Source of the DNA: Terriglobus aquaticus
GTDB taxonomy: Bacteria > Acidobacteriota > Terriglobia > Terriglobales > Acidobacteriaceae
Direction: 5' to 3'
Assembly: GCF_025685415.1 (NCBI RefSeq)
Contig: NZ_JAGSYB010000001.1
Span: 2,232,001-2,296,000 of the forward strand
Length of the DNA stretch: 64,000 nt
Part shown: in pieces, positions 1 to 64,000 of the stretch
Layout: each line of letters opens with the position of its first letter
Position numbering within the stretch: position 1 is the stretch's first letter
Program-made: the position numbers and the translations under genes
Notes under the pieces: generated by a model
What the model was told of the DNA's origin: nothing
The model's input: the letters and a program-made list of their open reading frames with translations, nothing else
Database searches by the model: none

Positions 1-1432
1 CACGCGCGGTGAAATAGATCAGGTTGCCCTCAAACCGCTTGTTCTCCAGGAAGGCTCCGCCTTCCAGCGCCGCGATGGTGCGGCCCTCGCGCTGGGGGAT
101 GCGGAAGTAAGCGGTAGCGGTCGGATCCGGGGCCTCGGCGCCGCCGATCCGATCTTCGATGGCCGCGGTCAGCCGGTCCAAGCCTTCTCCGGTTCGTGCG
201 GAGACCGCGATGGCGTCCTTACCCAGCGAGCCAAGCAGGATTTCGCGCTCCGGCTCACTCAGCAGGTCGATCTTGTTGAAAACCTGCAGCGTCGGCGTCT
301 GTGCAACGTCCAGCTCCGAGAGCACGGCCTCCACCTGGGCCTTCTGCTCGGCATTCATCGGCGAAGACGCGTCCCGCACGTGCAACAGCAGCTCCGCACG
401 TTCCACCTCTTCCAGCGTGGCTCGAAAGCTGGTGACGAGCGTGTGTGGCAGGTTGCGGATAAAGCCGACCGTATCGCTCAACAGCACCTTGCGGCGCGAC
501 GGCAGAGACAGGTGGCGCAGCTTGGGATCGAGCGTGGCAAACATGCGGCTGCTGGCTAGCACGCCGGCGTCGGTTAGCGCGTTGAACAGCGTGCTCTTCC
601 CCGCATTTGTATACCCGACGAGCGCGACCGTAGGCACGGGTACAGCCTCGCGCCGCTGACGCTGCTGACGGCGGTTACGGCGCACCTGCTCCAGTTGCGC
701 TTTCAGCCGGTCGATACGTTCGCGGATGCGGCGGCGGTCGGTCTCCAGCTTGGTTTCACCGGGGCCTCGCGTGCCGATGCCGCCGCCCAGCTGCGACATC
801 GCTTTGCCGCGACCCGCCAGCCGCGGCAACTGGTACTCCAACTGCGCCAGCTCTACCTGCAACTGGCCTTCGCGGGTGCGGGCGTGGCGGGCAAAGATGT
901 CCAGTATCAACTGCGTGCGATCGATCACGCGAACGGGCAACAGGTCGTTCAGGTTGCGCGTTTGCGAGGGCGTGAGGTCGTGGTCGAACAGGACGAGGTT
1001 GGCGCCCGTGGACTGCACCACGGCCTCGACCTCTTCCACCTTGCCGGGACCGATGAGGGTGCTGATTTCCGCGCGAGGACGCCGCTGGGTCAGCGTCGCG
1101 GCGATGTGCGCTCCGGCAGACGTCGCGAGTTCCTGGAACTCAGCGAGCGCGGCTTCGAAGTCAAGATCGGGAGCTTCGGCTTCGACCGGTGCATCGTGCT
1201 CGTCCACCTCGTCCAGGCTATTGGCGTGCAACGAAGCGGAGCGGCGGGCCAGCGCGGCCGCATGGGTCAGCTTGCGGCGTTCGCCGGTCAGCTCCACGCT
1301 TACCAGCACGGCGCGGTCTTCCACGATCGCCGTGGTGTGTCCGCCGGTATCAGCATGTGAAGCTGCAGTTTCCAGCCGCGTTCCTTCGCGCGCAGCGGAG
1401 CGGCGGCGCGACGGGATGCGAGCGGTCGCCAC
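1..1432 (-). CDS. hflX: GTPase HflX (3' end outside the window)
   Basis: Ribosome-associated GTPase HflX, which splits stalled or stressed 70S ribosomes. About 477 residues are visible and the gene runs off the left edge, so the stop is not seen. The HflX-specific N-terminal domain shows GPGKVEE near residue 128, followed by the [16 protein letters not shown]-type linker. The G domain follows, with P-loop GYTNAGKST near residue 270, DTVGF as G3 and NKID as G4. I place the start at the GTG at 1432-1430, 2 nt after the hfq stop; this gives about 40 extra residues before the conserved first strand, so a later start is possible. The hfq-hflX order is the common arrangement and suggests co-transcription. 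Family assignment is very secure. Confidence 0.95.
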
Positions 1433-1434
1433 GC

Positions 1435-1734
1435 CTAAACGCCTGTGGGACTGGTGGGCGGCGTGTTGTCCTGCGGCGCCGCGCCTTCGCCACGAGCCAG
1501 CGGCGGACCGCTGTGCGTGTGGTGCCCGCGCGTGCTCACCACCGTGGAAATGGCGTGCTTGAAGATCAATTGCTCCTGCGCGTTGTTTTCCAGGAGCACG
1601 GAGTACTTATCGAAAGAGCGGATCTTGCCCGTCAGCTTTACACCGCTGACCAGGTAGATGGTGATCGCGCTCTTGTCTTTGCGCACCGTGTTTAGAAAGG
1701 TGTCCTGGATATTCTGGGCCGGCTTGTTGTCCAT
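1435..1734 (-). CDS. hfq: RNA chaperone Hfq
   Basis: Hexameric Sm-like RNA chaperone that pairs small RNAs with mRNAs. It has 99 residues. Both Sm motifs are clear: [22 protein letters not shown] (Sm1, about residues 27-48) and [10 protein letters not shown] (Sm2, about 57-66, with the KHA distal/proximal core). The C-terminus is a short His/Pro/Gly-rich tail ending GV. A longer reading frame exists upstream, but the ATG at 1734 fits the family N-terminus and has a GGGAGAG Shine-Dalgarno about 10 nt before it. It lies directly upstream of hflX and is divergent from the aminotransferase gene. Confidence 0.96.
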
Positions 1735-2033
1735 AGTGCCGATCTCTCCCGCGCTTATCGGATAGCCCGACATCGCTGCTTGTACTGCCCTAACAAGAGC
1801 CGGAACGGCGGTCGGGAACGTGTTCCCCGAACTCTGCACCCCGCCCGGCAGATTGAACTCACGTTCCGTGTAACGAACAAAGAGTTCAAGGCTTCCCACA
1901 ATACAAAACTGCTTTGCAGCTTGCAACCGTGAGTGCAAGGGCCAGCGAGGCCGGTGCACCTTCTGCAACATTAGACGCCACGTCTCCGCTTGTGTTGCGT
2001 CCTCACGCCGACAGACCCGCTATCCTATACGTC

Positions 2034-3182
2034 GTGTCGTCCGAAGCAGTTCCCGTTCTCGATCTGAGCCGTCAGTACGCCGCGCTGGGCGCGGAGATTC
2101 AAGCCGCGGTCGCCGATGTTTGCAGTGCTGGCCGGTTCGTTCTGGGTCAGGAAGTTCGCGCTTTCGAGCAGGCCGTGGAGCGCGATTACCGGATCACGGG
2201 AGCGATCGGCTGCGCTAGCGGAACGGACGCCCTGTGGCTGGCCATGGCCGCTCTCGGCATCGGTCCGGGAGACGCGGTAATCACCACGCCGTTCTCCTTT
2301 TTCGCCACGGCCAGCAGCATCCTGCGCGTGGGCGCCACGCCCGTCTTTGCGGACATCGACCCGGTCAGCATGAACCTGTCGGCCAGCAGCGTGGCAGAGG
2401 TGCTCCGCGAGCACACAGGCGACCGAATCCGCGCCATCCTACCGGTGCACCTGTACGGTCAATGCGCGGATTGGGACGCACTTTCTGCCTTAGCAGCAGA
2501 GCACGGGCTGACGCTGGTGGAAGACGCCGCACAGGCATTCGGTGCAAGCTGGCGCGGTGTGTACGCCGGCGCGCTGGGCGACACTGCCGCCTTCAGCTTC
2601 TACCCGACTAAGAACCTGAGCGCCTGGGGCGACGCCGGCATGACCACCGCGCGCGACGCCGCTGTGGCCGAACGCGCCACGGCCCTGCGCGCGCACGGCA
2701 TGCGCCGTCGCTACTACCACGATGAGGTGGGCTGGAACTCGCGGCTGGACACCGTGCAGGCGGCGGTGCTGCTGATCAAGCTGAAGCACATTGCGCACTG
2801 GAACCAGCAGCGCGCCCGCGTGGCCGCGCGCTATACCGATCTGCTGACTGCGGCGGGCATCACCGGCAGCGTGAGGGACGGCGCCGTGTTGCTGCCCACT
2901 GCGGACCCGCGCGGCACCCACGTGTGGCACCAGTACGTGATTCGCACGCTGCGTCGCGACGATCTGCGCGCGCACCTGGCCGAGCGCAAGATCGGCTCCG
3001 AAATCTACTACCCGCTCTGCCTTCACCAGCAGGACGCCCTCGAGCATCTCGGCTACAAAACTGGGCAGTTCCCCGAATCGGAGAAGGCGGCTGCAACCGT
3101 GCTCGCGCTGCCGATCTACCCGGAACTGCGCGAAGACGAGCAGGACCGCGTCGTCGAGGCGATTGCCAGCTTTTTCAGATAA
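2034..3182 (+). CDS. DegT/DnrJ/EryC1/StrS-family PLP sugar aminotransferase
   Basis: PLP-dependent aminotransferase of the nucleotide-sugar type, acting in the cytoplasm. Counted from the GTG at 2034 the protein has 382 residues, the family norm. VPVLDLSRQYAAL is the typical N-terminus, CASGTDAL near residue 60 binds the cofactor phosphate, EDAAQAFGA (Asp164) contacts the PLP ring nitrogen, and SFYPTKNLS carries the Schiff-base lysine (Lys193). The frame is open 40 codons further up, but that extra stretch is unlike the family. The gene is followed by kdsA and kdsD on the same strand, which suggests cell-envelope sugar work such as LPS or modified Kdo. The actual substrate cannot be read from the sequence. 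Confidence 0.9.
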   Translation: MSSEAVPVLDLSRQYAALGAEIQAAVADVCSAGRFVLGQEVRAFEQAVERDYRITGAIGCASGTDALWLAMAALGIGPGDAVITTPFSFFATASSILRVGATPVFADIDPVSMNLSASSVAEVLREHTGDRIRAILPVHLYGQCADWDALSALAAEHGLTLVEDAAQAFGASWRGVYAGALGDTAAFSFYPTKNLSAWGDAGMTTARDAAVAERATALRAHGMRRRYYHDEVGWNSRLDTVQAAVLLIKLKHIAHWNQQRARVAARYTDLLTAAGITGSVRDGAVLLPTADPRGTHVWHQYVIRTLRRDDLRAHLAERKIGSEIYYPLCLHQQDALEHLGYKTGQFPESEKAAATVLALPIYPELREDEQDRVVEAIASFFR

Positions 3183-3300
3183 GCGCCAGCGCCTCGCGGG
3201 CTCGTAGGTTTGCCAACTCCCGCAAACGAAGTTGTACAGTCGTGACTCAGAGTTCGCTTACAAGTGCGGGAGGCCTTCGTTGCTTAGGACAGACGAACAT

Positions 3301-3441
3301 GTGATCGTTCCGTTCAAGCTAAGGTCGTTTCTGCTCTTCCTTCTGGCTTTTCTTGTCTTGACAGCACCCTTATGGTGGCCTTTCGTGCGGCACCCTTCGG
3401 CACCGCACCGCACCGTCCAGACTGGATCAGGAACACATTAG
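3301..3441 (+). CDS. possible small single-pass membrane protein
   Basis: A 46-codon frame from a GTG at 3301 encodes a basic start, one strongly hydrophobic segment ([17 protein letters not shown]) and a short hydrophilic tail. A weak AGGA lies 11 nt upstream. It sits between the aminotransferase and kdsA on the same strand. I recognise no family. The only support is the clean membrane-segment pattern, so it could be a chance frame. The same frame is open back to 3232. Confidence 0.35.
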
Positions 3442-3493
3442 GAGACCTTCGAACGCGGACGCACGGGGGCCAGCGATCAATGCAACGGATACC

Positions 3494-4489
3494 ATGAATG
3501 CCATGCAGCAGCGAGCGGTTCCCGTCGGCAACGTCGTCTTTGCAAACAACGCACCGCTTGCGCTGATTGCCGGTCCTTGCCAGATGGAGTCGCGTGCCCA
3601 CGCGCTGGAAACGGCGCAGGCGCTGCGCGAGATCGCCGCTCGTGTTGGCATCGGCCTGATTTACAAATCGAGCTTCGACAAGGCAAACCGCACCAGCGGT
3701 TCCGCACGCCGGGGTATCGGCCTCGATCAGTCGCTGCCGATCTTCGCCGAAATCCGCAGCGACCTGGGCTTGCCCGTGCTGACCGACGTACATGAAAGCT
3801 GGCAATGCGCTCCCGTAGCGCAGGCTGTCGATGTGTTGCAGATCCCCGCATTCCTCTGCCGGCAGACCGACCTGCTGCTCGCCGCCGCCGCAACCGGCCG
3901 CACGGTGAACGTGAAGAAAGGCCAGTTCCTTTCACCCGATGACATGACCAACGTGGCCGGCAAGCTGGCGGGCGCGACCGGCGGTGTTCTGCTGACGGAA
4001 CGGGGCACCAGTTTCGGCTACAACACCCTGGTCAGCGACATGCGCGCGCTGCCCACCATGGCGCGCAACACGGGCCTGCCGGTCATCTTTGACGCCACCC
4101 ACTCGGTGCAGCAGCCCGGTGGTCTAGGCGGGGCCAGTGGCGGCCAGCGCGAGTTCGTCCCGGTGCTGGCGCGGGCAGCCGTGGCGGTTGGCGTGGCGGG
4201 CGTCTTCATCGAGACGCACCCCGACCCGGACCATGCTCCGTCCGACGGCCCGAATATGCTGCCGCTGTTGCAGATGGAAGCCGTGCTGCGCGACCTGATT
4301 GCGTTCGACCGGCTGGCCAAGGGCCTGACAGCGCCTGGCCTGCCGCCGTTGAGCGCTCCGCTCGATTTGGCCGGGCAGCGCCCCGCCGATCCACCGCCGG
4401 GAGGCTACGAGATCGCCGCGACCACCTACGAGGTCGAGGCCGAGCCGATGCGGTACATTCGCAAGGATCCGAACGAGGTGTCGTCCTGA
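3494..4489 (+). CDS. kdsA: 3-deoxy-8-phosphooctulonate (Kdo-8-P) synthase
   Basis: Condenses phosphoenolpyruvate with D-arabinose 5-phosphate to Kdo-8-phosphate, for the LPS inner core. Family motifs are all present: [10 protein letters not shown] (about residues 24-33), [12 protein letters not shown] (57-68), a DVHE segment, the KKGQF segment, ERGTSFGYN, and the DATHSVQ metal/substrate region. Members usually have about 280 residues. This one has 331 because of a roughly 50-residue Pro/Ala-rich tail after FDRLAKG that ends in NEVSS. ATGs at 3494 and 3503 are both possible starts. kdsD, which makes its substrate, starts 5 nt downstream, so the two are clearly coupled. Confidence 0.96.
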
Positions 4490-4494
4490 GCGAA

Positions 4495-5484
4495 GTGGAC
4501 TTCACGGGCGCACTGGAAGGCTCGCGCGACGCACTCTCGGCCATCGAGACAGTGACCTGCGAACTGCGCGGCCTCCAGCAGCTTCGCGACGCTCTCGGCG
4601 GTGCGCTGGGCGAGACGTTCAGCACGGCGGTGCAGGTGCTGGCAGCAGTGACCGGCCGCATCCTGGTCACAGGCGTTGGCAAGAGCGGCCACATCGCTCG
4701 CAAGATCGCCGGAACCTTCGCCTCGACCGGACGGCCCGCGCACTTTCTGCATCCGGCGGACGCCAGCCACGGCGACCTCGGCACCGTTCGTCCGGAAGAC
4801 GCGGTGTATGCGCTCTCCTGGTCGGGCGAGTCCGCGGAGTTAGCCGATCTGCTGGCGTACACGCGACGCTTTCGCGTTCCGCTGATCGCTGCCACTGCCT
4901 GCCCGGACTCAACGCTGGGCCGCGCGGCCGACGTGACGCTGGCGCTGCCGCACGCGGACGAAGCCTGCCCGGACTCCTTGGCGCCCACCACCAGCACGAC
5001 CATGCAACTGGCGCTGGGCGACGCGCTTGCCGTGGCTCTGCTTGCACGCTCCGGTTTCACGGCCGACGACTTCCGCAACTACCACCCCGGCGGCAAGCTG
5101 GGCAGCCGCCTGTTGCGCGTTCGAGACCTGATGCACACGGGCGACGAAGTTCCGACCGTTAGCGCTGACGTAAGCCTAAGCGAGGCCATCGTTCGCATGA
5201 CCAGCGGCCGCTTCGGCGTGACCGGCCTCATCAATGCTGACGGTTCCCTGCTAGGCATCCTCACCGACGGAGACCTGCGCCGTGCCTTCAACAGCGGCAT
5301 GCACGACCGGCCCGCTCGCGAGGCGATGACCCGGCACCCGCGCACAGCGGAGCCCGAAACCCTGGCCACCGCTGCCTTGGCCGAGATGAACGAGCGCCGC
5401 ATCACCAGCTTGTTCGTCGTGGAAAGCGGCCGCCCCATCGGCATTCTGCATATCCACGACCTGCTTCGAGCCGGGCTGGTCTAG
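4495..5484 (+). CDS. kdsD: D-arabinose 5-phosphate isomerase (SIS + two CBS domains)
   Basis: Interconverts ribulose 5-phosphate and arabinose 5-phosphate to feed KdsA. It has 329 residues, the same as characterised KdsD/KpsF proteins. The SIS domain has GVGKSGHIARK (about 60-70), HPADASHGDLG (86-96) and SWSGES. A linker region has NYHPGGKLGSRL, which is typical of this enzyme. Two CBS domains fill about 205-325. The start used is the GTG at 4495, five bases after the kdsA stop. Its 3' end nearly touches the convergent GH32 gene. Confidence 0.95.
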   Translation: MDFTGALEGSRDALSAIETVTCELRGLQQLRDALGGALGETFSTAVQVLAAVTGRILVTGVGKSGHIARKIAGTFASTGRPAHFLHPADASHGDLGTVRPEDAVYALSWSGESAELADLLAYTRRFRVPLIAATACPDSTLGRAADVTLALPHADEACPDSLAPTTSTTMQLALGDALAVALLARSGFTADDFRNYHPGGKLGSRLLRVRDLMHTGDEVPTVSADVSLSEAIVRMTSGRFGVTGLINADGSLLGILTDGDLRRAFNSGMHDRPAREAMTRHPRTAEPETLATAALAEMNERRITSLFVVESGRPIGILHIHDLLRAGLV

Positions 5485-5487
5485 CTG

Positions 5488-6990
5488 CTACGTGATGCTG
5501 CTCATGGCATAGCCCTGCACGCCTTCCAGCACGTAGCCCTCGGGCAGCACCAGCGTCGCGGGTGATTCCTTGCCATAGACCCGCGCGGTCAGCACAGCGC
5601 GGTCGGCCACAAAGACCTCCACCACAGAGTGATCCGCGTAGGCATGAATGGTGAACTGGTCGGGCAGAGGACGGTCGAAGGCAATCTCCTTGCCGGCCCA
5701 CTGCAGGCCACCATCGCCGCGCGCCACGATCAAGACCGCGTTCGCAACGCCCTGCGGTGTGTGCGCCGACGATCCCTTTGCCACCGTCAGCACCATCTCG
5801 TTCTGGAACAGCGCGGGCCCGCCCAGATCGCGAATGTTCGGAACGGCTTCGCCGGCACGCAGTGCATTCACCTCGCGCGCCAGGCGGAAGCGAAGCTGGT
5901 TGCCGTCCAGCGTGAGCACGCGCGGCAGGCTCATGCAGCCGGCCCATCCCGCTTTGGCGAACTCCGCCTCGGGGCGGTCTTCGGTGATCCAGCCCCAAAG
6001 CACGCGATTACCGGCGGCGTCGGTCTGCGTCTTCGGCGCGTAGTAGGGGCCGTGGTTCAGCACGCCTTCGCTCTCGGGGGTCCACGTCATGGTGGACTTG
6101 TCGAGCGTGCCCACCTGCCACACGGGCGTGCGGCCGGCCGGCGTACCGGTGGAGTGGATCAGCACGTGCTTGTTGCCGAGCGGGAAGAAGTCCGGGCACT
6201 CCCACATCTCGCCGGTGTTCACGGTGTCTTTCTCGTCGGACCCAGTCCATTTCCCCTGCGCGAAGACCTTCACGAATTGCCACTGCTTCAGGTCAGGCGA
6301 CTTGTAGAGCAGGACGTCCCCACCCCGCTTGTACTCGCCGCTGGCCAGCAGCATGTACCAGCCGTCGGCCTCGCGCCACGGTGTTGGATCGCGGAAGCCG
6401 GTCACGTGCATGCCGGGCGGCGGAGAGGCGACGACCACGCCCTGCTTCTGCCATGTGTCCAGCTTCATGTCCGGGTCGGCCGCGGCGAGCGAGGTGGGCG
6501 TGGCGAGGCACTGCTGCTCGCGCTCCGGCGGCTTCGAGTAGCTGATGGTGGCCAGCTCTGGCGTGGATTCGGAAACGCAGGTGTAGACGATCTTCGGAAC
6601 GGGCCGGCCGGTGGACTTGTCGAGCACCATGGAGCCGGTGAAGACGCCGTAGCTGTCCGGTCCACCGGGCGTGGGTGCCAGTGCGATCGGGCGGTCGGTC
6701 CAGTGGACCATGTCGGTGCTCACGGCGTGCGCCCAATGCATGTCGCCCCAAACGCTTGCGCCGGGGTTGTACTGGAAAAACATGTGGTATCGGCCGTCAA
6801 AGTACACCGGTGCGCAAGGGTCGTTCATCCAGCCGCGGCGCGGCATCAGGTGATAGCGCGGTCGCAGAGGGTCGCTATCGATCTGCGGCTGCGGCGGGAA
6901 CTCCGGTGCCAGTGCCTTGGCAAGGCGCGAAAGAGATAACGCGGCCGCAGTGCCGGTAGCAATTTCGAGGAGACGACGGCGGGTCAGCAT
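5488..6990 (-). CDS. glycoside hydrolase family 32 (exported beta-fructosidase)
   Basis: GH32 enzyme that hydrolyses beta-fructosyl bonds in sucrose, levan or inulin. It has 500 residues. The N-terminus LTRRRLLEIATG followed by a hydrophobic stretch is a twin-arginine signal, so it is probably exported folded. The three GH32 catalytic motifs are present: WMNDP (nucleophile Asp57), FRDP (199-202) and WECPD (acid/base Glu264). The C-terminal beta-sandwich includes SVVEVFV. Similarity is closest in feel to exo-levanase/fructan hydrolases. The tatB and tatC genes are in this same window. Substrate specificity cannot be fixed from the motifs. Confidence 0.93.
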   Translation of the reverse strand: MLTRRRLLEIATGTAAALSLSRLAKALAPEFPPQPQIDSDPLRPRYHLMPRRGWMNDPCAPVYFDGRYHMFFQYNPGASVWGDMHWAHAVSTDMVHWTDRPIALAPTPGGPDSYGVFTGSMVLDKSTGRPVPKIVYTCVSESTPELATISYSKPPEREQQCLATPTSLAAADPDMKLDTWQKQGVVVASPPPGMHVTGFRDPTPWREADGWYMLLASGEYKRGGDVLLYKSPDLKQWQFVKVFAQGKWTGSDEKDTVNTGEMWECPDFFPLGNKHVLIHSTGTPAGRTPVWQVGTLDKSTMTWTPESEGVLNHGPYYAPKTQTDAAGNRVLWGWITEDRPEAEFAKAGWAGCMSLPRVLTLDGNQLRFRLAREVNALRAGEAVPNIRDLGGPALFQNEMVLTVAKGSSAHTPQGVANAVLIVARGDGGLQWAGKEIAFDRPLPDQFTIHAYADHSVVEVFVADRAVLTARVYGKESPATLVLPEGYVLEGVQGYAMSSIT

Positions 6991-7132
6991 GGGCTATCCG
7001 ATTGTCCGCCCGCGACCCAGGCGTGGCAAGCTGCGCCTGCGGAGGGCGGTCTTGGGTGCGGCATATGGAACGATCTTTTTCTGTTGCGACAGACCCAAGC
7101 CATCGGCACAATGGGGCAGATCGGAGGCTCTG

Positions 7133-7381
7133 ATGCGCACCGTCGTCCTGGCTTCTCTGCTGGGCGCTGCCCTGCTCCCGCCCTCCATGCTGCCGCAGAC
7201 CGACGCGCCAGCGCAGACGGATACTGCAAAACAATCGACCGAGCCTCGCGACCACTCATCGAAGCACCCTGTTCGAAAACACCGAGCGAAGAGATCCAGC
7301 CACAGCGAGCCGGACAACTCCAACCCGCCGACGTTTGGGGACGCGAAGCCGGACTCGGCTGGCAACAAGCCGAAGCCATAG
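7133..7381 (+). CDS. small exported protein of unknown function
   Basis: An 82-residue frame starting at the ATG at 7133, with a good GGAGG seven bases upstream. The first about 20 residues look like a signal peptide (MRTVVLASLLGAALL). The rest is hydrophilic, rich in Lys/Arg/His/Ser/Pro (KHPVRKHRAKRSS) and lacks a recognisable fold. It is divergent from the GH32 gene and 21 nt ahead of the next membrane protein gene. I do not recognise it. The SD and signal peptide make it more likely real than not. Confidence 0.55.
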   Translation: MRTVVLASLLGAALLPPSMLPQTDAPAQTDTAKQSTEPRDHSSKHPVRKHRAKRSSHSEPDNSNPPTFGDAKPDSAGNKPKP

Positions 7382-7402
7382 CAGCGAAGTTCTGGGGACA
7401 CA

Positions 7403-7918
7403 ATGAAGTGGAGCGATCTACCGCAGCGTTGGAAGCCCTGGCTGGACCTGCTGCAAAGCGTCGGTACGATCGTGGCGCTCGTGGCGGGCGCGTACTGGTT
7501 CTATCTGCAACGCAGCACTGTGCCGCAGATTCGGCTGGAACAGATCGTGACTCAACGGCCACTCGCCGGCGCCGACGATCGGACGCTGATCACGGTTGAG
7601 GTACGCACCACGAATGTCGGCAAAGTGAAGGTGGACCTGACCGGCGGCACCATGGACATTCACCAGCTCAACCCAACGGGCAGACGCGACCCGTTTACGA
7701 TGGTGCAACTCGGTGACCTGACGCTGGAGCCGGGAGAGACGGATCAATCCCTGTTTCAGACGTTTGTCTTCGTGAACTCGGTGAAAACCATCCAGGTTCA
7801 CTCGGCCTACAAGGTTCCGGCCAGCAAGGAAATGTACTGGAACCTGTACAGCCCGGTGGATCTTGGCGAGAAGGCTGCCGGCAAGGAGACCGCAAGTACG
7901 ACGGTGGCACAGCGTTAG
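7403..7918 (+). CDS. single-pass membrane protein of unknown function
   Basis: It has 171 residues. A short N-terminal amphipathic piece (MKWSDLPQRWKPW) leads into one membrane segment (about 17-36, SVGTIVALVAGAYWFYL). The remaining 130 residues form a beta-rich domain, probably periplasmic, with LITVEVRTTNVGKVKVDL, which resembles a generic beta-sandwich. No catalytic motif is visible. It follows the small exported protein and converges on the SH3 lipoprotein gene, with 7 nt between the stops. Function unknown. Confidence 0.75.
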   Translation: MKWSDLPQRWKPWLDLLQSVGTIVALVAGAYWFYLQRSTVPQIRLEQIVTQRPLAGADDRTLITVEVRTTNVGKVKVDLTGGTMDIHQLNPTGRRDPFTMVQLGDLTLEPGETDQSLFQTFVFVNSVKTIQVHSAYKVPASKEMYWNLYSPVDLGEKAAGKETASTTVAQR

Positions 7919-7925
7919 TCCGCCG

Positions 7926-9131
7926 TTACCGCCGCTTCTTGCCCTTCTTGTCTTTCTTTTCCTCGGGCGCCAACTGCGCTTCCGCCGGCGGCGTGGTGCC
8001 GGGCGGCAGCACGCGGCGCGTGTTGTTGCCTTCCAAGCGGTAGGTCTTCGTGATGAGCTGATTCTTCGGCGGCGTCCACATTCCCGTCTGCGGATTCGGC
8101 TGCGGCAGCGGCGCGCCCGCGGCCAGCACGGTGTAGCTGTAGCTGGGCGCCGGGCCAACGAAAGGCGATCCCTTTTGCGGGTTCGTCGTGCCTGGGTCCG
8201 TGCCGATCTTTACCGGCAGGTAGCCGAGAATATTGCGGTCGCGATTGGCGCCTTCGTAGCGGTGGTGCTTGGTGTTCCAGTAGAAGACGCGCAACTGGTT
8301 GAAGTCGTACGGCAGGCCGGCCTTGAACGGACTGAGCACGACGACGTAGTTGGGAACGTCCTTGCTGGCGCCCTCGATCTCCGGGTCGTTCACCATGTTC
8401 AGCACGTACGCGCCGACAATGCGCTGGTTCTCCGCGTAGCGCGCGACCGAATCCGGCACGTCCACGTCGAGCATGCGGCTCAGCATCCAGCCGGTGTGAC
8501 CGTGGGTGTCGCGGACCAGCCACCAGTCTTCCATGGGCGGCGGCTCCGGAGCCTCGGGAGCAGCGGCTGCAACCGGTGTAGCTTTGCCTTTGCCTTTGCC
8601 GGCCGGAACCGGCGTAGGGGCCACCGGCATACCGGGCGGCTGCGGCTTCAGCGTGCTGGCGCGTGCCAGCAGCTTCAATTTGTCGCCTTCGTCCAGGCGG
8701 TAGAGCTTGTCGGTATCGCGGCCCGGTTTGGTATGGAGGTACACGTCGTCGCGCACCACGCCGCTGGCCACGGGAACGTCCTTCTCGTGCTGCGCGTTCA
8801 AGTCGTCGAACTCTTTGGAGACGGCCTCGGTCGCGACCGCTTTTTCGTCGATCCAACCCACCTCGCCCTTATCGGTGCGGACCTGGTAGAAGCGCTTGTT
8901 CGACTGCAGGATCTCGAGCCGCTGACCGTTGCTGACATTGCCGGTGCGATTGGAAACGGCAGCGATGCGGTCGCGCAGAAAGGTCGACTTGGCCGTGACG
9001 TACACGTAGTGCGTCAGGATCTTCGGCTTCATGCTGCTGCAGCCGACGAGCGACGCGGCGGCCAGCAGCGCCGGCAACGCAGTTGAGGTGCGAAGGCGGC
9101 ACAGCAGAAGGGGTCGTTTCAGCAGGTTCAT
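7926..9131 (-). CDS. SH3-domain lipoprotein
   Basis: It has 401 residues. The signal peptide ends in a lipobox (ASLVGC, Cys near residue 31), so it is a lipoprotein. Two bacterial SH3-like modules can be seen: about 40-105, including YQVRTDKGEVGWIDEKAV, and about 125-225, including WWLVRDTHGHTGWMLSRML. They are separated by a Pro/Ala/Lys-rich linker (about 160-195). A conserved C-terminal region follows and ends in a strongly basic KKDKKGKKRR tail. SH3b modules of this type usually bind cell-wall peptides or polysaccharides. No enzymatic domain is present, so a structural or binding role is inferred. Confidence 0.85.
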   Translation of the reverse strand: MNLLKRPLLLCRLRTSTALPALLAAASLVGCSSMKPKILTHYVYVTAKSTFLRDRIAAVSNRTGNVSNGQRLEILQSNKRFYQVRTDKGEVGWIDEKAVATEAVSKEFDDLNAQHEKDVPVASGVVRDDVYLHTKPGRDTDKLYRLDEGDKLKLLARASTLKPQPPGMPVAPTPVPAGKGKGKATPVAAAAPEAPEPPPMEDWWLVRDTHGHTGWMLSRMLDVDVPDSVARYAENQRIVGAYVLNMVNDPEIEGASKDVPNYVVVLSPFKAGLPYDFNQLRVFYWNTKHHRYEGANRDRNILGYLPVKIGTDPGTTNPQKGSPFVGPAPSYSYTVLAAGAPLPQPNPQTGMWTPPKNQLITKTYRLEGNNTRRVLPPGTTPPAEAQLAPEEKKDKKGKKRR

Positions 9132-9179
9132 CGTACCGATTCAGGGTAGCATCGGCCGGTTTTGCACCGAGGCGGGCGC

Positions 9180-10349
9180 CTAGTGCGAAAGCGCGACGAA
9201 GCTTGCTCCCGTTCCGGTGGCGCTGGAGCTGACCACGTACAGGCGGCCCGGGTTGGTGGAGTCGAAGCCGTAGAGTGTCAGGTCGGGCGACCCGCCAGAA
9301 GCCGCCACCAGCACCCACTTGCCTGACGAATCGATGCCGATGGACGTGGCACCGATGCCGGACGAGAACGGCGAGCCCGGCACCGCGGTCAGGGCTTCGT
9401 TTGTGTCGATGGAGTATCCGGTGACCGTGCTGTCTGCCTGGTTGGTCACGTAGACGTACGTTCCCGCGCTGTTGACGGCGACGCTGGTGGGCGTGTTGCC
9501 GGTGCCGTAGATCTTTGTCGTGGTGGGCGTAAGGGCACCGTTGCTGGCGACCGACTCCACGAGAAGGCCCTGCGAGTTGCCGGTACGGGTCAGGAACAGG
9601 TACTTGCCCGTGGGATCCCAAGCCAAGCCGCGATCGGCCGTGAGCGAGTCGACGGCCGGCGTCGTGGAGAGTTGCGAGAAGGCCCCACTCGACGTGTTGA
9701 AGTTGAACAGGATTTGGCCGCCCACACCCATCGCAGCCGCCACAATCGTTCCCGCGGGGTTGATGCGCAGGTGGTACGGAATCGTGCCGCTATTGGGGAG
9801 CGTGAAGCCGATGCCCTGCTGTGCCGTCAACGCGCCGGTGGTGCTGTTGATCGAAAACAGGTCGATGCCCTGGCCGCTGCCGTCGAGCACCATAAGCCAG
9901 TTGCCGTCAGGCGAGACCTGCATGTCGGTCACGTTGGCGTTCACCAGCGCCGATCCGCTGTTCAGGGAGGTCAGCACTCCCGTGGACGAGATGCTGTAGC
10001 CGAAGATTTCGGACGCATTCCCGACGTAGAGGAAGCCGTTGTTGCGGCTGACAGCCGCCGCGGTCGGCTGGCTCGTCGAGATGGAGATTGGCGATCCGGA
10101 CAGGGCCGCGAGCGCGCCTGCCGACGAAATGCCCAGGCCGGCCACGCTGCCGCCTTGGCTGTTCACGACAAAGGCATAGTTGTTCGCGCTGGTGCCGCTG
10201 CCGCCGGAGCTGTCGCACGAGCTGTCGTGGAAGAAGCTTCCGCAGCCGCTGCTGTTCGTGTTCGTAAAGAACGAGCTGCCACACCCGCTAAGACCCGGCA
10301 AAGCAAGCAGGGACAAGGCGGCAAGAAACGGGAGCGTGTGGCGGCGCAT
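9180..10349 (-). CDS. beta-propeller (YVTN/lactonase-type) lipoprotein
   Basis: It has 389 residues from the ATG at 10349; the reading frame is open upstream only because it overlaps the Fur gene in another frame. The signal peptide has lipobox LPGLSGC. A low-complexity Ser/Gly/Cys segment follows. About seven repeats of roughly 45 residues then fill the protein, with phrases such as NYAFVVNSQGGSVAG, NGFLYVGN, GTYVYVTNQADSTVTGYSID and GKWVLVAAS. These are the blades of a 6-phosphogluconolactonase/YVTN propeller. Acidobacteria carry many such surface propellers. No catalytic function is claimed. Confidence 0.85.
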   Translation of the reverse strand: MRRHTLPFLAALSLLALPGLSGCGSSFFTNTNSSGCGSFFHDSSCDSSGGSGTSANNYAFVVNSQGGSVAGLGISSAGALAALSGSPISISTSQPTAAAVSRNNGFLYVGNASEIFGYSISSTGVLTSLNSGSALVNANVTDMQVSPDGNWLMVLDGSGQGIDLFSINSTTGALTAQQGIGFTLPNSGTIPYHLRINPAGTIVAAAMGVGGQILFNFNTSSGAFSQLSTTPAVDSLTADRGLAWDPTGKYLFLTRTGNSQGLLVESVASNGALTPTTTKIYGTGNTPTSVAVNSAGTYVYVTNQADSTVTGYSIDTNEALTAVPGSPFSSGIGATSIGIDSSGKWVLVAASGGSPDLTLYGFDSTNPGRLYVVSSSATGTGASFVALSH

Positions 10350-10396
10350 GACGATTGGACGGGGCTGCACGCGGTTTGGAGGCGTACTCTGGGCCA

Positions 10397-10837
10397 CTAA
10401 TTCGGCCGGCGCTGGCAGTCGGCGCACAAGCCGATCACGTCGATGCTCAGCCGCTCCACGGCAAACCCGTTGGACAGGCGCTCGGAATATGCGGGCAGGC
10501 CCAACTCTTCGGGGGCGCAGTCCTGGATCTGTTTGCAGACGCTGCACACCAGGTGGTGGTGCGGATGGCTGTTCATCTCAACCCGCAAGGTGCCGTGGTG
10601 CATGGAAAGCTGGCGAAAGACGCCGCTTTCCACAAACAGGTGAATATTCTTGTACACCGTAGCCAGCGAGATCGTAGGCAACCGGCGCTTCACGACGGCG
10701 TACACCTCTTCCGGAGACGGGTGGCCGTGCATGCCCTGCATGGTCTCGTACAGCACCTGGCGCTGATGGGTAACGGCAATGCCGTGTTCCGCGCACAGGC
10801 TCCGAAATGTAACGGCCGTGTCGTGCATGTCCAGCAT
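10397..10837 (-). CDS. Fur/PerR-family metal-dependent repressor
   Basis: It has 146 residues. The winged helix is at about 10-80 (VTHQRQVLYETM, HPSPEEVYAVV, ISLATVYKNI as recognition helix). The dimerisation domain contains the HPHHHLVC metal ligand cluster and two CxxC pairs, CSVC and CADC, which bind structural zinc. The PerR-like spacing and an N-terminal half rich in His/Glu suggest a peroxide or iron sensor, but Fur and PerR cannot be separated safely. It is divergent from the exported glycoside hydrolase gene. Start at 10837, or at the second Met 9 bases later. Confidence 0.9.
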   Translation of the reverse strand: MLDMHDTAVTFRSLCAEHGIAVTHQRQVLYETMQGMHGHPSPEEVYAVVKRRLPTISLATVYKNIHLFVESGVFRQLSMHHGTLRVEMNSHPHHHLVCSVCKQIQDCAPEELGLPAYSERLSNGFAVERLSIDVIGLCADCQRRPN

Positions 10838-10883
10838 TCAGTAGAAAAGCTGGCCGGGGCGCTGTCAAGGCAGTTGCGGCGCG

Positions 10884-10912
10884 TTGCGAGCCGGGCCTCC
10901 AACGCCTATGCT
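10884..10912 (+). promoter_or_regulatory. sigma70-type promoter for the GH5-like gene
   Basis: TTGCGA at 10884-10889 and TATGCT at 10907-10912 are separated by exactly 17 bases. The -10 element covers the ATG at 10908, which otherwise looks like a start, so translation more likely begins at the TTG at 10956. The element lies in the short gap between the Fur-type gene and the hydrolase. Confidence 0.5.
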
Positions 10913-10955
10913 GGCTGCGACACAGCTCCGCACCGGAGCCGGGGAGACTCACGTT

Positions 10956-12116
10956 TTGATTCGAAACGCCCAACGCCTTCTGCTCCACCTGACGATGCTT
11001 GCCGTGGTCTTCGGGATCCTGCCCGGCACCGCTCTGCTGGCCGCGGGTAAACCACGGTCTCGCTGGACGCCGGACCAGGCGACTGCTTACATGCAGCGTC
11101 AGCCGTACCCGGTCGGAGCGAATTTCCTGCCCAAGAACTCGATCAACGAGCTGGAGATGTGGCAGGCGGCAACGTTCGATCCCAGCGAGATTGACACGGA
11201 GCTCGGCAGGGCGCAGGGCATCGGGATGACGACGATGCGCGTCTTTCTCCACGACCTGCTGTGGCAGGGCGACTCGGCCGGCCTCCTGCAGCGCATGGAA
11301 CAGTTCCTGGCGATCAGCAAGAAGCACGGCATCAAGCCCGTGTTCGTGCTGTTCGATAGCTGCTGGGATCCCAACCCGCGGCTCGGGCAGCAGCACGCTC
11401 CCATTCCGGGTGTTCACAACAGCGGATGGGTGCAGGCGCCCGGCGTCGCGCTGGCTGACCCGGCGCAGCACAAGCGCTTCGAGGCATATGTGAAGGGCGT
11501 CGTCGGTCACTTCGCCAATGACGACCGCATCCTGGCCTGGGATGTTTGGAACGAGCCGGACAACGGTGGTGGCGGCAACTACGCGGACAACCTGCCGGAC
11601 AAGGTAGCGCTGATGGATGCGATGCTGCCGGAGGTGTTCGCCTGGGCGCGCGCCGAGGGGCCGAGCCAGCCGCTGACCAGCGGCATCTGGCACGACGAAG
11701 CGACCTGGAGCGATCCGTCGAAGTGGACCGCGACGGAGAAGATTCAGCTCTCCGAGAGCGACATCATCAGCTTCCACAACTACGACTGGCCGGAGAAGTT
11801 CCAGGCGCGTATCGATTCGCTGAAGCCGCTGGGGCGGCCGCTGCTATGCACCGAGTACATGGCGCGCGGCAACGGCTCGACCTTCGACGGAAACCTGCCA
11901 GTGGCCGCGAAGAACAACGTGGGCGCGATCAACTGGGGCCTGGTGCAGGGTAAGGAACAGACCAACCTGCCCTGGGATAGCTGGGCCCATCCGTACACCG
12001 ACCGCGAACCGCCCATCTGGTTTCACGACGTCTTTTACTCGGACGGACGGCCATATCGGGAGGCCGAGGTGAACCTGATCCGGCAGATCAGCCAGGAGAA
12101 GAACGCGGCGAAGTAG
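10956..12116 (+). CDS. exported GH5-like glycoside hydrolase (clan GH-A)
   Basis: It has 386 residues from a TTG start with GGGGAG ten bases upstream. A signal peptide covers about 1-32. The fold is a TIM barrel of clan GH-A. ILAWDVWNEPDN carries the conserved Asn-Glu acid/base pair near residue 205, and LLCTEYMARG near 305 carries the nucleophile Glu, while FHNYDW marks strand 6. The overall look is of the cellulase/mannanase-like proteins that act on beta-linked glucans or mannans. The exact GH family (GH5 or a relative) and the substrate are not certain. It faces away from the Fur-type gene and a hairpin follows it. Confidence 0.85.
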   Translation: MIRNAQRLLLHLTMLAVVFGILPGTALLAAGKPRSRWTPDQATAYMQRQPYPVGANFLPKNSINELEMWQAATFDPSEIDTELGRAQGIGMTTMRVFLHDLLWQGDSAGLLQRMEQFLAISKKHGIKPVFVLFDSCWDPNPRLGQQHAPIPGVHNSGWVQAPGVALADPAQHKRFEAYVKGVVGHFANDDRILAWDVWNEPDNGGGGNYADNLPDKVALMDAMLPEVFAWARAEGPSQPLTSGIWHDEATWSDPSKWTATEKIQLSESDIISFHNYDWPEKFQARIDSLKPLGRPLLCTEYMARGNGSTFDGNLPVAAKNNVGAINWGLVQGKEQTNLPWDSWAHPYTDREPPIWFHDVFYSDGRPYREAEVNLIRQISQEKNAAK

Positions 12117-12141
12117 CACCTGTAAGGGTCGGCAGCAAAGA

Positions 12142-12163
12142 GGGCGCGGCAGATGCCGCGCCC
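12142..12163. terminator. GC hairpin between convergent genes
   Basis: GGGCGCGGC, a 4-base loop, then GCCGCGCCC gives a perfect 9-bp stem. It lies between the stop of the hydrolase (12116) and the stop of the convergent unknown gene (12183). No T-run follows, so it is only a likely terminator for one or both strands. Confidence 0.5.
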
Positions 12164-12182
12164 CTGCCTCTGATGCCCTGCT

Positions 12183-13838
12183 CTACTTCGTGGTGTCCGT
12201 GACAAACACCTGGTCCGGCTTAGGACCGAGGAAGCGGTAAAGCGCGAACTGGCGCGAGGTTTGGTTCCGCAACTCGAACAGGAGATCGGCGCGGTTGGAT
12301 GCATCCGCGTCCACAGCGTCGACAAGGCGGTAGCGCGGCGCGCGGTCCAGGTGCGCAGCGTCGGTAACGGAGCGCAAGCCGACGATCAGCTTGCCATCGG
12401 GATCGCGCTGGGCAACCACCGTGACAAAGCGCACGGGAGCCGCACCCGTGGTGGCAGTCTGTGCGGTGTAGACGTACGTAAGCGGAGCGTCAAAGCTGAG
12501 CGTGTACGCCGCGATCTGCTCGTTCTGCAGGGCGTCGTTGCCAGTTGAGGCCGAAGCTAGCGGCTTGCGCGCTGCTGGACTCCTTCGTGTCGCTGCAGCC
12601 GACCGGGGCCGAACTGCGGCCGCGCCTTTGTTCGGGGCCGCCGGAGCGGCGCCACCCGGTGCAGGACCTGCGGCATCTGTGGCCAGCGATGGGTTGTGCA
12701 ACACGGCCTGGGCAAGGGTCCGCATTTCGCCCAGTGCGGCGGTGCGTTCCTGCTCGCTCGCGAAGGGCGTGCTGAAGTCGTGCGTGGGGCGGTCTTTGGG
12801 GTCGGAAACGGCCACGGTCAGGTGCAGGTCGGGTGGCAGGCCCGGCGCGGCAACCGCCTGCAAGTCGGGCATGGACGCCGCTTGAGTGACAGCCGGTGCG
12901 CTGGCGGAGGCGCCGGTGTTGCGGCGGAGTTCCGGCCGGCCGTTGTCCGCGATCACGCCGTTCGACGCGGCTGTGGTCGAGGCGCTGACTGTTCCCGCCG
13001 AACCGTGCACGCTGTTGGCGCTGTTCACCTCAGATGGGTCGGGCGGAATGTCGATGTCGGAGTCACCGGCAGCCTTGCGCTTGATCACCGGGCGGTCCGG
13101 GTCGTCTGCCGGCCCTTTGCCGGCGGCGGTCACGCTCGACGTTTCCTTGGGGCGCTTGGACTTCGGTCCTCCCGTCGTGTCCTCGGGGCGGCGCCGCAGC
13201 GTGGGCCGGTCGGGATTCGGAGCCTTGGGGTCGCGGTTGTCGTCATCGGGCAGGCTTACGCGTTGCGCGCGATCGGCGTCGGGGTCCACGTCAGAGGTGT
13301 CGCGCGGGTTACGGGTCTTGCTTTGCGAGGAGTCGGACGGAGTGCTGCCGAAATGCGGCTTGCCGTCGTCCTGCACGGGGTAGGCGTGCTGGGTATGGCG
13401 CGCGGGGGACTTCGAAATCGCCGTCGTCGTGGGCGCCTTTTCCGGCACGAACTTGCCATAGCCGAACCAGGCCACGTCGAAGGGAACGGTCACCTCGGCG
13501 CTGGAGCCGCGCAGGTTCTTGGCGAAGGCAAGATCCAGGTCGCCCAGCGGCTCACCGGCGTGCTGCAACTGGTAGATGTTGCCGGTGTCGAGCGCGAACG
13601 GGATCGGCCGCGCCAGGTAGGTGCCCGCGTTTTCGAAGTGGCCGCCAATGAAGAGCGACACGGGGATGAGGCGGGCGGCGGTGGGCTTCTTCAGGTCGCC
13701 CGCGTACTCGTAGACGGCGACGGCGCGGGTGACGGGCTCGGACTTCTGCACCTTGTGGATCTGGGCGTGGAGAGGTGCCATCGTGAACGGAAGAGTCACT
13801 GCGGCGAAGGCAAGCGTGAAGGAGCGTGCGCGGGGCAT
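12183..13838 (-). CDS. large exported protein of unknown function
   Basis: It has 551 residues from the ATG at 13838. A signal peptide (about 1-26) is followed by an N-terminal globular domain of about 130 residues with VAVYEYAGDLKKPTAARLIPVSLF. A long disordered middle is rich in Asp/Arg/Pro/Lys (about 145-330). An Ala/Pro-rich stretch and a conserved-looking C-terminal domain follow, with YRLVDAVDADASNRADLLFELRN and RQFALYRFL. I recognise no family. It is probably envelope-associated. It ends 66 nt from the convergent hydrolase. Confidence 0.7.
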   Translation of the reverse strand: MPRARSFTLAFAAVTLPFTMAPLHAQIHKVQKSEPVTRAVAVYEYAGDLKKPTAARLIPVSLFIGGHFENAGTYLARPIPFALDTGNIYQLQHAGEPLGDLDLAFAKNLRGSSAEVTVPFDVAWFGYGKFVPEKAPTTTAISKSPARHTQHAYPVQDDGKPHFGSTPSDSSQSKTRNPRDTSDVDPDADRAQRVSLPDDDNRDPKAPNPDRPTLRRRPEDTTGGPKSKRPKETSSVTAAGKGPADDPDRPVIKRKAAGDSDIDIPPDPSEVNSANSVHGSAGTVSASTTAASNGVIADNGRPELRRNTGASASAPAVTQAASMPDLQAVAAPGLPPDLHLTVAVSDPKDRPTHDFSTPFASEQERTAALGEMRTLAQAVLHNPSLATDAAGPAPGGAAPAAPNKGAAAVRPRSAAATRRSPAARKPLASASTGNDALQNEQIAAYTLSFDAPLTYVYTAQTATTGAAPVRFVTVVAQRDPDGKLIVGLRSVTDAAHLDRAPRYRLVDAVDADASNRADLLFELRNQTSRQFALYRFLGPKPDQVFVTDTTK

Positions 13839-13902
13839 CAGGAAGTTGGACGAGTTGTGGCGGGCAAAGGTGACGCCGCGCTGTGCAGGGGCTAGGTGCG
13901 GC

Positions 13903-14649
13903 TCAGGCGAGCAGGACGGGATCGCCAACCCGGAGCGGCCCGGGCGTGACCACGGCGGCGTAGATGCCGAGCCGGCCTTCGTGGTGGCGGTCCAGGTGTT
14001 TCATCAGGGTTGGGTCGGGTTCGCTGGTTTCGGGATCGAGCGTGACGACTCGGCAGCGCGGGATGCGTTCCAGCAGGCGCAAGCGGCAGGTTCCGCCGAT
14101 CCGGAGCGTGCGGCCGGGCAGGGCGTCTTCCGGAAAACTCTCGGCGTTGCCCCTGGTGAGTTCGTGGGAGGCGTCCACGGTAAAAGTGAGGACCAGGTTG
14201 GAGCGGAAGCGCCGGGGATCGACGCTCTTGCCGAAAGTTCGATTGAGCACCGCGAGAGTTTGCGTGGAGACGAGGGAGATGGGACGAACGTCGGTGTAGG
14301 GGCCGGTGCCGGGATCCTGCTGGAGCGTCATGCGGTTCTGCTGCGGCAGATTCTGCTCCAGGTTGGTCAGCAGCGCCGGGTCGTCCGCGTTGAAGGTGAA
14401 GCCGCCGGGTGTTCGAATCTCGGCTCCGTTACCGCTAACGTGGGCACTGTACAGCAGCATCGCCGCGCGTTCGCGGCTGGTCAGGCGTGGTTTGCCCACC
14501 GGAGCGCCGCTGCTCACGAGGGCGTAGCGGCGGTCGCCGGCGATGCCGTCCGCCAGCACTTCGAGTGAGTCCACCTGCTCACCGCGCATGCTCTTGACCG
14601 GGTAGCGCCAGAGCTCGGCGATGTGGGCGATGGCGGTGCCGTCCGGCAT
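13903..14649 (-). CDS. MOSC domain protein
   Basis: It has 248 residues. MOSC proteins are sulfur-carrier domains related to molybdenum-cofactor sulfurase. The N-terminal beta-barrel has LWRYPVKSMRGEQ (about 13-25) and GIAGDRRYAL. The C-terminal MOSC core has a cysteine pair in GTCRLRLLERIPRCRVVTLDP (about 190-210), the usual site of the active Cys. Its ATG overlaps the terC stop (TGATG), so the two are translationally coupled. A Mo-hydroxylase (PaoABC) lies elsewhere in this window, but no direct link is shown. Confidence 0.88.
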   Translation of the reverse strand: MPDGTAIAHIAELWRYPVKSMRGEQVDSLEVLADGIAGDRRYALVSSGAPVGKPRLTSRERAAMLLYSAHVSGNGAEIRTPGGFTFNADDPALLTNLEQNLPQQNRMTLQQDPGTGPYTDVRPISLVSTQTLAVLNRTFGKSVDPRRFRSNLVLTFTVDASHELTRGNAESFPEDALPGRTLRIGGTCRLRLLERIPRCRVVTLDPETSEPDPTLMKHLDRHHEGRLGIYAAVVTPGPLRVGDPVLLA

Positions 14650-15563
14650 CAGTGCGCGGCGGCCTCGTCTTCGTTGTGCTGCAACGTGAGCGAAATCAGG
14701 ATGGTGACGAGCAGGATCGCAAAGATGATGGCCAGCGAGGCGAGCGGCGTGAACTCAAACCACGGGTCGATGATCATCTTGATCGCCGCAAAGGCGAGCA
14801 CCGCGGCCAGGCCGTAGTGCAGGTACTTCAGCTTGGCCAGGGCGTGCGCCAGGACGAAGAAGAGCGAACGCAGGCCCATGACGGCGAGGATGTTCGACGT
14901 GTACGCGATGAAGGTGTGGCGCGTGATGGACAGCACCGCGGGAATCGAATCGAGCGCAAAGACGAAATCCGTGAAGGCGATGGCGATTAGTGCCAGCAGA
15001 AGGACGGTCGGCGCGCGGTGGCCGTTTTCCTGGACGAAGAAGCCGTCCTGCGACTCGGAAAATGTGGTCTTCGACTCGAGCCACTGCTGCCACTTCGGCT
15101 TCGCAGGTTTGTCATGCTTCTGCGGCAGCACCAGACGGATCGCGGCAATCAGCAGAAGCACCGCAAAGATGTAGGTGACCCAGGCGAAGCGGTCCAGCAG
15201 CTTGACGCCCGCGACGATAAACGCAGCACGCATAACGACCGCGCCCAGAATGCCCCAGAAGAGCACCTTGCGCTGCTTGTCCGGCTTGACCTGAAAGCTT
15301 TGGAACAGCAGAAGAAAGACGAAGAGGTTGTCGATGGAGAGCGACTCTTCAAGAGCGAAGCCGGCAAAGAACTCCTGCGAAAGCTGGTGATCGAGCGTCG
15401 CATACAGGTAGCCGCCGAACAGCACGCCACTGGTGAGCCAGAGCGCGGTAGCGGCGTACGCCCGCGCCGGACTCTGCTTACGCAGCAAGAGGAACTCCAC
15501 ACCCAGGGCGACGAGCAGGAGGACGTGGAAGACGACCCAATGGGTCACGTTGGCGTGCGGCAT
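14649..15563 (-). CDS. TerC-family integral membrane protein
   Basis: It has 304 residues with about nine membrane segments. It has the TerC signature: ESLSIDNLFVFLLLF near the first third and FVFALDSIPAVLSITRHTFIAYTSN in the second half, with the conserved acidic residues in the membrane. Family members (TerC, Alx) export manganese or act with exported metalloproteins. The ATG directly follows the TAG of the upstream gene, and its stop overlaps the MOSC start, so the three are one transcript. Confidence 0.93.
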   Translation of the reverse strand: MPHANVTHWVVFHVLLLVALGVEFLLLRKQSPARAYAATALWLTSGVLFGGYLYATLDHQLSQEFFAGFALEESLSIDNLFVFLLLFQSFQVKPDKQRKVLFWGILGAVVMRAAFIVAGVKLLDRFAWVTYIFAVLLLIAAIRLVLPQKHDKPAKPKWQQWLESKTTFSESQDGFFVQENGHRAPTVLLLALIAIAFTDFVFALDSIPAVLSITRHTFIAYTSNILAVMGLRSLFFVLAHALAKLKYLHYGLAAVLAFAAIKMIIDPWFEFTPLASLAIIFAILLVTILISLTLQHNEDEAAAH

Positions 15564-16154
15564 CTAGTCGGTTGGATGTGTCTGCGAATGATCCGGCTGT
15601 AGGTGCCGAGGGCGAATGACGGTGCCGCCATTCACCGTCGGGGGCGATAGGGTGAGAATTTCCTGCAGATACTCTACAAGTTCGATCTCCCGCCCCCGCC
15701 CCAGTCCGGCACTCAGCCTCGCCAGAAAGAGACACACAAAGGTGATGACACAGCCCGCGATGGGCACCCCGACACTCCCGCGATCGCTCGAGAACAGCCA
15801 AAAAGCAAGAAGGCACAGATCAACGATTAGCGCTGCCGGAACAATGACCCGAAGAGTTCCGGGATAGGCGAACGCGCCGACTAAATTCGTGCCTTGCGGA
15901 GCCTCCTCATAGATCAAGGAAAGCTGCCGATTCACTTGCCCCGCACTGAAGAAGCGAAACCCGCGATTTTCAAACCAGGCTTCATGCTCACCAACCCGAC
16001 CTACGATGCCGATCTGCGGGAGCAGCAGGGCGTCCGAACCGGCCACTTCACGGCGAAGACGCTCGATCAATTGCCGACGATTCAGCCGCGTTTCAATCCT
16101 GACGGGCGTCTCTGGCAGAAACACTGGTCCTTCTTCAATGCGCTGAGATATCAA
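15564..16154 (-). CDS. two-pass membrane protein of unknown function
   Basis: It has 196 residues. The N-terminal about 95 residues are soluble (RIEEGPVFLPETPVRIETRLNRRQLIERL). Two membrane segments follow at about 105-123 (VIVPAALIVDLCLLAFWLF) and 130-150. A short cytoplasmic tail, about 45 residues, follows. I recognise no family. The stop is immediately before the terC start (TAGATG), so it belongs to the same operon. Confidence 0.75.
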   Translation of the reverse strand: MISQRIEEGPVFLPETPVRIETRLNRRQLIERLRREVAGSDALLLPQIGIVGRVGEHEAWFENRGFRFFSAGQVNRQLSLIYEEAPQGTNLVGAFAYPGTLRVIVPAALIVDLCLLAFWLFSSDRGSVGVPIAGCVITFVCLFLARLSAGLGRGREIELVEYLQEILTLSPPTVNGGTVIRPRHLQPDHSQTHPTD

Positions 16155-16190
16155 CTTTTGATACTGGTCCGGACAGCAAACCTTGCTACA

Positions 16191-16217
16191 GCAGATTCTT
16201 CGCTGCGCTCAGGATGA
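16191..16217. repeat. possible dispersed acidobacterial repeat
   Basis: The segment GCAGATTCTTCGCTGCGCTC followed by AGGATGA resembles a short sequence I recall as recurring in intergenic positions of Terriglobia and other genomes. Only this one copy was found here, just upstream of the unknown membrane gene. The call rests on memory of the motif, not on repeats within this window. Confidence 0.3.
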
Positions 16218-16256
16218 CATTGCTGTGGTGGTTCGGACTATGCATTGATCCTCAAG

Positions 16257-17039
16257 CTACGCAGCGGCAGGCAAGTTCTTTTTGCGTGCCGGGTGCACCA
16301 TATAGGCGACACCGATGCTGATCAGGTAAAGCACCAGCATGGGCATGGCGAAGAGGCACATGCTGAGCGGATCGGGCAGCGGGCAGATGATGGCCGCGAT
16401 GATAAAGATGACCAGGATGGCATAGCGGGCGTTGCGGATGAGGAACTTCGCGTCGGTGATGCCAAAGAGCGCGAGAAAGAAGACGACGACTGGCAGCTCA
16501 AAGCTGACGCCAAGACCGAAGATGATCGCGGAGAAGAAGCCCGTGTAGTCGTCGATGGTGATGATCGGGTGAAAGCGGTGGCCGAAGTCGCCGATGAGCA
16601 CCTTGAGCGCGCCGGGCAGCACCCAGTGGTAGCCGAACCAGGCTCCGCCCAGAAAGAGGAACACGGTCGTGAACATGAACGGCCAGACGTACTTCTTCTC
16701 GTGCGCGTAGAGGCCGGGCGAGATGAAGAGCCACACCTGGTAGAGAATGTAGGGCGCTGCGAGGATGCCGCCGCCGTAGAGCGCCGTCTTAAGGTAGAGG
16801 TTCAGGCCGTCGGTGGGGTGGGTGAAGTTGAGCTGGTACTTCGCGACGTCCATGGGGTGCTGCACGATGTCGAAGAGCCGCTCGTGGAAGTAGTAGGCGA
16901 CGCAGAAGCCGATGAGCAGGGCGATGGCGGAATGGATGAGGCGCGCGCGAAGCTCGGCCAGATGCTCCATGAGCGACATGCCGGGCAGTTCGGCACGGTC
17001 GGAGACGGCGGTTTTTACGTTGTCGATGACGTCGGGCAT
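16257..17039 (-). CDS. tatC: Sec-independent protein translocase TatC
   Basis: Core receptor of the twin-arginine translocon, which binds Tat signal peptides at the cytoplasmic membrane. It has 260 residues with six membrane segments. The characteristic N-terminal MEHLAELRARLIHS (about 24-37), the FTHPTDGLNLYLK loop and the LPGALKV / FELPVV regions are all present. Acidic residues that contact the signal RR motif are in the first loop. It lies 35 nt after tatB. At least two likely Tat substrates (GH32, PaoA) are encoded in the same window. Confidence 0.95.
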   Translation of the reverse strand: MPDVIDNVKTAVSDRAELPGMSLMEHLAELRARLIHSAIALLIGFCVAYYFHERLFDIVQHPMDVAKYQLNFTHPTDGLNLYLKTALYGGGILAAPYILYQVWLFISPGLYAHEKKYVWPFMFTTVFLFLGGAWFGYHWVLPGALKVLIGDFGHRFHPIITIDDYTGFFSAIIFGLGVSFELPVVVFFLALFGITDAKFLIRNARYAILVIFIIAAIICPLPDPLSMCLFAMPMLVLYLISIGVAYMVHPARKKNLPAAA

Positions 17040-17074
17040 TGAGAAGTCTGGGTTCCGAGTGATGGTTGCGGGTT

Positions 17075-17647
17075 CTAAACGTGCGTGGCGCGCTCGCCCT
17101 CGCCCACCATGGCGGGCTGGCTGCGGTCAGGTGGTGGCGGAAGCTCGGCTGCGGGCTCTTCACTGCTCGATCCGGCGCCGAGCGAGGTCTGGCTGAGGGC
17201 GCCGCCGATGCTGTGCTCCGGGATCTCCGCCGCGGGTTCAGCAGGCGCGTAGCTGCGGGTGCGGGCCGAGCTTTCCATGGGCAGGCCGCTGGACGGCGGC
17301 ATCATCTTGAGCTCGCCGGATTCGGCAATGGGCTGGACAGACGCGACCGCCGCCTCTGCTGCTTCGGGTGCGACCTCAGAGACCGGCGCCGGCATATGCG
17401 GGTGCGGCGGGTCCTCGACCGGAACGGCCGCAGGCGTTGGAGGCTGGAGCGCGGCGACCTTGGCCTGGTGCTCCTTTTGCTCTTCCAGGCGCAGTTCGTC
17501 TTCCATCTGCATGCGGAAGTCGTTGGAGGCTTTGCGGAACTCGGCCATCAGCTTGCCAAGCTGCCGAGCCAGTTGCGGCAGCTTCTTGGGGCCTAAGAGC
17601 ATGAGCGCCAGCACAAAGATAAAGATGGAATCGCCCATGCTTGGCAT
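17075..17647 (-). CDS. tatB: TatA/TatB-family translocase subunit, TatB-like
   Basis: It has 190 residues. The short N-terminal membrane helix (FIFVLALMLLGPKKLP, with the GPKKLP hinge) and the amphipathic helix that follows (QLARQLGKLMAEFRKASNDF) are the Tat hallmark. The long acidic coiled region (MQMEDELRLEEQKEHQ) resembles TatB. The rest, about 75-190, is a Pro/Ala/Glu-rich low-complexity tail. No separate tatA is nearby. ATGs at 17647 and 17638 are both possible starts. Confidence 0.88.
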   Translation of the reverse strand: MPSMGDSIFIFVLALMLLGPKKLPQLARQLGKLMAEFRKASNDFRMQMEDELRLEEQKEHQAKVAALQPPTPAAVPVEDPPHPHMPAPVSEVAPEAAEAAVASVQPIAESGELKMMPPSSGLPMESSARTRSYAPAEPAAEIPEHSIGGALSQTSLGAGSSSEEPAAELPPPPDRSQPAMVGEGERATHV

Positions 17648-17716
17648 ACAGCGAATGATAAAGCAGCGGCGCGGGCGGCTGCGGCGGATGGTGTCGGCAG
17701 GTGAGTTCCCGGGCGT

Positions 17717-18145
17717 TTAGTGGGGGCGGTCGGGACGGGTGAACCGCTCGTCCAGCGGCTGGCGCTCGCTGGCATCCTGCTCGGGGGTACGCCAGGAGGT
17801 GATGGCGGACTGACCCTGCTCCCAGCACAGCAGAACGACTTCATCGTCGAGCTGGAAGGGGAACTCCAGCAGGCCGCGCTGCAGGTCGTTCACCGAAACG
17901 CCGATCTCTTCGATCTCCTGCAAGGTGTCGCGGGCCTCGGCGACGGCCTTTTCCTGCTCACTTTTCAGCCTGGCCACATGCAAGAGGTCCACATGCATGC
18001 CGCCGTTGACAAAGATGGCCTGGTGAAGCGACTGCAGGGCGTGTTCCCGCGCCGTAGCTTGACCGGCAGCGGCTTGCGCGCGTTCCAGCAGCGAGGTCAG
18101 AACGGGCAACAGGGTTTGCGCTTCGGGAAGAGTGAACGTGCGCAT
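17717..18145 (-). CDS. DUF2203-family protein
   Basis: It has 142 residues and is soluble. It begins with the family's FTLPEAQTLLPVLTSLL. It includes a central helical part, then a core with VSVNDLQRGLLEFPFQLDDEVVLLCWEQGQSAITSW, whose last part (LLCWEQGQ...W) is diagnostic of DUF2203. Function is not established. It lies between fmt and tatB on the same strand. Confidence 0.85.
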   Translation of the reverse strand: MRTFTLPEAQTLLPVLTSLLERAQAAAGQATAREHALQSLHQAIFVNGGMHVDLLHVARLKSEQEKAVAEARDTLQEIEEIGVSVNDLQRGLLEFPFQLDDEVVLLCWEQGQSAITSWRTPEQDASERQPLDERFTRPDRPH

Positions 18146-18194
18146 CTGGTACTACGATAGCGGAGCCCGGCGCCTGTGTTGCGCGCCGGCAGCA

Positions 18195-19142
18195 TCAGCC
18201 AAGCTGCTCCCCTGCCCTGACCTGGTGGCCGCGCAGGAACTCGGCCGCGGGCATGCGCTTCTTGCCTTCCATCTGGACCTCGTCCAGGGACAGCGCGGAG
18301 CCGTTGCCACATGCCACGAGCATGCCGGGGCTGTTCAGATGGTCACCCACTGCAAGGACGGTGCCGGGGATGGCCGACGGACGGGATGCCGCCAGGCGCA
18401 TGCTGTGGACGATCAGCTTCTTGCCACGTATTGCGGTGAACGCACCCGGCCAGGGCTGGAAGCCGCGGAACCGGGCGTGGATGCTGGCGGCCGGCAGGGT
18501 CCAGTCGATCCGCGCGTCGTCGCGGGTGAGCGGGCGGGCGTGGGTGGCCAACGCGTTGTTTTGCGGCTCGGGATGGATCGTGCCGGCTTCGAGGCCTACA
18601 AGCGCTTCGACCATCAGGTCCGCGCCCAAGTGGGAGAGGGAAAGGAATAGGTCGGCTGAGGTGGTTTCCGGCGTGATCGGGACCGCCCGCCGCAGCAGCA
18701 TGGGGCCGGTGTCGAGCCCGGCGTCGAGGCGCATTATGGTCACGCCTGTTTCCTCGTCTCCCGCTGCGATGGCCCACTGAATAGGTGCGGCGCCGCGCCA
18801 GCGCGGCAAAAGAGAACCGTGGCCGTTGAGGCAGCCGAAGCCTGGCAGGTCGAGCATCCATTGCGGCAGGATGCGGCCGTAGGCGACCACGATGATGGCG
18901 TCCGGCTGGATGGCCTCCAGTTGGGCACGCAGGGCTTCGTTGGTCTTGATCTTTTCGGGCTGCTCGACGGGGATGCCGTGGGCCAGCGCGGCGGCTTTGA
19001 CTGGGGTCGGCGCAACGGTGGCGTCGCGGCCGACGGGGCGGTCCGGCTGCGACAGCGCTAACGCAACGTCATGGCCAGCCGCGACGAGAGCTTCCAGCGT
19101 GGGCACGGCGAACTGGGGCGTTCCGCAGAAGACCAGCTTCAT
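18195..19142 (-). CDS. fmt: methionyl-tRNA formyltransferase
   Basis: Formylates initiator Met-tRNA with 10-formyl-THF. It has 315 residues, normal length. Family motifs: LVFCGTPQFAVPTLEAL at the N-terminus, IVVAYGRILP, and the catalytic NGHGSLLPRWRGAAPIQ (about 106-122) followed by the LDAGLDTGPML motif. The catalytic Asn, His and Asp are kept, but the usual NVHAS is NGHGS here. The C-terminal OB domain includes HARFRGFQPWPGAFT. Def, which later removes the formyl group, is encoded 13 nt upstream. Confidence 0.96.
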   Translation of the reverse strand: MKLVFCGTPQFAVPTLEALVAAGHDVALALSQPDRPVGRDATVAPTPVKAAALAHGIPVEQPEKIKTNEALRAQLEAIQPDAIIVVAYGRILPQWMLDLPGFGCLNGHGSLLPRWRGAAPIQWAIAAGDEETGVTIMRLDAGLDTGPMLLRRAVPITPETTSADLFLSLSHLGADLMVEALVGLEAGTIHPEPQNNALATHARPLTRDDARIDWTLPAASIHARFRGFQPWPGAFTAIRGKKLIVHSMRLAASRPSAIPGTVLAVGDHLNSPGMLVACGNGSALSLDEVQMEGKKRMPAAEFLRGHQVRAGEQLG

Positions 19143-19155
19143 CTGCCCTGCCTAC

Positions 19156-19668
19156 TTACCACTCGCCGTTGCGGATGGCCTTGCGGATTTTGCGCAGGGT
19201 CAGGTCGCGCTTGAGGCGGCTAAGGCGGTCGATGAAGAGGACGCCGTCCAGGTGGTCGAGCTCGTGCTGCATGGCGCGGCCCAGCAGCTCGGCGCCGCTG
19301 ACCTCAAACCAGTTGCCGTCGATGTCCTGCGCGCGCACGACCACGCTGGCGTCGCGGGAGACCTTGTCGCGGATGTCGGGCAGCGAAAGGCAGCCCTCTT
19401 CCTCGTGGGTCTTGCCGCCCTCGCGGGAGATGATCTCCGGGTTGATGAGGACGAGCTTCTGGTCGGGTTCCTTGCCGAAGGAGACGTCGATCACGGTGAT
19501 GCGCTTGAGGATGCCGATCTGTGGCGCGGCCAGGCCGATGCCCTCCGCGGCGTACATGCTCTCCCACATGTCGTCGACCAGCTTGCGCAGGTCCGCGTCG
19601 AAAGCGGTAACGGTCTCCGCCTTTTGCGCGAGGACGGGGTCGGGATACTTCACGATCGGGTAAATCAT
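19156..19668 (-). CDS. def: peptide deformylase
   Basis: Removes the N-formyl group from nascent proteins. It has 170 residues. The three metal-site motifs are present: GIGLAAPQIG (43-52), EEGCLSLPDI (about 91-100) and QHELDHLDG (about 134-142), giving the Cys and two His ligands. It precedes fmt by 13 nt, the usual def-fmt pairing, and follows aroC on the same strand. Confidence 0.96.
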   Translation of the reverse strand: MIYPIVKYPDPVLAQKAETVTAFDADLRKLVDDMWESMYAAEGIGLAAPQIGILKRITVIDVSFGKEPDQKLVLINPEIISREGGKTHEEEGCLSLPDIRDKVSRDASVVVRAQDIDGNWFEVSGAELLGRAMQHELDHLDGVLFIDRLSRLKRDLTLRKIRKAIRNGEW

Positions 19669-19719
19669 CTTCGCTTGTTAGTTTACGTGCGTAAGCCGCG
19701 AGGTGTGACGGTCCGAACG

Positions 19720-20898
19720 TTAGTAGGCGGCGAGCTGTTCGCGGTAGCTCTTCAGGTTGCGGGAGGTTTCCTGCAGGCTGTCGCCGCCGAACTTTTCGAG
19801 CATGAGGCGCGCCAGGGTGAGGGCGACCATGGCTTCCGCGGCCACGCCGGCGGCTGGCACCACGCAGACGTCGCTGCGCTCGTAGGCCGCCTTGACCGGT
19901 TCGCGGCTTTCGAAGCTGACGGAGCCGAGCGGCCGGCGGAGAGTGCTGATTGGCTTCAGGTAGCCGCGTACGGTTACGTCTTCGCCGTTAGAGATGCCGC
20001 CCTCGATGCCGCCGGCGTTGTTGCGCTCGCGGGTGAAGCGGGTGCCGGAGCCGTTGGCCTCGTCGGCATAGCTGATGGCGTCGTGCACGGTGGAGCCCAT
20101 GCTTTCGGCAGCGGTAACGCCGCGGCCGAGTTCGACGGCTTTGACCGCCTGCAGGCTCATGACTGCCTGGGCGAGCAGACCGTCCAGGCGCTCGTCCCAG
20201 TTGGCGTGGGTGCCGATGCCGACGGGAACGCCGTGCGCGACCACTTCGAAGACGCCGCCGACGGTGTCGCCGGTGCGCAGGGCGCGATCGACCTCGCCCT
20301 TCATCTGCTGCTCGACCTCCGGGTCGATGCAGTTCAGCAGGACGGTCTCACGGGCGGTGCTGCTGACGATTTCTTCCCACTGGTAGCCGCGCGTAAGCTC
20401 GACGGCACCGACGCGGACTACGTGCGAGAGCACCTCCACGCCGAGTTCACGCAAGAGCAGCTTGGCAAGCGAACCGGCGGCGACGCGGGCGGAGCTTTCG
20501 CGGGCGCTGGCACGTTCCAGAACGTAGCGGGCGTCGCGGAAGTTGTACTTGAGCGCGCCGGGCAGGTCGGCGTGGCCGGGGCGCGGACTGGCCACAGCCT
20601 TGTGCTTCGCTGGGTCGCCCGCGCCTACGGGCAGGATCTCTTCCCAGTTCTTCCAGTCGCGGTTGGCGATGGTGAGGGCGATGGGGGCTCCAATGGTTGC
20701 GCCGTGACGAACGCCGCTGAGGATGTGGGCTGTGTCCGTCTCGATGCGCATGCGACCGCCGCGGCCGTAGCCCTGCTGGCGGCGCCACAGTTCGCGCGCC
20801 ACAAACGTCTCATCCACAGGAACGCCGGCGGGCATGCCGCTGAGGAGTGCGACCAGCGCTTCTCCATGGCTTTCTCCGGCTGTCGCAAATCGCAGCAA
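19720..20898 (-). CDS. aroC: chorismate synthase
   Basis: Last shikimate-pathway step: EPSP to chorismate using reduced FMN. It has 392 residues. Signatures are GESHG (9-13), RRQQGYGRGGRM (43-54), SPRPGHAD, RASARESSARVA (about 132-143), and the GGIEGGISNGEDV block in the C-terminal half. It is the first gene of the long minus-strand run and is divergent from a diguanylate cyclase gene, with about 165 bases between them. Confidence 0.97.
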   Translation of the reverse strand: MLRFATAGESHGEALVALLSGMPAGVPVDETFVARELWRRQQGYGRGGRMRIETDTAHILSGVRHGATIGAPIALTIANRDWKNWEEILPVGAGDPAKHKAVASPRPGHADLPGALKYNFRDARYVLERASARESSARVAAGSLAKLLLRELGVEVLSHVVRVGAVELTRGYQWEEIVSSTARETVLLNCIDPEVEQQMKGEVDRALRTGDTVGGVFEVVAHGVPVGIGTHANWDERLDGLLAQAVMSLQAVKAVELGRGVTAAESMGSTVHDAISYADEANGSGTRFTRERNNAGGIEGGISNGEDVTVRGYLKPISTLRRPLGSVSFESREPVKAAYERSDVCVVPAAGVAAEAMVALTLARLMLEKFGGDSLQETSRNLKSYREQLAAY

Positions 20899-21065
20899 TC
20901 TGTTCCTCTTCTCTGCCTGGTTTCGGTCGATGTTGATTTTATCGAAGTGTCCGGACGGCGTTCTTGAAGAAATCCGGCCATCGCCAGGGCCGGTGCAACG
21001 AAAGTTGCAGTAGCTCTCACGGATGTGGAGTAAAGCAGTTGTAACTTGATGGATAGCGTAACCCT

Positions 21066-22340
21066 ATGCCGCTGAGCGCGTTAAAGCCGGTACCGGAATG
21101 GCTCGACCTGAGAACGGTCGCACGGGAGACGCACCGGCTGACGTTGCGCGGCAACCTGCCGTTGCGCTTCCCCGCACCGTTGGAGGAGCTCTTCAACGAG
21201 GAGCGCGCGGTCCAGAAGCAACGGCAGATCGTCAACATGGGGCTTCTGGCAATCCTGGTCTTCGACATGTTCCTGGTGGGCGATTACCTGGTCGCACCGG
21301 AGCAGGTTGGTCTGGCAATGTTTGTACGCCTGGGCGTTGTCACGCCGGTGGTACTGGCTGCACTGTGGCTGCTGTGGAAACGGCCTGTTTCCGCGATCAC
21401 GCAGGACCTGTTCTCGCTTTCGTATTGCATTCTGTGTTGCCTGGCGACCCTGCACCTGCACCACTTCAGCTTTGCTTCCGCAACAATTCAGGCTGGCCTG
21501 GAAACTCTGCTGTTGCTGGTGGTGATGAACACGATGCTGCGCCCAGACCTGTGGGCGGCGGCGCTGGGCACCGTCGTGTGCTGTGGCATGTTCTTTGGCT
21601 TTCTGGTGCTAACTCACATGTTCACGCGGGCGGAGCAGTGGACGTTGGCGGGACAGGTCTTCTGGTGCGCCACACTGACGCTTCTGGCAAACAATCGGCT
21701 GCTGCGTGAACAGCGCTTTTCTTGGTTGCTGCAGGTGCGCGGACGCATCCAACGTCAGTCGCTGACCGAAGAGAATCGCGAACTTCTAAGCCTCTCTTTG
21801 CAGGATCACCTGACCGGCATTCCGAATCGCGCAGCGTACGAAAGGCGGCTGACCGAATTGTGGAGCCGCGTTGTCGAAACCGGTGAGTGGATCGCCGTGG
21901 TCATGGTCGATGTGGACTACTTCAAGCAGGTGAACGACAGCTTCGGGCACCTGTACGGAGACCGAGTTTTGCAGCGTATCGCCAAGCTGCTGGAGCAGAG
22001 CATGCGCGCGGAGCTGGATTTCGTGGCCCGCTACGGCGGCGAAGAGTTCGTAGTTTTGCTGCCGGGCTCCAACCTGGAATCGGGCGTGCAGGTTGCTGAA
22101 CGTATCCGCGTGCTGGTGCAGGTGGCGGGTTCGCCAGCAGTCACACGAGGAGATGCACCGCTGCCAATGGACGTGAAGTGGTCCACGGTCTCGTGTGGCG
22201 TGGCCGCAATACAGCCGGGCCCGACCGACGACCCCAAGAGCCTCGTGGACGCCGCCGATGCCGCGCTGTACCTGGCTAAGCAAACAGGCCGCAACCGCGT
22301 TTGCACCCCCGGAGCCCTTACGCTCGTACAAAGGGCTTAG
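21066..22340 (+). CDS. membrane diguanylate cyclase (GGDEF)
   Basis: It has 424 residues. The N-terminal half has about six membrane segments (about 60-220). A short coiled linker (RQSLTEENRELLSLSLQ) leads to a GGDEF domain (about 240-420), whose signature is GGEEF near residue 323, catalytically competent, with DVDYFKQVNDSFGH binding metal/substrate. The membrane part resembles an MHYT-like or MASE-type sensor, but I cannot name it. It makes c-di-GMP. The inhibitory RxxD I-site is not obvious. It is divergent from aroC. Confidence 0.9.
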   Translation: MPLSALKPVPEWLDLRTVARETHRLTLRGNLPLRFPAPLEELFNEERAVQKQRQIVNMGLLAILVFDMFLVGDYLVAPEQVGLAMFVRLGVVTPVVLAALWLLWKRPVSAITQDLFSLSYCILCCLATLHLHHFSFASATIQAGLETLLLLVVMNTMLRPDLWAAALGTVVCCGMFFGFLVLTHMFTRAEQWTLAGQVFWCATLTLLANNRLLREQRFSWLLQVRGRIQRQSLTEENRELLSLSLQDHLTGIPNRAAYERRLTELWSRVVETGEWIAVVMVDVDYFKQVNDSFGHLYGDRVLQRIAKLLEQSMRAELDFVARYGGEEFVVLLPGSNLESGVQVAERIRVLVQVAGSPAVTRGDAPLPMDVKWSTVSCGVAAIQPGPTDDPKSLVDAADAALYLAKQTGRNRVCTPGALTLVQRA

Positions 22341-22451
22341 CGCACCTGCAGCTCGTCGTCGTGTACCGCGGCGTTCGCGTGCGGCACAGCAGCCTTCCCC
22401 GTTCTCAGGCGCTACACTTCTTGCACCCATCATCTTGCAAGAGGTTGCCCT

Positions 22452-24488
22452 GTGTCCCTGCGCTTGTCCGCCCTGTTCCGGTCTGCACTTGCCGTCTCGT
22501 TTTTTGCTTCCGTTGCAGGCCCGGTTTGGTCCGGGAGTGCCTTCGCGCAGGAGCAGCGTGCCGACGCCGTTCGCAGCGAAGCCTGGGTGCGCGCGCACTA
22601 CAACAAGTACGAGTACCGCATTCCGATGCGCGACGGCGCAAAGCTGTTTGTGAGTGTGCTGGAGCCGCAGCCTGGCGCGTTCAAAGACCACGGGCCGTAC
22701 CCATTTCTGATGACGCGCACGCCGTACTCCTGTGGACCGTATGGCGAAGACCACTACCCGCGCGCCGCCACGTACTCCGATGAACTGGCAACCAGCGGCT
22801 ACATCTTTGTGTGCCAGGACGTGCGCGGGCGCTACCAGTCAGAAGGCGTGTTCCAGGAGATGGCGCCGCACATCGATGAGAAGAAATCGCCCAAGGACGT
22901 GGATCCCTCGAGCGACATGTACGACACGGTCGAGTGGCTCCTGAAGCACATTCCGAACAACAACGGGCGCGTGGGCATCACGGGTATCAGCTACCCGGGG
23001 TTCTACACTTCGGCCTCGATCATCGATTCCCACCCGGCGATCAAGGCCGCGAGCCCGCAGGCGCCGATGACGGACCTGTTCCTGGCCGCAGATGATGCGT
23101 ACCACGGTGGTGGATTCATGCTGGCGGCCAATTTCGGCTTCTATACCGAGTTCTTCCCGCAGAAGACGCCGGTGTTCCCCGAAGGCGAACGCTCGGAGTT
23201 CGCGTACGGCACGAACGACATGTACGAGTTCTACCTGCACGCCGGCAACCTGGCCGCGCTGAACGCGATGCTGACGAAGCACGGTGCGGAGTCGCTGTTC
23301 ACGGACCAGATGGTGCATGACACGTACGACAGCTACTGGCAACCGCGCAGCCTGCAGAATCATATGCGCAACGTGAAGACGCCGGTGATGACCGTGGGCG
23401 GATGGTTCGACGCGGAAGACCTGACCGGGCCGCTGATGACGTTCCACGCCATCGATAAGTTCAACCCGGAGCTGGGCGCGACCAACACCGTGGTTATCGG
23501 GCCATGGGTGCATGGCGGATGGGCGCGGAGCGACGGCGACCGATTGGGCGATGTGACCTTTGGCGCGAAGACGGGCGAGTTCTTCCGCAAGGACATCCAG
23601 TTCCCGTTTTTCGAGCACTACCTGAAGGACGCGCCGTCTCAGCCGTTGCCCAAGGCGTATGTGTTTGAAACGGGCACCAACGCCTGGCGCAAGTATGACC
23701 AGTGGCCGCCCAAGCCAGCAGCGGCGAAGATGCTGTACTTCCACGCGAACGGCACGCTCAGCTTTGACGCTCCGACCGCTGGTGATTGGTACGCTGAAGG
23801 GCGAAACAAAAAAGGCGAGTTTGGCCCGATTTTTCCGAACGATTCGGACAGCTATGTGAGCGATCCGGCGCACCCGGTGCCGTACACCAGCTACACCACG
23901 AACACGGTGCCGCAGCGCTACATGGACGACGACCAGCGCTTTGCCAGCCGTCGGCCCGACGTGCTGGTGTACACCAGCGCTCCACTCACCGAAGACGTGA
24001 CGATCGCGGGGCCGATCTCGCCGAAGCTGCACATCAGCTCCACGGGCACCGACTCCGACTTTGTGGTGAAGCTGATCGATGTGTACCCGTATGACTATCC
24101 CAATCCGGAGGCAGCGGACCCGGCGCAGGGCAAGCGCATTCTGGGCGAGGCTCCGCTGCTGATTGGCGGGTACCAGCAACTGGTGCGCGGCGAGCCGTTT
24201 CGGGCGAAGTTCCGCAACGGCCTGACCGAAAAGCCGGTAGCGCTGAAGCCGGGCGAGGTGACGCCGCTGAACTTCAGCATGCCCGACGTGAACCATACCT
24301 TCCGCAAGGGCCACCGCATCATGGTGCAGGTGCAGAGTTCGTGGTTCCCACTGGTTGACCGCAACCCGCAGACGTTTACCGATATCCCGACTGCACGGCC
24401 CGACCAGTTTGTGAAAGCCACGGAGACGATCTACACCGGGGCGGCGAACCCCAGCGGAGTGGAAGTGCTGGTGATGCCAGCGCGGTAG
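22452..24488 (+). CDS. secreted CocE/NonD-type alpha/beta hydrolase (S15-like)
   Basis: It has 678 residues from a GTG start with AAGAGG upstream. A signal peptide covers about 1-32. The hydrolase domain has the CocE/X-Pro aminopeptidase pattern: RIPMRDGAKLFVSVL, YIFVCQDVRGRYQSEG and the nucleophile elbow GISYPG (Ser180). The catalytic His region is likely near GPWVHGGW (about 356). The C-terminal beta-jelly roll (about 520-675) includes FRKGHRIMVQVQSSWFPLVDRN. Substrates could be esters, amides or beta-lactam side chains. It lies between two GGDEF genes. Confidence 0.92.
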   Translation: MSLRLSALFRSALAVSFFASVAGPVWSGSAFAQEQRADAVRSEAWVRAHYNKYEYRIPMRDGAKLFVSVLEPQPGAFKDHGPYPFLMTRTPYSCGPYGEDHYPRAATYSDELATSGYIFVCQDVRGRYQSEGVFQEMAPHIDEKKSPKDVDPSSDMYDTVEWLLKHIPNNNGRVGITGISYPGFYTSASIIDSHPAIKAASPQAPMTDLFLAADDAYHGGGFMLAANFGFYTEFFPQKTPVFPEGERSEFAYGTNDMYEFYLHAGNLAALNAMLTKHGAESLFTDQMVHDTYDSYWQPRSLQNHMRNVKTPVMTVGGWFDAEDLTGPLMTFHAIDKFNPELGATNTVVIGPWVHGGWARSDGDRLGDVTFGAKTGEFFRKDIQFPFFEHYLKDAPSQPLPKAYVFETGTNAWRKYDQWPPKPAAAKMLYFHANGTLSFDAPTAGDWYAEGRNKKGEFGPIFPNDSDSYVSDPAHPVPYTSYTTNTVPQRYMDDDQRFASRRPDVLVYTSAPLTEDVTIAGPISPKLHISSTGTDSDFVVKLIDVYPYDYPNPEAADPAQGKRILGEAPLLIGGYQQLVRGEPFRAKFRNGLTEKPVALKPGEVTPLNFSMPDVNHTFRKGHRIMVQVQSSWFPLVDRNPQTFTDIPTARPDQFVKATETIYTGAANPSGVEVLVMPAR

Positions 24489-24498
24489 GTTCACCTGT

Positions 24499-26445
24499 CT
24501 ACACGGCCAACGGCATCATTTTTGCCTCGCGCCGCTGCCGTTTGTTGCCGTACATCAGAGCATCGGCGTGCTCCAGGACATCTTCGATGGAGCGATTGGC
24601 GCAGGTGTGATCGTAGTACACCGCGCCAACGCTCAGGGCGATGCGGAACGGTCGCTGGCCGCGCTGATTGTCGATGCGCAGGAGATCGGTGAGCCGCTCC
24701 CGCAGCGTAGCTTCCGACTCCGGCGTGACGTTCCGCACCAGAGCGGCAAACTCGTCGCCGCCCATGCGGCACACAGTATCCGATTCGCGGAAGACCTGCC
24801 GCAGTAAAGCGGCCACGTCCTTCAGCGCGGCGTCGCCGGCGCGGTGTCCATAGGTGTCGTTGATGTGCTTGAAGTTGTCGACGTCGAAGTAGAAGAGCAA
24901 CAGCGCGGACTTGCGACGGCGCATGATCTCCATCTGCTTTTCGGCTAGCAGCAGAAAGGCGCGGCGGTTGTACAAGCCGGTCAACGCATCGATGGAGATG
25001 AGCTTGCGCAGGTGTGCCTGGCGGCGCAGAAACGCGACCCAGGCGAGCATGCCGAGCGCGGTGGCGCCCAAGGCTCCGCTGAGCCACAGGGCGTGCATTG
25101 CGGTCCACCAGGGTGCCCGCTGGAGCAGCGTGACATCTTCCTGGGAGCGCAGGCGCAGCAGAAAGCCTTCGGTGTCGGTGTCGTCGCCGGTTGCTTCGCA
25201 CACGCCGCGCAACTGCAGCACGCTGCCGCGCTGCCACGGGATCGTGCGGCTGGCCTGCATGGGCAAATAGGCACGGAAGAGCAGGTTGTCGCTCTTGAGA
25301 AACAGCGTGGCGTCGTGCAGGCCAGGTGTGAAATCGACCAGCGTTCCGGCCGTTTGCAGCAACATGCCATCGCACGCTGTCGATTCCGCGTCGTCCGAGC
25401 GGGCAACGACTTCTGTCGCGCTGCGAAGCGCCCGGGGCGTGACGGTGCCGGTGCCGACCCGCTGGAACCGGGATGCCAGCAGCGTGGGTACACCGCCGGT
25501 GACGGCGGGGAAGCCGACCACCACGACGGTTGTGTTCAGCGCGGGTTGCTCCTGCTTGTCCACTACAAAGGCTGCACCGCTGCCGTCCTGCAGGAAGAAG
25601 CCACGGTGAGGCTCGACCAGCGTGACGGTTCCCTGCACCTCCACCTGGCCCGCGTTGCGTGTGGCATGGCTGTATTGCGCCAGGCCGGCAATGGGGCGGA
25701 ACGGAACGTCGTACGGGTCTGCCGGCGCAGCATGGGTGACGACGAAGTCGGCACGCGACGTGGTGATAAAGCGGATGCCGGCAAACTGCCGCCGCTTGTT
25801 CCAGATGGTGGCGCACACGGCACGCATGCGGATCGTCGCGCCGGTGAACGACTCCCAGGCGAAGTTCGGCTCCGGGGCGACGACTCGAACCGGCGTGGGC
25901 TCCCCGGCTCCCATGTTTAGCAGCAGCCTGACCGTCAGGTGCTCCGCCAGGACCTTGCGCTCTACGGCGCGGACCTCGCCCTCGACCTCCACCCACTCGC
26001 TGTCCTGGCCGCCCCAGCCCAGGTCGGCGGCGTGCATGTGCGATGGCACTGGCAGCGGCCCATGCCCTAAGACGCGAACGGAGGCCCGGTTCACCGTGGG
26101 CGCAAAGTCGCCCGGCGAGGTGACGCCGTCTACAGCGACGCGGTCGCCCGGTCGCAGTTCCGGGCCGCCGGGTGCACGGTTGACCGCAATGCCGCCGGTC
26201 ACGTCCTCCAGGAAGAACGAGTTCTTCCAGCCGCCGGAAACCGTGACCACGCCGGTCAGGTGCACGGGTTCGGCCTCCGCGGCCTCCGACGGATTCAGCA
26301 AGTGGACTTCGCGCGCGGTGGTTCGCGGTTGCACGATATCAGCGTGGGCAATGCTGGATCCTGACAGGGACACTGCCAGGGCCGTAAGGAGCAGGGCTAG
26401 AAGTTCGCGAAGATGCGTCCGGCTGTGCAAGGTTCCCTTCGTCAC
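24499..26445 (-). CDS. diguanylate cyclase with large exported sensor region
   Basis: It has 648 residues from a GTG start with AAGGGA upstream. A signal peptide (about 1-36) precedes about 410 residues that probably lie in the periplasm. These contain three similar beta-rich repeats of the OB-fold kind (VHLTGVVTVSGG...FFLEDVTGG, VEVEGEVRAVE, VEVQGTVTLVEPHRGFFLQDGSG). One membrane segment is at about 450-470. The GGDEF domain has DVDNFKHINDTYGH and a canonical MGGDEF near 561, so it is likely active. Such exported beta domains sense an envelope ligand, which I cannot name. It converges on the CocE gene. Confidence 0.9.
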   Translation of the reverse strand: MTKGTLHSRTHLRELLALLLTALAVSLSGSSIAHADIVQPRTTAREVHLLNPSEAAEAEPVHLTGVVTVSGGWKNSFFLEDVTGGIAVNRAPGGPELRPGDRVAVDGVTSPGDFAPTVNRASVRVLGHGPLPVPSHMHAADLGWGGQDSEWVEVEGEVRAVERKVLAEHLTVRLLLNMGAGEPTPVRVVAPEPNFAWESFTGATIRMRAVCATIWNKRRQFAGIRFITTSRADFVVTHAAPADPYDVPFRPIAGLAQYSHATRNAGQVEVQGTVTLVEPHRGFFLQDGSGAAFVVDKQEQPALNTTVVVVGFPAVTGGVPTLLASRFQRVGTGTVTPRALRSATEVVARSDDAESTACDGMLLQTAGTLVDFTPGLHDATLFLKSDNLLFRAYLPMQASRTIPWQRGSVLQLRGVCEATGDDTDTEGFLLRLRSQEDVTLLQRAPWWTAMHALWLSGALGATALGMLAWVAFLRRQAHLRKLISIDALTGLYNRRAFLLLAEKQMEIMRRRKSALLLFYFDVDNFKHINDTYGHRAGDAALKDVAALLRQVFRESDTVCRMGGDEFAALVRNVTPESEATLRERLTDLLRIDNQRGQRPFRIALSVGAVYYDHTCANRSIEDVLEHADALMYGNKRQRREAKMMPLAV

Positions 26446-26590
26446 AATTCATCCCTTCTGCCTGCTGCCGGATCGGTCCCGGTCCATGGGTTGCCCAATG
26501 CCTCTATCGGCGCTGCAGCAATGTGCGACAGGAGGAATTTGCGGACGGCCCAGGGTTGCCGCCGCCGTAGCTGGCTGACACACTTGAAGC

Positions 26591-27934
26591 ATGGCTTTGC
26601 ATCTGGAACGTTCGCAGGAACTGCAACAACGCGCGGAGGCGCTGATCCCGGGCGGGGTGGACTCGCCGGTGCGCGCATTTCGCGCCGTGGGCGGACATCC
26701 GCCGTTTGTAGAGCGCGCCGAGGGAGCGTACCTGTACGACGCGGATGGCAACCGTTACCTGGACTACTTTGGATCGTGGGGGCCGATGATCCTGGGCCAT
26801 GCCGCGCCGGCGGTGATCGAGGCGGTGCGCGAGGCGGCGCTCCGGTCGACGAGCTTCGGCGCGTCCACCGCGGCCGAAGCCGAACTGGCGGAACTGGTTA
26901 CGCGCGCGGTGCCGTCCATCCAAAAGCTGCGATTTGTTTCGTCGGGGACGGAAGCCGTGATGAGCGCGATCCGCCTGGCGCGGGCGTTTACTGGGCGCAA
27001 CCGCATCGTGAAATTTGAAGGCTGCTATCACGGCCACTCCGACGCCTTGCTGGTGAAGGCCGGGTCAGGCGTGGCGACGCTGGGCATTCCGGGATCGGCT
27101 GGCGTGCCGGTGGAAACGACGCAGTTCACCACGGCACTGCGCTACAACGACCTCGACGAGGTGGAGACGCTGTTTGCGCGTCACCCCGGCGAGGTCGCCT
27201 GCGTGATCCTGGAACCGGTGGTGGGCAACGCCGGCACCATCCTGCCAGAGCCCGGATTCCTGGAGGGCCTGCGCGAGATTACGCGGCGTGAGGGAGCCCT
27301 GCTGATCCTGGACGAGGTGATGACCGGGTTCCGGCTCTCGTTAGGCGGTGCGCAGCAGATTTACGGGATTACGCCGGACCTGACGACGCTAGGCAAGATC
27401 ATCGGCGGCGGTTTGCCCGTGGGCGCCTTTGGCGGCCGCGCGGAGATCATGGATATGCTGGCGCCGCTGGGCCCGGTCTATCAGGCCGGAACGCTGAGTG
27501 GTAATCCGCTGGCGATGGCGGCCGGCATTGCGCAGTTGAGCGCGCTGCACGCGGCTGGGGCTGAGTTTTACGATCGGCTGGCGGAGACGACCCGGCAGAT
27601 CGCGGATGGTGTGCAGGAGATCGCGGAGGAGTTGGGTGTGCCGCTGGTGACCAACCGCATCGGCAGCATGTTTACTTGGTTTTTCCGCGACAGCAGCGAT
27701 TCGGACGTGGTGATCGACTTTGACGATGCCGCGCGATCGCTGACCGAGCGCTTCGGCGTGTTTCACCGCGCCATGCTGGAACGCGGCGTGTGGCTGCCGC
27801 CCTCGCAGTATGAGGCGGCGTTTGTCTCTGCCGCCCATGGCGCGGCGGAGGTGGAAGCAACGCTGGCCGCAGCGCGCGAGGCGCTGATGGTGGCGCAGGC
27901 TGCACTGCCGACGCCCGAACCGCTGACCGCGTAG
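26591..27934 (+). CDS. hemL: glutamate-1-semialdehyde 2,1-aminomutase
   Basis: Makes 5-aminolevulinate for haem synthesis by the C5 route. It has 447 residues. The PLP-enzyme features are [23 protein letters not shown] (about 115-137), [10 protein letters not shown] and [17 protein letters not shown], with catalytic Lys near 269. [13 protein letters not shown] at the N-terminus is typical of HemL and separates it from ordinary class III aminotransferases. The divergent diguanylate cyclase lies upstream. Confidence 0.97.
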
Positions 27935-28024
27935 GCATCACCGCTCTGGGAGGATTTCACATGCCGTGCAAATCTGCCCTGCTACCCTAAAGTTCTGCAA
28001 CCAGCCCGCAAGGAAGCCGCGCAC

Positions 28025-29110
28025 GTGAAGCCTGCCGCCGAGTCGAAACCCGATCTCCGCACCCCAGCCGCCACCGGTACAAAGTCCGTTACGTACGCCG
28101 ACGCCGGCGTTGACATTACGGAGGGCGACCGCACCAAGCAGCGCATCAAGATGCTTGCGCGTAAGACCTTCAATAAACAGGTGCTGAGCGAAATCGGCGG
28201 GTTCGGTGGCCTGTTTGGGCTGGACCTGGCGAAGTTTCCGAACCCGGTGCTGGTCAGCTCGGCCGACGGCGTTGGTACCAAGCTGAAGGTGGCGTTTGAG
28301 CTTGGCATTCACCACACGGTGGGTGCCGACCTGGTGAACCACTGCGTCAACGACATTGCGGTGCAGGGTGCGACACCGCTGTTCTTTCTGGACTACCTGG
28401 CGACCGGCAAGCTGGAAGGCTCGGTGTGCGAGACGGTGGTGAGCGGCTTGTCTGAAGCGTGCAAGGCGAACGGATGCGCCCTGATTGGCGGCGAGACGGC
28501 GCAGATGCCCGGCTTCTATGCCGATGGCGAGTACGACCTGGCCGGCTTCATCGTGGGCGTGGTGAACCGCGACGAGATCATCACCGGAGCGACGATTGAG
28601 CCGGGCGATTGTCTGATCGGCCTGCCCAGCAACGGCCTGCACACAAATGGATACTCGCTGGCACGCAAGCTGCTGTTTGAGGTGGCGAAGTACGGGCCGA
28701 CGCAGTATGTGAACGAGCTGGAAGACAAGACCGGCGCGGCGCTGATGCGGCAACACCGCAGCTACCTGCCGATTCTGCGCAAGCTATGGACGGCCGGCAT
28801 TGTTCGCGGCATGGCCCACATCACAGGCGGCGGGATCACGGAGAACCTGCCGCGCATCCTGCCCAAGGGCACGGCCGCACAGGTGGAGTTGAGCAGTTGG
28901 CAGGTGCCTCCGCTCTTCCAGCATCTGCAGCAACTGGGCGACGTGGCGCAGGACGAGATGCTGCGCACCTTCAACATGGGCATCGGCATGATCGTGGTGG
29001 TGCCTGCGGATTCGGTGAAGAAGGCCAAGGCGATCCTGAACCGCGCGAATGAGCGATTTTCGCTGATCGGACGCATCGTGCGCGGCGAACGCCGTGTGCA
29101 GTACGTGTGA
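28025..29110 (+). CDS. purM: phosphoribosylformylglycinamidine cyclo-ligase
   Basis: AIR synthetase of purine synthesis. It has 361 residues from a GTG start with AAGGAAG upstream. Signatures: TYADAGVDITEGDR, the glycine-rich SSADGVGTKLKVAFE, DLVNHCVNDIAVQGATPLFFLDYLATGKL, CALIGGETAQMPGFY and AHITGGGITENLPRILP. The N-terminus is about 15 residues longer than usual. The stop overlaps the purN start (TGATG), so the pair is coupled. Confidence 0.96.
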   Translation: MKPAAESKPDLRTPAATGTKSVTYADAGVDITEGDRTKQRIKMLARKTFNKQVLSEIGGFGGLFGLDLAKFPNPVLVSSADGVGTKLKVAFELGIHHTVGADLVNHCVNDIAVQGATPLFFLDYLATGKLEGSVCETVVSGLSEACKANGCALIGGETAQMPGFYADGEYDLAGFIVGVVNRDEIITGATIEPGDCLIGLPSNGLHTNGYSLARKLLFEVAKYGPTQYVNELEDKTGAALMRQHRSYLPILRKLWTAGIVRGMAHITGGGITENLPRILPKGTAAQVELSSWQVPPLFQHLQQLGDVAQDEMLRTFNMGIGMIVVVPADSVKKAKAILNRANERFSLIGRIVRGERRVQYV

Positions 29111-29763
29111 TGGAAGCAGCGAGTCAGCAGGTTAGCGATTCAGCAAGTCCGCGTCCCGCCAAGGTGCGGCTTGGGGTGCTGCTGAGCGGACGCGGATCGA
29201 ACTTCATCAACATCGCCGACAGCATTGAGCGTGGTGAACTGCGCGGATGCGAGATCGCGCTGGTTCTTTCCAACATTGCCGATGCACCCGGTCTGGCTGC
29301 CGCACGCGAGCGTGGTTTGCCTGCCGTGGCGCAGCCCAGCCGTGGCGTGCCGCGCGAGGAGCATGACCGCGCGATGCTGGCACACCTGCAGCAGCATGGC
29401 GTGGAATACGTGATCCTGGCGGGTTACATGCGCGTGCTCACGCCGGAATTTCTGCGGACTTTTCCGCAGCGGGTGCTGAACATCCATCCGTCGCTCTTGC
29501 CCAGCTTTCCGGGGCTTCATGCGCAGCAGCAGGCGCTGGAGTATGGAGTGAAAGTGGCGGGATGCACGGTGCACTTTGTGGATGATGCCGTAGATCACGG
29601 TGTGATCGTGATGCAGCGACTGGTGCGCGTGCGCGAGAACGACACGGTGGAGCGGCTGTCCGCGCGCATCCTGCAACAGGAGCACCGATTGTACCCGGAG
29701 GCGATTGCGCGCGTGTTGAGCGGAAGGTATGAAGTGCGCGGACGGCAGTACCTGCCGAAGTAA
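29110..29763 (+). CDS. purN: phosphoribosylglycinamide formyltransferase
   Basis: GAR transformylase of purine synthesis using 10-formyl-THF. It has 217 residues from the ATG at 29110, which overlaps the purM stop by one base. The family signature VLLSGRGSNF near residue 20 binds phosphate. LAGYMRVLTPEFL, the catalytic NIHPSLLPSFPGLHAQ with Asn/His, and the Asp in VHFVDDAVDHG complete the active site. A terminator follows. Confidence 0.96.
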   Translation: MEAASQQVSDSASPRPAKVRLGVLLSGRGSNFINIADSIERGELRGCEIALVLSNIADAPGLAAARERGLPAVAQPSRGVPREEHDRAMLAHLQQHGVEYVILAGYMRVLTPEFLRTFPQRVLNIHPSLLPSFPGLHAQQQALEYGVKVAGCTVHFVDDAVDHGVIVMQRLVRVRENDTVERLSARILQQEHRLYPEAIARVLSGRYEVRGRQYLPK

Positions 29764-29782
29764 GAAAGCAGGCGAACAAAAT

Positions 29783-29808
29783 GGGGCAGAACGAATGCGT
29801 TCTGCCCC
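29783..29808. terminator. bidirectional rho-independent terminator
   Basis: A perfect 11-bp stem, GGGGCAGAACG / CGTTCTGCCCC, with loop AATG. It is followed by GTTTT on the plus strand and by ATTTTG on the minus strand (the AAAAT before the stem). It lies 20 nt after purN and 27 nt before the stop of the convergent HtrA gene, so it can stop both transcripts. The best-formed terminator of the window. Confidence 0.9.
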
Positions 29809-29834
29809 GTTTTGCCGCACATGTGCCGGTGCGT

Positions 29835-31034
29835 TTAGACGGTGACTGCCTGCTGCCCGGCTTCCTGCAGGATCACCTTGAAGTCCAGCTTTCTGCGGCC
29901 GCGGAAGACCGTTACCGTGACCGTGTCGCCGCTCTTGTGGGAATTCATGGCGGCGCTCAGGTCCTGCGCATTGGTGATCTGTTGCCCGTCGATGGCGATG
30001 ATTAGGTCGCCCCCAAGTGCGACGGGCGTGTTGCCAAGGTAGCCACGCTGGGTGCCGCCCTTCAGACCGGCGCGATCTGCGGCGCCGCCCGGGATGGCGC
30101 GCTCAATGAGCACGCCGTAGTCGGCCTGCAGGCCCATCTGCTCTGCCAGGTCCGGCCCGATTTCCAACGACACAATGCCCAGCGACGGACGCCGCACGTG
30201 ACCATACTTCGCATAGTCGTCGAGGGCAGCGCGTGCCGTGTTGATGGGAATGGCGAAGCCGACGCCGGCGCTCTGGTCGGCGTTGTTGGACGCGATCAGC
30301 GTGTTGATGCCGATGACCTGACCGCGCGAGTTCAATAAGGGTCCGCCCGAGTTGCCGGGGTTGATTGCCGCGTCGGTCTGGATCGCGTTGTCGATAGCGG
30401 AATTATTGGGGCCGCGCACCGAACGCATAGCACTGATAATGCCGCGCGTCATAGTGCCGGCAAGCCCGAACGGGTTGCCGATGGCGAAGACCTTCTGCCC
30501 CACCTGCAGGTTGTTGCTGTTCGCGAGTTCGACAGGCTGCAGGTTAGGTGCGTTGATCTTCAGCAGGGCAAGGTCGTGCTGCTTGTCGACGGTGAGCACC
30601 TGTGCCTTGTACTTGTGCTTGTCGTAGAGCTGCACTTCGAGCTGAGCACCGCCTTCGCCCACCACGTGATTGTTGGTGAGGATAAGGCCCTGCTTGTCGA
30701 GGATGAAGCCCGAGCCCTGGCCCTGCTGCGGCACGGGGCCGTAGAAGAAATCGAACTGCACCTGGGTCGAGGTGATGTTGACCACGCTGGGCAGCACGCG
30801 CTTGTACACCGCGATGTTGTTCTGCTCTTCGGCGTCGTACGCTGGCTGCGCGTCCGCAACCTTCAACTGCATGGGGCCGACCGGGCCGGCGATGGCATCG
30901 AGGTGCGACTCCGCCGCAGCAGGTGCCAGCCTGCTGACCAGGGCATCCACCGTGCCTGCCGCCCACCAGTGCTGTGTCAGCTCAAAGAAGCCGGCCACCA
31001 GCAGCACCACCAGAAGAACCCGTCTCGCTTTCAT
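29835..31034 (-). CDS. HtrA/DegP-type serine protease with PDZ domain
   Basis: It has 399 residues from the ATG at 31034, giving a basic start and one hydrophobic segment (about 4-22) that is probably an anchor or uncleaved signal. The trypsin-like domain has the triad: His in LTNNHVV, Asp in KQHDLALLK and Ser in GNSGGPL. QTDAAINPGNSGG is characteristic of DegS/DegP. A single PDZ domain (about 285-395) follows. It is a periplasmic quality-control protease. One PDZ rather than two suggests a DegS/HtrA-like form. It converges on purN across the terminator. Confidence 0.94.
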   Translation of the reverse strand: MKARRVLLVVLLVAGFFELTQHWWAAGTVDALVSRLAPAAAESHLDAIAGPVGPMQLKVADAQPAYDAEEQNNIAVYKRVLPSVVNITSTQVQFDFFYGPVPQQGQGSGFILDKQGLILTNNHVVGEGGAQLEVQLYDKHKYKAQVLTVDKQHDLALLKINAPNLQPVELANSNNLQVGQKVFAIGNPFGLAGTMTRGIISAMRSVRGPNNSAIDNAIQTDAAINPGNSGGPLLNSRGQVIGINTLIASNNADQSAGVGFAIPINTARAALDDYAKYGHVRRPSLGIVSLEIGPDLAEQMGLQADYGVLIERAIPGGAADRAGLKGGTQRGYLGNTPVALGGDLIIAIDGQQITNAQDLSAAMNSHKSGDTVTVTVFRGRRKLDFKVILQEAGQQAVTV

Positions 31035-31101
31035 CCTGCTCTGTTCCCCCACCCTTCCATGGTACGGATGCGCCATACGCGCGAGCCGCTTCCTGCTATG
31101 T

Positions 31102-31791
31102 TCAGCCGCCGTGGCGCGTACGCCGCGCCGCTTCGTCCCGCAAATCCTTCCAAACTTCCGTCACCGCTTGTCGCAGGTCCTCGAGCGTTCCCTCGTTCGG
31201 AATGGCGAAGTCGGAAAGCGCTGCTTTACGCTCATCCGTCCACTGGGCCCGCATGCGGTTGCGCGCATCTGCCTCTGCGGCAGCGCGCCCTGTGTCACTA
31301 GACGCGTGCGCGCTGGCAAAGTAGCGGTCTACATACCGCTGAATCCGCAGGCTTTCGGGAGCGGTGACGAGGACAACGCGATCGAACCGGGAGCGCCATG
31401 GCGTGGCGTCGCCCGGAGAGGCGGCGTGCTTTGTCTCAAACACCAGGGCCGATTCGACCATGGCCACGCCGCTGGGGTGCTCCTCGCCGATGCGACGCAT
31501 CCACTCAGCCTGTGCGGCGATCACTGCAGGGTGAATGATGCTGTTCAGATCTTCCGCACGATCCTGTGCGAACGCGAGGGTTGCAAGCGTGGCCCGGTTC
31601 AGCGAACCGTCGGCCTGCAGGACACCCGGGCCAAATTGTTCCACGATGCGCTGATACACGGACTCGCCCGGCTGCATCATGGCCCGTGCCACTTCGTCGC
31701 TTTGCGAGACAAAGCAGCCAAGTTCACGAAAGATGTGCGCGACGGTCGACTTGCCGCTGCCCAGACCGCCCGTGAGCGCAACGCGCAGCAT
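31102..31791 (-). CDS. coaE: dephospho-CoA kinase
   Basis: Final step of coenzyme A synthesis. It has 229 residues, slightly longer than most. The P-loop is GGLGSGKST (8-16), then the lid region and LNSIIHPAV, followed by the MVESALVFETK strand and VVLVTAPESLRIQR. The segment that is normally IDADxIAR reads VSQSDEVAR, so the first aspartate, which is the usual catalytic base, appears as Gln. It follows folD by a single base. Confidence 0.94.
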   Translation of the reverse strand: MLRVALTGGLGSGKSTVAHIFRELGCFVSQSDEVARAMMQPGESVYQRIVEQFGPGVLQADGSLNRATLATLAFAQDRAEDLNSIIHPAVIAAQAEWMRRIGEEHPSGVAMVESALVFETKHAASPGDATPWRSRFDRVVLVTAPESLRIQRYVDRYFASAHASSDTGRAAAEADARNRMRAQWTDERKAALSDFAIPNEGTLEDLRQAVTEVWKDLRDEAARRTRHGG

Positions 31792-31792
31792 G

Positions 31793-32734
31793 CTAGGCGA
31801 ACTCGAGGACGTCGGTTGGCAGGCTGCGCCGCATGCGCGCGGCCTTCACGGTGTTGTGCATGAGCATGGCGATGGTCAAGGCCCCCACGCCGCCCGGCAC
31901 CGGCGTGTAGGCGCTGGATCTCAAGTAACTTTGCGGTGCAAAGTCGCCAACCAGCACGGAGCCGCGCTTGTCAAAGGCGGCCAGTTTGGCGGCGTTGCCC
32001 GGGAACAGGCGCTCGACGTCTTCGCGGCGATCCAGCCGATTGATACCGACGTCGATCAGCACTGCGCCTTCCGCGACCATGTCCGGAGTGATCAGACCGG
32101 GCACACCGGTGGCGACCACGAGGATTTCTGCGCGGCGCGTGTACTCGCGCAGGTCGCGCGTTTCCTTATGACAGACGGCGACGGTCGCGCCCGCGTTCAA
32201 CAGAAGTGTGCTCATGGGCTTGCCTACGATGTCGCTGCGGCCAACCATGACGCAGTCGCGACCGCGCACGGCGATGCCGCTGCGTTGGAGCACTTGCATG
32301 ACGCCCGCCGGGGTGCATGGCACAAGCGACTCCTGGCCGATGGTGAGCCGGCCCACATTGACCGGGTGGAATCCATCCACGTCCTTCAAGGGGTCGACCG
32401 CTTCAAGAATGGCGCGTGTGTCGATGTGCCGCGGCAGGGGAAGCTGGACCAGGATGCCGTCGACCGCATCGTCCTCATTCAGTTGCTGCAGGATGCCGAG
32501 CAACTCGGCCTGGCTTGTGTCCACGCCGAGGGTGATCAGGTTGCTGGCGATGCCGAGTTCGGCGGAGGACTTTACCTTGCTGCGAACGTAGATCTCGCTG
32601 GCAGGATCGCTGCCCACCAGAACCACGGTAAGCCCTGGAACTGCGCCTGCTTCTGCGAGAGATCGGACCTCTCGACCGACCTCTTCCTTGATCTCCGCCG
32701 CAATGGCGACACCGTCCAGTACCCGTGCACTCAT
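31793..32734 (-). CDS. folD: methylenetetrahydrofolate dehydrogenase/cyclohydrolase
   Basis: Bifunctional one-carbon enzyme that supplies 10-formyl-THF, needed by PurN and Fmt in this window. It has 313 residues, with a short insertion near the C-terminal end. Signatures: VGSDPASEIYVRSKVKSS (catalytic Tyr/Lys), DGILVQLPLPRHID, PLKDVDGFHPVNVGRL, PCTPAGVMQVL, VMVGRSDIVGKPM and TPVPGGVGALTIAMLMHNTV. The stop is one base before coaE. Confidence 0.97.
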   Translation of the reverse strand: MSARVLDGVAIAAEIKEEVGREVRSLAEAGAVPGLTVVLVGSDPASEIYVRSKVKSSAELGIASNLITLGVDTSQAELLGILQQLNEDDAVDGILVQLPLPRHIDTRAILEAVDPLKDVDGFHPVNVGRLTIGQESLVPCTPAGVMQVLQRSGIAVRGRDCVMVGRSDIVGKPMSTLLLNAGATVAVCHKETRDLREYTRRAEILVVATGVPGLITPDMVAEGAVLIDVGINRLDRREDVERLFPGNAAKLAAFDKRGSVLVGDFAPQSYLRSSAYTPVPGGVGALTIAMLMHNTVKAARMRRSLPTDVLEFA

Positions 32735-32890
32735 ATCACTCAGGATATCGAAGCGGAGGCTACGTCGTGTTATGTCGTTGTACAGTCTGCTTCTTCGCCC
32801 TAAGAGGCGACAACTCGCCGAGAACTCTCACGTCTAATCTCGCAAGCCGAAGGAAGCAGCCAGGTATTGCGCTTCCTGAAAGGGGGCACC

Positions 32891-33154
32891 ATGGAGCAAA
32901 AACCAGCAATCGCATTGAACGTGCCCACTACTAGCGGTTTTGCGCAGCAGGACCTAGCTTCCTTGCGGGAGGAGCTGTTGCGGGCGGGGCTGGATAACTG
33001 GCAGGCAGGCGAACTGATCACCAGCTTCCTGGCCGCTCGCGGCTTTGGCGTGTCCGCGCGGGAAGCGCGCAAGGTGGCGGGACGCATCGAGTCGGCAAGT
33101 TGCTCCCTTGATTGCATGCGGCACGAACTGGGCCAGCTTGCCCTGCCGATGTAG
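32891..33154 (+). CDS. small protein of unknown function
   Basis: It has 87 residues from the ATG at 32891, with AGGGGG about six bases upstream. It is soluble, with two predicted helical stretches (LREELLRAGLDNWQAGELITSFLAARGF and AREARKVAGRI) and two Cys near the end (SCSLDC). It has no recognisable family. It lies between divergent folD and convergent ABC permease genes. Confidence 0.55.
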   Translation: MEQKPAIALNVPTTSGFAQQDLASLREELLRAGLDNWQAGELITSFLAARGFGVSAREARKVAGRIESASCSLDCMRHELGQLALPM

Positions 33155-33232
33155 TTGCTTGATTGCGTCTGCGTGAGAAGTTCGCGCTTCCCTGCGCTAG
33201 CAGTCTAAGCGAGACCTCCACGGAGCCTAGCG

Positions 33233-34504
33233 CTACTCGTATTTGAGTGTTTCCACGGGATCAAGTGCCGCCGCGCGATTCGCAGGTACCGTGCCGAAGA
33301 TGACGCCAACCAGGGTGCTGGTGCTGAGCGCGATCACCGCGGACCACGGTGACACCGGGATATGGAACGGCGTGAGAAAGCTGATGCTGAGCGGCAGCGC
33401 AAGCCCCAGCAGAGTGCCGATCAGACCTCCACCGAGTGACAGGGTAACGGCCTCGGTCAGGAACTGCATCCGAACCTCGCGCCGCGTAGCTCCCAGAGCT
33501 TTGCGGATGCCGATCTCGCGGATGCGAGCGCTCACGTTGGCAAGCATGCTGTTCATGATGCCCACGCCGCTGACCACCAGCGTAATGAACGCGGCCGCGG
33601 TGAGTACGTAGGTCAGCGAGGTCGCGATCTGGCCCATCACTTCCAGCACGTCGACCAGCGTTTGCGCCTTGTACACGCTGGTGGGTTTATGGCGCGACTG
33701 GATGATGCGCGTGATCTTGTCGGCGCCGCTGGTCACGTCCATGGGGTCGCGCATGGTGAAGAAGATTTCCTTCACGTCGTCGCGGCCTGTGAAGTAGCGC
33801 GCCACTGGGTACGGGATGAGCGCTGTCTGGTCGCTGAGTTCCGACTGGCCGAAGTCGGTGATGCGCAGCTTGGCGACGCCAACCACGGTGAACGGAATAC
33901 CGACGATGGTGAAAGTCTGCCCCACGGCATTCTGGGCGGAACCGTACAGCGCCTTGGCAAAGGGCTCGATTAGAACGCAGACCTTCTCATGCGCGATAGC
34001 GTCCTGGTCGTCGAAGAAGCGGCCGGCGACGACGGCCAGGTTGCGCACGTCCTTGTACTGAGGCGATACGCCCAGCAGCAGCGCGTCCTTGGTACGACCC
34101 TCGCCCATGCTGATTGCGGCATGCGTTTCTAGCATCGGCGACGAGTAGGCGATGCCGGGAACGGCTTCGCGAACGGCATCTTCGTCTTCACGGGTCATGT
34201 AGTCCGGCGTAGACGTGTTGTTGGGACCGATGGTGGTGCCGCCGCTGTACTGCATCTCGACCAGGTTTGGACCAAGGCTGCTGATGGTCTGGATGGCGTA
34301 TTGCTTGCCGGTGAGCCCGACCGTCACCACGAGCACAATGGAAGCGGAGCCGATGATCATGCCCAGCATGGTGAGCAGCGAACGCACCTTGCTGGCGCGG
34401 AAGCTGTCAATGGCAAGCTGCAACGTCTCGCTGAAGACCATGCTGGTCTTCGCGGAGCGGAGCGTACCTTCGAACGATCCCTGCTGTTGTGCCGTTGTCG
34501 CCAC
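33233..34504 (-). CDS. MacB-type ABC transporter permease
   Basis: It has 423 residues from a GTG start, or about 402 from the ATG at 34441. The first membrane segment (about 43-63) has [20 protein letters not shown]. A periplasmic core of about 200 residues follows (MacB_PCD). The last three membrane segments make up the FtsX domain with [32 protein letters not shown], the standard coupling motif. Family members export lipoproteins, peptides or macrolides, or act as mechanotransmission devices. No ATPase or periplasmic adaptor gene is adjacent, so it appears to be an orphan permease. Confidence 0.9.
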   Translation of the reverse strand: [423 protein letters not shown]

Positions 34505-34656
34505 TGCTTAGCATCCTACTCGCCGGGGTTGGCTACCGACGGGTAACCTGCGCGGTACGGCGCCCTTAGAGTGCACTCGACGCCTCCATATCAGACGCGC
34601 CTGTCTCGCCGGTCGTCGCACCTTTCCGATAGAACCGCTACACTGGGCGTTGAGCG

Positions 34657-34746
34657 GGAGGAGTGGCCGAGTGGTTTAAGGCTCTCGTCTTGAAAACGAG
34701 CGTGCCTGAGAGGGCACCGGGGGTTCGAATCCCTCCTCCTCCGCCA
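34657..34746 (+). tRNA. tRNA-Ser(UGA), CCA encoded
   Basis: Acceptor GGAGGAG pairs with CTCCTCC at the 3' end, followed by discriminator G and encoded CCA. D arm GCCGAG..., anticodon stem CTCGT/ACGAG with loop CTTGAAA (anticodon TGA), a long class II variable arm (TGCCTGAGAGGGCA), and T loop TTCGAAT with stem GGGGG/CCCTC. Reads UCN serine codons. The long variable arm confirms serine. Confidence 0.96.
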
Positions 34747-34922
34747 CCTGCCTGTTTCGACCAAGCCAGCACAGTTCACGGCATTTCAAAGAATATGGAC
34801 GATTTACCGGTCGGCTGCCCGTCCGGTTCGTTCCCGTCCCGACAACTCGGGCGTTCTCTGGTTCTGTGCGCTACGATGAGGCAGAATTGAGGCGCCGCAG
34901 AGACATCGGGGCGAAGGGACTT

Positions 34923-35591
34923 ATGGCCGGAAATGAGAAGGATGAACGGGAAACGCTAACTACCCTGCAGAAGCTCAGCCGCCGTGCGTTTCTCTCCCGT
35001 GCCGGAGCGGCGGGCGTGGCAACGGCCGCTGCCGGCGTGGCCGCACCTGCGGCAATTGCTGCCACACAGAGCCAGGCCGCCAGCGCGTCGGCGTCTACCG
35101 CACCGGCGGCGCCTGCAGGTACGGTTCCGGTGACGCTGAAAGTGAACGGAACGACGCACCAGGTGAATATCGACCCACGTGCGACGGTGCTGGACACCCT
35201 GCGCGAGACGCTGCACCTGACCGGGACGAAGAAGGGCTGCGACCACGGTCAGTGTGGTGCCTGCACGATCCACGTGAACGGCAAGCGTGCTAATAGTTGC
35301 CTGCTCTTTGCGGCCATGCACCAGGACGCTGAGATCACCACCATTGAAGGTCTTGGCACTCCGGATCACATGCACCCGATGCAGGCTGCCTTTGTCGAGC
35401 ACGATGGCTATCAGTGCGGATACTGCACCAGCGGCCAGATCATGAGCAGCGTCGCGATGCTGAAGGAGCCGATCGGTCCCCACGATGCGGACGTGAAAGA
35501 GGCCCTGAGCGGCAACATCTGCCGTTGCGGAGCTTACCCCAACATTGTGGCCGCCGTGCAGGCGTGCCGGCGCAGCGGAACTCTAGCGTAA
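34923..35591 (+). CDS. paoA: periplasmic aldehyde oxidoreductase, [2Fe-2S] subunit (PaoA/YagT type)
   Basis: It has 222 residues from the ATG at 34923, with AGGGA upstream. The first about 45 residues form a Tat signal (SRRAFLSRAGAAGVATAA). A ferredoxin-like domain carries the first cluster (KKGCDHGQCGACTIH...SC) and the helical domain carries the second (CGYCTSGQ...CRCG). It is the small subunit of a xanthine-oxidase-family enzyme, exported with the others as a complex. It is followed by the FAD and Mo subunits within 15 and 12 nt. Confidence 0.94.
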   Translation: MAGNEKDERETLTTLQKLSRRAFLSRAGAAGVATAAAGVAAPAAIAATQSQAASASASTAPAAPAGTVPVTLKVNGTTHQVNIDPRATVLDTLRETLHLTGTKKGCDHGQCGACTIHVNGKRANSCLLFAAMHQDAEITTIEGLGTPDHMHPMQAAFVEHDGYQCGYCTSGQIMSSVAMLKEPIGPHDADVKEALSGNICRCGAYPNIVAAVQACRRSGTLA

Positions 35592-35606
35592 GGAGCCCGA
35601 CCATCC

Positions 35607-36611
35607 ATGCAGCCCTTTGAACTTGTAACCGTCACGACGGTTCCGGATGCGGTGAAGGCTCAGGCCGCTTCGTCCACCGCGCAACAGGGTGCACCGGTTC
35701 GCTTCATCGCGGGCGGGACCAACCTGGTCGACTACATGAAGCTGAACGTGGAGACGCCACGCCAGCTCGTAGACATCAATCGCCTGCCGCTTACTTCAAT
35801 CGAAGCCACGCCCGACGGTGGGTTGAAGATCGGTGCGTTGGCGACCAACAGCGATGTGGCTCACAATGAGCGGGTCAAGCGCGATTACCCGGTGCTGTCG
35901 CAGGCGCTGCTGGCTGGCGCATCCACGCAGTTGCGGAACATGGCAACGACTGGTGGCAATCTGCTGCAGAAGACACGTTGCGTTTACTACCGAGATACAG
36001 CGTTCGGCTGCAACAAGAGGCAGCCTGGTACCGGTTGTTCTGCGCTTGGCGGACACAACCGGATGCTCGCGATCCTGGGAACGAGCGAGCACTGCATCGC
36101 CACCAATCCCTCTGATCAGAACGTAGCCCTGGCTGCACTCGCAGCCGAGATACACGTGACGGGCAACAAGGGCGATCGCAGCATTCCCATTGGCGACTTC
36201 TTTTTGCAGCCAGGCAAGACGCCAGAGCGTGAGACGGTGCTGGAGCCGGGTGACTTGATCACACACGTCACGCTGCCCGCGGTGCCGACGGGCTGCCGCA
36301 GCCTGTACCTGAAGTTGCGCGATCGCGCCTCCTACGAATTCGCACTGGCTTCGGCGGCGATTTTGCTCAAGCAGAGTGGAGGCCGCATCGAGTTTGTCCG
36401 CGTAGCCTTGGGTGGCGTCGGCACGGTTCCGTGGCGCTCGCGGGAAGCGGAGCAGGTGTTGCAAGGGAAGCCCGCAACCCCGGCGAACTTTCGCGCGGCG
36501 GCAGAGGCTGCGCTGCGCCACAGCAAGCCGCAATCGCAGAACGGATTCAAAGTGGAACTCGCAAAGCGCTGCCTTACCCATGCACTCACGCAGGCAACGG
36601 CGCAGGCCTAA
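35607..36611 (+). CDS. paoB: periplasmic aldehyde oxidoreductase, FAD subunit (PaoB/YagS type)
   Basis: It has 334 residues. The FAD-binding domain has RFIAGGTNLVDYMKLNVETP and the AGASTQLRNMATTGGNLLQKTRC loop. The segment TRCVYYRDTAFGCNKRQPGTGC and a later Cys in SEHC give the extra cysteines that hold the [4Fe-4S] cluster of the PaoB type. No signal peptide: it is expected to travel with PaoA. It starts 15 nt after paoA. Confidence 0.94.
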   Translation: MQPFELVTVTTVPDAVKAQAASSTAQQGAPVRFIAGGTNLVDYMKLNVETPRQLVDINRLPLTSIEATPDGGLKIGALATNSDVAHNERVKRDYPVLSQALLAGASTQLRNMATTGGNLLQKTRCVYYRDTAFGCNKRQPGTGCSALGGHNRMLAILGTSEHCIATNPSDQNVALAALAAEIHVTGNKGDRSIPIGDFFLQPGKTPERETVLEPGDLITHVTLPAVPTGCRSLYLKLRDRASYEFALASAAILLKQSGGRIEFVRVALGGVGTVPWRSREAEQVLQGKPATPANFRAAAEAALRHSKPQSQNGFKVELAKRCLTHALTQATAQA

Positions 36612-36623
36612 AGGACTCTAAGC

Positions 36624-38930
36624 ATGTTTACTCAGCAGCAGCAGAAAGCTCCCGAAGAGGTCCGCGAAAGCTCCGTCATCGGTAAGCCCACTCCGCGCAT
36701 CGACGGCCCGCTGAAGACCACAGGCTCGGCGATGTACTCGTCGGACCACAACTTCCCCGGCTTGGTGTATGCGTGGCCTACCACCGCCACCATCGCCAGC
36801 GGCACGGTGCAGCAGATCGACACGGCCGCAGCGCAGAAGATGCCCGGTGTTCTGGCCGTGTACACGCACGAGAACCTGGACAAGCTGTACCGCGTTCCGC
36901 CCGCGTCGGGCTTCAGCATGATCATCGACGAGCACCGTCCAGCGCTGGAAGACAACGTGGTGCGCTACTGGGGCCAGTACGTTGCCGTTGCTGTGGCGGA
37001 AACGCTGGAGCAGGCGCGAGCCGCAGCCGAAGCCGTCAAAGTCACTTACGCGAAGACGCCTCACAATACGGCGGAGGCCCTGCTGGCGGCACCCAATCGC
37101 GAGGCCCCGAAGAAGCCACAGCCTGAAGATCCAAAAACCGCAAAGCCGGCCGAAGGCAAAGCGAAGCAGGTGACGAAGCGCGGTGACACGGGCGCTGCTC
37201 TGCAGGCCGCCGCTGTGAAGCATGACGCGGTCTACAGCACGCCGCCCGAGACGCACAATCCAATCGAGCTGCACGCTTCGGTCGCCGTGTATGACAACGG
37301 TCGCTTCACGCTGTACGAAACCTCTCAGGCCGTCATGAACCATCGTGACGTGATGGCAGCAACGCTCGGCGTCCCACCGGATCGCGTTCAGGTGATCACT
37401 CGCTATCTTGGCTCCGGTTTCGGTGGCAAGCTTTGGCCGTGGCCACACGCCGGTCTGGCGGCCGCATGCGCTCGCAGCCTGAACCGCCCGGTGAAGCTGG
37501 TGGTCAGCCGATCCATGATGTTTGAGAGCGTCGGCCATCGGCCCCCGATCGACCAGCGCATCCAGCTTGCGGCCGACAGCTCAGGCAAGCTCACCGCGAT
37601 CCAGCATGATTACGCCAACCACACCAGCATTGAAGACGACTACGACGAGGGTTGCGGGGAGGCGACCGGCCTGCTGTACTCCTGCCCCAACGTGCTGGCC
37701 ACCAGCAGCCTGGTGCGGCGCAACGTGGGCACACCCACGAGCATGCGCGGCCCCGGCGCGGTGCCCGGCCTATTTGCGTTAGAGTCCGCGATGGACGAGC
37801 TCGCAATCAAGTTGAAGATGGATCCGATCAAGCTGCGGCAGATGAATGAGCCAGAGGTTGACGAAACGGACGGCAAACCGTTCTCCTCGCGGCATCTGCA
37901 GGAGTGTCTGTCGGTCGGCGCCGAAAAGTTCGGCTGGGCCAAACGCAACCCGGTGGTCGGCTCCATGAAGAACTCCTCCGGCCAGACACTCGGCTGGGGC
38001 GTGGCCGCCTGCACCTGGGGCGCCATGAAGATGGATGCGGAAGTCACGGTAGAGATACGGAGCGACGGAACAGCGCGCGTGGCAACCGGGTCACAGGACG
38101 TTGGTACCGGAACCTACACCGTACTCGCCCAGCTGGTTGCGCATGAGACAGGCGTTCCTGTCGACAAGGTCGAAGTGGTTCTTGGCGATTCGTCGTTGCC
38201 GGCGGGACCGATCAGCGGTGGCTCGTGGGCCACTGCGTCCCTGGTTCCCGCGGCCCTGAATGCTGCGAAGAATGCGACGAAGTCCGTGCTCAACATCGCG
38301 ACGCAAACCGATGGCAGCCCGTTCAAAGGACGCAAGCAGGAGGAGCTCGAGTGTGCCGATGGCATCATCCGAGTCAAGGGCCAGCCCTCGCCTTCGCTTA
38401 GCGCTTCGCAGGCACTCAGCCTGGCGAGAGTACGAGCCGTGAACGCCAACGCGAAATCGCAGGGACTGTTCGGCGACAGTAATTCCAAGTTCTCCTTTCA
38501 CAGCTACGGCGCGCAGTTCGCTGAGGTCACGTGGGAGCCAGAGATTGCGCGCCTCCGGGTGAGCCGCATCGTGACTGTCATCGACGCCGGACGCATGATC
38601 AATCCCCGTGCTGCGCGCAACCAGATCGAAGGTGCTGTTGTGATGGGAGTGGGCATGGCGATGCTGGAGGCCACGGAGTACGACCAGCGCTTCGGTGCAC
38701 CCATCAACAACAATCTTGCGGACTACATCGTCGCCGTTCACGCGGACTGCCCGGCCATCGACGTCACGTTCCTCGATCACCCCGACTTCAACCTGAACGA
38801 GGTTGGCGCGCGGGGAGTGGGCGAGATCGGCCTGGCGGGAGTCGCCCCGGCCATCACCAACGCGGTGTATCACGCGACCGGATTTCGCGCGCGGAAGCTA
38901 CCTGTTCGGATTGAAGATCTAATCGCCTAA
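36624..38930 (+). CDS. paoC: periplasmic aldehyde oxidoreductase, molybdopterin subunit (PaoC/YagR type)
   Basis: It has 768 residues, somewhat longer than the about 730 of E. coli PaoC. The Moco-binding domains show the usual signatures: TPRIDGPLKTTG, VRYWGQYVAVAVAETLEQA, GFGGKLWPWPHA, GPGAVPGLFALESAMDELA, and the C-terminal catalytic GVGEIGLAGVAP with the active-site Glu. A Lys/Pro-rich insert at about 159-183 accounts for some extra length. The dedicated chaperone gene paoD is not next door; the cofactor-sulfuration partner must lie elsewhere. Confidence 0.94.
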   Translation: MFTQQQQKAPEEVRESSVIGKPTPRIDGPLKTTGSAMYSSDHNFPGLVYAWPTTATIASGTVQQIDTAAAQKMPGVLAVYTHENLDKLYRVPPASGFSMIIDEHRPALEDNVVRYWGQYVAVAVAETLEQARAAAEAVKVTYAKTPHNTAEALLAAPNREAPKKPQPEDPKTAKPAEGKAKQVTKRGDTGAALQAAAVKHDAVYSTPPETHNPIELHASVAVYDNGRFTLYETSQAVMNHRDVMAATLGVPPDRVQVITRYLGSGFGGKLWPWPHAGLAAACARSLNRPVKLVVSRSMMFESVGHRPPIDQRIQLAADSSGKLTAIQHDYANHTSIEDDYDEGCGEATGLLYSCPNVLATSSLVRRNVGTPTSMRGPGAVPGLFALESAMDELAIKLKMDPIKLRQMNEPEVDETDGKPFSSRHLQECLSVGAEKFGWAKRNPVVGSMKNSSGQTLGWGVAACTWGAMKMDAEVTVEIRSDGTARVATGSQDVGTGTYTVLAQLVAHETGVPVDKVEVVLGDSSLPAGPISGGSWATASLVPAALNAAKNATKSVLNIATQTDGSPFKGRKQEELECADGIIRVKGQPSPSLSASQALSLARVRAVNANAKSQGLFGDSNSKFSFHSYGAQFAEVTWEPEIARLRVSRIVTVIDAGRMINPRAARNQIEGAVVMGVGMAMLEATEYDQRFGAPINNNLADYIVAVHADCPAIDVTFLDHPDFNLNEVGARGVGEIGLAGVAPAITNAVYHATGFRARKLPVRIEDLIA

Positions 38931-38953
38931 ACGGCGGTCTGAGGAGTCACAGT

Positions 38954-38984
38954 GCTCGGTGAGAGGCTAGCTGAGTCACCGAGC
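38954..38984 (+). terminator. hairpin after paoC
   Basis: GCTCGGTGA and TCACCGAGC form a 9-bp stem around a 13-base loop, 24 nt after the paoC stop. Only a weak T-run (TAGCTTT) follows, so termination is likely but not certain. Confidence 0.5.
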
Positions 38985-39065
38985 TAGCTTTCGAGCTTCT
39001 GTGTGGCGGTCGCGGTTGGCGATTCGTACCTTCGCATTTACTAGCTGCTTAGCGCGGCAAAAAGT

Positions 39066-39634
39066 CTAGAGGTGGTCCATGGTCTTGGCGGCCCGGAGAA
39101 ACCCTGCCTTCGCAGCCGTTCGAACATAGGCGCGTTGCATCTGCTTTCTCAAGCGGAGGTCGCCGACTTGGAGCTTCGTGATTCGCAGGTCCATCTCGGA
39201 GCGACATTGCCGCTCGCAGAAGCGCGCGCGATCGCTCCATCCAGCAAGACTTCTGCCCTGCGGCGATCGCCCTGGGCGGCAGAGAGGCGCGCGAAGACGG
39301 GGATGAAGTCCGACTCAAGTGTGACATCGCCAGTCTGCGCGGCCTTTGCCTTCGCTGAACGGAAGTGCCGTTGAGCCTCCGCAAGATCTCCAGCTAAAAG
39401 CAGAGATCTCGTCCACGCAAGTTCAACGGAGACTGCGTCTTCGATCTGCTTCTTCGCGACGAAGAAGTCGAGTAGCTCGGACAGGCGGGACGCGGGTTGA
39501 ATTGGCTGCCCGTCATCCAAATCGAAGAGGACACCGGAAATCTTCGTCTCCGCCAGAGCGACCGCCTCGTGGTTCGCTTGACGCAATTCTGCGGACCGGT
39601 TCAGCTCCGCGCGTGCGCTCGCTTCATCCCCGCA
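39066..39634 (-). pseudogene. displaced C-terminal TPR part of the kinase gene
   Basis: After the kinase frame stops, a second frame continues the helical TPR pattern from about 39625 to 39200 (GDEASARAELNRSAELRQANHEAVALAE, SELLDFFVAKKQIEDAVSVELAWTRSLLLAGDLAEAQRHFRSA). A third frame then runs DLRITKLQVGDLRLRKQ...GFLRAAKTMDHL to the stop at 39066. Each switch is explained by a one-base loss: near 39628-39633 (GCGGGGATG on the minus strand) and near 39196-39200 (CCGAGATGG). Either the gene is decaying or the assembly has indels. A restored gene would span 39066-42399. Confidence 0.8.
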
Positions 39635-42399
39635 TCGTGCAGCACATGCGCATCCGCGCGGAGCGCTGCGCCGAGCAGCTTCGGCTGGCCAAGTTTCTGC
39701 GATATCTCGATGGCTTGCTGATAGTCTGCGTGCGCTTCGGCAAGTTTGCCAGTGAGCCAGGACAAATGCGCCTCGCCCATCAAGGGCTTCAATGCGTTAG
39801 CTGCCTGGCCCTCGCCGGAATAGATCGCGTAGGCCTTGCTGTAATCCTGTCCCGCCTCGCGCAGCTTATTCTGCTGCACCAGCAGGCTGCCAAGGTTGGT
39901 GTAGACGCGAGCAACTTCACGCGTGTCATGCAGCCGTTCACGCAGCTTGAGACTCGCGATGTATGAGGCCTTCGCTGCCTCAGGATGCCCAAGCTCATTC
40001 TGGATGAGACCGATGTTGTTGAGCTCCGAGGCCACGCTTGGCGTGTTCTCGACACGCTGGAACATCCGCATCGCTTCCGTGTAGTGCTTCAGAGCTTCCT
40101 CCGCGTCGCCCACATCCATGGCGATGATCCCAAGATCGTTCTCGGCAACTCCGAGACGCTGGTCGTCGCCGACCTGTGCAAAGATCGCCTTCGCTTCGGT
40201 GTATGCGCTCTTGGCGTCGGCATACTTGGCGTGATCTTCAAGAAAGTTTCCGGTCGAGACCAGCATGATGCCCCGACCCTTGATGTCACCGGCTGCAGAG
40301 AATAAGTCCTCAGCTTGCTGCGCTGCCGCGAGACCTTCATCGACTCTGCTGAGCGACTCCAGCGCGGAAGCGCGAGCCGCCTGCGCCTGCGCCATCAACT
40401 GCGTTGCCTTGCGTTCGCGGCTGGCAGCGTACACGGCGTCCGCGCTGCGCAATGCGTCCGTGTGCTTCCCGAGAGACTCCTGCACCTTGGAAACGAGAAG
40501 CTCTATGCGCGGGTCGGCTCCGAGCAGCGAACGCATGGACGAGGCCGATCGCAGCGTGACCAACGCGTCCTGCGGCTGGTTGGCAGCGAACTGCGATTCC
40601 GCGAGGCCGAGGACATAATCGACATTGTCGGGGTCGTAATCCCGCAGGGTCCTGTACACGGCTATGGCCGCCGGCCGCTGGTGCCTGATTTCGTTTGCGG
40701 GAGCTTGCACAGCAAGCCGGGTTCGCACGGGAAAACCTGCCGAGAGTGTGACAGCTTTGTCCGCTTCATCAACGGCCCGCCCGCGGTAGCCGAGCATGTC
40801 CCAGGCGCGTGCCAGCGCTACATGGATCAGCGGCGAGCCTGGCTCAACGGCGGCAGCTTGCAAAAGTTTCACCTGTGCCGGAACCGGTTCCAGGCTCTGT
40901 AGATCCTCCAGTCCGGCGGCGTAGAGACGCACGGCCTTTGGCTGGTTGGGAAGAAGGCTGGGCGTTGCGGCCAAGGTCTGCTTCAAGGGCAGCAGACGAG
41001 CTACGTTGACAGCCATCTGCTGCGTCGCTTCGCCTAGCCCGCCGGCGGTGGTGTCCAGCGGCTGCTCGGATAGTCGCTGCTCACCTCGAAACCGCTCCAA
41101 GCTGGCCACCAGGCGCAGGCTCCCTGCCCCGCCCTGTCCGATAGGGGCTTGTGCTGCAGAGGCGTTTTCCGTCAGCAGGTACTCCACATTCAGCAGCCTT
41201 GCCACCTGAGCGCGCTGTTGCGGTAATAGGCGGGAGGAAGGCTTGAGGCCCAGGTCGCGCATGGCCTGTGCCACCGCTTCCGGTGGAGCGATGCGCACCT
41301 GGTCTCCGCTGGAAAGTTCATTGCTCAAAGCTTCCTGAGCGGCGGAGCCAAATCCTTCAAGACCGGAGTCGCTAACTGGAACGACAGCTAGTGACGGACG
41401 CGAGTGCTCCATCGGCACAGGCGGCACAACTGCATGCGACCGATGAAGCCACAAGGTACCGGCACCAAAGAGCAAAACGGTGCTCGCTGCGACGAGAGAT
41501 CGTGCGACCACCTCTCGGTGCGCGCGCCATGCGCGCCGCGCGAGATAGCGCCGCGAGAAGGCCAGCGTCACATCACCCTTACTCAGCCGCTGCAGCTCCG
41601 CCTTGAACGCTTCCATGGTTTCGTATCGCTGTTCAGTAACGGGCTCCATAGCCCGACCAATCACAGCATCGAGTGCAGAGGGGAGGAGACCGGTAAAGCG
41701 GGCTCGAGCAGCGCGGCTGGGAAGAGCCGGCTGGCTGGTTTGGAAAAGACGCTCCATCTCCGCCGTGCTCAGTCCGGTCAGTTGAAAGGGAGGTCCACCC
41801 GTGAACAGGACATACGCCAGCACGCCGACAGAGTAGATGTCGGAACGAAAGCTGATCGCCGAAGTACCGGCAATCTGCTCCGGGCTCGCGTAGGTTGGCG
41901 TCGCAAAGCGAAACTGCGTGACTGTCTGCTCCGGATGCTGCGAATCTGGGGCAGACAGTCGCGCAATGCCGAAGTCCAGCAGTTTCAGTTCTCCCCGCGC
42001 ACTGACCAGGACATTGCCGGGTTTGATATCGCGGTGGATCACCCCGTGCGAGTGAGCATGCGCCAGTGCGTCGCACAAGGTGATGAGGAGATCGAGGATG
42101 TGTGGCAGATCGAGGGTGTTGCGTTCCGCATAGACATCGATGGGCTCACCGTCGACGTACTCCATGACAAGGAAAGGCTGATCTTCGTCCGTGGTGCCAG
42201 CATCCAGGAGAGTCACGATCGCGGGGTGCTGCAGACGTGCGAGGATCCGGGTCTCGTGACGAAAGCGTCGCGTAAACTCCTCGCGCGCCAGGACGGACTG
42301 AATGACTTTGATTGCAACCGTGCGCTCATACAGAGTGTCCGCACGTCGTGCGAGCAGCACCAGGCCCATGCCGCCACGGCCCAGTTCCGCTTCCACCAC
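39601..42399 (-). CDS. Ser/Thr protein kinase with TPR tail (C-terminus split by frameshift)
   Basis: It has 932 residues as read from a GTG. The kinase domain at about 1-275 has glycine loop GRGGMG, catalytic VAIKV lysine, HRDIKPGN and LLDFGIA: an active Hanks-type RD kinase. One membrane segment (about 300-320) separates it from an extracellular part. This includes a TolB-like amino-terminal region (LAVVPVSDSGLEGFGSAAQEALSNELSSG) and about 500 residues of TPR repeats (LGIIAMDVGDAEEALKHYTEAM, LNNIGLIQNELGHPEAAKASY). The start lies directly before the glycine loop, so the first residues may be missing. The reading frame ends abruptly at 39601 within a TPR region that continues in other frames. 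Confidence 0.85.
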   Translation of the reverse strand: MVEAELGRGGMGLVLLARRADTLYERTVAIKVIQSVLAREEFTRRFRHETRILARLQHPAIVTLLDAGTTDEDQPFLVMEYVDGEPIDVYAERNTLDLPHILDLLITLCDALAHAHSHGVIHRDIKPGNVLVSARGELKLLDFGIARLSAPDSQHPEQTVTQFRFATPTYASPEQIAGTSAISFRSDIYSVGVLAYVLFTGGPPFQLTGLSTAEMERLFQTSQPALPSRAARARFTGLLPSALDAVIGRAMEPVTEQRYETMEAFKAELQRLSKGDVTLAFSRRYLARRAWRAHREVVARSLVAASTVLLFGAGTLWLHRSHAVVPPVPMEHSRPSLAVVPVSDSGLEGFGSAAQEALSNELSSGDQVRIAPPEAVAQAMRDLGLKPSSRLLPQQRAQVARLLNVEYLLTENASAAQAPIGQGGAGSLRLVASLERFRGEQRLSEQPLDTTAGGLGEATQQMAVNVARLLPLKQTLAATPSLLPNQPKAVRLYAAGLEDLQSLEPVPAQVKLLQAAAVEPGSPLIHVALARAWDMLGYRGRAVDEADKAVTLSAGFPVRTRLAVQAPANEIRHQRPAAIAVYRTLRDYDPDNVDYVLGLAESQFAANQPQDALVTLRSASSMRSLLGADPRIELLVSKVQESLGKHTDALRSADAVYAASRERKATQLMAQAQAARASALESLSRVDEGLAAAQQAEDLFSAAGDIKGRGIMLVSTGNFLEDHAKYADAKSAYTEAKAIFAQVGDDQRLGVAENDLGIIAMDVGDAEEALKHYTEAMRMFQRVENTPSVASELNNIGLIQNELGHPEAAKASYIASLKLRERLHDTREVARVYTNLGSLLVQQNKLREAGQDYSKAYAIYSGEGQAANALKPLMGEAHLSWLTGKLAEAHADYQQAIEISQKLGQPKLLGAALRADAHVLHDAGMKRAHARS

Positions 42400-42686
42400 A
42401 TATGCCCCGCTCTTTTCTTTCCCGACAAGCGTTCACTCTACTTTCGTAAATTGCTACCACCGCTGCGCCGCCCGACTTCGACTTGCCACCGCACGGATCC
42501 GATAACTTCTCAGAGGCATTTGCCCATCGCCGGCTAGGGCGTCTGCCGAACTGCGGTTGTTTCGTGTGAGAGCACCGGGTACCACTTTGGGGAGAGTCTG
42601 CTCTCGCCCGCGTCACTAACCAGCAGCTCATGCGTCTGTGAATATGAACACGCGCGTTGGCCATCCAAGGCCGCTGGAGGCACAAC

Positions 42687-43418
42687 TTGATTCACCTTCG
42701 ATCCAAGGCTCTGATGCTGTGCCTCCTCATCCCCCTTGCTTTACAGAAAGCGCGTCCGCAGCTGCTTCCCGCCGATCGGCAGTCAGAGGTAGAGCAGATC
42801 GCGCATCGCCTCGCTGAGATGACTGAAAAGCGCAAAGCTGCACTCACGAGCTACGAGAGTCGGAGGGTAATGACCGTGACCTACCAGGGTGCGCTCAGCC
42901 AAGGCGAGGCGACGGAGACCGTGGCTATGACCTTTACCGCACCCGCAACGAAGCAGTTCACGATCCTGTCCGCAACAGGAGCGCAAATCATCCGCGACAG
43001 TGTCTTCCAGCGAGCGCTTACTGCCGAGCAAACGGCTGCCGGTGCTGCCGCACAAAAAGCGTCTGCGCTTACTTTGGAGAACTACACGATGGTGCTCGTT
43101 GGCCGCGAACAACTTCCGGCCGGCACTTGCCTGGTCTTGGACGTAACGCCAAAAGTAGCAAGCGAGTTCACCTACGCTGGGCGTGTGTGGGTAAACATGA
43201 CCGACTATGCTGTCGTGCGCATACAGGGAAAGCCAGCGGTGAACCCCTCTCCTTGGATCACCGAAGGAGAGTTCACCACGGACTTCCAGAAGGTCGGTGA
43301 CTTCTACTTCCCGCTCAAAACAGTTTCCAGCAGCAATCTTCCGCTTGGCCTTCGCGCCCAGCTCACGATCCAATACGGCTCCTATCACATCCTCGGCGCC
43401 ACCCCTTTGCGCAAGTGA
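42687..43418 (+). CDS. exported LolA-like outer-membrane lipoprotein-sorting type protein
   Basis: It has 243 residues from a TTG at 42687, chosen because CTGGAGG lies 6 nt upstream and the next residues form a signal peptide (SKALMLCLLIPLALQ). The rest has a beta-rich LolA/LolB-like outline: VMTVTYQGALSQGEATETVAMTF, TCLVLDVTPKVASEFTYAGRVWVNMTDYAVVRIQGKPAVNPS, and FYFPLKTVSSSNLP. Acidobacteria have many such proteins next to envelope genes. Role in lipid or protein handling is inferred. It is divergent from the kinase. Confidence 0.75.
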   Translation: MIHLRSKALMLCLLIPLALQKARPQLLPADRQSEVEQIAHRLAEMTEKRKAALTSYESRRVMTVTYQGALSQGEATETVAMTFTAPATKQFTILSATGAQIIRDSVFQRALTAEQTAAGAAAQKASALTLENYTMVLVGREQLPAGTCLVLDVTPKVASEFTYAGRVWVNMTDYAVVRIQGKPAVNPSPWITEGEFTTDFQKVGDFYFPLKTVSSSNLPLGLRAQLTIQYGSYHILGATPLRK

Positions 43419-43689
43419 CCGCGACATATCCGAGGACGGCATACCTCGTCACGTCCTACAACGGCGTTTGTGAAGGCTAATTCCGTTGGCAGTCATTTGT
43501 CGCCACGACGCTTGTCTATTCATGGCCTCGCACCAGATCAAGCATGCTGGATGCGCTGAACGCGAATATGGCGCGCATCTGGATCTCCGCCACTCCGTTG
43601 ACGAAGATCATCAGCAACAGGTTCAGGTGACGGATATTACGCGAAGCGATCTGATCGGGTTTGGGGATGCGAGTTTCTACAGCTGATCT

Positions 43690-46600
43690 CTAGAAGGTGT
43701 AGCGCGCACCGAACTGGAACTGGCGAGGTGTGTTCGCCGCGCCGAACACGGCACCGAAGCCGGTCAACACGGTTGGGTCCGTTACAGCATCTGGGTTCCA
43801 GAAGACGTTGGGGTAACCATACTGCACGGTGTTGGTCACGTTGTACCCGGCGACCTCGAGCCGCAGGTTGGTCTCGTGTGGCATGGCGAAGGTCTTGTAG
43901 AGCGAGGCGTCCAGATTGTGGGCGCCATCAGTGCGCACGTTGGACAAGTAAGCCGGTGCGGTTCCGGCGGCGAACTGGCTTGCTGGCTGCGAGAAGCACG
44001 AGGGCGAGAACCACTGCTCGGCGGTGTGCGGCGCACCCTGGCTGGCATTGCAGGTCAGGTCGACGCGCTGATTAAAGTACGGATTGCCGGTTCCCACCGG
44101 GGCCGCGATAGGCACGCCACTGCTGAGGTACACAATGGTGTTGACGGTCCAACCACCCAGCAGCGAGTTTGTTACGCCATGCAGATTGAGCAGTTTGCCT
44201 TTACCAATGGGAAGGTCGTAGGAAATCTGCGAGTTGAACTGGAACTTCACATCCTGCGGAGAGACGGCGCGCTCGAGATTCAGATTGCGCCAGTCCTGCG
44301 GACTACCGGAGTGATAGCCGACAAAGTTCAGCGGCGTGTAGCTGGCATCGGTCAGAAGCTTGCTCCAGGTGAAGCTGTTGATCATCGTCAGGCCGTTGCT
44401 GAGCCGCTTTTCAACCTTGGTCTGGAGTGAGTTGTAGCTTGAGTCCGCAACAGGAAATCCGTTCACGGTCACGCCATGGTTGAACGATCCGTTCGAGAAC
44501 TGCGGGTAGGGCAGCAGCGACATCCACAATGGCACGGTGCTGGATCCGGCGTACGGATTGGTGGCGGGCAGGATCGGGTTCCACTTGTTTGCGACCATCT
44601 GACAACCGGCACTGCCGTCTACGCAGAGCTGTGTGCCGTACTGCGCGATGGTCTGAATGGGAAGCGTATTCAGGTCGATTGAGCCTAGCGAGAGGAACAG
44701 ACCGCGACTGCCGACGTATGCCAGCGTGAACACCGTGTGGCCTGGGAACTGCTGCTCGACTCCGAAGTTGTAGTTGTAGGTGGTTAGCGTTCGCGGGTTG
44801 GGCAGCACGGTACTCAGGCCCACGCCGATGTTGGTGGCAGGACCCGCAGCAGAGCCTTGCGGGATGACAACGCCGTTCGGGAATGGATTGCTCAGCGGAT
44901 TGAGCAGCACCGTGTTGCCGTCGCTGTTGTATTGCGTGGCGTTCCACGTGGTGGATGAGGTGAAGCCGTCACTGTCGAATGAGGTGTTCGCGACCATGTT
45001 GGCGCTGGGGCCGTAGTAGATGCCGGCACCGCTGCGCACGACTGTGCCGGGCATGGGCTCCCAAGCGAAGCTGGCACGCGGGCCGATGTCTTTCCAATTT
45101 GTATTGAAGGGCGAGCGGCGATCTCCACCCACGAAGCGTTCCCCACCGGTGAGTGCGACGCCGTTCACGGTGTAGGCCAGGGTCGGGTCGAAGTACTCCA
45201 GGCGATTGTGCCGTTCGGTGCGGCCGCCAAAGATCTCCCAGCGCACACCCACGGTTGCGGTGAACTTTGGCGTGACGTGGTAGACATCCTGCACAAACGT
45301 TGCGTAATACGGGCTTGCCACGGCGCCAAACAGGTCTTTGGTGAAGTTGTCGGCCTCGTTGCCGGGTGCTGAACCCATGCCGATCAGGAAGCTTGCCCAG
45401 TCGCTGCCGTCTCCGGCAAACGTGGTGGAACTGGTTGCGGTTTTATCGAAGCTGTACGCGCCCGCTGGAAAGGCAGGCTGTCCCAGGTTCATGAACTTCT
45501 TCTGGTACTCAAAGCCGGCGCTCAACTCGTGCTTGCCCAATAGGTGCGTGATGGACGCGCTGGCATCGCTGTTCTCGCTGACAAAGATGAAGTTGTCATA
45601 GTTGCCGGTGCCACCCACTGGAGCCGTGTCAGAGAACGTGATGAGCGGGATTTGCTTGAAGACGACCTGGTCGGCCAGCGACTGGGGAAAACCGGCGGTC
45701 GTGATGTTGTAGTTGTCCTGGCGCGGATCGCCTGTCTGTTTCTCGTTGTGGCGGGTAAAGGAATAACGAAGCTGCAGCAGTAATTTTGGTGACAGCGTGA
45801 TGTCGTCGCCGATGAGGATGTTGTTCGTCGTGGTCAGATTCACGTAGTACAGCGGGTTGAACATGTTGGCATCGCCGTACTGATTACTGTTTCCTTGCTG
45901 CGTGTGGCCATACGAGTAGCGACCGAAGATGCGGTTGCTGCTGTTGGGGGCGAAGTCGATGCGAGCATCGCCTTTCTGCGCGTGCAACGGAGCCAGACCC
46001 GAGGTGGTCAGGTTGTTGGTGTGGAAGGGTCCCAGGCCGGCGGTGTTGGGCAGCGGCAGCTTGTCAGAGAAGTACTTCGCGACGGGGTCGATGTTTGCCG
46101 CCGGAACGATGTTGTTGGCGAAGGGCTGACGAAGGCCCGTGTTGGGGTCGTCGGGCAGCAGCGGGTTATAGATGGTGAAGCTGTCGGCCGAGAAGTCGCC
46201 GGTGCGCTCGGCAGCAGTGGGTACCGTGTAGCTGCCCGTTTCCAAATAGGCCTGCTGCGTGGCTTCGTAGTCGCCGAAGAAGAAGAGCTTGTCCCGGAGA
46301 ATGGGACCGCTGATCGCTCCGCCCTCCTGGTAGCGGTGGTAGTCGGGCGTACCCACGCCAGGGTTGGCGCGCTTGAAGAAGAAGTCGTTCGCCGCCACAG
46401 CGTTGGGCCGGAAGTAACCGAAGGCGTCGCCGTGAAAGCTGTTGCCTCCCGACTTGGTGACCAAGCTGATCACGCCGCCGCCACCGCTGGCATAGCTGGC
46501 CGGAGTGTTCTGCGTTTCCACGCGGAACTCTGCAACACCATCCTGCGGCACCTGGAATGCGGGCATGATGGTCGCGATGTTGTTTTCAGCAACGCCGATG

Positions 46601-47235
46601 GGACTGCCATCGAGCATGAAGTAGACGTTCCCCTGCAGCGACCCGTTGATGGTGTAGGAAGAGACGTCGATGCCTGTGCGCGCGTTGTTGATGCTCTGCA
46701 GGTCAGACGAGTTCGCGGTGCCATTGGCCGGTGATACGCCTGTGCTGAGCTGTACCAATTGGTAGACGTTGCGGGTGAGCAGCGGAACACGGTCGATGGT
46801 CTCCGCCGGAATGAGCTGACCGACGGTTGCGCTGGAGGTATTGATCGGCGAATCTGAGGCGTCGACAGTGACGGTTTCGTTGACGCTGCTGATCGGCAGG
46901 TGCACGTTGATGCTGTTGGTCTGGTCCACGGTGACCACCACGTTCTTTTGCAGAACTGTGTTGAAGCCCGGGTGCGTCACGGTGAGTTCGTAGGTGCCGG
47001 GAGCGACCGAGACGAAGCTGTAGACGCCGGAGTGAGAGCTTGCCGCTTTCTGGACGAGGCCCGTCTTGACTTCCCGAAGTTCGATCGCAGCGTCAGGAAC
47101 GACGGCTCCCGCAGTGTCGGTCACGGTACCGCTGACGCCTCCACGGCCAGCCTGGGCGAACGTGGTAACGGCGAAAACCGTGCAGCATGCTGCTGCCACG
47201 AGGGGAAGAAGATGCCGCGAGCTACGTCCTGCCAT
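43690..47235 (-). CDS. TonB-dependent receptor, Oar/CarboxypepD-regulatory type
   Basis: It has 1181 residues from the ATG at 47235, with CTGGAGG five bases upstream. A signal peptide (about 1-27) is followed by a carboxypeptidase-regulatory-like fold (about 30-110: GTVTDTAGAVVPDAAIELREV, GVYSFVSVAPGTYELTVTHPGF). A plug domain (about 120-290, with IMPAFQVPQDGVAEFRVETQNTPASYASGGGGVISLVTKSGGNSFHGDAFGYF) and an outer-membrane beta-barrel follow, ending in FQFGARYTF with a terminal aromatic. Imports an oligosaccharide or similar ligand with TonB energy. It is divergent from a LacI regulator, with a shared promoter-operator region. No SusD-like partner is seen. Confidence 0.94.
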   Translation of the reverse strand: MAGRSSRHLLPLVAAACCTVFAVTTFAQAGRGGVSGTVTDTAGAVVPDAAIELREVKTGLVQKAASSHSGVYSFVSVAPGTYELTVTHPGFNTVLQKNVVVTVDQTNSINVHLPISSVNETVTVDASDSPINTSSATVGQLIPAETIDRVPLLTRNVYQLVQLSTGVSPANGTANSSDLQSINNARTGIDVSSYTINGSLQGNVYFMLDGSPIGVAENNIATIMPAFQVPQDGVAEFRVETQNTPASYASGGGGVISLVTKSGGNSFHGDAFGYFRPNAVAANDFFFKRANPGVGTPDYHRYQEGGAISGPILRDKLFFFGDYEATQQAYLETGSYTVPTAAERTGDFSADSFTIYNPLLPDDPNTGLRQPFANNIVPAANIDPVAKYFSDKLPLPNTAGLGPFHTNNLTTSGLAPLHAQKGDARIDFAPNSSNRIFGRYSYGHTQQGNSNQYGDANMFNPLYYVNLTTTNNILIGDDITLSPKLLLQLRYSFTRHNEKQTGDPRQDNYNITTAGFPQSLADQVVFKQIPLITFSDTAPVGGTGNYDNFIFVSENSDASASITHLLGKHELSAGFEYQKKFMNLGQPAFPAGAYSFDKTATSSTTFAGDGSDWASFLIGMGSAPGNEADNFTKDLFGAVASPYYATFVQDVYHVTPKFTATVGVRWEIFGGRTERHNRLEYFDPTLAYTVNGVALTGGERFVGGDRRSPFNTNWKDIGPRASFAWEPMPGTVVRSGAGIYYGPSANMVANTSFDSDGFTSSTTWNATQYNSDGNTVLLNPLSNPFPNGVVIPQGSAAGPATNIGVGLSTVLPNPRTLTTYNYNFGVEQQFPGHTVFTLAYVGSRGLFLSLGSIDLNTLPIQTIAQYGTQLCVDGSAGCQMVANKWNPILPATNPYAGSSTVPLWMSLLPYPQFSNGSFNHGVTVNGFPVADSSYNSLQTKVEKRLSNGLTMINSFTWSKLLTDASYTPLNFVGYHSGSPQDWRNLNLERAVSPQDVKFQFNSQISYDLPIGKGKLLNLHGVTNSLLGGWTVNTIVYLSSGVPIAAPVGTGNPYFNQRVDLTCNASQGAPHTAEQWFSPSCFSQPASQFAAGTAPAYLSNVRTDGAHNLDASLYKTFAMPHETNLRLEVAGYNVTNTVQYGYPNVFWNPDAVTDPTVLTGFGAVFGAANTPRQFQFGARYTF

Positions 47236-47273
47236 GAAGGCCTCCAGGAGAGAACTTTTTTGCTGCTTCCGGC

Positions 47274-47291
47274 TATTCAAACCTTTGAATA
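47274..47291. promoter_or_regulatory. 18-bp palindrome, probable LacI-type operator
   Basis: TATTCAAACCTTTGAATA has perfect 8-bp arms (TATTCAAA / TTTGAATA) around a CC centre. It lies about 7-24 bases after the predicted transcription start of the TonB gene, where a repressor would block. The neighbouring divergent gene encodes a LacI-family regulator. The central CC differs from the CG of many LacI operators, so binding is a hypothesis. Confidence 0.7.
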
Positions 47292-47304
47292 AGTGTGAAT
47301 AGCA

Positions 47305-47333
47305 GATATAGTTCCGCAGTGAAGGCGTGTCAA
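47305..47333 (-). promoter_or_regulatory. strong sigma70 promoter of the TonB receptor gene
   Basis: On the minus strand, TTGACA (47333-47328) and TATATC (47310-47305) are separated by exactly 17 bases. The -35 matches the consensus completely and the -10 in five of six positions if TATAAT is allowed a final mismatch pair. The start of transcription should fall near 47298, with a 5' leader of about 60 bases before the ATG at 47235. Confidence 0.85.
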
Positions 47334-47388
47334 GCTTTTCGTTCACTTGATTTCTACAACACTCCTAAACAGGCAGGGGCCACACCAG

Positions 47389-48471
47389 ATGCCGCAGCGA
47401 AAATCCGGCCACGTGACGCTGAGCGATGTGGCACGCGCCACGGGCTTTTCCGTGTCCACGGTGTCGATCACGTTGAGCGAGGCGCCGCTTTCGGCAAACG
47501 TTGCAGCGTCCACACGGGAAAAGATCCGAGCCACAGCGGCCAAGCTGGGCTACCACCCCGACGCGCGCGCGCGTTCGTTGCGCAAGCAAAGCTCCGGCAC
47601 GGTCGGCGTGCTGGCGTTCGATCTTTCCGATCCCTTTTGTATGCCGGTCGTGCAGGGAATACAGTACGGTCTGCAAGAGACGGCCTATCTGCCGCTGGTA
47701 ATGGACGCGCACACGGAGCGCAACGTCTTCGATCACTCTCTGCGGCTGATGCTGGAACGCCGTGTGGATGGAGTGATCGTGATCGCAAGCTGGACCTTTG
47801 ACGAGGCCAGCCTGCTTGCGGACATCAAGAAAAACGCGGTTCCGATGCTGATCATTGGGCGCGATCTGACCCACAGCGGCGTGACGTCGTACCTGTTGGA
47901 CAACGAAGAGGGCGGCTATCTGGCCATGAAGCATCTGCTGGAACTGGGACACCGGAAGATCGCGGTGATCCGCGGCCCGGGCGAGATGTTTGACAGCGCT
48001 CCGCGGTGGGAAGGCATGCAGCGTGCCGCGGCGGAGGCAGGTGTGAGATTACTGCCAGAGCTTACGCCGCAACTGCCGATGCTGGGCAGCCCCGGCGATG
48101 CGTTTGAAGGCGGTCGCACGATCGTTGCGGAACTGCTGAAGACGAAGCAGACCTTCACTGCGGTGACTGCGTTTGATGACATGACAGCGCTGGGTGTGGT
48201 GCGTGGCTTGTACGAGGCCGGACGATCGGTACCGGAAGACTGTTCCGTGGTGGGCTTTGACGATGTGCTGCCTGCCCTGGTGGCCACTCCGCCCATCACC
48301 ACTGTGCGGCAGCCGATGCGCGAGATGGGACTGCAAGCGGTAGAACGCATGCTGAGCCTGCTGCAGAAACCCGCAGGAACACAGCGAGTTGGCAAGTTCT
48401 CCAGTCCACCACAACTGGTGTTGCGCGCGTCCACGGCTCGCATTGCGGGCAGAAAGCGAGCTTCGCATTGA
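47389..48471 (+). CDS. LacI-family transcriptional regulator
   Basis: It has 360 residues from the ATG at 47389. The LacI helix-turn-helix (VTLSDVARATGFSVSTVSITLSEAP, with hinge-helix region LGYHPDARARSLRKQ) is at about 8-64. The periplasmic-binding-like effector domain includes VGVLAFDLSDPFCMPVVQGI, VDGVIVIAS and FTAVTAFDDMTALGVVRGL, with the sensor fold SVVGFDDVLPALVATPPITTVRQP. It probably controls the divergent TonB receptor and the GH2-permease-GH3 genes that follow, in response to a sugar from the imported substrate. Confidence 0.93.
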   Translation: MPQRKSGHVTLSDVARATGFSVSTVSITLSEAPLSANVAASTREKIRATAAKLGYHPDARARSLRKQSSGTVGVLAFDLSDPFCMPVVQGIQYGLQETAYLPLVMDAHTERNVFDHSLRLMLERRVDGVIVIASWTFDEASLLADIKKNAVPMLIIGRDLTHSGVTSYLLDNEEGGYLAMKHLLELGHRKIAVIRGPGEMFDSAPRWEGMQRAAAEAGVRLLPELTPQLPMLGSPGDAFEGGRTIVAELLKTKQTFTAVTAFDDMTALGVVRGLYEAGRSVPEDCSVVGFDDVLPALVATPPITTVRQPMREMGLQAVERMLSLLQKPAGTQRVGKFSSPPQLVLRASTARIAGRKRASH

Positions 48472-48530
48472 CCCCGCCAGTCCTCATCCATCTCTGCTCC
48501 CGGAACCAAACCACGCGCTGGAGATCTGCC

Positions 48531-51146
48531 ATGCATCGCAATCGTCTGCTGTTCCTGCTTGTTGTGTTCGTCTGCTTGAGCTCACCCATCTTTGCGGCGG
48601 AGACCGCATTCCATGAGGGTTGGCAGCTGCACACGGGCTGTGGCTTGCAGGAGGATGGAGCAAAGCTCTCTTCGGTGTCGTACAGCGCGGAGGGTTGGCT
48701 GCCTACTGCCGTGCCGGCCACGGTGTTGGCGGCACAGGTGTCTGCGGGCCAGTATCCCGACCCCTATTTCGGTAACAATCTGCGCAAGCTTCCGGGCATG
48801 GGCTATCCCGTTGGCAGGAACTTTGCAAACCTGCCGATGCCCGAGGACAGCCCGTATCGCTGCGGCTGGTGGTACCGCAAACAGTTCGCCGCACGGCCGG
48901 AGAAGGGCCGGCGCACCTGGCTGCATTTTGGCGGCATCAACTATCGCGGCGAGCTGTGGGTGAATGGCAAGCTGATCGCCGGCAAGGATGCGATCGCTGG
49001 AGCGTATCGCATCTACGACTTCGACGTGACCGACGCGCTGCAACCCGGCAAAGACAACGTGGTTGCGCTGCAGGTATTTGCGCCGACGGAGAAGGATCTC
49101 GGAATTAATTGGGTCGACTGGAATCCGGCACCGCCCGACAAAGATATGGGCTTGTGGGGCGCTGTTTCGATGGTGACCACGGGCGATGTGGTGCTGAACA
49201 GTCCCATGGTCGTGACACACTTTGCTGACAACGCGCTGCGCGCCGCTGACCTGACCGTTTACGCGGAAGCGCAGAACGCGACGGCCGAGGCGAAGTCTGC
49301 TGTGATCCGAGGAACGGTAGCGGGTCACCCTGTGGAGCAGAAGGTGCAGCTCGCCGCTCACGAGACTCGCACTGTGACGTTCGCGCCCGTGCACGTGACG
49401 GATCCCAAGCCGTGGTGGCCGAAGCAGATGGGAGAACCGCACCTGGAGCAGTTGAGCCTGGCCGTCAGCGTGTCTGGAGTGAAGACGGACGATAAGCAGA
49501 TCTCGTTCGGCGTCCGCGAGATGACTTCGGAGCTGACGGGCAATGGCAGCCGCCTGTTTCGCGTGAATGGCAAGCCAATCCTGATTCGTGGCGCTGGCTG
49601 GTCGCAGGACATGCTGCTGCGAACAGATAGCCAGAAGCTGCGGGATCAGATGGACCTGGTGCAGGCGATGAACCTGAACACGATTCGGCTTGAGGGCAAG
49701 CTGGAAGTGGATGAGTTCTTCAGGCTCGCGGATGAGCGCGGCATCTTGGTGATGCTGGGTTGGTGCTGCTGCGACAAGTGGGAGCAGTGGTCGACGTGGA
49801 CCGACGATGACCTGAAGATCGCGTCGAAATCGTTGCAGGATCAGTTGCTGCGACTGCGCAGCCATGCCAGCCTGCTGGTCTGGTTGAATGGCAGCGACAA
49901 TGCGCCGCCGCCGAAGGTGGAGCGCGCCTATCTGGATGTGGAGGCGGCAACACACTGGCCCAATCCGATACTCAGTGCTGCATCCTCACAGAACACAGCA
50001 GTGAGCGGAGCAAATGGCGTGAAGATGACCGGGCCGTATGACTACGTGGAGCCAGGCTACTGGTACGTGGACCAGCGGTACGGTGGCGCGTGGGGCTTCA
50101 ACACGGAAACGAGTCCCGGCCCTGCGATTCCCTCGCTGGCGAGCCGGAAGAAGTTCCTGAGCGATCCGGAGGCGTGGCCTCCCACCGATGACTGGCGCCT
50201 GCACAACGGCAGTGGTGAGTTCGCGACGCTCAACGTGTTCGACAACGCGATGGCCGCCATCTATGGCAAGCCGACCTCTGCTGCCGAGTACGAGCGCATG
50301 GGGCAGACGCTCACCTACGATTCCGAACGTGCCATGTTTGAGGCATACACGCGCAGCAAGTACCAGGCTACCGGCGTGGTGCAGTGGATGCTGAACAATG
50401 CTTGGCCCTCGATGATCTGGCACTTGTACGACTACTACCTGGATGCCGGCGCAGGATACTTCGCGACGCGCAAGGCGTGTGAACCTCTGCACATCCAATA
50501 CGCGTACGATGATCGCGGCATCGACGTGGTGAACAGCACCTACGCCGCATCTGGGCCGCTGCACGCAGCGGTGAGCGTGCGTGACCTGGCATGGAAGGAG
50601 CTGTACCGCAACGAACAGGACGTGACCCTTGCCGCAGACAGCGTTCAGCAGGTGACAACCGTGCCTGTCGCGCTATACCGCAGCGGGCAGCGCATCCTCT
50701 TTCTCGACCTCGCCTTGCGTGACAGCAAAGGCGAGGAGGTAAGCCACAACGTGTATTGGGTGCCGACGACGCTGACCAGCTTTGACTGGTACGGAACCAA
50801 TTACACGCACACCCCGGCAGATCGCTACGAAGACCTGGCGGCGTTGACTCGGCTGCCTGCAGCGCAGGTTGAGACGCACATTGCGTTGCGAAACGCAGAC
50901 AAGCATACGGCAAAGGTGACGTTACGCAATCCATCCAGCAATCTTGCGTTTCAGGTTCACGTGGCGGCTCGTACCGCGGCCGGCGACCTGGTGGCGCCGG
51001 TGATGTGGTCCGACAACTGGATTGAGATCGCGCCGGGAGGAACCGTCGTGCTCACGGGTGTTCTGCCGCAATCTTTGCCGAGCGATCTAGTGTTTGAGGT
51101 GGAGGGCTGGAACGTTGCACATGCCACCCTGAAGGCGGCGGAGTGA
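48531..51146 (+). CDS. GH2 exo-beta-D-glucosaminidase-like enzyme
   Basis: It has 871 residues from the ATG at 48531, with GGAG upstream. Signal peptide about 1-22. Three beta-sandwich domains and a TIM barrel follow the GH2 plan. Unlike galactosidases/mannosidases, which have an Asn-Glu acid/base, this protein has WLNGSDNAPPP with Asp456, and the nucleophile Glu526 in GFNTETSPGP. Their spacing of 70 residues matches that of the characterised exo-beta-D-glucosaminidase CsxA (Asp469/Glu541 by memory, spacing 72). That enzyme removes GlcN from chitosan oligosaccharides. It is followed by an APC permease and a GH3 gene. Confidence 0.9.
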   Translation: MHRNRLLFLLVVFVCLSSPIFAAETAFHEGWQLHTGCGLQEDGAKLSSVSYSAEGWLPTAVPATVLAAQVSAGQYPDPYFGNNLRKLPGMGYPVGRNFANLPMPEDSPYRCGWWYRKQFAARPEKGRRTWLHFGGINYRGELWVNGKLIAGKDAIAGAYRIYDFDVTDALQPGKDNVVALQVFAPTEKDLGINWVDWNPAPPDKDMGLWGAVSMVTTGDVVLNSPMVVTHFADNALRAADLTVYAEAQNATAEAKSAVIRGTVAGHPVEQKVQLAAHETRTVTFAPVHVTDPKPWWPKQMGEPHLEQLSLAVSVSGVKTDDKQISFGVREMTSELTGNGSRLFRVNGKPILIRGAGWSQDMLLRTDSQKLRDQMDLVQAMNLNTIRLEGKLEVDEFFRLADERGILVMLGWCCCDKWEQWSTWTDDDLKIASKSLQDQLLRLRSHASLLVWLNGSDNAPPPKVERAYLDVEAATHWPNPILSAASSQNTAVSGANGVKMTGPYDYVEPGYWYVDQRYGGAWGFNTETSPGPAIPSLASRKKFLSDPEAWPPTDDWRLHNGSGEFATLNVFDNAMAAIYGKPTSAAEYERMGQTLTYDSERAMFEAYTRSKYQATGVVQWMLNNAWPSMIWHLYDYYLDAGAGYFATRKACEPLHIQYAYDDRGIDVVNSTYAASGPLHAAVSVRDLAWKELYRNEQDVTLAADSVQQVTTVPVALYRSGQRILFLDLALRDSKGEEVSHNVYWVPTTLTSFDWYGTNYTHTPADRYEDLAALTRLPAAQVETHIALRNADKHTAKVTLRNPSSNLAFQVHVAARTAAGDLVAPVMWSDNWIEIAPGGTVVLTGVLPQSLPSDLVFEVEGWNVAHATLKAAE

Positions 51147-51149
51147 CGC

Positions 51150-52466
51150 GTGAGTGACGCTACAGAACATGGCGGGCTTCGGAGATCGCTGCGCCTTTCA
51201 GACCTGGTGCTCTACGGCATCATCCTGATTCAGCCCACGGCGCCGATGCCCGTCTTCGGCGTAATCCAGACCACGGCGCACGGCCACGTGGTCACCGCGA
51301 TTCTGCTGGCAATGATCGCAATGCTGTTCACCAGCGTGAGCTACGGTCGGATGGCGCAGATTCATCCCCAGGGTGGATCGGCGTTCCTGTATGTCGGCAA
51401 GGAAGTGCACACCGGAGCGGGCTACCTTACGGGCTGGTGTCTGGTGATGGATTACGTGTTGAATCCGCTCATCTGTACCATCTGGTGCAGCCGTGCGGCA
51501 ATCAACTTCTTGCCGGGCATTCCGTACATCGCGTGGGCCATCTTTTTCGCAGCGTTCTTCACACTGGTCAACTGCCTGGGAGTCGAAACGTCCGCTCGCA
51601 TCAATCGCGGTATGGCGCTCGCGCTGGGCCTGGTGATCGTGCTGGTCCTGGGCGCCGCGGTGCGATGGTTGTTGCATTTGCCTGCGATCACATCGCAGTT
51701 CCTGATGGCACCTTTCTATGATCCGCGACACTTTCAGATGTCCGGGCTCCTTCGCGGGACGTCGATCGCGGTGCTCACGTACATCGGCTTCGACGGCATC
51801 TCCACGCTGAGCGACGAAGCGGTTCGGCCCAGCCGAGACATTCCACGCGCGATCATCTTTACGTGCCTGCTAACGGGCGTGCTGGCGGCTATTGAGGTGT
51901 ATGTGGCGCAGTTGGCCTGGCCGATCACGACCGCCTTCCCAGACGTGGATACCGCATACGTTCACGTGATGCAGCGTCTGGGCGGCGCAGCACTGTTCAT
52001 CATCGTGAATGCGGCGCTACTTGTTGCCAATATCGGGTCTGGCATGGCGTCGCAACTGGGTGCGGCGCGCTTGCTGTACGCCATGGGACAGGATGGAGCA
52101 TTGCCCCGCACCTTCTTCGGATCGGTTTCGCTGAAGAGTCGTGTGCCGCGCAACAATGTTCTGCTCATCGGTGCGCTGTCGCTGGCCGGAGCTTTGCTGT
52201 TCAGCTATGCACTCGGAACAGAGTTGCTGAATTATGGCGCGCTGCTCGCCTTCATGGGAGTGAACCTTGCCTGCATCATTCACGCCGTGCGCCAGCGCAG
52301 GGCCGATCTGTGGCGGTGGGTACTTCCATCCGCGGCTGGACTGCTCACCTGCCTGCTGCTTTGGATCAACCTGAGTCCGCTTGCCTTGACGGTTGGAACC
52401 GTCTGGGCTCTGTCTGGCATTGCGCTTTGGCTGGTTCGAGGACGCTCTACGACGTTGCCCGCATAA
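51150..52466 (+). CDS. APC-superfamily permease
   Basis: It has 438 residues with about 12 membrane segments, from a GTG start 3 nt after the GH2 stop. The APC pattern is seen: LVLYGIILIQPTAPMPVFGV in TM1, SVSYGRMAQIHPQGGSAFLYVGKEV after TM2, FDGISTLSDEAVRPSRDIPRAI, and NIGSGMASQLGAARLLYAMGQDGALPRTFFGSV. Most characterised relatives carry amino acids, amines or purines. Being placed between two glycosidases, an amino-sugar substrate is a reasonable guess, not shown by sequence. Confidence 0.85.
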   Translation: MSDATEHGGLRRSLRLSDLVLYGIILIQPTAPMPVFGVIQTTAHGHVVTAILLAMIAMLFTSVSYGRMAQIHPQGGSAFLYVGKEVHTGAGYLTGWCLVMDYVLNPLICTIWCSRAAINFLPGIPYIAWAIFFAAFFTLVNCLGVETSARINRGMALALGLVIVLVLGAAVRWLLHLPAITSQFLMAPFYDPRHFQMSGLLRGTSIAVLTYIGFDGISTLSDEAVRPSRDIPRAIIFTCLLTGVLAAIEVYVAQLAWPITTAFPDVDTAYVHVMQRLGGAALFIIVNAALLVANIGSGMASQLGAARLLYAMGQDGALPRTFFGSVSLKSRVPRNNVLLIGALSLAGALLFSYALGTELLNYGALLAFMGVNLACIIHAVRQRRADLWRWVLPSAAGLLTCLLLWINLSPLALTVGTVWALSGIALWLVRGRSTTLPA

Positions 52467-52475
52467 GGAGGAACG

Positions 52476-54734
52476 ATGCATTCAACTTCGCGTTCTTTTC
52501 TGCACACAGTTGCTTTGCTGTGCATCGCTCCTGCGGTCGTGCTGCACGCCGCGGACGACGCCAAGAAGCCCGCCCCGAAGCCGTGGATGAACACGAAGCT
52601 GACTGCCGACCAGAGGGCCGACCTGCTGCTGCACACGCTCACGCTGGATGAAAAGATTCAACTTCTGCACGGCACCGGAGACCCACACGACGGGCGGCCC
52701 GACCCGCTGGCGCGCGATGGCAACGGCGGGTCCGGATACGTTCCGGGTTTTCCTGACAAGGACTTTCCGGGACTGCAGATCATCGATTCAGCGAGCGGCG
52801 TGTGCTATTCGGCGGGCAGCGGCCGCTACTCCACTGCCCTGCCCGCAAATATCGCGCTGGCCAGTTCGTGGGACACCCAGCTCGCGGAGCGCTACGGTGC
52901 CATGATCGGGCAGGAGCTGCGCAACCTGGGTTACAACATGACTTTAGGCGGCGGCGTGAACCTGACCCGCGAGCCACGCGACGGACGTACGTTTGAATAT
53001 CAGGGCGAAGATCCCCTGCTTGCTGGAACGATGGTGGGTCACCTGATTCGCGGCGTGCAATCGACGCACGTCGTCGGGCACATCAAGCACTTCGCCGTGA
53101 ACGACGAGGAGAGTGGCCGGCATGCAATCTCGTCGGAAATCAGCGAGCGAGCGATGCGCGAGACAGACCTGCTCGCCTTCCAGACCGGCATTGCGATCGG
53201 CCATCCCGGAGCCGTGATGTGCGCCTACAACCGCGTGAACGGCACCTACGCCTGCGAGAACGACTTCTTGTTAAAGACGGTGCTGAAAGGCGAGTGGAAG
53301 TATCCGGGCTTCGTGATCTCGGACTGGCTTGCCACGCATTCCACGGTGGCCGCTTCGCGAGCGGGCCTGGACCAGGAGCAGCCCAGCAACGTCTTCTTCG
53401 GCCCGGCGCTGAAGCAGGCTGTTGAGCACGGGCAGGTGTCGCAACGCGAAGTGGATGACCACGCGCACCGCGTATTGCGCTCGATGTTCGAGGCAGGCGT
53501 GGTGGACGATCCGCCGCAGAAGCAGGTTCCGGATGTTTTTGCTCATGCCCGCCTGGCGCGAGAGGTCGAACGCAAGAGCATCGTCCTTCTGCGCAACGAA
53601 CATGCGCTGCTTCCCCTGGACGCGAGCCGACCGCAACGCATCCTGGTCGTAGGCCGCAATGCGAACGTGGGCATGATCTCCGGCGGTGGATCGGCACAGG
53701 TCGATCCGCCCAGCGGCAACGCGATCGGCGATATTCCCGCGAAGGAGCGGAAGCAGGATTGGCAGAAGGCGGTTTGGTTCCCGGATGCGCCGCTAGATGC
53801 TGTGCGAGAAGCCGCACCTTCCGCCGCCGTCGCCTTCGACGACGGAACAGATCTTGCACGCGTCAGTCGCGCAGCGGCAGCGGCGGACGTTGTGCTCGTG
53901 TACGCATACCAGTACATGTCGGAGGGCGTGGACCTGCCAACGCTTGCTCTGCCCGACTCACAAGATGCGCTGATTGCGGCGGTCGCCAAGTCGAATCCTC
54001 ACACGGCAGTCGTGCTGGAGACGGGTGGCCCCGTGCTGATGCCGTGGCTTGACCAGGTGGGCGGAGTGCTGGAGACCTGGTTCAGCGGAACATCGGGTGC
54101 CGAGGCGATCGCGGATACTTTGTTCGGCAAAGTGAACCCATCAGCAAAGCTCCCGGTCACCTTCCCACGCAGTGACGCCGACCTGCCCCATCCCCAGCTA
54201 GCCTCGCCGCCTGCAGCGTCGCAGGAAGACTGGAGTGATGAGGCGAAGATGTCGCGCAAACTGCTTGCCGGCCTGCCTTCCTACCCGATCGCCTACGACG
54301 AAGGCTTGCAGGTGGGCTATCGCTGGTACGACCAGCAGCATAAGCCGGTGCTCTACCCGTTCGGCTTCGGCCTGTCATATACGTCGTTCGAGTACTCGTC
54401 GCTGGGAGTGGAACAAGGCAACACGATCCGCGTGACCTTCACGGTCCGAAATACCGGGACGCGAGCGGGTGACGAGGTCGCGCAGGTCTATGCAGCCATG
54501 CCTTCGAACACAGGAGAACCGCCCAAACGCCTGATTGGATGGGCCAAGGTGCACGTTGAGAGTGGCTCGACAGCAAGCGTAGTTGTGGACGTACCCAAGG
54601 AACGCCTCGGCATCTGGAGCGAGACCGACCATCGCTGGACCATTGCGAAGGGAAGATATGGCATCTCTGCCGGACCAGACTCCGGCCACCTCTCGCTCAC
54701 GACGGAAATCGATTTGAGCAAAGTCAATTACTGA
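52476..54734 (+). CDS. GH3 exported beta-glycosidase
   Basis: It has 752 residues from an ATG with a strong AAGGAGGAACG five bases upstream. Signal peptide about 1-25. The GH3 N-terminal barrel has GVNLTREPRDGRTFEYQGEDP, KHFAVNDEESGR and the nucleophile in FVISDWLATHS (Asp283). The second alpha/beta domain has VLVYAYQYMSEGVDLPTLALPDSQ, and the fibronectin-like C-terminal domain includes FTVRNTGTRAGDEVAQVY. It splits beta-linked glycosides; with the GH2 enzyme it probably finishes digestion of imported oligosaccharides. It ends the cluster. Confidence 0.94.
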   Translation: MHSTSRSFLHTVALLCIAPAVVLHAADDAKKPAPKPWMNTKLTADQRADLLLHTLTLDEKIQLLHGTGDPHDGRPDPLARDGNGGSGYVPGFPDKDFPGLQIIDSASGVCYSAGSGRYSTALPANIALASSWDTQLAERYGAMIGQELRNLGYNMTLGGGVNLTREPRDGRTFEYQGEDPLLAGTMVGHLIRGVQSTHVVGHIKHFAVNDEESGRHAISSEISERAMRETDLLAFQTGIAIGHPGAVMCAYNRVNGTYACENDFLLKTVLKGEWKYPGFVISDWLATHSTVAASRAGLDQEQPSNVFFGPALKQAVEHGQVSQREVDDHAHRVLRSMFEAGVVDDPPQKQVPDVFAHARLAREVERKSIVLLRNEHALLPLDASRPQRILVVGRNANVGMISGGGSAQVDPPSGNAIGDIPAKERKQDWQKAVWFPDAPLDAVREAAPSAAVAFDDGTDLARVSRAAAAADVVLVYAYQYMSEGVDLPTLALPDSQDALIAAVAKSNPHTAVVLETGGPVLMPWLDQVGGVLETWFSGTSGAEAIADTLFGKVNPSAKLPVTFPRSDADLPHPQLASPPAASQEDWSDEAKMSRKLLAGLPSYPIAYDEGLQVGYRWYDQQHKPVLYPFGFGLSYTSFEYSSLGVEQGNTIRVTFTVRNTGTRAGDEVAQVYAAMPSNTGEPPKRLIGWAKVHVESGSTASVVVDVPKERLGIWSETDHRWTIAKGRYGISAGPDSGHLSLTTEIDLSKVNY

Positions 54735-54831
54735 TATCCAGGGGACTGCAAACGGGCGCTCTTCGTAGATCCCGTTGGCGGCAGACTCATCAGACACTGA
54801 GTGCATCTCTCCGCAACTGCGAGTGGACTGG

Positions 54832-54847
54832 GTGCAGCATGCTGCAC
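54832..54847. repeat. 16-bp perfect palindrome between convergent genes
   Basis: GTGCAGCATGCTGCAC reads the same on both strands and ends at the first base of the uvrA-like stop codon. It lies in the 112-base gap between GH3 and this gene. It may be a weak hairpin with almost no loop, or a binding site; no T-run follows. Function unknown. Confidence 0.5.
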
Positions 54848-57330
54848 TAATCCAGATGTTTCAACAGATAAGGTCCAGTGCGGCTGTTCTTAACTCTTGA
54901 AATCACCTCCGGTGTGCCCTCCGCCAACACCTTTCCACCTTCATCTCCCGCTCCGGGCCCCATGTCGATCACCCAATCGGCGCCGGCGATCACCTGCATG
55001 TCGTGCTCGACTGTCACCACCGTATTTCCCGCATCCACAAGCTTCCGCAACTGTCGTTGCAACCGGTCCACGTCAGCCGGATGCAGCCCGGTCGTCGGCT
55101 CGTCCAGCACATACAGTGTCCGGCCACTCTGTGCCCGCTGTAACTCGGTCGCCAGCTTCACTCGTTGCGCCTCTCCGCCCGATAACTCCGTAGCTGCCTG
55201 GCCCAGACGAAGGTACCCCAGCCCAACCTCCTGCAGCGTCTCGAGAGCTCGCGCAATCGTCGCTTCCTCTGCGAAGAACTCAGCGGCCATATCCACCGTC
55301 ATCCCCAGCACATCTGCCACGCTCTTCCCGCGGTACAGCACCTCCAATGTCTTCGCGTTGAAACGTGCCCCGTGGCACGTGGGGCACGGGCTGTACACGC
55401 TCGGCAGAAACAGCAGTTCCACACAGACGAAACCCTCGCCTGCGCACGTCTCGCACCGGCCTTTTGCCACGTTGAATGAGAACCGTCCCGCATCGTAGCG
55501 CCGCGATCGCGCCAGCTTGGTTTCTGCAAATATCCGACGCACATGATCGAACAGCCCTGTATAGGTCGCCATATTCGACCGTGGTGTCCTGCCGATCGGC
55601 TTCTGATCTACCACCACCAGCCGACGTATCTCCTCCACGCCTTCGACGACTCGTCCGCCTATCACGCTCACAACGGCTTCGGACGGGCCATCCCCCGCCT
55701 CTTCGTCCTGAATGTCGATGGTCTGCCCCAACCGCGTCGCCACCAGTTCTACAAGGGCCTGGCTCACCAGAGTCGACTTACCAGACCCTGACACACCCGT
55801 CACCGCGGTCAACACCCCAAGCGGAAATCTTGCTTCTATATCCAGAAGATTGTTTCGCGTCACGCCCTGCAAGGTCAGCCAGCCCGATGGCGGTCGCCGC
55901 TCCGCATCATCGACCGTTGCGGGTGCAAACAGATAGCGACGAGTCTCCGAGCGCTCAACAGCACGCAAACCTTCTGGGGGGCCGGAATACAAGATCTCGC
56001 CGCCCTTTTCGCCGGCCCCTGGCCCCACATCGACGATCCAGTCCGCCCGCCGCACCACGTCCAACTCGTGCTCCACCACAAAGAGTGAATTGCCACTTTG
56101 CTTTAGAGCGTCCAGCGCGTCCAACAGCGCCGCCGTATCCGCCGGATGTAATCCCGCAGAAGGCTCGTCCAGCACGTACACCACACCGAACAGATTCGAG
56201 TGCAACTGCGTCGCAAGGCGCAACCGCTGCAACTCACCCGGCGACAACGTTGGCGTGCTGCGCTCAAGCGACAAATATCCGAGCCCCAGATTCAACAAGA
56301 CCTTGAGTCTGTCCCCGATCTCACAGGTGATGCGCCGCGTCACTTCTTTCTTTTCCGGATTGGCAGGATGAGCGTTCCCGCCGGCTCTCCCATACGGCTC
56401 GATGACCGCCGCCAGCCGCTTCAGGGGCAGCGCCGCAATGTCCGCAATGTCCATGCCCGCAAACTTCACCGACAGCGCTTCAGGTCGCAGCCGCTTGCCG
56501 TGACAAACGTCACACACTTCCGAAATCATGAAGCGCGCGACGCGCTTCTTCATCATCGCGCTGTGTGTCTTCGCGAACGTCTCGAAGACGTGTCGCTTCG
56601 CGCTCGTGAAGGTTCCCATGTATCCCGGCTCAAGCTTTCGCTTCAGCGCCTGCCGGGTCTCGGCAGGCGTGAGGCCCGGATACACCGGCACCTGCGGCTG
56701 ATCTTCCGTAAACAAGATCCAATCGCGATCCTGCTTCGGCAGATCCCGCCACGGCCGGTCGACGTCGTACCCGAGCGAGACCAGGATGTCGCGCTGATTC
56801 TGCCCACCCCAGGCCGTCGGCCACGCGGCAATGGCTCGTTCGCGGATCGTCAGCGAAGCGTCGGGCACCATCGACTGCTCAGTGACCGTGTACACGCGGC
56901 CGAGCCCATGACATTTGGAACACGCGCCCTCCGCCGTGTTGGGTGAGAAGGACTCTGCATAGAGCAAAGCCTGTCCGCGTGGATAGTCACCCGCCCGCGA
57001 ATACAGCATCCGCAACAAATTCGAAAGGGTTGTCACAGACCCGACAGACGATCGCGTTGTCGGTGCTCCCCTTTGCTGCTGCAGAGCTACCGCAGGTGGC
57101 AAGCCCTCGATAGAATCCACCGCGGGGACCGAGAGCTGGTGAAACAAGCGCCGCGCGTAAGGGGATACAGACTCCAAGTAACGCCGCTGCGCCTCCGCAT
57201 ATAGCGTCCCGAATGCCAGCGAAGACTTGCCCGAACCTGAGACGCCGGTGAACACCACGAGAGCATCTCGCGGGATTGTCACATCCACATTTCGCAGGTT
57301 GTGCTCGCGGGCACCACGCACGCGCACCAT
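54847..57330 (-). CDS. UvrA2-type ABC excinuclease ATPase
   Basis: About 827 residues from the ATG at 57330, which matches the family start [12 protein letters not shown]; the frame is open 14 codons further. Two ABC modules, each with a P-loop ([10 protein letters not shown] and [11 protein letters not shown]), signature motifs [12 protein letters not shown] and [12 protein letters not shown], and Walker [13 protein letters not shown] / [12 protein letters not shown]. Zinc-finger Cys pairs ([24 protein letters not shown]...CPTCHG) are kept. It is about 110 residues shorter than UvrA, consistent with UvrA2/DrrC proteins that lack the UvrB-binding domain. Suggests damage or drug tolerance rather than core repair. 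Confidence 0.92.
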
Positions 57331-57474
57331 GCCGCTCTTCTGGCTGCTTCCCTCTTTTGCTGTTCCTCCCAAATTGCGCCTCGCCGTGGACCTCTTCGGG
57401 TACCTACTTCTGCTCTAAGATGCCTTTAGCTTGACGGTGAGAGTCAGGCATTCACGGATCACAGCCACGAACCC

Positions 57475-57486
57475 GAGGTTAACCTC
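57475..57486. promoter_or_regulatory. 12-bp palindrome upstream of the uvrA2 gene
   Basis: GAGGTTAACCTC is a perfect palindrome about 145 bases before the uvrA2 start. The 265-base gap between this gene and the ABM gene holds no supported frame. It could be an operator, but no clear -35/-10 pair was found beside it. Confidence 0.35.
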
Positions 57487-57595
57487 AGGCTGAATATGGC
57501 TCGCGACGCCCATGCCACACTTCTGGAACTGCGCTTCACAACCCGGGAGGAATGAGTCGGCTCACGCGATACAGCAATGGTGCTTGGGAAGACTT

Positions 57596-57889
57596 CTACT
57601 TCGTCGCGAGTAGATCCGCCATGTGCAGTTGTGGCGCGCTCGCAAAGAGTTCTTCCGCTTTTGCGAAAAGTGCCTTCGCAACCTCTCCGGTAGCGTGTGC
57701 TTGACGGCCATCCTCATCGGCAAAGGTGTCGAAGATACCGAACGTCGCCGGTCCTGTTTGGAACGCGAACCATTTCAATGTGTCGGGCTCCTGCAAAACA
57801 AGCTGCTTGGCCGACGTTAGAAGATCGGCTACCTCTTGTTCCTTGCCAGGTTTCGCTTCGAGAAGTACCAGAATGCCACAACGATCCAT
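57596..57889 (-). CDS. ABM-domain (antibiotic biosynthesis monooxygenase-like) protein
   Basis: It has 97 residues. The family pattern of a dimeric ferredoxin-like fold is clear: GILVLLEAKPGKEQEVADLL, DTLKWFAFQTGPATFGIFDTFADEDGRQAHATGEVA. The domain is used both in quinone/haem-degrading oxygenases and in small stress proteins of unknown role. No catalytic residues of haem degraders are evident. It lies between the uvrA2 gene and the dehydrogenase cluster. Confidence 0.85.
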   Translation of the reverse strand: MDRCGILVLLEAKPGKEQEVADLLTSAKQLVLQEPDTLKWFAFQTGPATFGIFDTFADEDGRQAHATGEVAKALFAKAEELFASAPQLHMADLLATK

Positions 57890-57995
57890 GCGACTCTCCT
57901 TCTGCCTTATTGCGCGACGTCAAGCGGGTATGAGCTCGATGATTATCCGATCCGAACGAGACGAAGCGGAGAGCTCTAGGCCGTGCCGTCCTCAA

Positions 57996-58029
57996 GTGCT
58001 CGGACCCTCTGCCAGGAGGGCCCGAGCAC
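57996..58029 (-). terminator. strong hairpin after the formaldehyde dehydrogenase gene
   Basis: GTGCTCGG-A-CCCTC and GAGGG-C-CCGAGCAC pair as a 14-bp stem with a single A/C mismatch around the loop TGCCAG. It begins only 5 bases after the stop codon at 58035 in minus-strand direction. The following T-run is weak (TTGAGG). Confidence 0.65.
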
Positions 58030-58034
58030 CTCTC

Positions 58035-59201
58035 CTACGCTGCTTGTGGGTGCAGGATTACTTTGTGCCATCCCTCGACGCGCTTATCGAAGTTCTTGTA
58101 AGCATCAGGTGCTTCGCTCAGCGGCAACTCATGGGAGATGATCGCGGATGGGTTCGCGCGGCCGTTGTGAATGAGTTCCATCAGCTTACGGTTATAGGCC
58201 TTTACGTTGCACTGACCCGTGCCGATCTTCTGCCCTTTAAACCAGAACTTGCCGAAGTCGAAGGCAATTTCCCCCTTCTTCGCAAGCTCGTCCGCGCCGC
58301 CCGGATCCTGTGGAACGAACACTCCTACAACGCCGATGCTCCCCGTGAACTTAACCGCGTTCACCAGCGAGTTCATCACAAGGTTGGGCACCTCCTTTCC
58401 TTGCGGCGTATGGCACTGGTACCCGATGCATTCGCAACCACAGTCTGTACCCTGTCCGCTTGTAGCGTCGAGTATCTGCTGGACTTCACGACCCTCATCT
58501 TCAACGATGGGGGTAGCACCTAGCTTCTCTGCCAAGGCGAGCCGATCGGTATTGTGATCCACGACGAAGATCCGGCTGGCTCCCTGCACACGCGCGGACA
58601 GCGTGGCCATCAGTCCCACCGGGCCGGAGCCGTAGATTACGACCGAGTCGCCGGGTGTCAGATTGGCTAGACGAGTTGAGTGCCAGCCAGTTGGGAAGAT
58701 GTCCGACAACATGACATAGTCGCGCTCTTTCTCCGCCGCGTCCTCCGGCAGGACAAGGCAGTTGTAATCGCCATAGGGAACCCGAAGAAGTTGGGCCTGG
58801 CCGCCGCGATATGGTCCCATATCGGCGAAGCCATATGCGGCACCAGCCATATTGGGCATCACGCTGCGATCTGCCGTTGTGAGACAGAAGGCAGAGAGCC
58901 CGCGCTCGCAATTGGCACAGAATCCGCAACCGATGTTGAAGGGGAGAACAACGCGATCGCCAACCTTCACCCGATCGACTGCCTTGCCAACCGCGATGAC
59001 CTCTCCCATATTTTCATGCCCGAGCACACTGTTTGCTGGCATGTCTGTGCGGCCCTCGTACATATGAAGGTCTGACCCGCAGATGTTCGTGGTGGTGATA
59101 CGAACCAGTACGTCGGTTTGTTTTTCGATGGTTGCGTCGTCGACATTGTCGACGGAGACCTTGCGAGGACCGTGGTACACGAGCGCTTTCATGGTTTGCA
59201 C
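58035..59201 (-). CDS. zinc alcohol dehydrogenase, glutathione-independent formaldehyde dehydrogenase type
   Basis: It has 388 residues (or 385 from the ATG at 59192). Medium-chain zinc dehydrogenase: catalytic zinc ligands in NICGSDLH, the GHE of VLGHENMGEV and a later acidic residue; structural zinc at CGFCANCERGLSAFC. NAD-binding GSGPVGLMAT. Details such as the YGFADMGPYRGGQAQLLRVPYGDYNC segment and CECIGYQCH fit the FdhA/putida formaldehyde dehydrogenase subgroup, which oxidises aldehydes without glutathione. A second zinc dehydrogenase gene precedes it by about 150 bases with a large hairpin between. Confidence 0.9.
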   Translation of the reverse strand: MQTMKALVYHGPRKVSVDNVDDATIEKQTDVLVRITTTNICGSDLHMYEGRTDMPANSVLGHENMGEVIAVGKAVDRVKVGDRVVLPFNIGCGFCANCERGLSAFCLTTADRSVMPNMAGAAYGFADMGPYRGGQAQLLRVPYGDYNCLVLPEDAAEKERDYVMLSDIFPTGWHSTRLANLTPGDSVVIYGSGPVGLMATLSARVQGASRIFVVDHNTDRLALAEKLGATPIVEDEGREVQQILDATSGQGTDCGCECIGYQCHTPQGKEVPNLVMNSLVNAVKFTGSIGVVGVFVPQDPGGADELAKKGEIAFDFGKFWFKGQKIGTGQCNVKAYNRKLMELIHNGRANPSAIISHELPLSEAPDAYKNFDKRVEGWHKVILHPQAA

Positions 59202-59291
59202 CTTTCTGCTGCCAGCGAGCTCGCTGGAAGACGAAGTTGATGGAGGTCTTTGGAAGACGCGTCGAAGAACAGCATGTCTCCAGGAGTGTGC

Positions 59292-59328
59292 CTCCTCAGG
59301 CGCGGTTCGCAGCCATGCGCCTGAGGAG
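59292..59328. repeat. 12-bp perfect stem-loop between two dehydrogenase genes
   Basis: CTCCTCAGGCGC and GCGCCTGAGGAG form a perfect 12-bp stem with a 13-base loop. It sits between the stop of the upstream dehydrogenase (59351) and the start of the next (59201). No T-run follows, so it may be a processing site or attenuator as well as a terminator. Confidence 0.6.
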
Positions 59329-59350
59329 CTTCGTTACAAGCCGGGCAACG

Positions 59351-60520
59351 CTAGTTCGGCCGGAAGACCGCCCTCAGGATGCCGTCCTTTTTGTGCTTGA
59401 ACATGTCGTACCCTTTTGGCGACTCTTCCAAAGAGAAGGTATGCGTCGCCAGAAAGCTGGTGTCCAGTTCGCCTTTGCGCGCATGCTCAAGAAGCCGATT
59501 CATGTACTTCTGACCATGCTGCTGTGCAGTCTTTACGGTTAGCCCTTTGTTCATGATCACGCCGATGGGAAACTTGTCCATCAGGCCATAGACTCCGAGG
59601 ATCGACAGCGTTCCCCCCTTCCGGATGGCCATGATCGCTTGGCGCAAGGCTTCGCCTCGATCGGTTTCGAGACGAAGAGCCTGCTTCACAACGTCGTACT
59701 TGGCCATAAATCCTGTGCCGTGCGCTTCCATGCCAACCGCGTCGATACATGCATCGGGGCCCCGACCGCCCGTCATCTCCTTCAATGTGTCCAGGACGCT
59801 ATCGACGGTTGAGTAGTCGATCGTTTCGGAGCCACAGTGCTCCCGCGCCGCAGCGAGCCGTTCCGGAAAGCGATCGATGGCGATGACCCTCTCCGCGCCC
59901 AACAGGTAAGCACTTCTTTGCGCCATCAATCCCACCCCACCGCAACCCCACACAGCGACAGTCGCACCCGGTGTCACGCAGAAATCTGCGCCCATATAGC
60001 CGGTGGGAGCAGCGTCGGAGAGGAACAGCACTTGCTCGTCGCGCAAGCCCTCAGGCACTCTGAAGCAATCAATATCTCCATGTGGAACACGGACGTATTG
60101 CGCGTGCGATCCAGCGTAACCACCAAATGCGTGTGTGTAGCCGTAGATGCCAGCGGTTGTGCCTCCCAGCAACGGCTCCTGTAACTCAGCGTTTGGATTT
60201 GTGTTGTCGCACAGTGACCAAAGGTCGTGCTGGCAAAACCAGCAATGTCCGCAACAGATAAAGGACGGAACGACCACGCGGTCGCCTTTTTTCACCTTGC
60301 GTACATCGGGGCCGGTCTCCACGACTTCTCCCATGAACTCATGCCCAATCACATCGCCCGCGCGCATGGTCGGGATGTATCCGTCGATGAAGTGCAAATC
60401 GGAGCCGCAGGTCGTGGAAGAGCTAACCCGCAGAATGACGTCATGCGGATTTACGATCGCGGGATCAGGGACGGTCTCGACCCGCAGGTCATTGACACCA
60501 TTCCAACAGAGTGCTCGCAT
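59351..60520 (-). CDS. zinc-dependent alcohol dehydrogenase (second)
   Basis: It has 389 residues. Similar overall plan: TTCGSDLHFIDG and GHEFMGEVVE for the catalytic zinc, CGHCWFCQHDLWSLC for the structural zinc, GCGGVGLMAQ as NAD site. FGGYAGSHAQYVRVPHGDIDC and LSDAAPTGYMGADF match the glutathione-independent aldehyde/alcohol dehydrogenases common in Acidobacteria and Proteobacteria. The substrate is unknown. It starts 9 nt after the SRPBCC gene and shares its transcript. Confidence 0.9.
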   Translation of the reverse strand: MRALCWNGVNDLRVETVPDPAIVNPHDVILRVSSSTTCGSDLHFIDGYIPTMRAGDVIGHEFMGEVVETGPDVRKVKKGDRVVVPSFICCGHCWFCQHDLWSLCDNTNPNAELQEPLLGGTTAGIYGYTHAFGGYAGSHAQYVRVPHGDIDCFRVPEGLRDEQVLFLSDAAPTGYMGADFCVTPGATVAVWGCGGVGLMAQRSAYLLGAERVIAIDRFPERLAAAREHCGSETIDYSTVDSVLDTLKEMTGGRGPDACIDAVGMEAHGTGFMAKYDVVKQALRLETDRGEALRQAIMAIRKGGTLSILGVYGLMDKFPIGVIMNKGLTVKTAQQHGQKYMNRLLEHARKGELDTSFLATHTFSLEESPKGYDMFKHKKDGILRAVFRPN

Positions 60521-60529
60521 GCTGAACTC

Positions 60530-61204
60530 CTACACTGCGGCGATCGCGCGGGGCCACGCGGCTGGATTGCGGGATAGGGTGGGGATCTCGCCGGTTTCAA
60601 CCAGCGACTTGAAGCGGCGGAGCAGCTTCATGAGCAGTGCTCGATCCAGGGAGCGGGTAAACCGTACGAATGCGCTGGTAAGTGTGCTGTCGGGCAGGGG
60701 TGAAACACTCAGGGTGACCACTGTTCCAAATTCGGCCGGTATTGCGTCACGAAACCGAAGGGACATCTCGTGAGGAACGGTTGCACCGGGCTCAGACCGC
60801 CATTGGAAGCTCGTCCCTTCAACCTGTTTGATCAGCCGCGAAGTCCATGTGATTTCGTGTTGCCCGGGAAGACTGATACGCATGCGGAACCGGTCCTCGC
60901 CCTCGCGGGAAACCTGAACTACATCTCCGAAAACCTGTGACATGGTCGCCGGATCTCGCCACGAACGGTAGAGCACGTCTCGCGGCTTGCCGATGGTGAC
61001 TACGCCCGTGATCGGCTGTGACGAGTGACTGTTATGTCCTGCTGCTTCTTGCTCAGATCTGGCGAACGCGCCGTAGACAATCAGTCCGGTGCCAGCCGCC
61101 ACAGAGAGCGCTCCTCCAACTCCTCGTTTTCGCAAGCCAAGCAGCACTGCAACGCTGCCTATAGCCGCACAGGTACAGCGACTTATTGTCGAGCCATTCA
61201 TCAA
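60530..61204 (-). CDS. membrane-anchored SRPBCC (START-like) protein
   Basis: It has 224 residues. Two weak hydrophobic segments at about 10-50 include a glycine-rich stretch (GVGGALSVAAGTGLIVYGAF). The SRPBCC/cyclase domain at about 62-205 has ITGVVTIGKPRDVLYRSWRDPATMSQVFGDVVQVS, HEITWTSRLIKQVEGTSFQWRSEPGA and the long C-terminal helix SLDRALLMKLLRRFKSLVETGE. SRPBCC domains bind hydrophobic ligands. It is first in the transcript with the two zinc dehydrogenases, a pairing I have seen described for other genomes. Confidence 0.85.
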   Translation of the reverse strand: MMNGSTISRCTCAAIGSVAVLLGLRKRGVGGALSVAAGTGLIVYGAFARSEQEAAGHNSHSSQPITGVVTIGKPRDVLYRSWRDPATMSQVFGDVVQVSREGEDRFRMRISLPGQHEITWTSRLIKQVEGTSFQWRSEPGATVPHEMSLRFRDAIPAEFGTVVTLSVSPLPDSTLTSAFVRFTRSLDRALLMKLLRRFKSLVETGEIPTLSRNPAAWPRAIAAV

Positions 61205-61710
61205 AGCACCATCATTCTGACTAGAAGACTAGAGCGACATGCGCCGACCATGGGCGGAGATAGCACATGGCCAAGCAACAGCAGGTGTGTTGTTTGTTAA
61301 GTACGATTTTGTCGTGAACTGACGTCGAGTCAGGTCCAGCGTCTGTGAACCCCAATTAGTAAGAAGCCATGGGCAGAAGCCGGTGAGCAAAGGACTCAAG
61401 ATCGATTCGAAGTTGCCACGATCACTGCGTGTTCTGATCCTGCAAAGTGGATCTTTACCTGTCAGCTCCGCTTGATCAGAGGCGAAGGCTGTATAGAGAG
61501 TTAGGAGCGGTTTGTAGCGGAGAAGCGTTGCCCTACGAGCTCACCCACGAAGGGGCCTCTGGGCTACGTCGATTCTTGGAATCTTGCTGTACGTACGCGC
61601 GAGATCTGCAATCGATGAGGGCTCACCACACTCGAAGTTGTCCATCGGTCCGACGCTTACGCTACGATGTACGGTTCCGAGCCGACGCCAGCCCGCCACT
61701 TCGCAAGTGC
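61205..61710. other. about 500 bases without a supported gene
   Basis: Between the SRPBCC start and the 3' end of the radical SAM gene. A frame of about 107 codons on the plus strand overlaps the radical SAM gene and has no codon or motif support. A 30-codon frame (61383 on) has no support either. It contains the promoter region of the SRPBCC transcript, but no clear promoter pair or hairpin was identified. Confidence 0.5.
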
Positions 61711-63714
61711 CTACGCCGTGAGCGAGGCGTCGAAGGTAATCCATCCATCCTTGTGCAGTTCATGGATTAGCTGTTCGATAAGTTCGGTTAAGTCATACGT
61801 GTCGCTTAATCCGTATTCCTGTCGCAGGAACGAGCCAATCTCCGCCCCGGAGCCCGCCCCGAAAAGCTTGAGAAGCTTGGCGAGAAAGGGAGAGATGCAG
61901 TGAAGGCGAAGCGTGGAATCGTCTTTACGCGATGCATAGAAGGACTGCATTGAAGTTGGCTCATCGCCGGCGGCCAATGCCGCCGTCAACGCAGAGAGGC
62001 TGTAACTTAACGTGAGCACTTGGACCGATGTTGCGAGCCGCCACCCTTTTTGCCTTGCATACAAACCTCTAGCTTCTCCGGCCGATGCGAGAGTAGCTTC
62101 GACCCTGAGCAGAGTAGAAACAACTGGATCCGATCGAAACTCTCCTTCTTGCACAAAGCGAAGGAAGTCCGATCGAGCGATGTCACGCGCGTAATACCGG
62201 CGTAGTTCTCCTGCATTGCGACATCTCGTAGACTCTTCGCTCCACGCGAGCCATTGTTTGTGCAAGTCCAGTGGAGTGACTCGCCTGACGAGGGCGCACA
62301 GCAGCCAACGGAAGTGTTCGGTGATCATGCTCAGCCATTCGCGAAGGTCAAAGAGCATCGTCCAATCAAGGTCGGGCGTGGGAATCCGGTAGAAATTCGA
62401 GAAGATGTCCGGGTTCTCCCGGATCAGCGTGACTTCCATGTCGGCCTGGCTCAGGCCTTGGTGCGACATGCTCGAGTTGAAGTCCGTGAGGATTAGATCG
62501 GCCGCATGCCTGGTCTGCAGCGGAGTGCCTGCCAACGGCGCCAACAAATTCAGTTGAGGATGGGAGCGCTTGCACCGAGCTGACCGCATATAGATCTGCA
62601 ACGTGTCAGCTACATCTGCCCAGTTCTCTTCGGGAAAGCCGACGATCAGTGACGCCGTGGTACGGATACCAACGTCCTCACAGGCCTGCAGCATGGCTTC
62701 CGCTTTCGCCGGATCCAGATCTTTATCGATAATCCGCTGCATGCGCGTCGAGCCGGACTCGATGCCGAAGAATAGTCCACGGCAGCCGCTGCTTGCCATC
62801 TGCTGCAGCAACTCAGCATCAACGCAGTCCGTACGTGCGCTGCAGTCCCAAGTGAACGCTTCGCCCGACGCGCGCAGCGTTTCGCAAAAGGCAACTACTC
62901 GCTTGCGATCCACGGTGAACATGTCGTGCACGAGCTCAAAATGGCTGATTCCATAGGTCTCCGCGATCTGCCGCATGTCCGCCAACACCCGCTCCGGCGA
63001 ACGAAGGCGGAAGCGTCGGCGAAAAAAGTCATTGGTCGAGCAGAAGCTGCAGGAGAACGGGCAGCCCCGACCCAATTCGATGGAGGCCGAGGTTGCATCC
63101 CGAAGATAACTGCTCAGGTGATACGCAGGAGAGGGCAGGGAATCCAGATCTTCGATGACGGGTGGACTAGCTGTTCGATACACCTGGTTGCCGTCGCGAA
63201 AACAGAGCCCAGGCACATCCGCGAAACGATAATTCCCGCAAAGTTCACGGAGAAAGATTGGCAAGGAGCGCTCAACTTCACCCCGCAGAACGAAACCGAC
63301 TGCGGGGAAGCGGCGAAGTACCGCCTCATCCACCACAGAAGCCTGGGGACCGCCAAAGAGGACCATCGCGTGCGGTCGAAGCCGTTTGATGGCATCTGCA
63401 ATCCTCAGGCTGAGAGGGAACGAGCTACAGATCGAACTCAGGCCGTACACATCCGCGTTAGAGCGGACCGCCAGCGCTCCCATGTAGTCCGCGAATTCGT
63501 CCATGCAGGGTTGTTCGCCATTCAACGCGAAGCGAAGGTACTCCGCATTCACATCGAACAGGTGCGGGAGGTCGCCCCACTGCTCCAGTACCGACGCGAC
63601 GGACAGGATGCCGAGCTGCGGCTGCAAGGCTGCCTGTTGCACGGCCCTGCTAAGGATCTCCTCGCGGGAGCGAAATTCCGTAATCGTCGGTGCAGTGACG
63701 AGAGCGAAATGCAT
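61711..63714 (-). CDS. radical SAM enzyme with cobalamin-binding-like N-terminus
   Basis: It has 667 residues. The N-terminal about 150 residues look like a B12-binding Rossmann domain (VYGLSSICSSFPLSLRIADAIKRLRPHAMVLFGGPQAS), although no DxHxxG motif is present. The radical SAM core has GRGCPFSCSFCS (Cys218, 222, 225) and GGxE-like FFGIESGSTRMQRI. The last about 250 residues are mostly helical, with no name I can give; the end (PFLAKLLKLFGAGSGAEIGSFLRQEYGL...LIEQLIHELHKDGWITF) resembles the small winged-helix recognition domains of peptide-modifying enzymes, but this is a loose likeness. It lies 33 nt downstream of a gene that runs off the window. Confidence 0.85.
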   Translation of the reverse strand: MHFALVTAPTITEFRSREEILSRAVQQAALQPQLGILSVASVLEQWGDLPHLFDVNAEYLRFALNGEQPCMDEFADYMGALAVRSNADVYGLSSICSSFPLSLRIADAIKRLRPHAMVLFGGPQASVVDEAVLRRFPAVGFVLRGEVERSLPIFLRELCGNYRFADVPGLCFRDGNQVYRTASPPVIEDLDSLPSPAYHLSSYLRDATSASIELGRGCPFSCSFCSTNDFFRRRFRLRSPERVLADMRQIAETYGISHFELVHDMFTVDRKRVVAFCETLRASGEAFTWDCSARTDCVDAELLQQMASSGCRGLFFGIESGSTRMQRIIDKDLDPAKAEAMLQACEDVGIRTTASLIVGFPEENWADVADTLQIYMRSARCKRSHPQLNLLAPLAGTPLQTRHAADLILTDFNSSMSHQGLSQADMEVTLIRENPDIFSNFYRIPTPDLDWTMLFDLREWLSMITEHFRWLLCALVRRVTPLDLHKQWLAWSEESTRCRNAGELRRYYARDIARSDFLRFVQEGEFRSDPVVSTLLRVEATLASAGEARGLYARQKGWRLATSVQVLTLSYSLSALTAALAAGDEPTSMQSFYASRKDDSTLRLHCISPFLAKLLKLFGAGSGAEIGSFLRQEYGLSDTYDLTELIEQLIHELHKDGWITFDASLTA

Positions 63715-63747
63715 TTGCGATCCGGGGCCCTAGCGTAGACCGACGAG

Positions 63748-64000
63748 CTACGGTGCCCAGCCTTCCTGCTCGAGGCGGAGGTCCAGACTATACGTTGTCG
63801 ATCCCGACGCTTCGGAAGAAGGCGCGGCGCTTGCATCGAGATATGTCGGACGCTGTGCGGTAGAGCAAACTTTCTGGAAGGGCAGATCCTCTACCTTCAA
63901 AAGCTGCTTCAGATCTTCCAGAAATCGCCTGCCCTCTTCGGTATCGGGAATTTTGATTTTCAACCCCGTGTCAGGCTGTACGGTTGGGCTAAGGATCTTC
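63748..64000 (-). CDS. 3' end of an unknown gene (5' end outside the window)
   Basis: At least 84 codons, open to the right edge of the window. A TTG at 63963 could look like a start, but the frame is open past it to the edge with KILSPTVQPDTG, so this is more probably the C-terminus of a longer protein. The visible part has a charged helix (EEGRRFLEDLKQLLKVEDL), one Cys, a Ser/Ala-rich stretch and the end LEQEGWAP. I do not recognise it. It is upstream of, and co-directional with, the radical SAM gene, separated by 33 bases, so they are probably co-transcribed. Confidence 0.6.
   Translation of the reverse strand, partial: KILSPTVQPDTGLKIKIPDTEEGRRFLEDLKQLLKVEDLPFQKVCSTAQRPTYLDASAAPSSEASGSTTYSLDLRLEQEGWAP

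Follow-up and report, generated by a model that had tools for sequence, protein, structure and literature searches.

The five-gene locus described here, which lies in the window (the whole 64-kb stretch of DNA analysed), raises the question of what its glycosidases release and what its permease then carries into the cell. The first-pass annotation had read the locus as a compact system for glucosamine (GlcN) oligomers. This reading is supported by the GH2_16 fingerprint of one enzyme, the recurrence of the genes with their operator and the neighbours of permease relatives, with the amendments that the GH3 glycosidase is accessory and the permease is of amine type. We consider it likely that the locus is a LacI-controlled unit for scavenging oligosaccharides that end in glucosamine, such as chitosan oligomers or comparable beta-GlcN glycans, in which the GH2 enzyme would release GlcN and the APC permease would import it. 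The new part would be a hexosamine-importing branch of PuuP-like permeases, the locus otherwise being of a known kind. Acidobacteria are abundant in soil, yet little has been mapped of how they use amino-sugar polymers from fungi; the locus offers a compact gene set, a named candidate operator and a testable transporter.

Gene order and family assignments

All five ORFs were found where they had been annotated, with the Pfam domains expected of a TonB receptor, a LacI regulator, a GH2 enzyme, an APC permease and a GH3 glycosidase (Table 1). The proposed spacing of the APC and GH3 genes, each within 10 nt of the gene before it, also held, with gaps of 3 nt from the GH2 stop to the APC start and 9 nt from the APC stop to the GH3 start. 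The likely GH2 start lies 59 nt beyond the LacI stop; the longest LacI and GH2 ORFs overlap because upstream GTG/TTG codons begin them. The likely ATGs of receptor and LacI, picked by inspection, are divergent and enclose the shared regulatory region that had been proposed.

The receptor combines a CarboxypepD_reg domain (PF13620) with an outer-membrane barrel (PF25183), and no plug domain was matched in Pfam at E 0.001; this receptor, which we take to be of the Oar type, may carry the oligomers into the periplasm. Bacteroidota SusCD-type loci have a TonB receptor beside glycosidases. The window locus resembles them in this adjacency but differs in that no SusD partner was seen, either by eye among ORFs of at least 150 aa between 41 and 58 kb or by Pfam in the five genes. 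Over the same ORFs, inspection by eye revealed no ABC, PTS or MFS genes, as the annotation had noted for all four importer types. The Pfam scan near the locus covered the five genes and a 253-aa ORF at 42657, for which neither NCBIfam nor Pfam gave a match at the limits used. The flanking ORFs, named by eye, are kinase-like and UvrA-like.

Table 1 Features of the locus, in window coordinates
Feature	Position	Strand	Basis or remark
TonB-dependent receptor, presumably Oar-type	43690..47235	-	Likely ATG 47235, longest ORF to 47346; PF25183 616 bits, PF13620
Divergent regulatory region, receptor/LacI	47236..47388		Start codons read from sequence
Probable LacI operator ATTCAAACCTTTGAAT	47275..47290		Conserved palindrome
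LacI-family regulator	47389..48471	+	Likely ATG 47389, longest ORF from 47347; PF00356, PF13377
GH2_16-type exo-beta-D-glucosaminidase (predicted)	48531..51146	+	Likely ATG 48531, longest ORF from 48468; CsxA match, PF18368
GH2 Glu409, aligned with CsxA Glu394	49692..49694	+	Alignment
GH2 Ser476-Asp477, SD acid/base motif (CsxA Asp469)	49893..49898	+	Alignment to 2vzs
GH2 Glu547, nucleophile position (CsxA Glu541)	50106..50108	+	Alignment to 2vzs
APC permease, PuuP/PlaP type, predicted hexosamine:H+ symporter	51150..52466	+	phmmer
TM1 break QPTAPMPV, APC residues 28-35, replaces GxG	51231..51254	+	Helix gap 28-35 in AF2 model
GH3 glycosidase, accessory	52476..54734	+	PF00933, PF01915, PF14310; N-terminal signal by eye

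Predicted specificity of the GH2 enzyme

The GH2 enzyme, which by eye carries an N-terminal signal, contains PF18368 (Ig_GlcNase), PF22666, PF00703 and PF17786 and matched CsxA (2vzs) over its full length (548 bits, residues 50-888), compared with 93 bits for the best beta-mannosidase. Its WLNGSD (residues 472-477) and GFNTE (543-547; longest-ORF numbering) motifs align with CsxA Asp469 and Glu541, exactly the two positions altered in the mutant chains 2vzo and 2vzt. Enzymes of GH2_16 attack their substrates from the non-reducing end, and CsxA, the closest solved homologue, is a chitosan exo-glucosaminidase. According to PMC12243196, the hallmarks of GH2_16 are an acid/base motif SD that replaces NE and a Glu that replaces a largely conserved His, and EC 3.2.1.165 is among the GH2 activities; the hallmark Glu, given there without residue number, would on our reading of the alignment correspond to CsxA Glu394. 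The window enzyme has both replacements (S476-D477 and E409), and the SD motif, Glu at position 409 and Glu at position 547 were each kept in 81/81 sequences (the window and the best 80 of 349 relatives).

In the window genome, the two best GH2 paralogues have NE and Val at the hallmark positions, and on these residues, SD with Glu409 as against NE and Val, a predicted role as mannosidase or galactosidase was rejected. The Ser-Asp/GFNTE pattern of exo-beta-D-glucosaminidases recognized earlier was thus borne out by the CsxA alignment, PF18368 and the fingerprint common to the 81 sequences, and the fingerprint and homology point to a GH2_16-type exo-beta-D-glucosaminidase, which once exported would trim GlcN off the non-reducing end. 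The enzyme shares with CsxA the Ig_GlcNase domain, the catalytic SD and Glu residues and the Glu that aligns with Glu394; unlike CsxA, it belongs to a predicted acidobacterial LacI/TonB/APC unit. A stop was noted inside the matched GH2 stretch in rows G028, G052, G070 and G074 and at loci L051 and L055.

The substrate might, in place of chitosan, be some other glycan with beta-GlcN, for which deacetylated poly-GlcNAc, lipid A-type disaccharides and mixed exopolysaccharides are candidates; the machinery would be unchanged. We regard this as unlikely though worth considering: action at the non-reducing end leaves the linkage unfixed by the locus, and the accessory GH3 suggests mixed chains, but the chitosan activity of CsxA favours chitosan. 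The listing of EC 3.2.1.165 in PMC12243196 points the same way. On the other side, the congener T. saanensis (PMC3570800) and Acidisarcina polymorpha are reported not to hydrolyse chitosan; given the result for T. saanensis, polymeric chitosan is at most a possible substrate of the predicted glucosamine-oligomer system.

Recurrence of the gene set and its candidate operator

Comparison of the best 80 of 349 relatives, a sample biased toward close kin, revealed that the TonB/LacI/GH2/APC set recurs in Terriglobales with a common candidate operator. Neighbours were counted across these loci by tblastn, since ORF calling gave wrong-frame ORFs in GC-rich loci (e.g. L013, L074, L161), at fixed distances and after dropping loci without room (6/80 for APC, 3 for LacI, 10 for the receptor and 12 for GH3). 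A LacI homologue lay directly 5' of GH2 in 43/77 loci, an APC gene no more than 700 nt downstream of GH2 in 31/74, and a divergent receptor homologue of >40% identity was present in 28/70. GH3 followed the unit in only 3/68 loci (L009, L010, L074), so that the recurring set is TonB-LacI-GH2-APC and GH3 is accessory to the locus, not a core member. L009, from Terriglobus roseus DSM 18391, has all five genes in the order of the window.

Across 80 genomes of the order, GH2 was found in 36 (E 1e-120) and APC in 41 (E 1e-50), and by coordinates 15 GH2-APC pairs were in tandem and 4 more convergent within 1.5 kb; one genome (G008) has an AgaS-family gene between the two. At E 1e-50, APC was absent from 7 of the 36 GH2 genomes, including all five GH2-positive genomes of a second family.

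The regulator has the HTH and sugar-binding domains of the LacI family, and its own locus contains a 16-bp palindrome that recurs in the LacI-receptor and LacI-GH2 gaps of relatives. With up to 3 mismatches allowed, ATTCAAACGTTTGAAT matched 65 times across 81 sequences (the window and the best 80 of 349 relatives; 1,447,339 bases), whereas 20 scrambled palindromes each matched 0-3 times there. Among the 65 matches, 33 lay upstream of LacI and 22 between LacI and GH2, and 58/65 sat upstream of LacI or GH2; a site within 2 mismatches was present in 32/44 LacI-adjacent loci. On this conservation the palindrome is likely the LacI operator, from which LacI may repress both the receptor and a putative LacI-GH2-APC(-GH3) transcript in response to a presumed inducer. 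The window's own genome has a single good site, the one in the window; a larger LacI regulon was considered and rejected, as up to 3 mismatches gave 4 places versus 2 with a reversed control and only the window site stood out.

Subfamily, neighbours and predicted substrate of the permease

The permease (PF13520/PF00324) has an AF2 model with mean pLDDT 85.3 whose best Foldseek match was 6f34 (TM 0.85), and the AA_permease domain and fold place it in the APC superfamily of LeuT-type transporters. The earlier assignment to the APC family is therefore confirmed, but its generic form is not, since phmmer against eight E. coli APCs placed the protein in the PuuP/PlaP subfamily (PlaP 230.6, PuuP 225.4 and YjeH 11.8 bits; the five others unreported at E 10). 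It shares P29, D101, Y102, P106, F214, D215, E223, Q254 and N372 with PuuP/PlaP, as well as the lack of the TM1 GxG, a motif that holds carboxylates in amino-acid permeases. In 38/38 aligned homologues the GxG is absent and Q28, P29 and A31 are invariant. The TM1 Asp of PuuP/PlaP (window column 34), which we infer to be a defining residue of that family, is replaced by P, G or S in all 38, so that the protein belongs to the subfamily by sequence and lacks its acid in TM1. It also differs from puuP, which adjoins puuA, in the position of its gene within a predicted glycosidase operon.

The permease tree comprises 57 rows, matches lacking a clean ORF of at least 350 aa being omitted. Relatives of the permease repeatedly adjoin GH2, stand-alone GlmS-type isomerases, AgaS/AgaZ/AgaR genes of aga clusters, or a NagB-like deaminase. 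Among 46 APC matches, 40 were examined for neighbours and 6 left out, and 12 of the 40 had no amino-sugar neighbour, as judged mainly by the tblastn panel. A GlmS-type isomerase lies between GH2 and APC at L077, L079, L080, L082 and L084. Family scans of single copies (L144, L147, L082, L053, L064, L129, L132, L135) put the L082 isomerase above the NF001484 cut-off (382.3 versus 381 bits), and AgaZ (594.5 versus 568.8) and AgaR (269.4 versus 260) of the L144 aga cluster, which has a sister permease, above their own cut-offs; AgaS of L144 (296 versus 529.2) fell short of its cut-off, as did a NagB-like protein at L135 (136 versus 326).

The subfamily, residues and genomic neighbours together suggest a hexosamine:H+ symporter, through which free GlcN would enter in its cationic form, probably together with H+. 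Rather improbably, the permease could be an ordinary polyamine or amino-acid importer sharing the operon by chance, for example for nitrogen compounds freed with the glycan. Its nearest characterised relatives among the eight E. coli APCs are putrescine symporters, 12 of 40 homologues lack an amino-sugar neighbour, and the top NCBIfam models are general amino-acid transporters, all under cut-off (TIGR00909 at 124.7 bits, far under 556.8); against this, its relatives are linked to GH2, GlmS-type or aga genes in several genera, and the TM1 Asp is lost in 38/38 homologues. Less probable still is import of D-glucosaminate, formed by periplasmic oxidation of GlcN, with deamination to 2-keto-3-deoxygluconate and phosphorylation by PfkB to follow, in the manner of the ong pathway: a PfkB gene does follow APC (L029, L051, L064) or GH2 (L049, L069), but aga clusters contain kinases of this PfkB family too, the GlmS-type and aga partners indicate phosphorylated hexosamine routes, and the carboxylate-holding GxG is missing. 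An amidohydrolase gene (in L053 PRK09061-type, 168 bits, under the cut-off of 340) and a D-serine-dehydratase-type gene (PF14031) lie upstream of the unit in L047, L053 and L060; we read these as in the same families as OngB, a putative D-aminoacylase, and OngC, a fold-III PLP deaminase, as described in PMC9537276, but only these three loci have them, and the three lie near one another in the permease tree and encode a divergent permease (42% identical). The window locus and the ong pathway of oxidised chitin have in common TonB receptors, a periplasmic glycosidase, a symporter and a repressor, and differ in that ong, in the same paper, uses an SSS-family symporter and the GH20 OngA in place of GH2_16 and a PuuP-type APC.

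Extending the hexosamine symporter prediction beyond the window, we give an even chance to the proposal that an Acidobacteriota branch of PuuP/PlaP-like APCs consists of free-hexosamine:H+ symporters, with a GlcN clade (GH2_16, LacI) and a GalN clade (aga), derived from diamine symporters that lost the TM1 Asp, the presumed binding residue for the second amine. Such symporters would be a hexosamine import class apart from PTS, ABC, NagP-type MFS and NagX; no description of a transporter of this kind was found in a search of open-licence PMC papers. If the permease carries glucosamine, it would represent a new transporter class for free GlcN and GalN uptake, and any annotation of PuuP-type permeases in these genomes as importers of amino acids or polyamines would have to be revisited.

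The locus itself contains no kinase or deaminase gene, and the kinase that would phosphorylate imported GlcN must then be encoded at another site. Only one PF01182 (NagB-type) match occurs in the genome, adjoining, by eye, pentose-phosphate genes, so a SIS-type deaminase would be needed. This could be a stand-alone GlmS-type isomerase that the genome encodes at C1:1632448-1633596, homologues of which are the isomerases between GH2 and APC at the five loci named above. The aga (galactosamine/N-acetylgalactosamine) clusters have sister permeases with varying combinations of AgaS, AgaZ and AgaR; the window locus differs in having none of the three. Absence of NagA did not cleanly separate APC-type from MFS-type aga clusters, as the MFS-type stretch of the window genome also lacks NagA. 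This aga-like cluster, elsewhere in the genome, has PfkB, AgaR and AgaZ matches and an MFS transporter in the place of the permease.

Organization and recurrence of the locus

All five genes placed in the locus by the first-pass annotation were recovered as ORFs at their coordinates in the window, and family profile scans upheld the assignments (TonB receptor, LacI, GH2, APC and GH3). The close spacing it had described was also confirmed, with 3 nt between GH2 and APC and 9 nt between APC and GH3; the LacI–GH2 gap is 59 nt if the likely starts, chosen by inspection, are used.

Recurrence of the gene set was analyzed in the best 80 of 349 relatives, with neighbor counts confined to loci with room. 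LacI lay directly 5′ of GH2 in 43/77 of these loci, a divergent receptor more than 40% identical was present in 28/70, and an APC gene followed GH2 within 700 nt in 31/74; all three occurred together in 17 of the 80. A stand-alone GlmS-type isomerase (family scan made on the L082 copy) was located between GH2 and APC in five further loci (L077, L079, L080, L082 and L084). GH3 was found 3′ of the unit in 3/68 loci, namely L009 (Terriglobus roseus), L010 and L074. Upstream of the unit, three loci (L047, L053 and L060) carry an amidohydrolase and an adjacent D-serine-dehydratase-type gene, a pair that by annotation resembles OngB/OngC of the oxidised-chitin pathway.

Among 80 genomes of Terriglobales, GH2 (E 1e-120) was detected in 36 and APC (E 1e-50) in 41. 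By coordinates, these formed 15 tandem pairs and four convergent pairs within 1.5 kb; an AgaS-family gene intervenes between GH2 and APC in one genome (G008), nine genomes contain both genes apart, and seven contain GH2 without APC. Four rows of GH2 matches (G028, G052, G070 and G074) have an internal stop.

Coordinates of features in the window, its genome (contig C1) and excerpted loci of other genomes (L-handles)
Feature	Position	Remark
TonB receptor start	47235	most likely, by inspection
LacI start	47389	most likely, by inspection
GH2 start	48531	most likely, by inspection
Divergent receptor/LacI region	47236-47388	153 bp, from likely starts
Probable operator site	47275-47290	sole good fit in window genome
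GlmS-type isomerase, stand-alone	C1:1632448-1633596	382 aa; 357.7 bits, below cut-off 381
ROK kinase, MFS porter, GH20, SIS gene	about 1294-1300 kb	
PfkB, AgaR, AgaZ matches, MFS porter	about 3345-3354 kb	
GH2 of L147	L147:3827-6661, minus strand	31% identical to window GH2
919-aa gene	L133:4906-7665	directly 5′ of permease
~740-aa protein	L132:4760-6961; L179:9900-12110	F5/8 type C domain in L132 copy

GH2_16 fingerprint and probable LacI operator

Enzymes of GH2_16 and units with LacI and TonB genes are already familiar. A GH2 classification from 2025 assigns glucosaminidases to GH2_16, where a strictly conserved SD substitutes for the NE motif and Glu for the usual His (PMC12243196). The window enzyme has S476-D477 (SD), E409 (Glu for His) and E547 (nucleophile position), and all four residues are invariant in 81/81 sequences, the window and 80 loci; the peptide patterns used for locus finding fall outside these sites. 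On alignment, E409 would correspond to Glu394 of CsxA. By contrast, NE and Val stand at the fingerprint positions of the window genome's two top-scoring GH2 paralogues. The fingerprint is kept in the GH2 of L147, a candidate exo-beta-galactosaminidase that adjoins AgaS and a permease.

Palindromes common to LacI–receptor gaps yielded a 16-bp probable LacI operator, ATTCAAACGTTTGAAT, which at up to 3 mismatches has 65 matches in the 81 sequences (1,447,339 bases), against 0–3 for each of 20 scrambled palindromes. The matches are spread over 44 of the 81 sequences. The stretch 5′ of LacI accounts for 33 of them and the LacI–GH2 gap for 22; a further 3 precede a GH2 without adjacent LacI, 3 come just 3′ of a LacI elsewhere, and 4 fall in other places. 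At up to 2 mismatches, 32 of the 44 LacI-adjacent loci contain the operator (28 upstream of LacI, 16 before GH2, 12 in both places), and it is absent from the other 12, including all five GlmS-type loci; three of these 12 are cut near LacI. A further genome (G048, locus L132) has LacI, APC and PfkB without GH2, and sites precede both APC and the receptor. The distribution of these sites, with one good site in the window genome, suggests that LacI is dedicated to regulating its own locus.

A PuuP-type permease in amino-sugar company

Comparison with eight E. coli APC proteins placed the window permease beside PlaP (230.6 bits) and PuuP (225.4), with YjeH at 11.8 and no match at E 10 for FrlA, AdiC, CadB, PotE or YbaT. 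The family profile scored PlaP at 332 bits, PuuP at 330, FrlA at 54 and YjeH at 22, and the top NCBIfam models were general amino-acid transporters, all below cut-off (TIGR00909, 124.7 versus 556.8). In amino-acid permeases the TM1 GxG binds carboxylate; that of the six other E. coli proteins is replaced by P-T-A in the window permease and P-M-T in PuuP and PlaP. Nine residues (P29, D101, Y102, P106, F214, D215, E223, Q254 and N372) are common to 38/38 homologues, PuuP and PlaP; among the six others, Y102 and F214 occur only in YbaT, and E223 in FrlA and YjeH. We infer that in PuuP and PlaP each amine of putrescine would be bound by an acid; their TM1 Asp is Pro, Gly or Ser in all 38 homologues. 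In a structure predicted with AF2 from 38 sequences (mean pLDDT 85.3), TM1 is broken at residues 28–35, and the nearest solved fold is an arginine-bound transporter (6f34; TM 0.85, 24% identity).

Paper searches of open-licence PMC, covering titles and abstract openings, turned up no PuuP-type permease described as a free-hexosamine importer. To our knowledge, the nearest precedent is FrlA, by annotation an APC for fructoselysine, but not near the window permease in sequence.

Permease matches in the order number 46. GH2 is no more than 1.5 kb away from 19 of them, seven are in aga-type or AgaS-linked clusters, and two in LacI-APC-PfkB units (L131 and L132); an amino-sugar neighbor was missing at 12 of the 40 sites examined. 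The cluster of L144, scanned in full, encodes AgaZ (594.5 versus cut-off 568.8), AgaR (269.4 versus 260) and an AgaS family match below cut-off (296 versus 529.2), and a NagB-like protein (136 bits, below cut-off 326) adjoins the L135 permease. In the 57-row permease tree, where the E. coli rows FrlA, YjeH and YbaT have saturated branches, the window permease belongs to a 23-row clade (97/95), 17 rows of which directly follow GH2, and six of nine rows in a second clade (100/100) are in aga clusters. Of 149 sampled genomes of the phylum, 13 match at E 1e-60, and only three of the 13 belong to other families; such permeases look rare outside the order. No clear amino-sugar gene was seen around those three, and the GH2 close to one of them (L192) lacks the fingerprint.

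The sister PuuP-type permeases of the galactosamine-type aga clusters (L138, L140, L142 and L144; also L135, L139 and L147) are 48–55% identical to the window's and have varying combinations of AgaS, AgaZ, AgaR, PfkB kinase, GH36-like enzyme and TonB receptor as partners. One PfkB family is found 3′ of APC or GH2 (L029, L049, L051, L064, L069, L131 and L132) and also in aga clusters, and may therefore be a hexosamine kinase. In the window's genus, permeases of L129 and L130 (67–68% identical) neighbor TonB receptors together with a sulfatase, recognized by its SGSH_C domain, and a protein that resembles galactokinase but scores below cut-off; this set possibly handles sulfated amino sugars. 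The permease next to the 919-aa gene is 60% identical to the window's. The ~740-aa protein, located 3′ of GH2 (L063, L065, L066 and L067) or next to APC-PfkB, is a possible new glycosidase family; the one copy scanned, in L132, gave no glycosidase Pfam match at E 1e-6.

Proposed working and catabolic partners

Observed here were the gene layout, the fingerprint of GH2_16, the conserved operator, the subfamily of the permease and the genomic associations. The best account is oligomer uptake, glucosamine (GlcN) release and GlcN import under one LacI operator. The TonB receptor would take up GlcN-ended oligomers, GH2 would free GlcN in the periplasm, and the PuuP-type permease would bring it into the cell, presumably as a proton symporter like PuuP and PlaP; one operator, responding to a putative amino-sugar inducer, would govern the whole unit. 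Use of polymeric chitosan is uncertain, because T. saanensis (PMC3570800) and Acidisarcina polymorpha (PMC6252331) do not hydrolyse it.

Catabolic partners would be encoded elsewhere in the window genome, which has two NagA genes above cut-off and a GlmS-type isomerase 55% identical to its L029 homologue. The single PF01182 match has neighbors that by eye look like pentose-phosphate enzymes, and is thus probably 6-phosphogluconolactonase. The genome therefore has a candidate GlcN6P deaminase, possibly the GlmS-type isomerase, but outside the locus.
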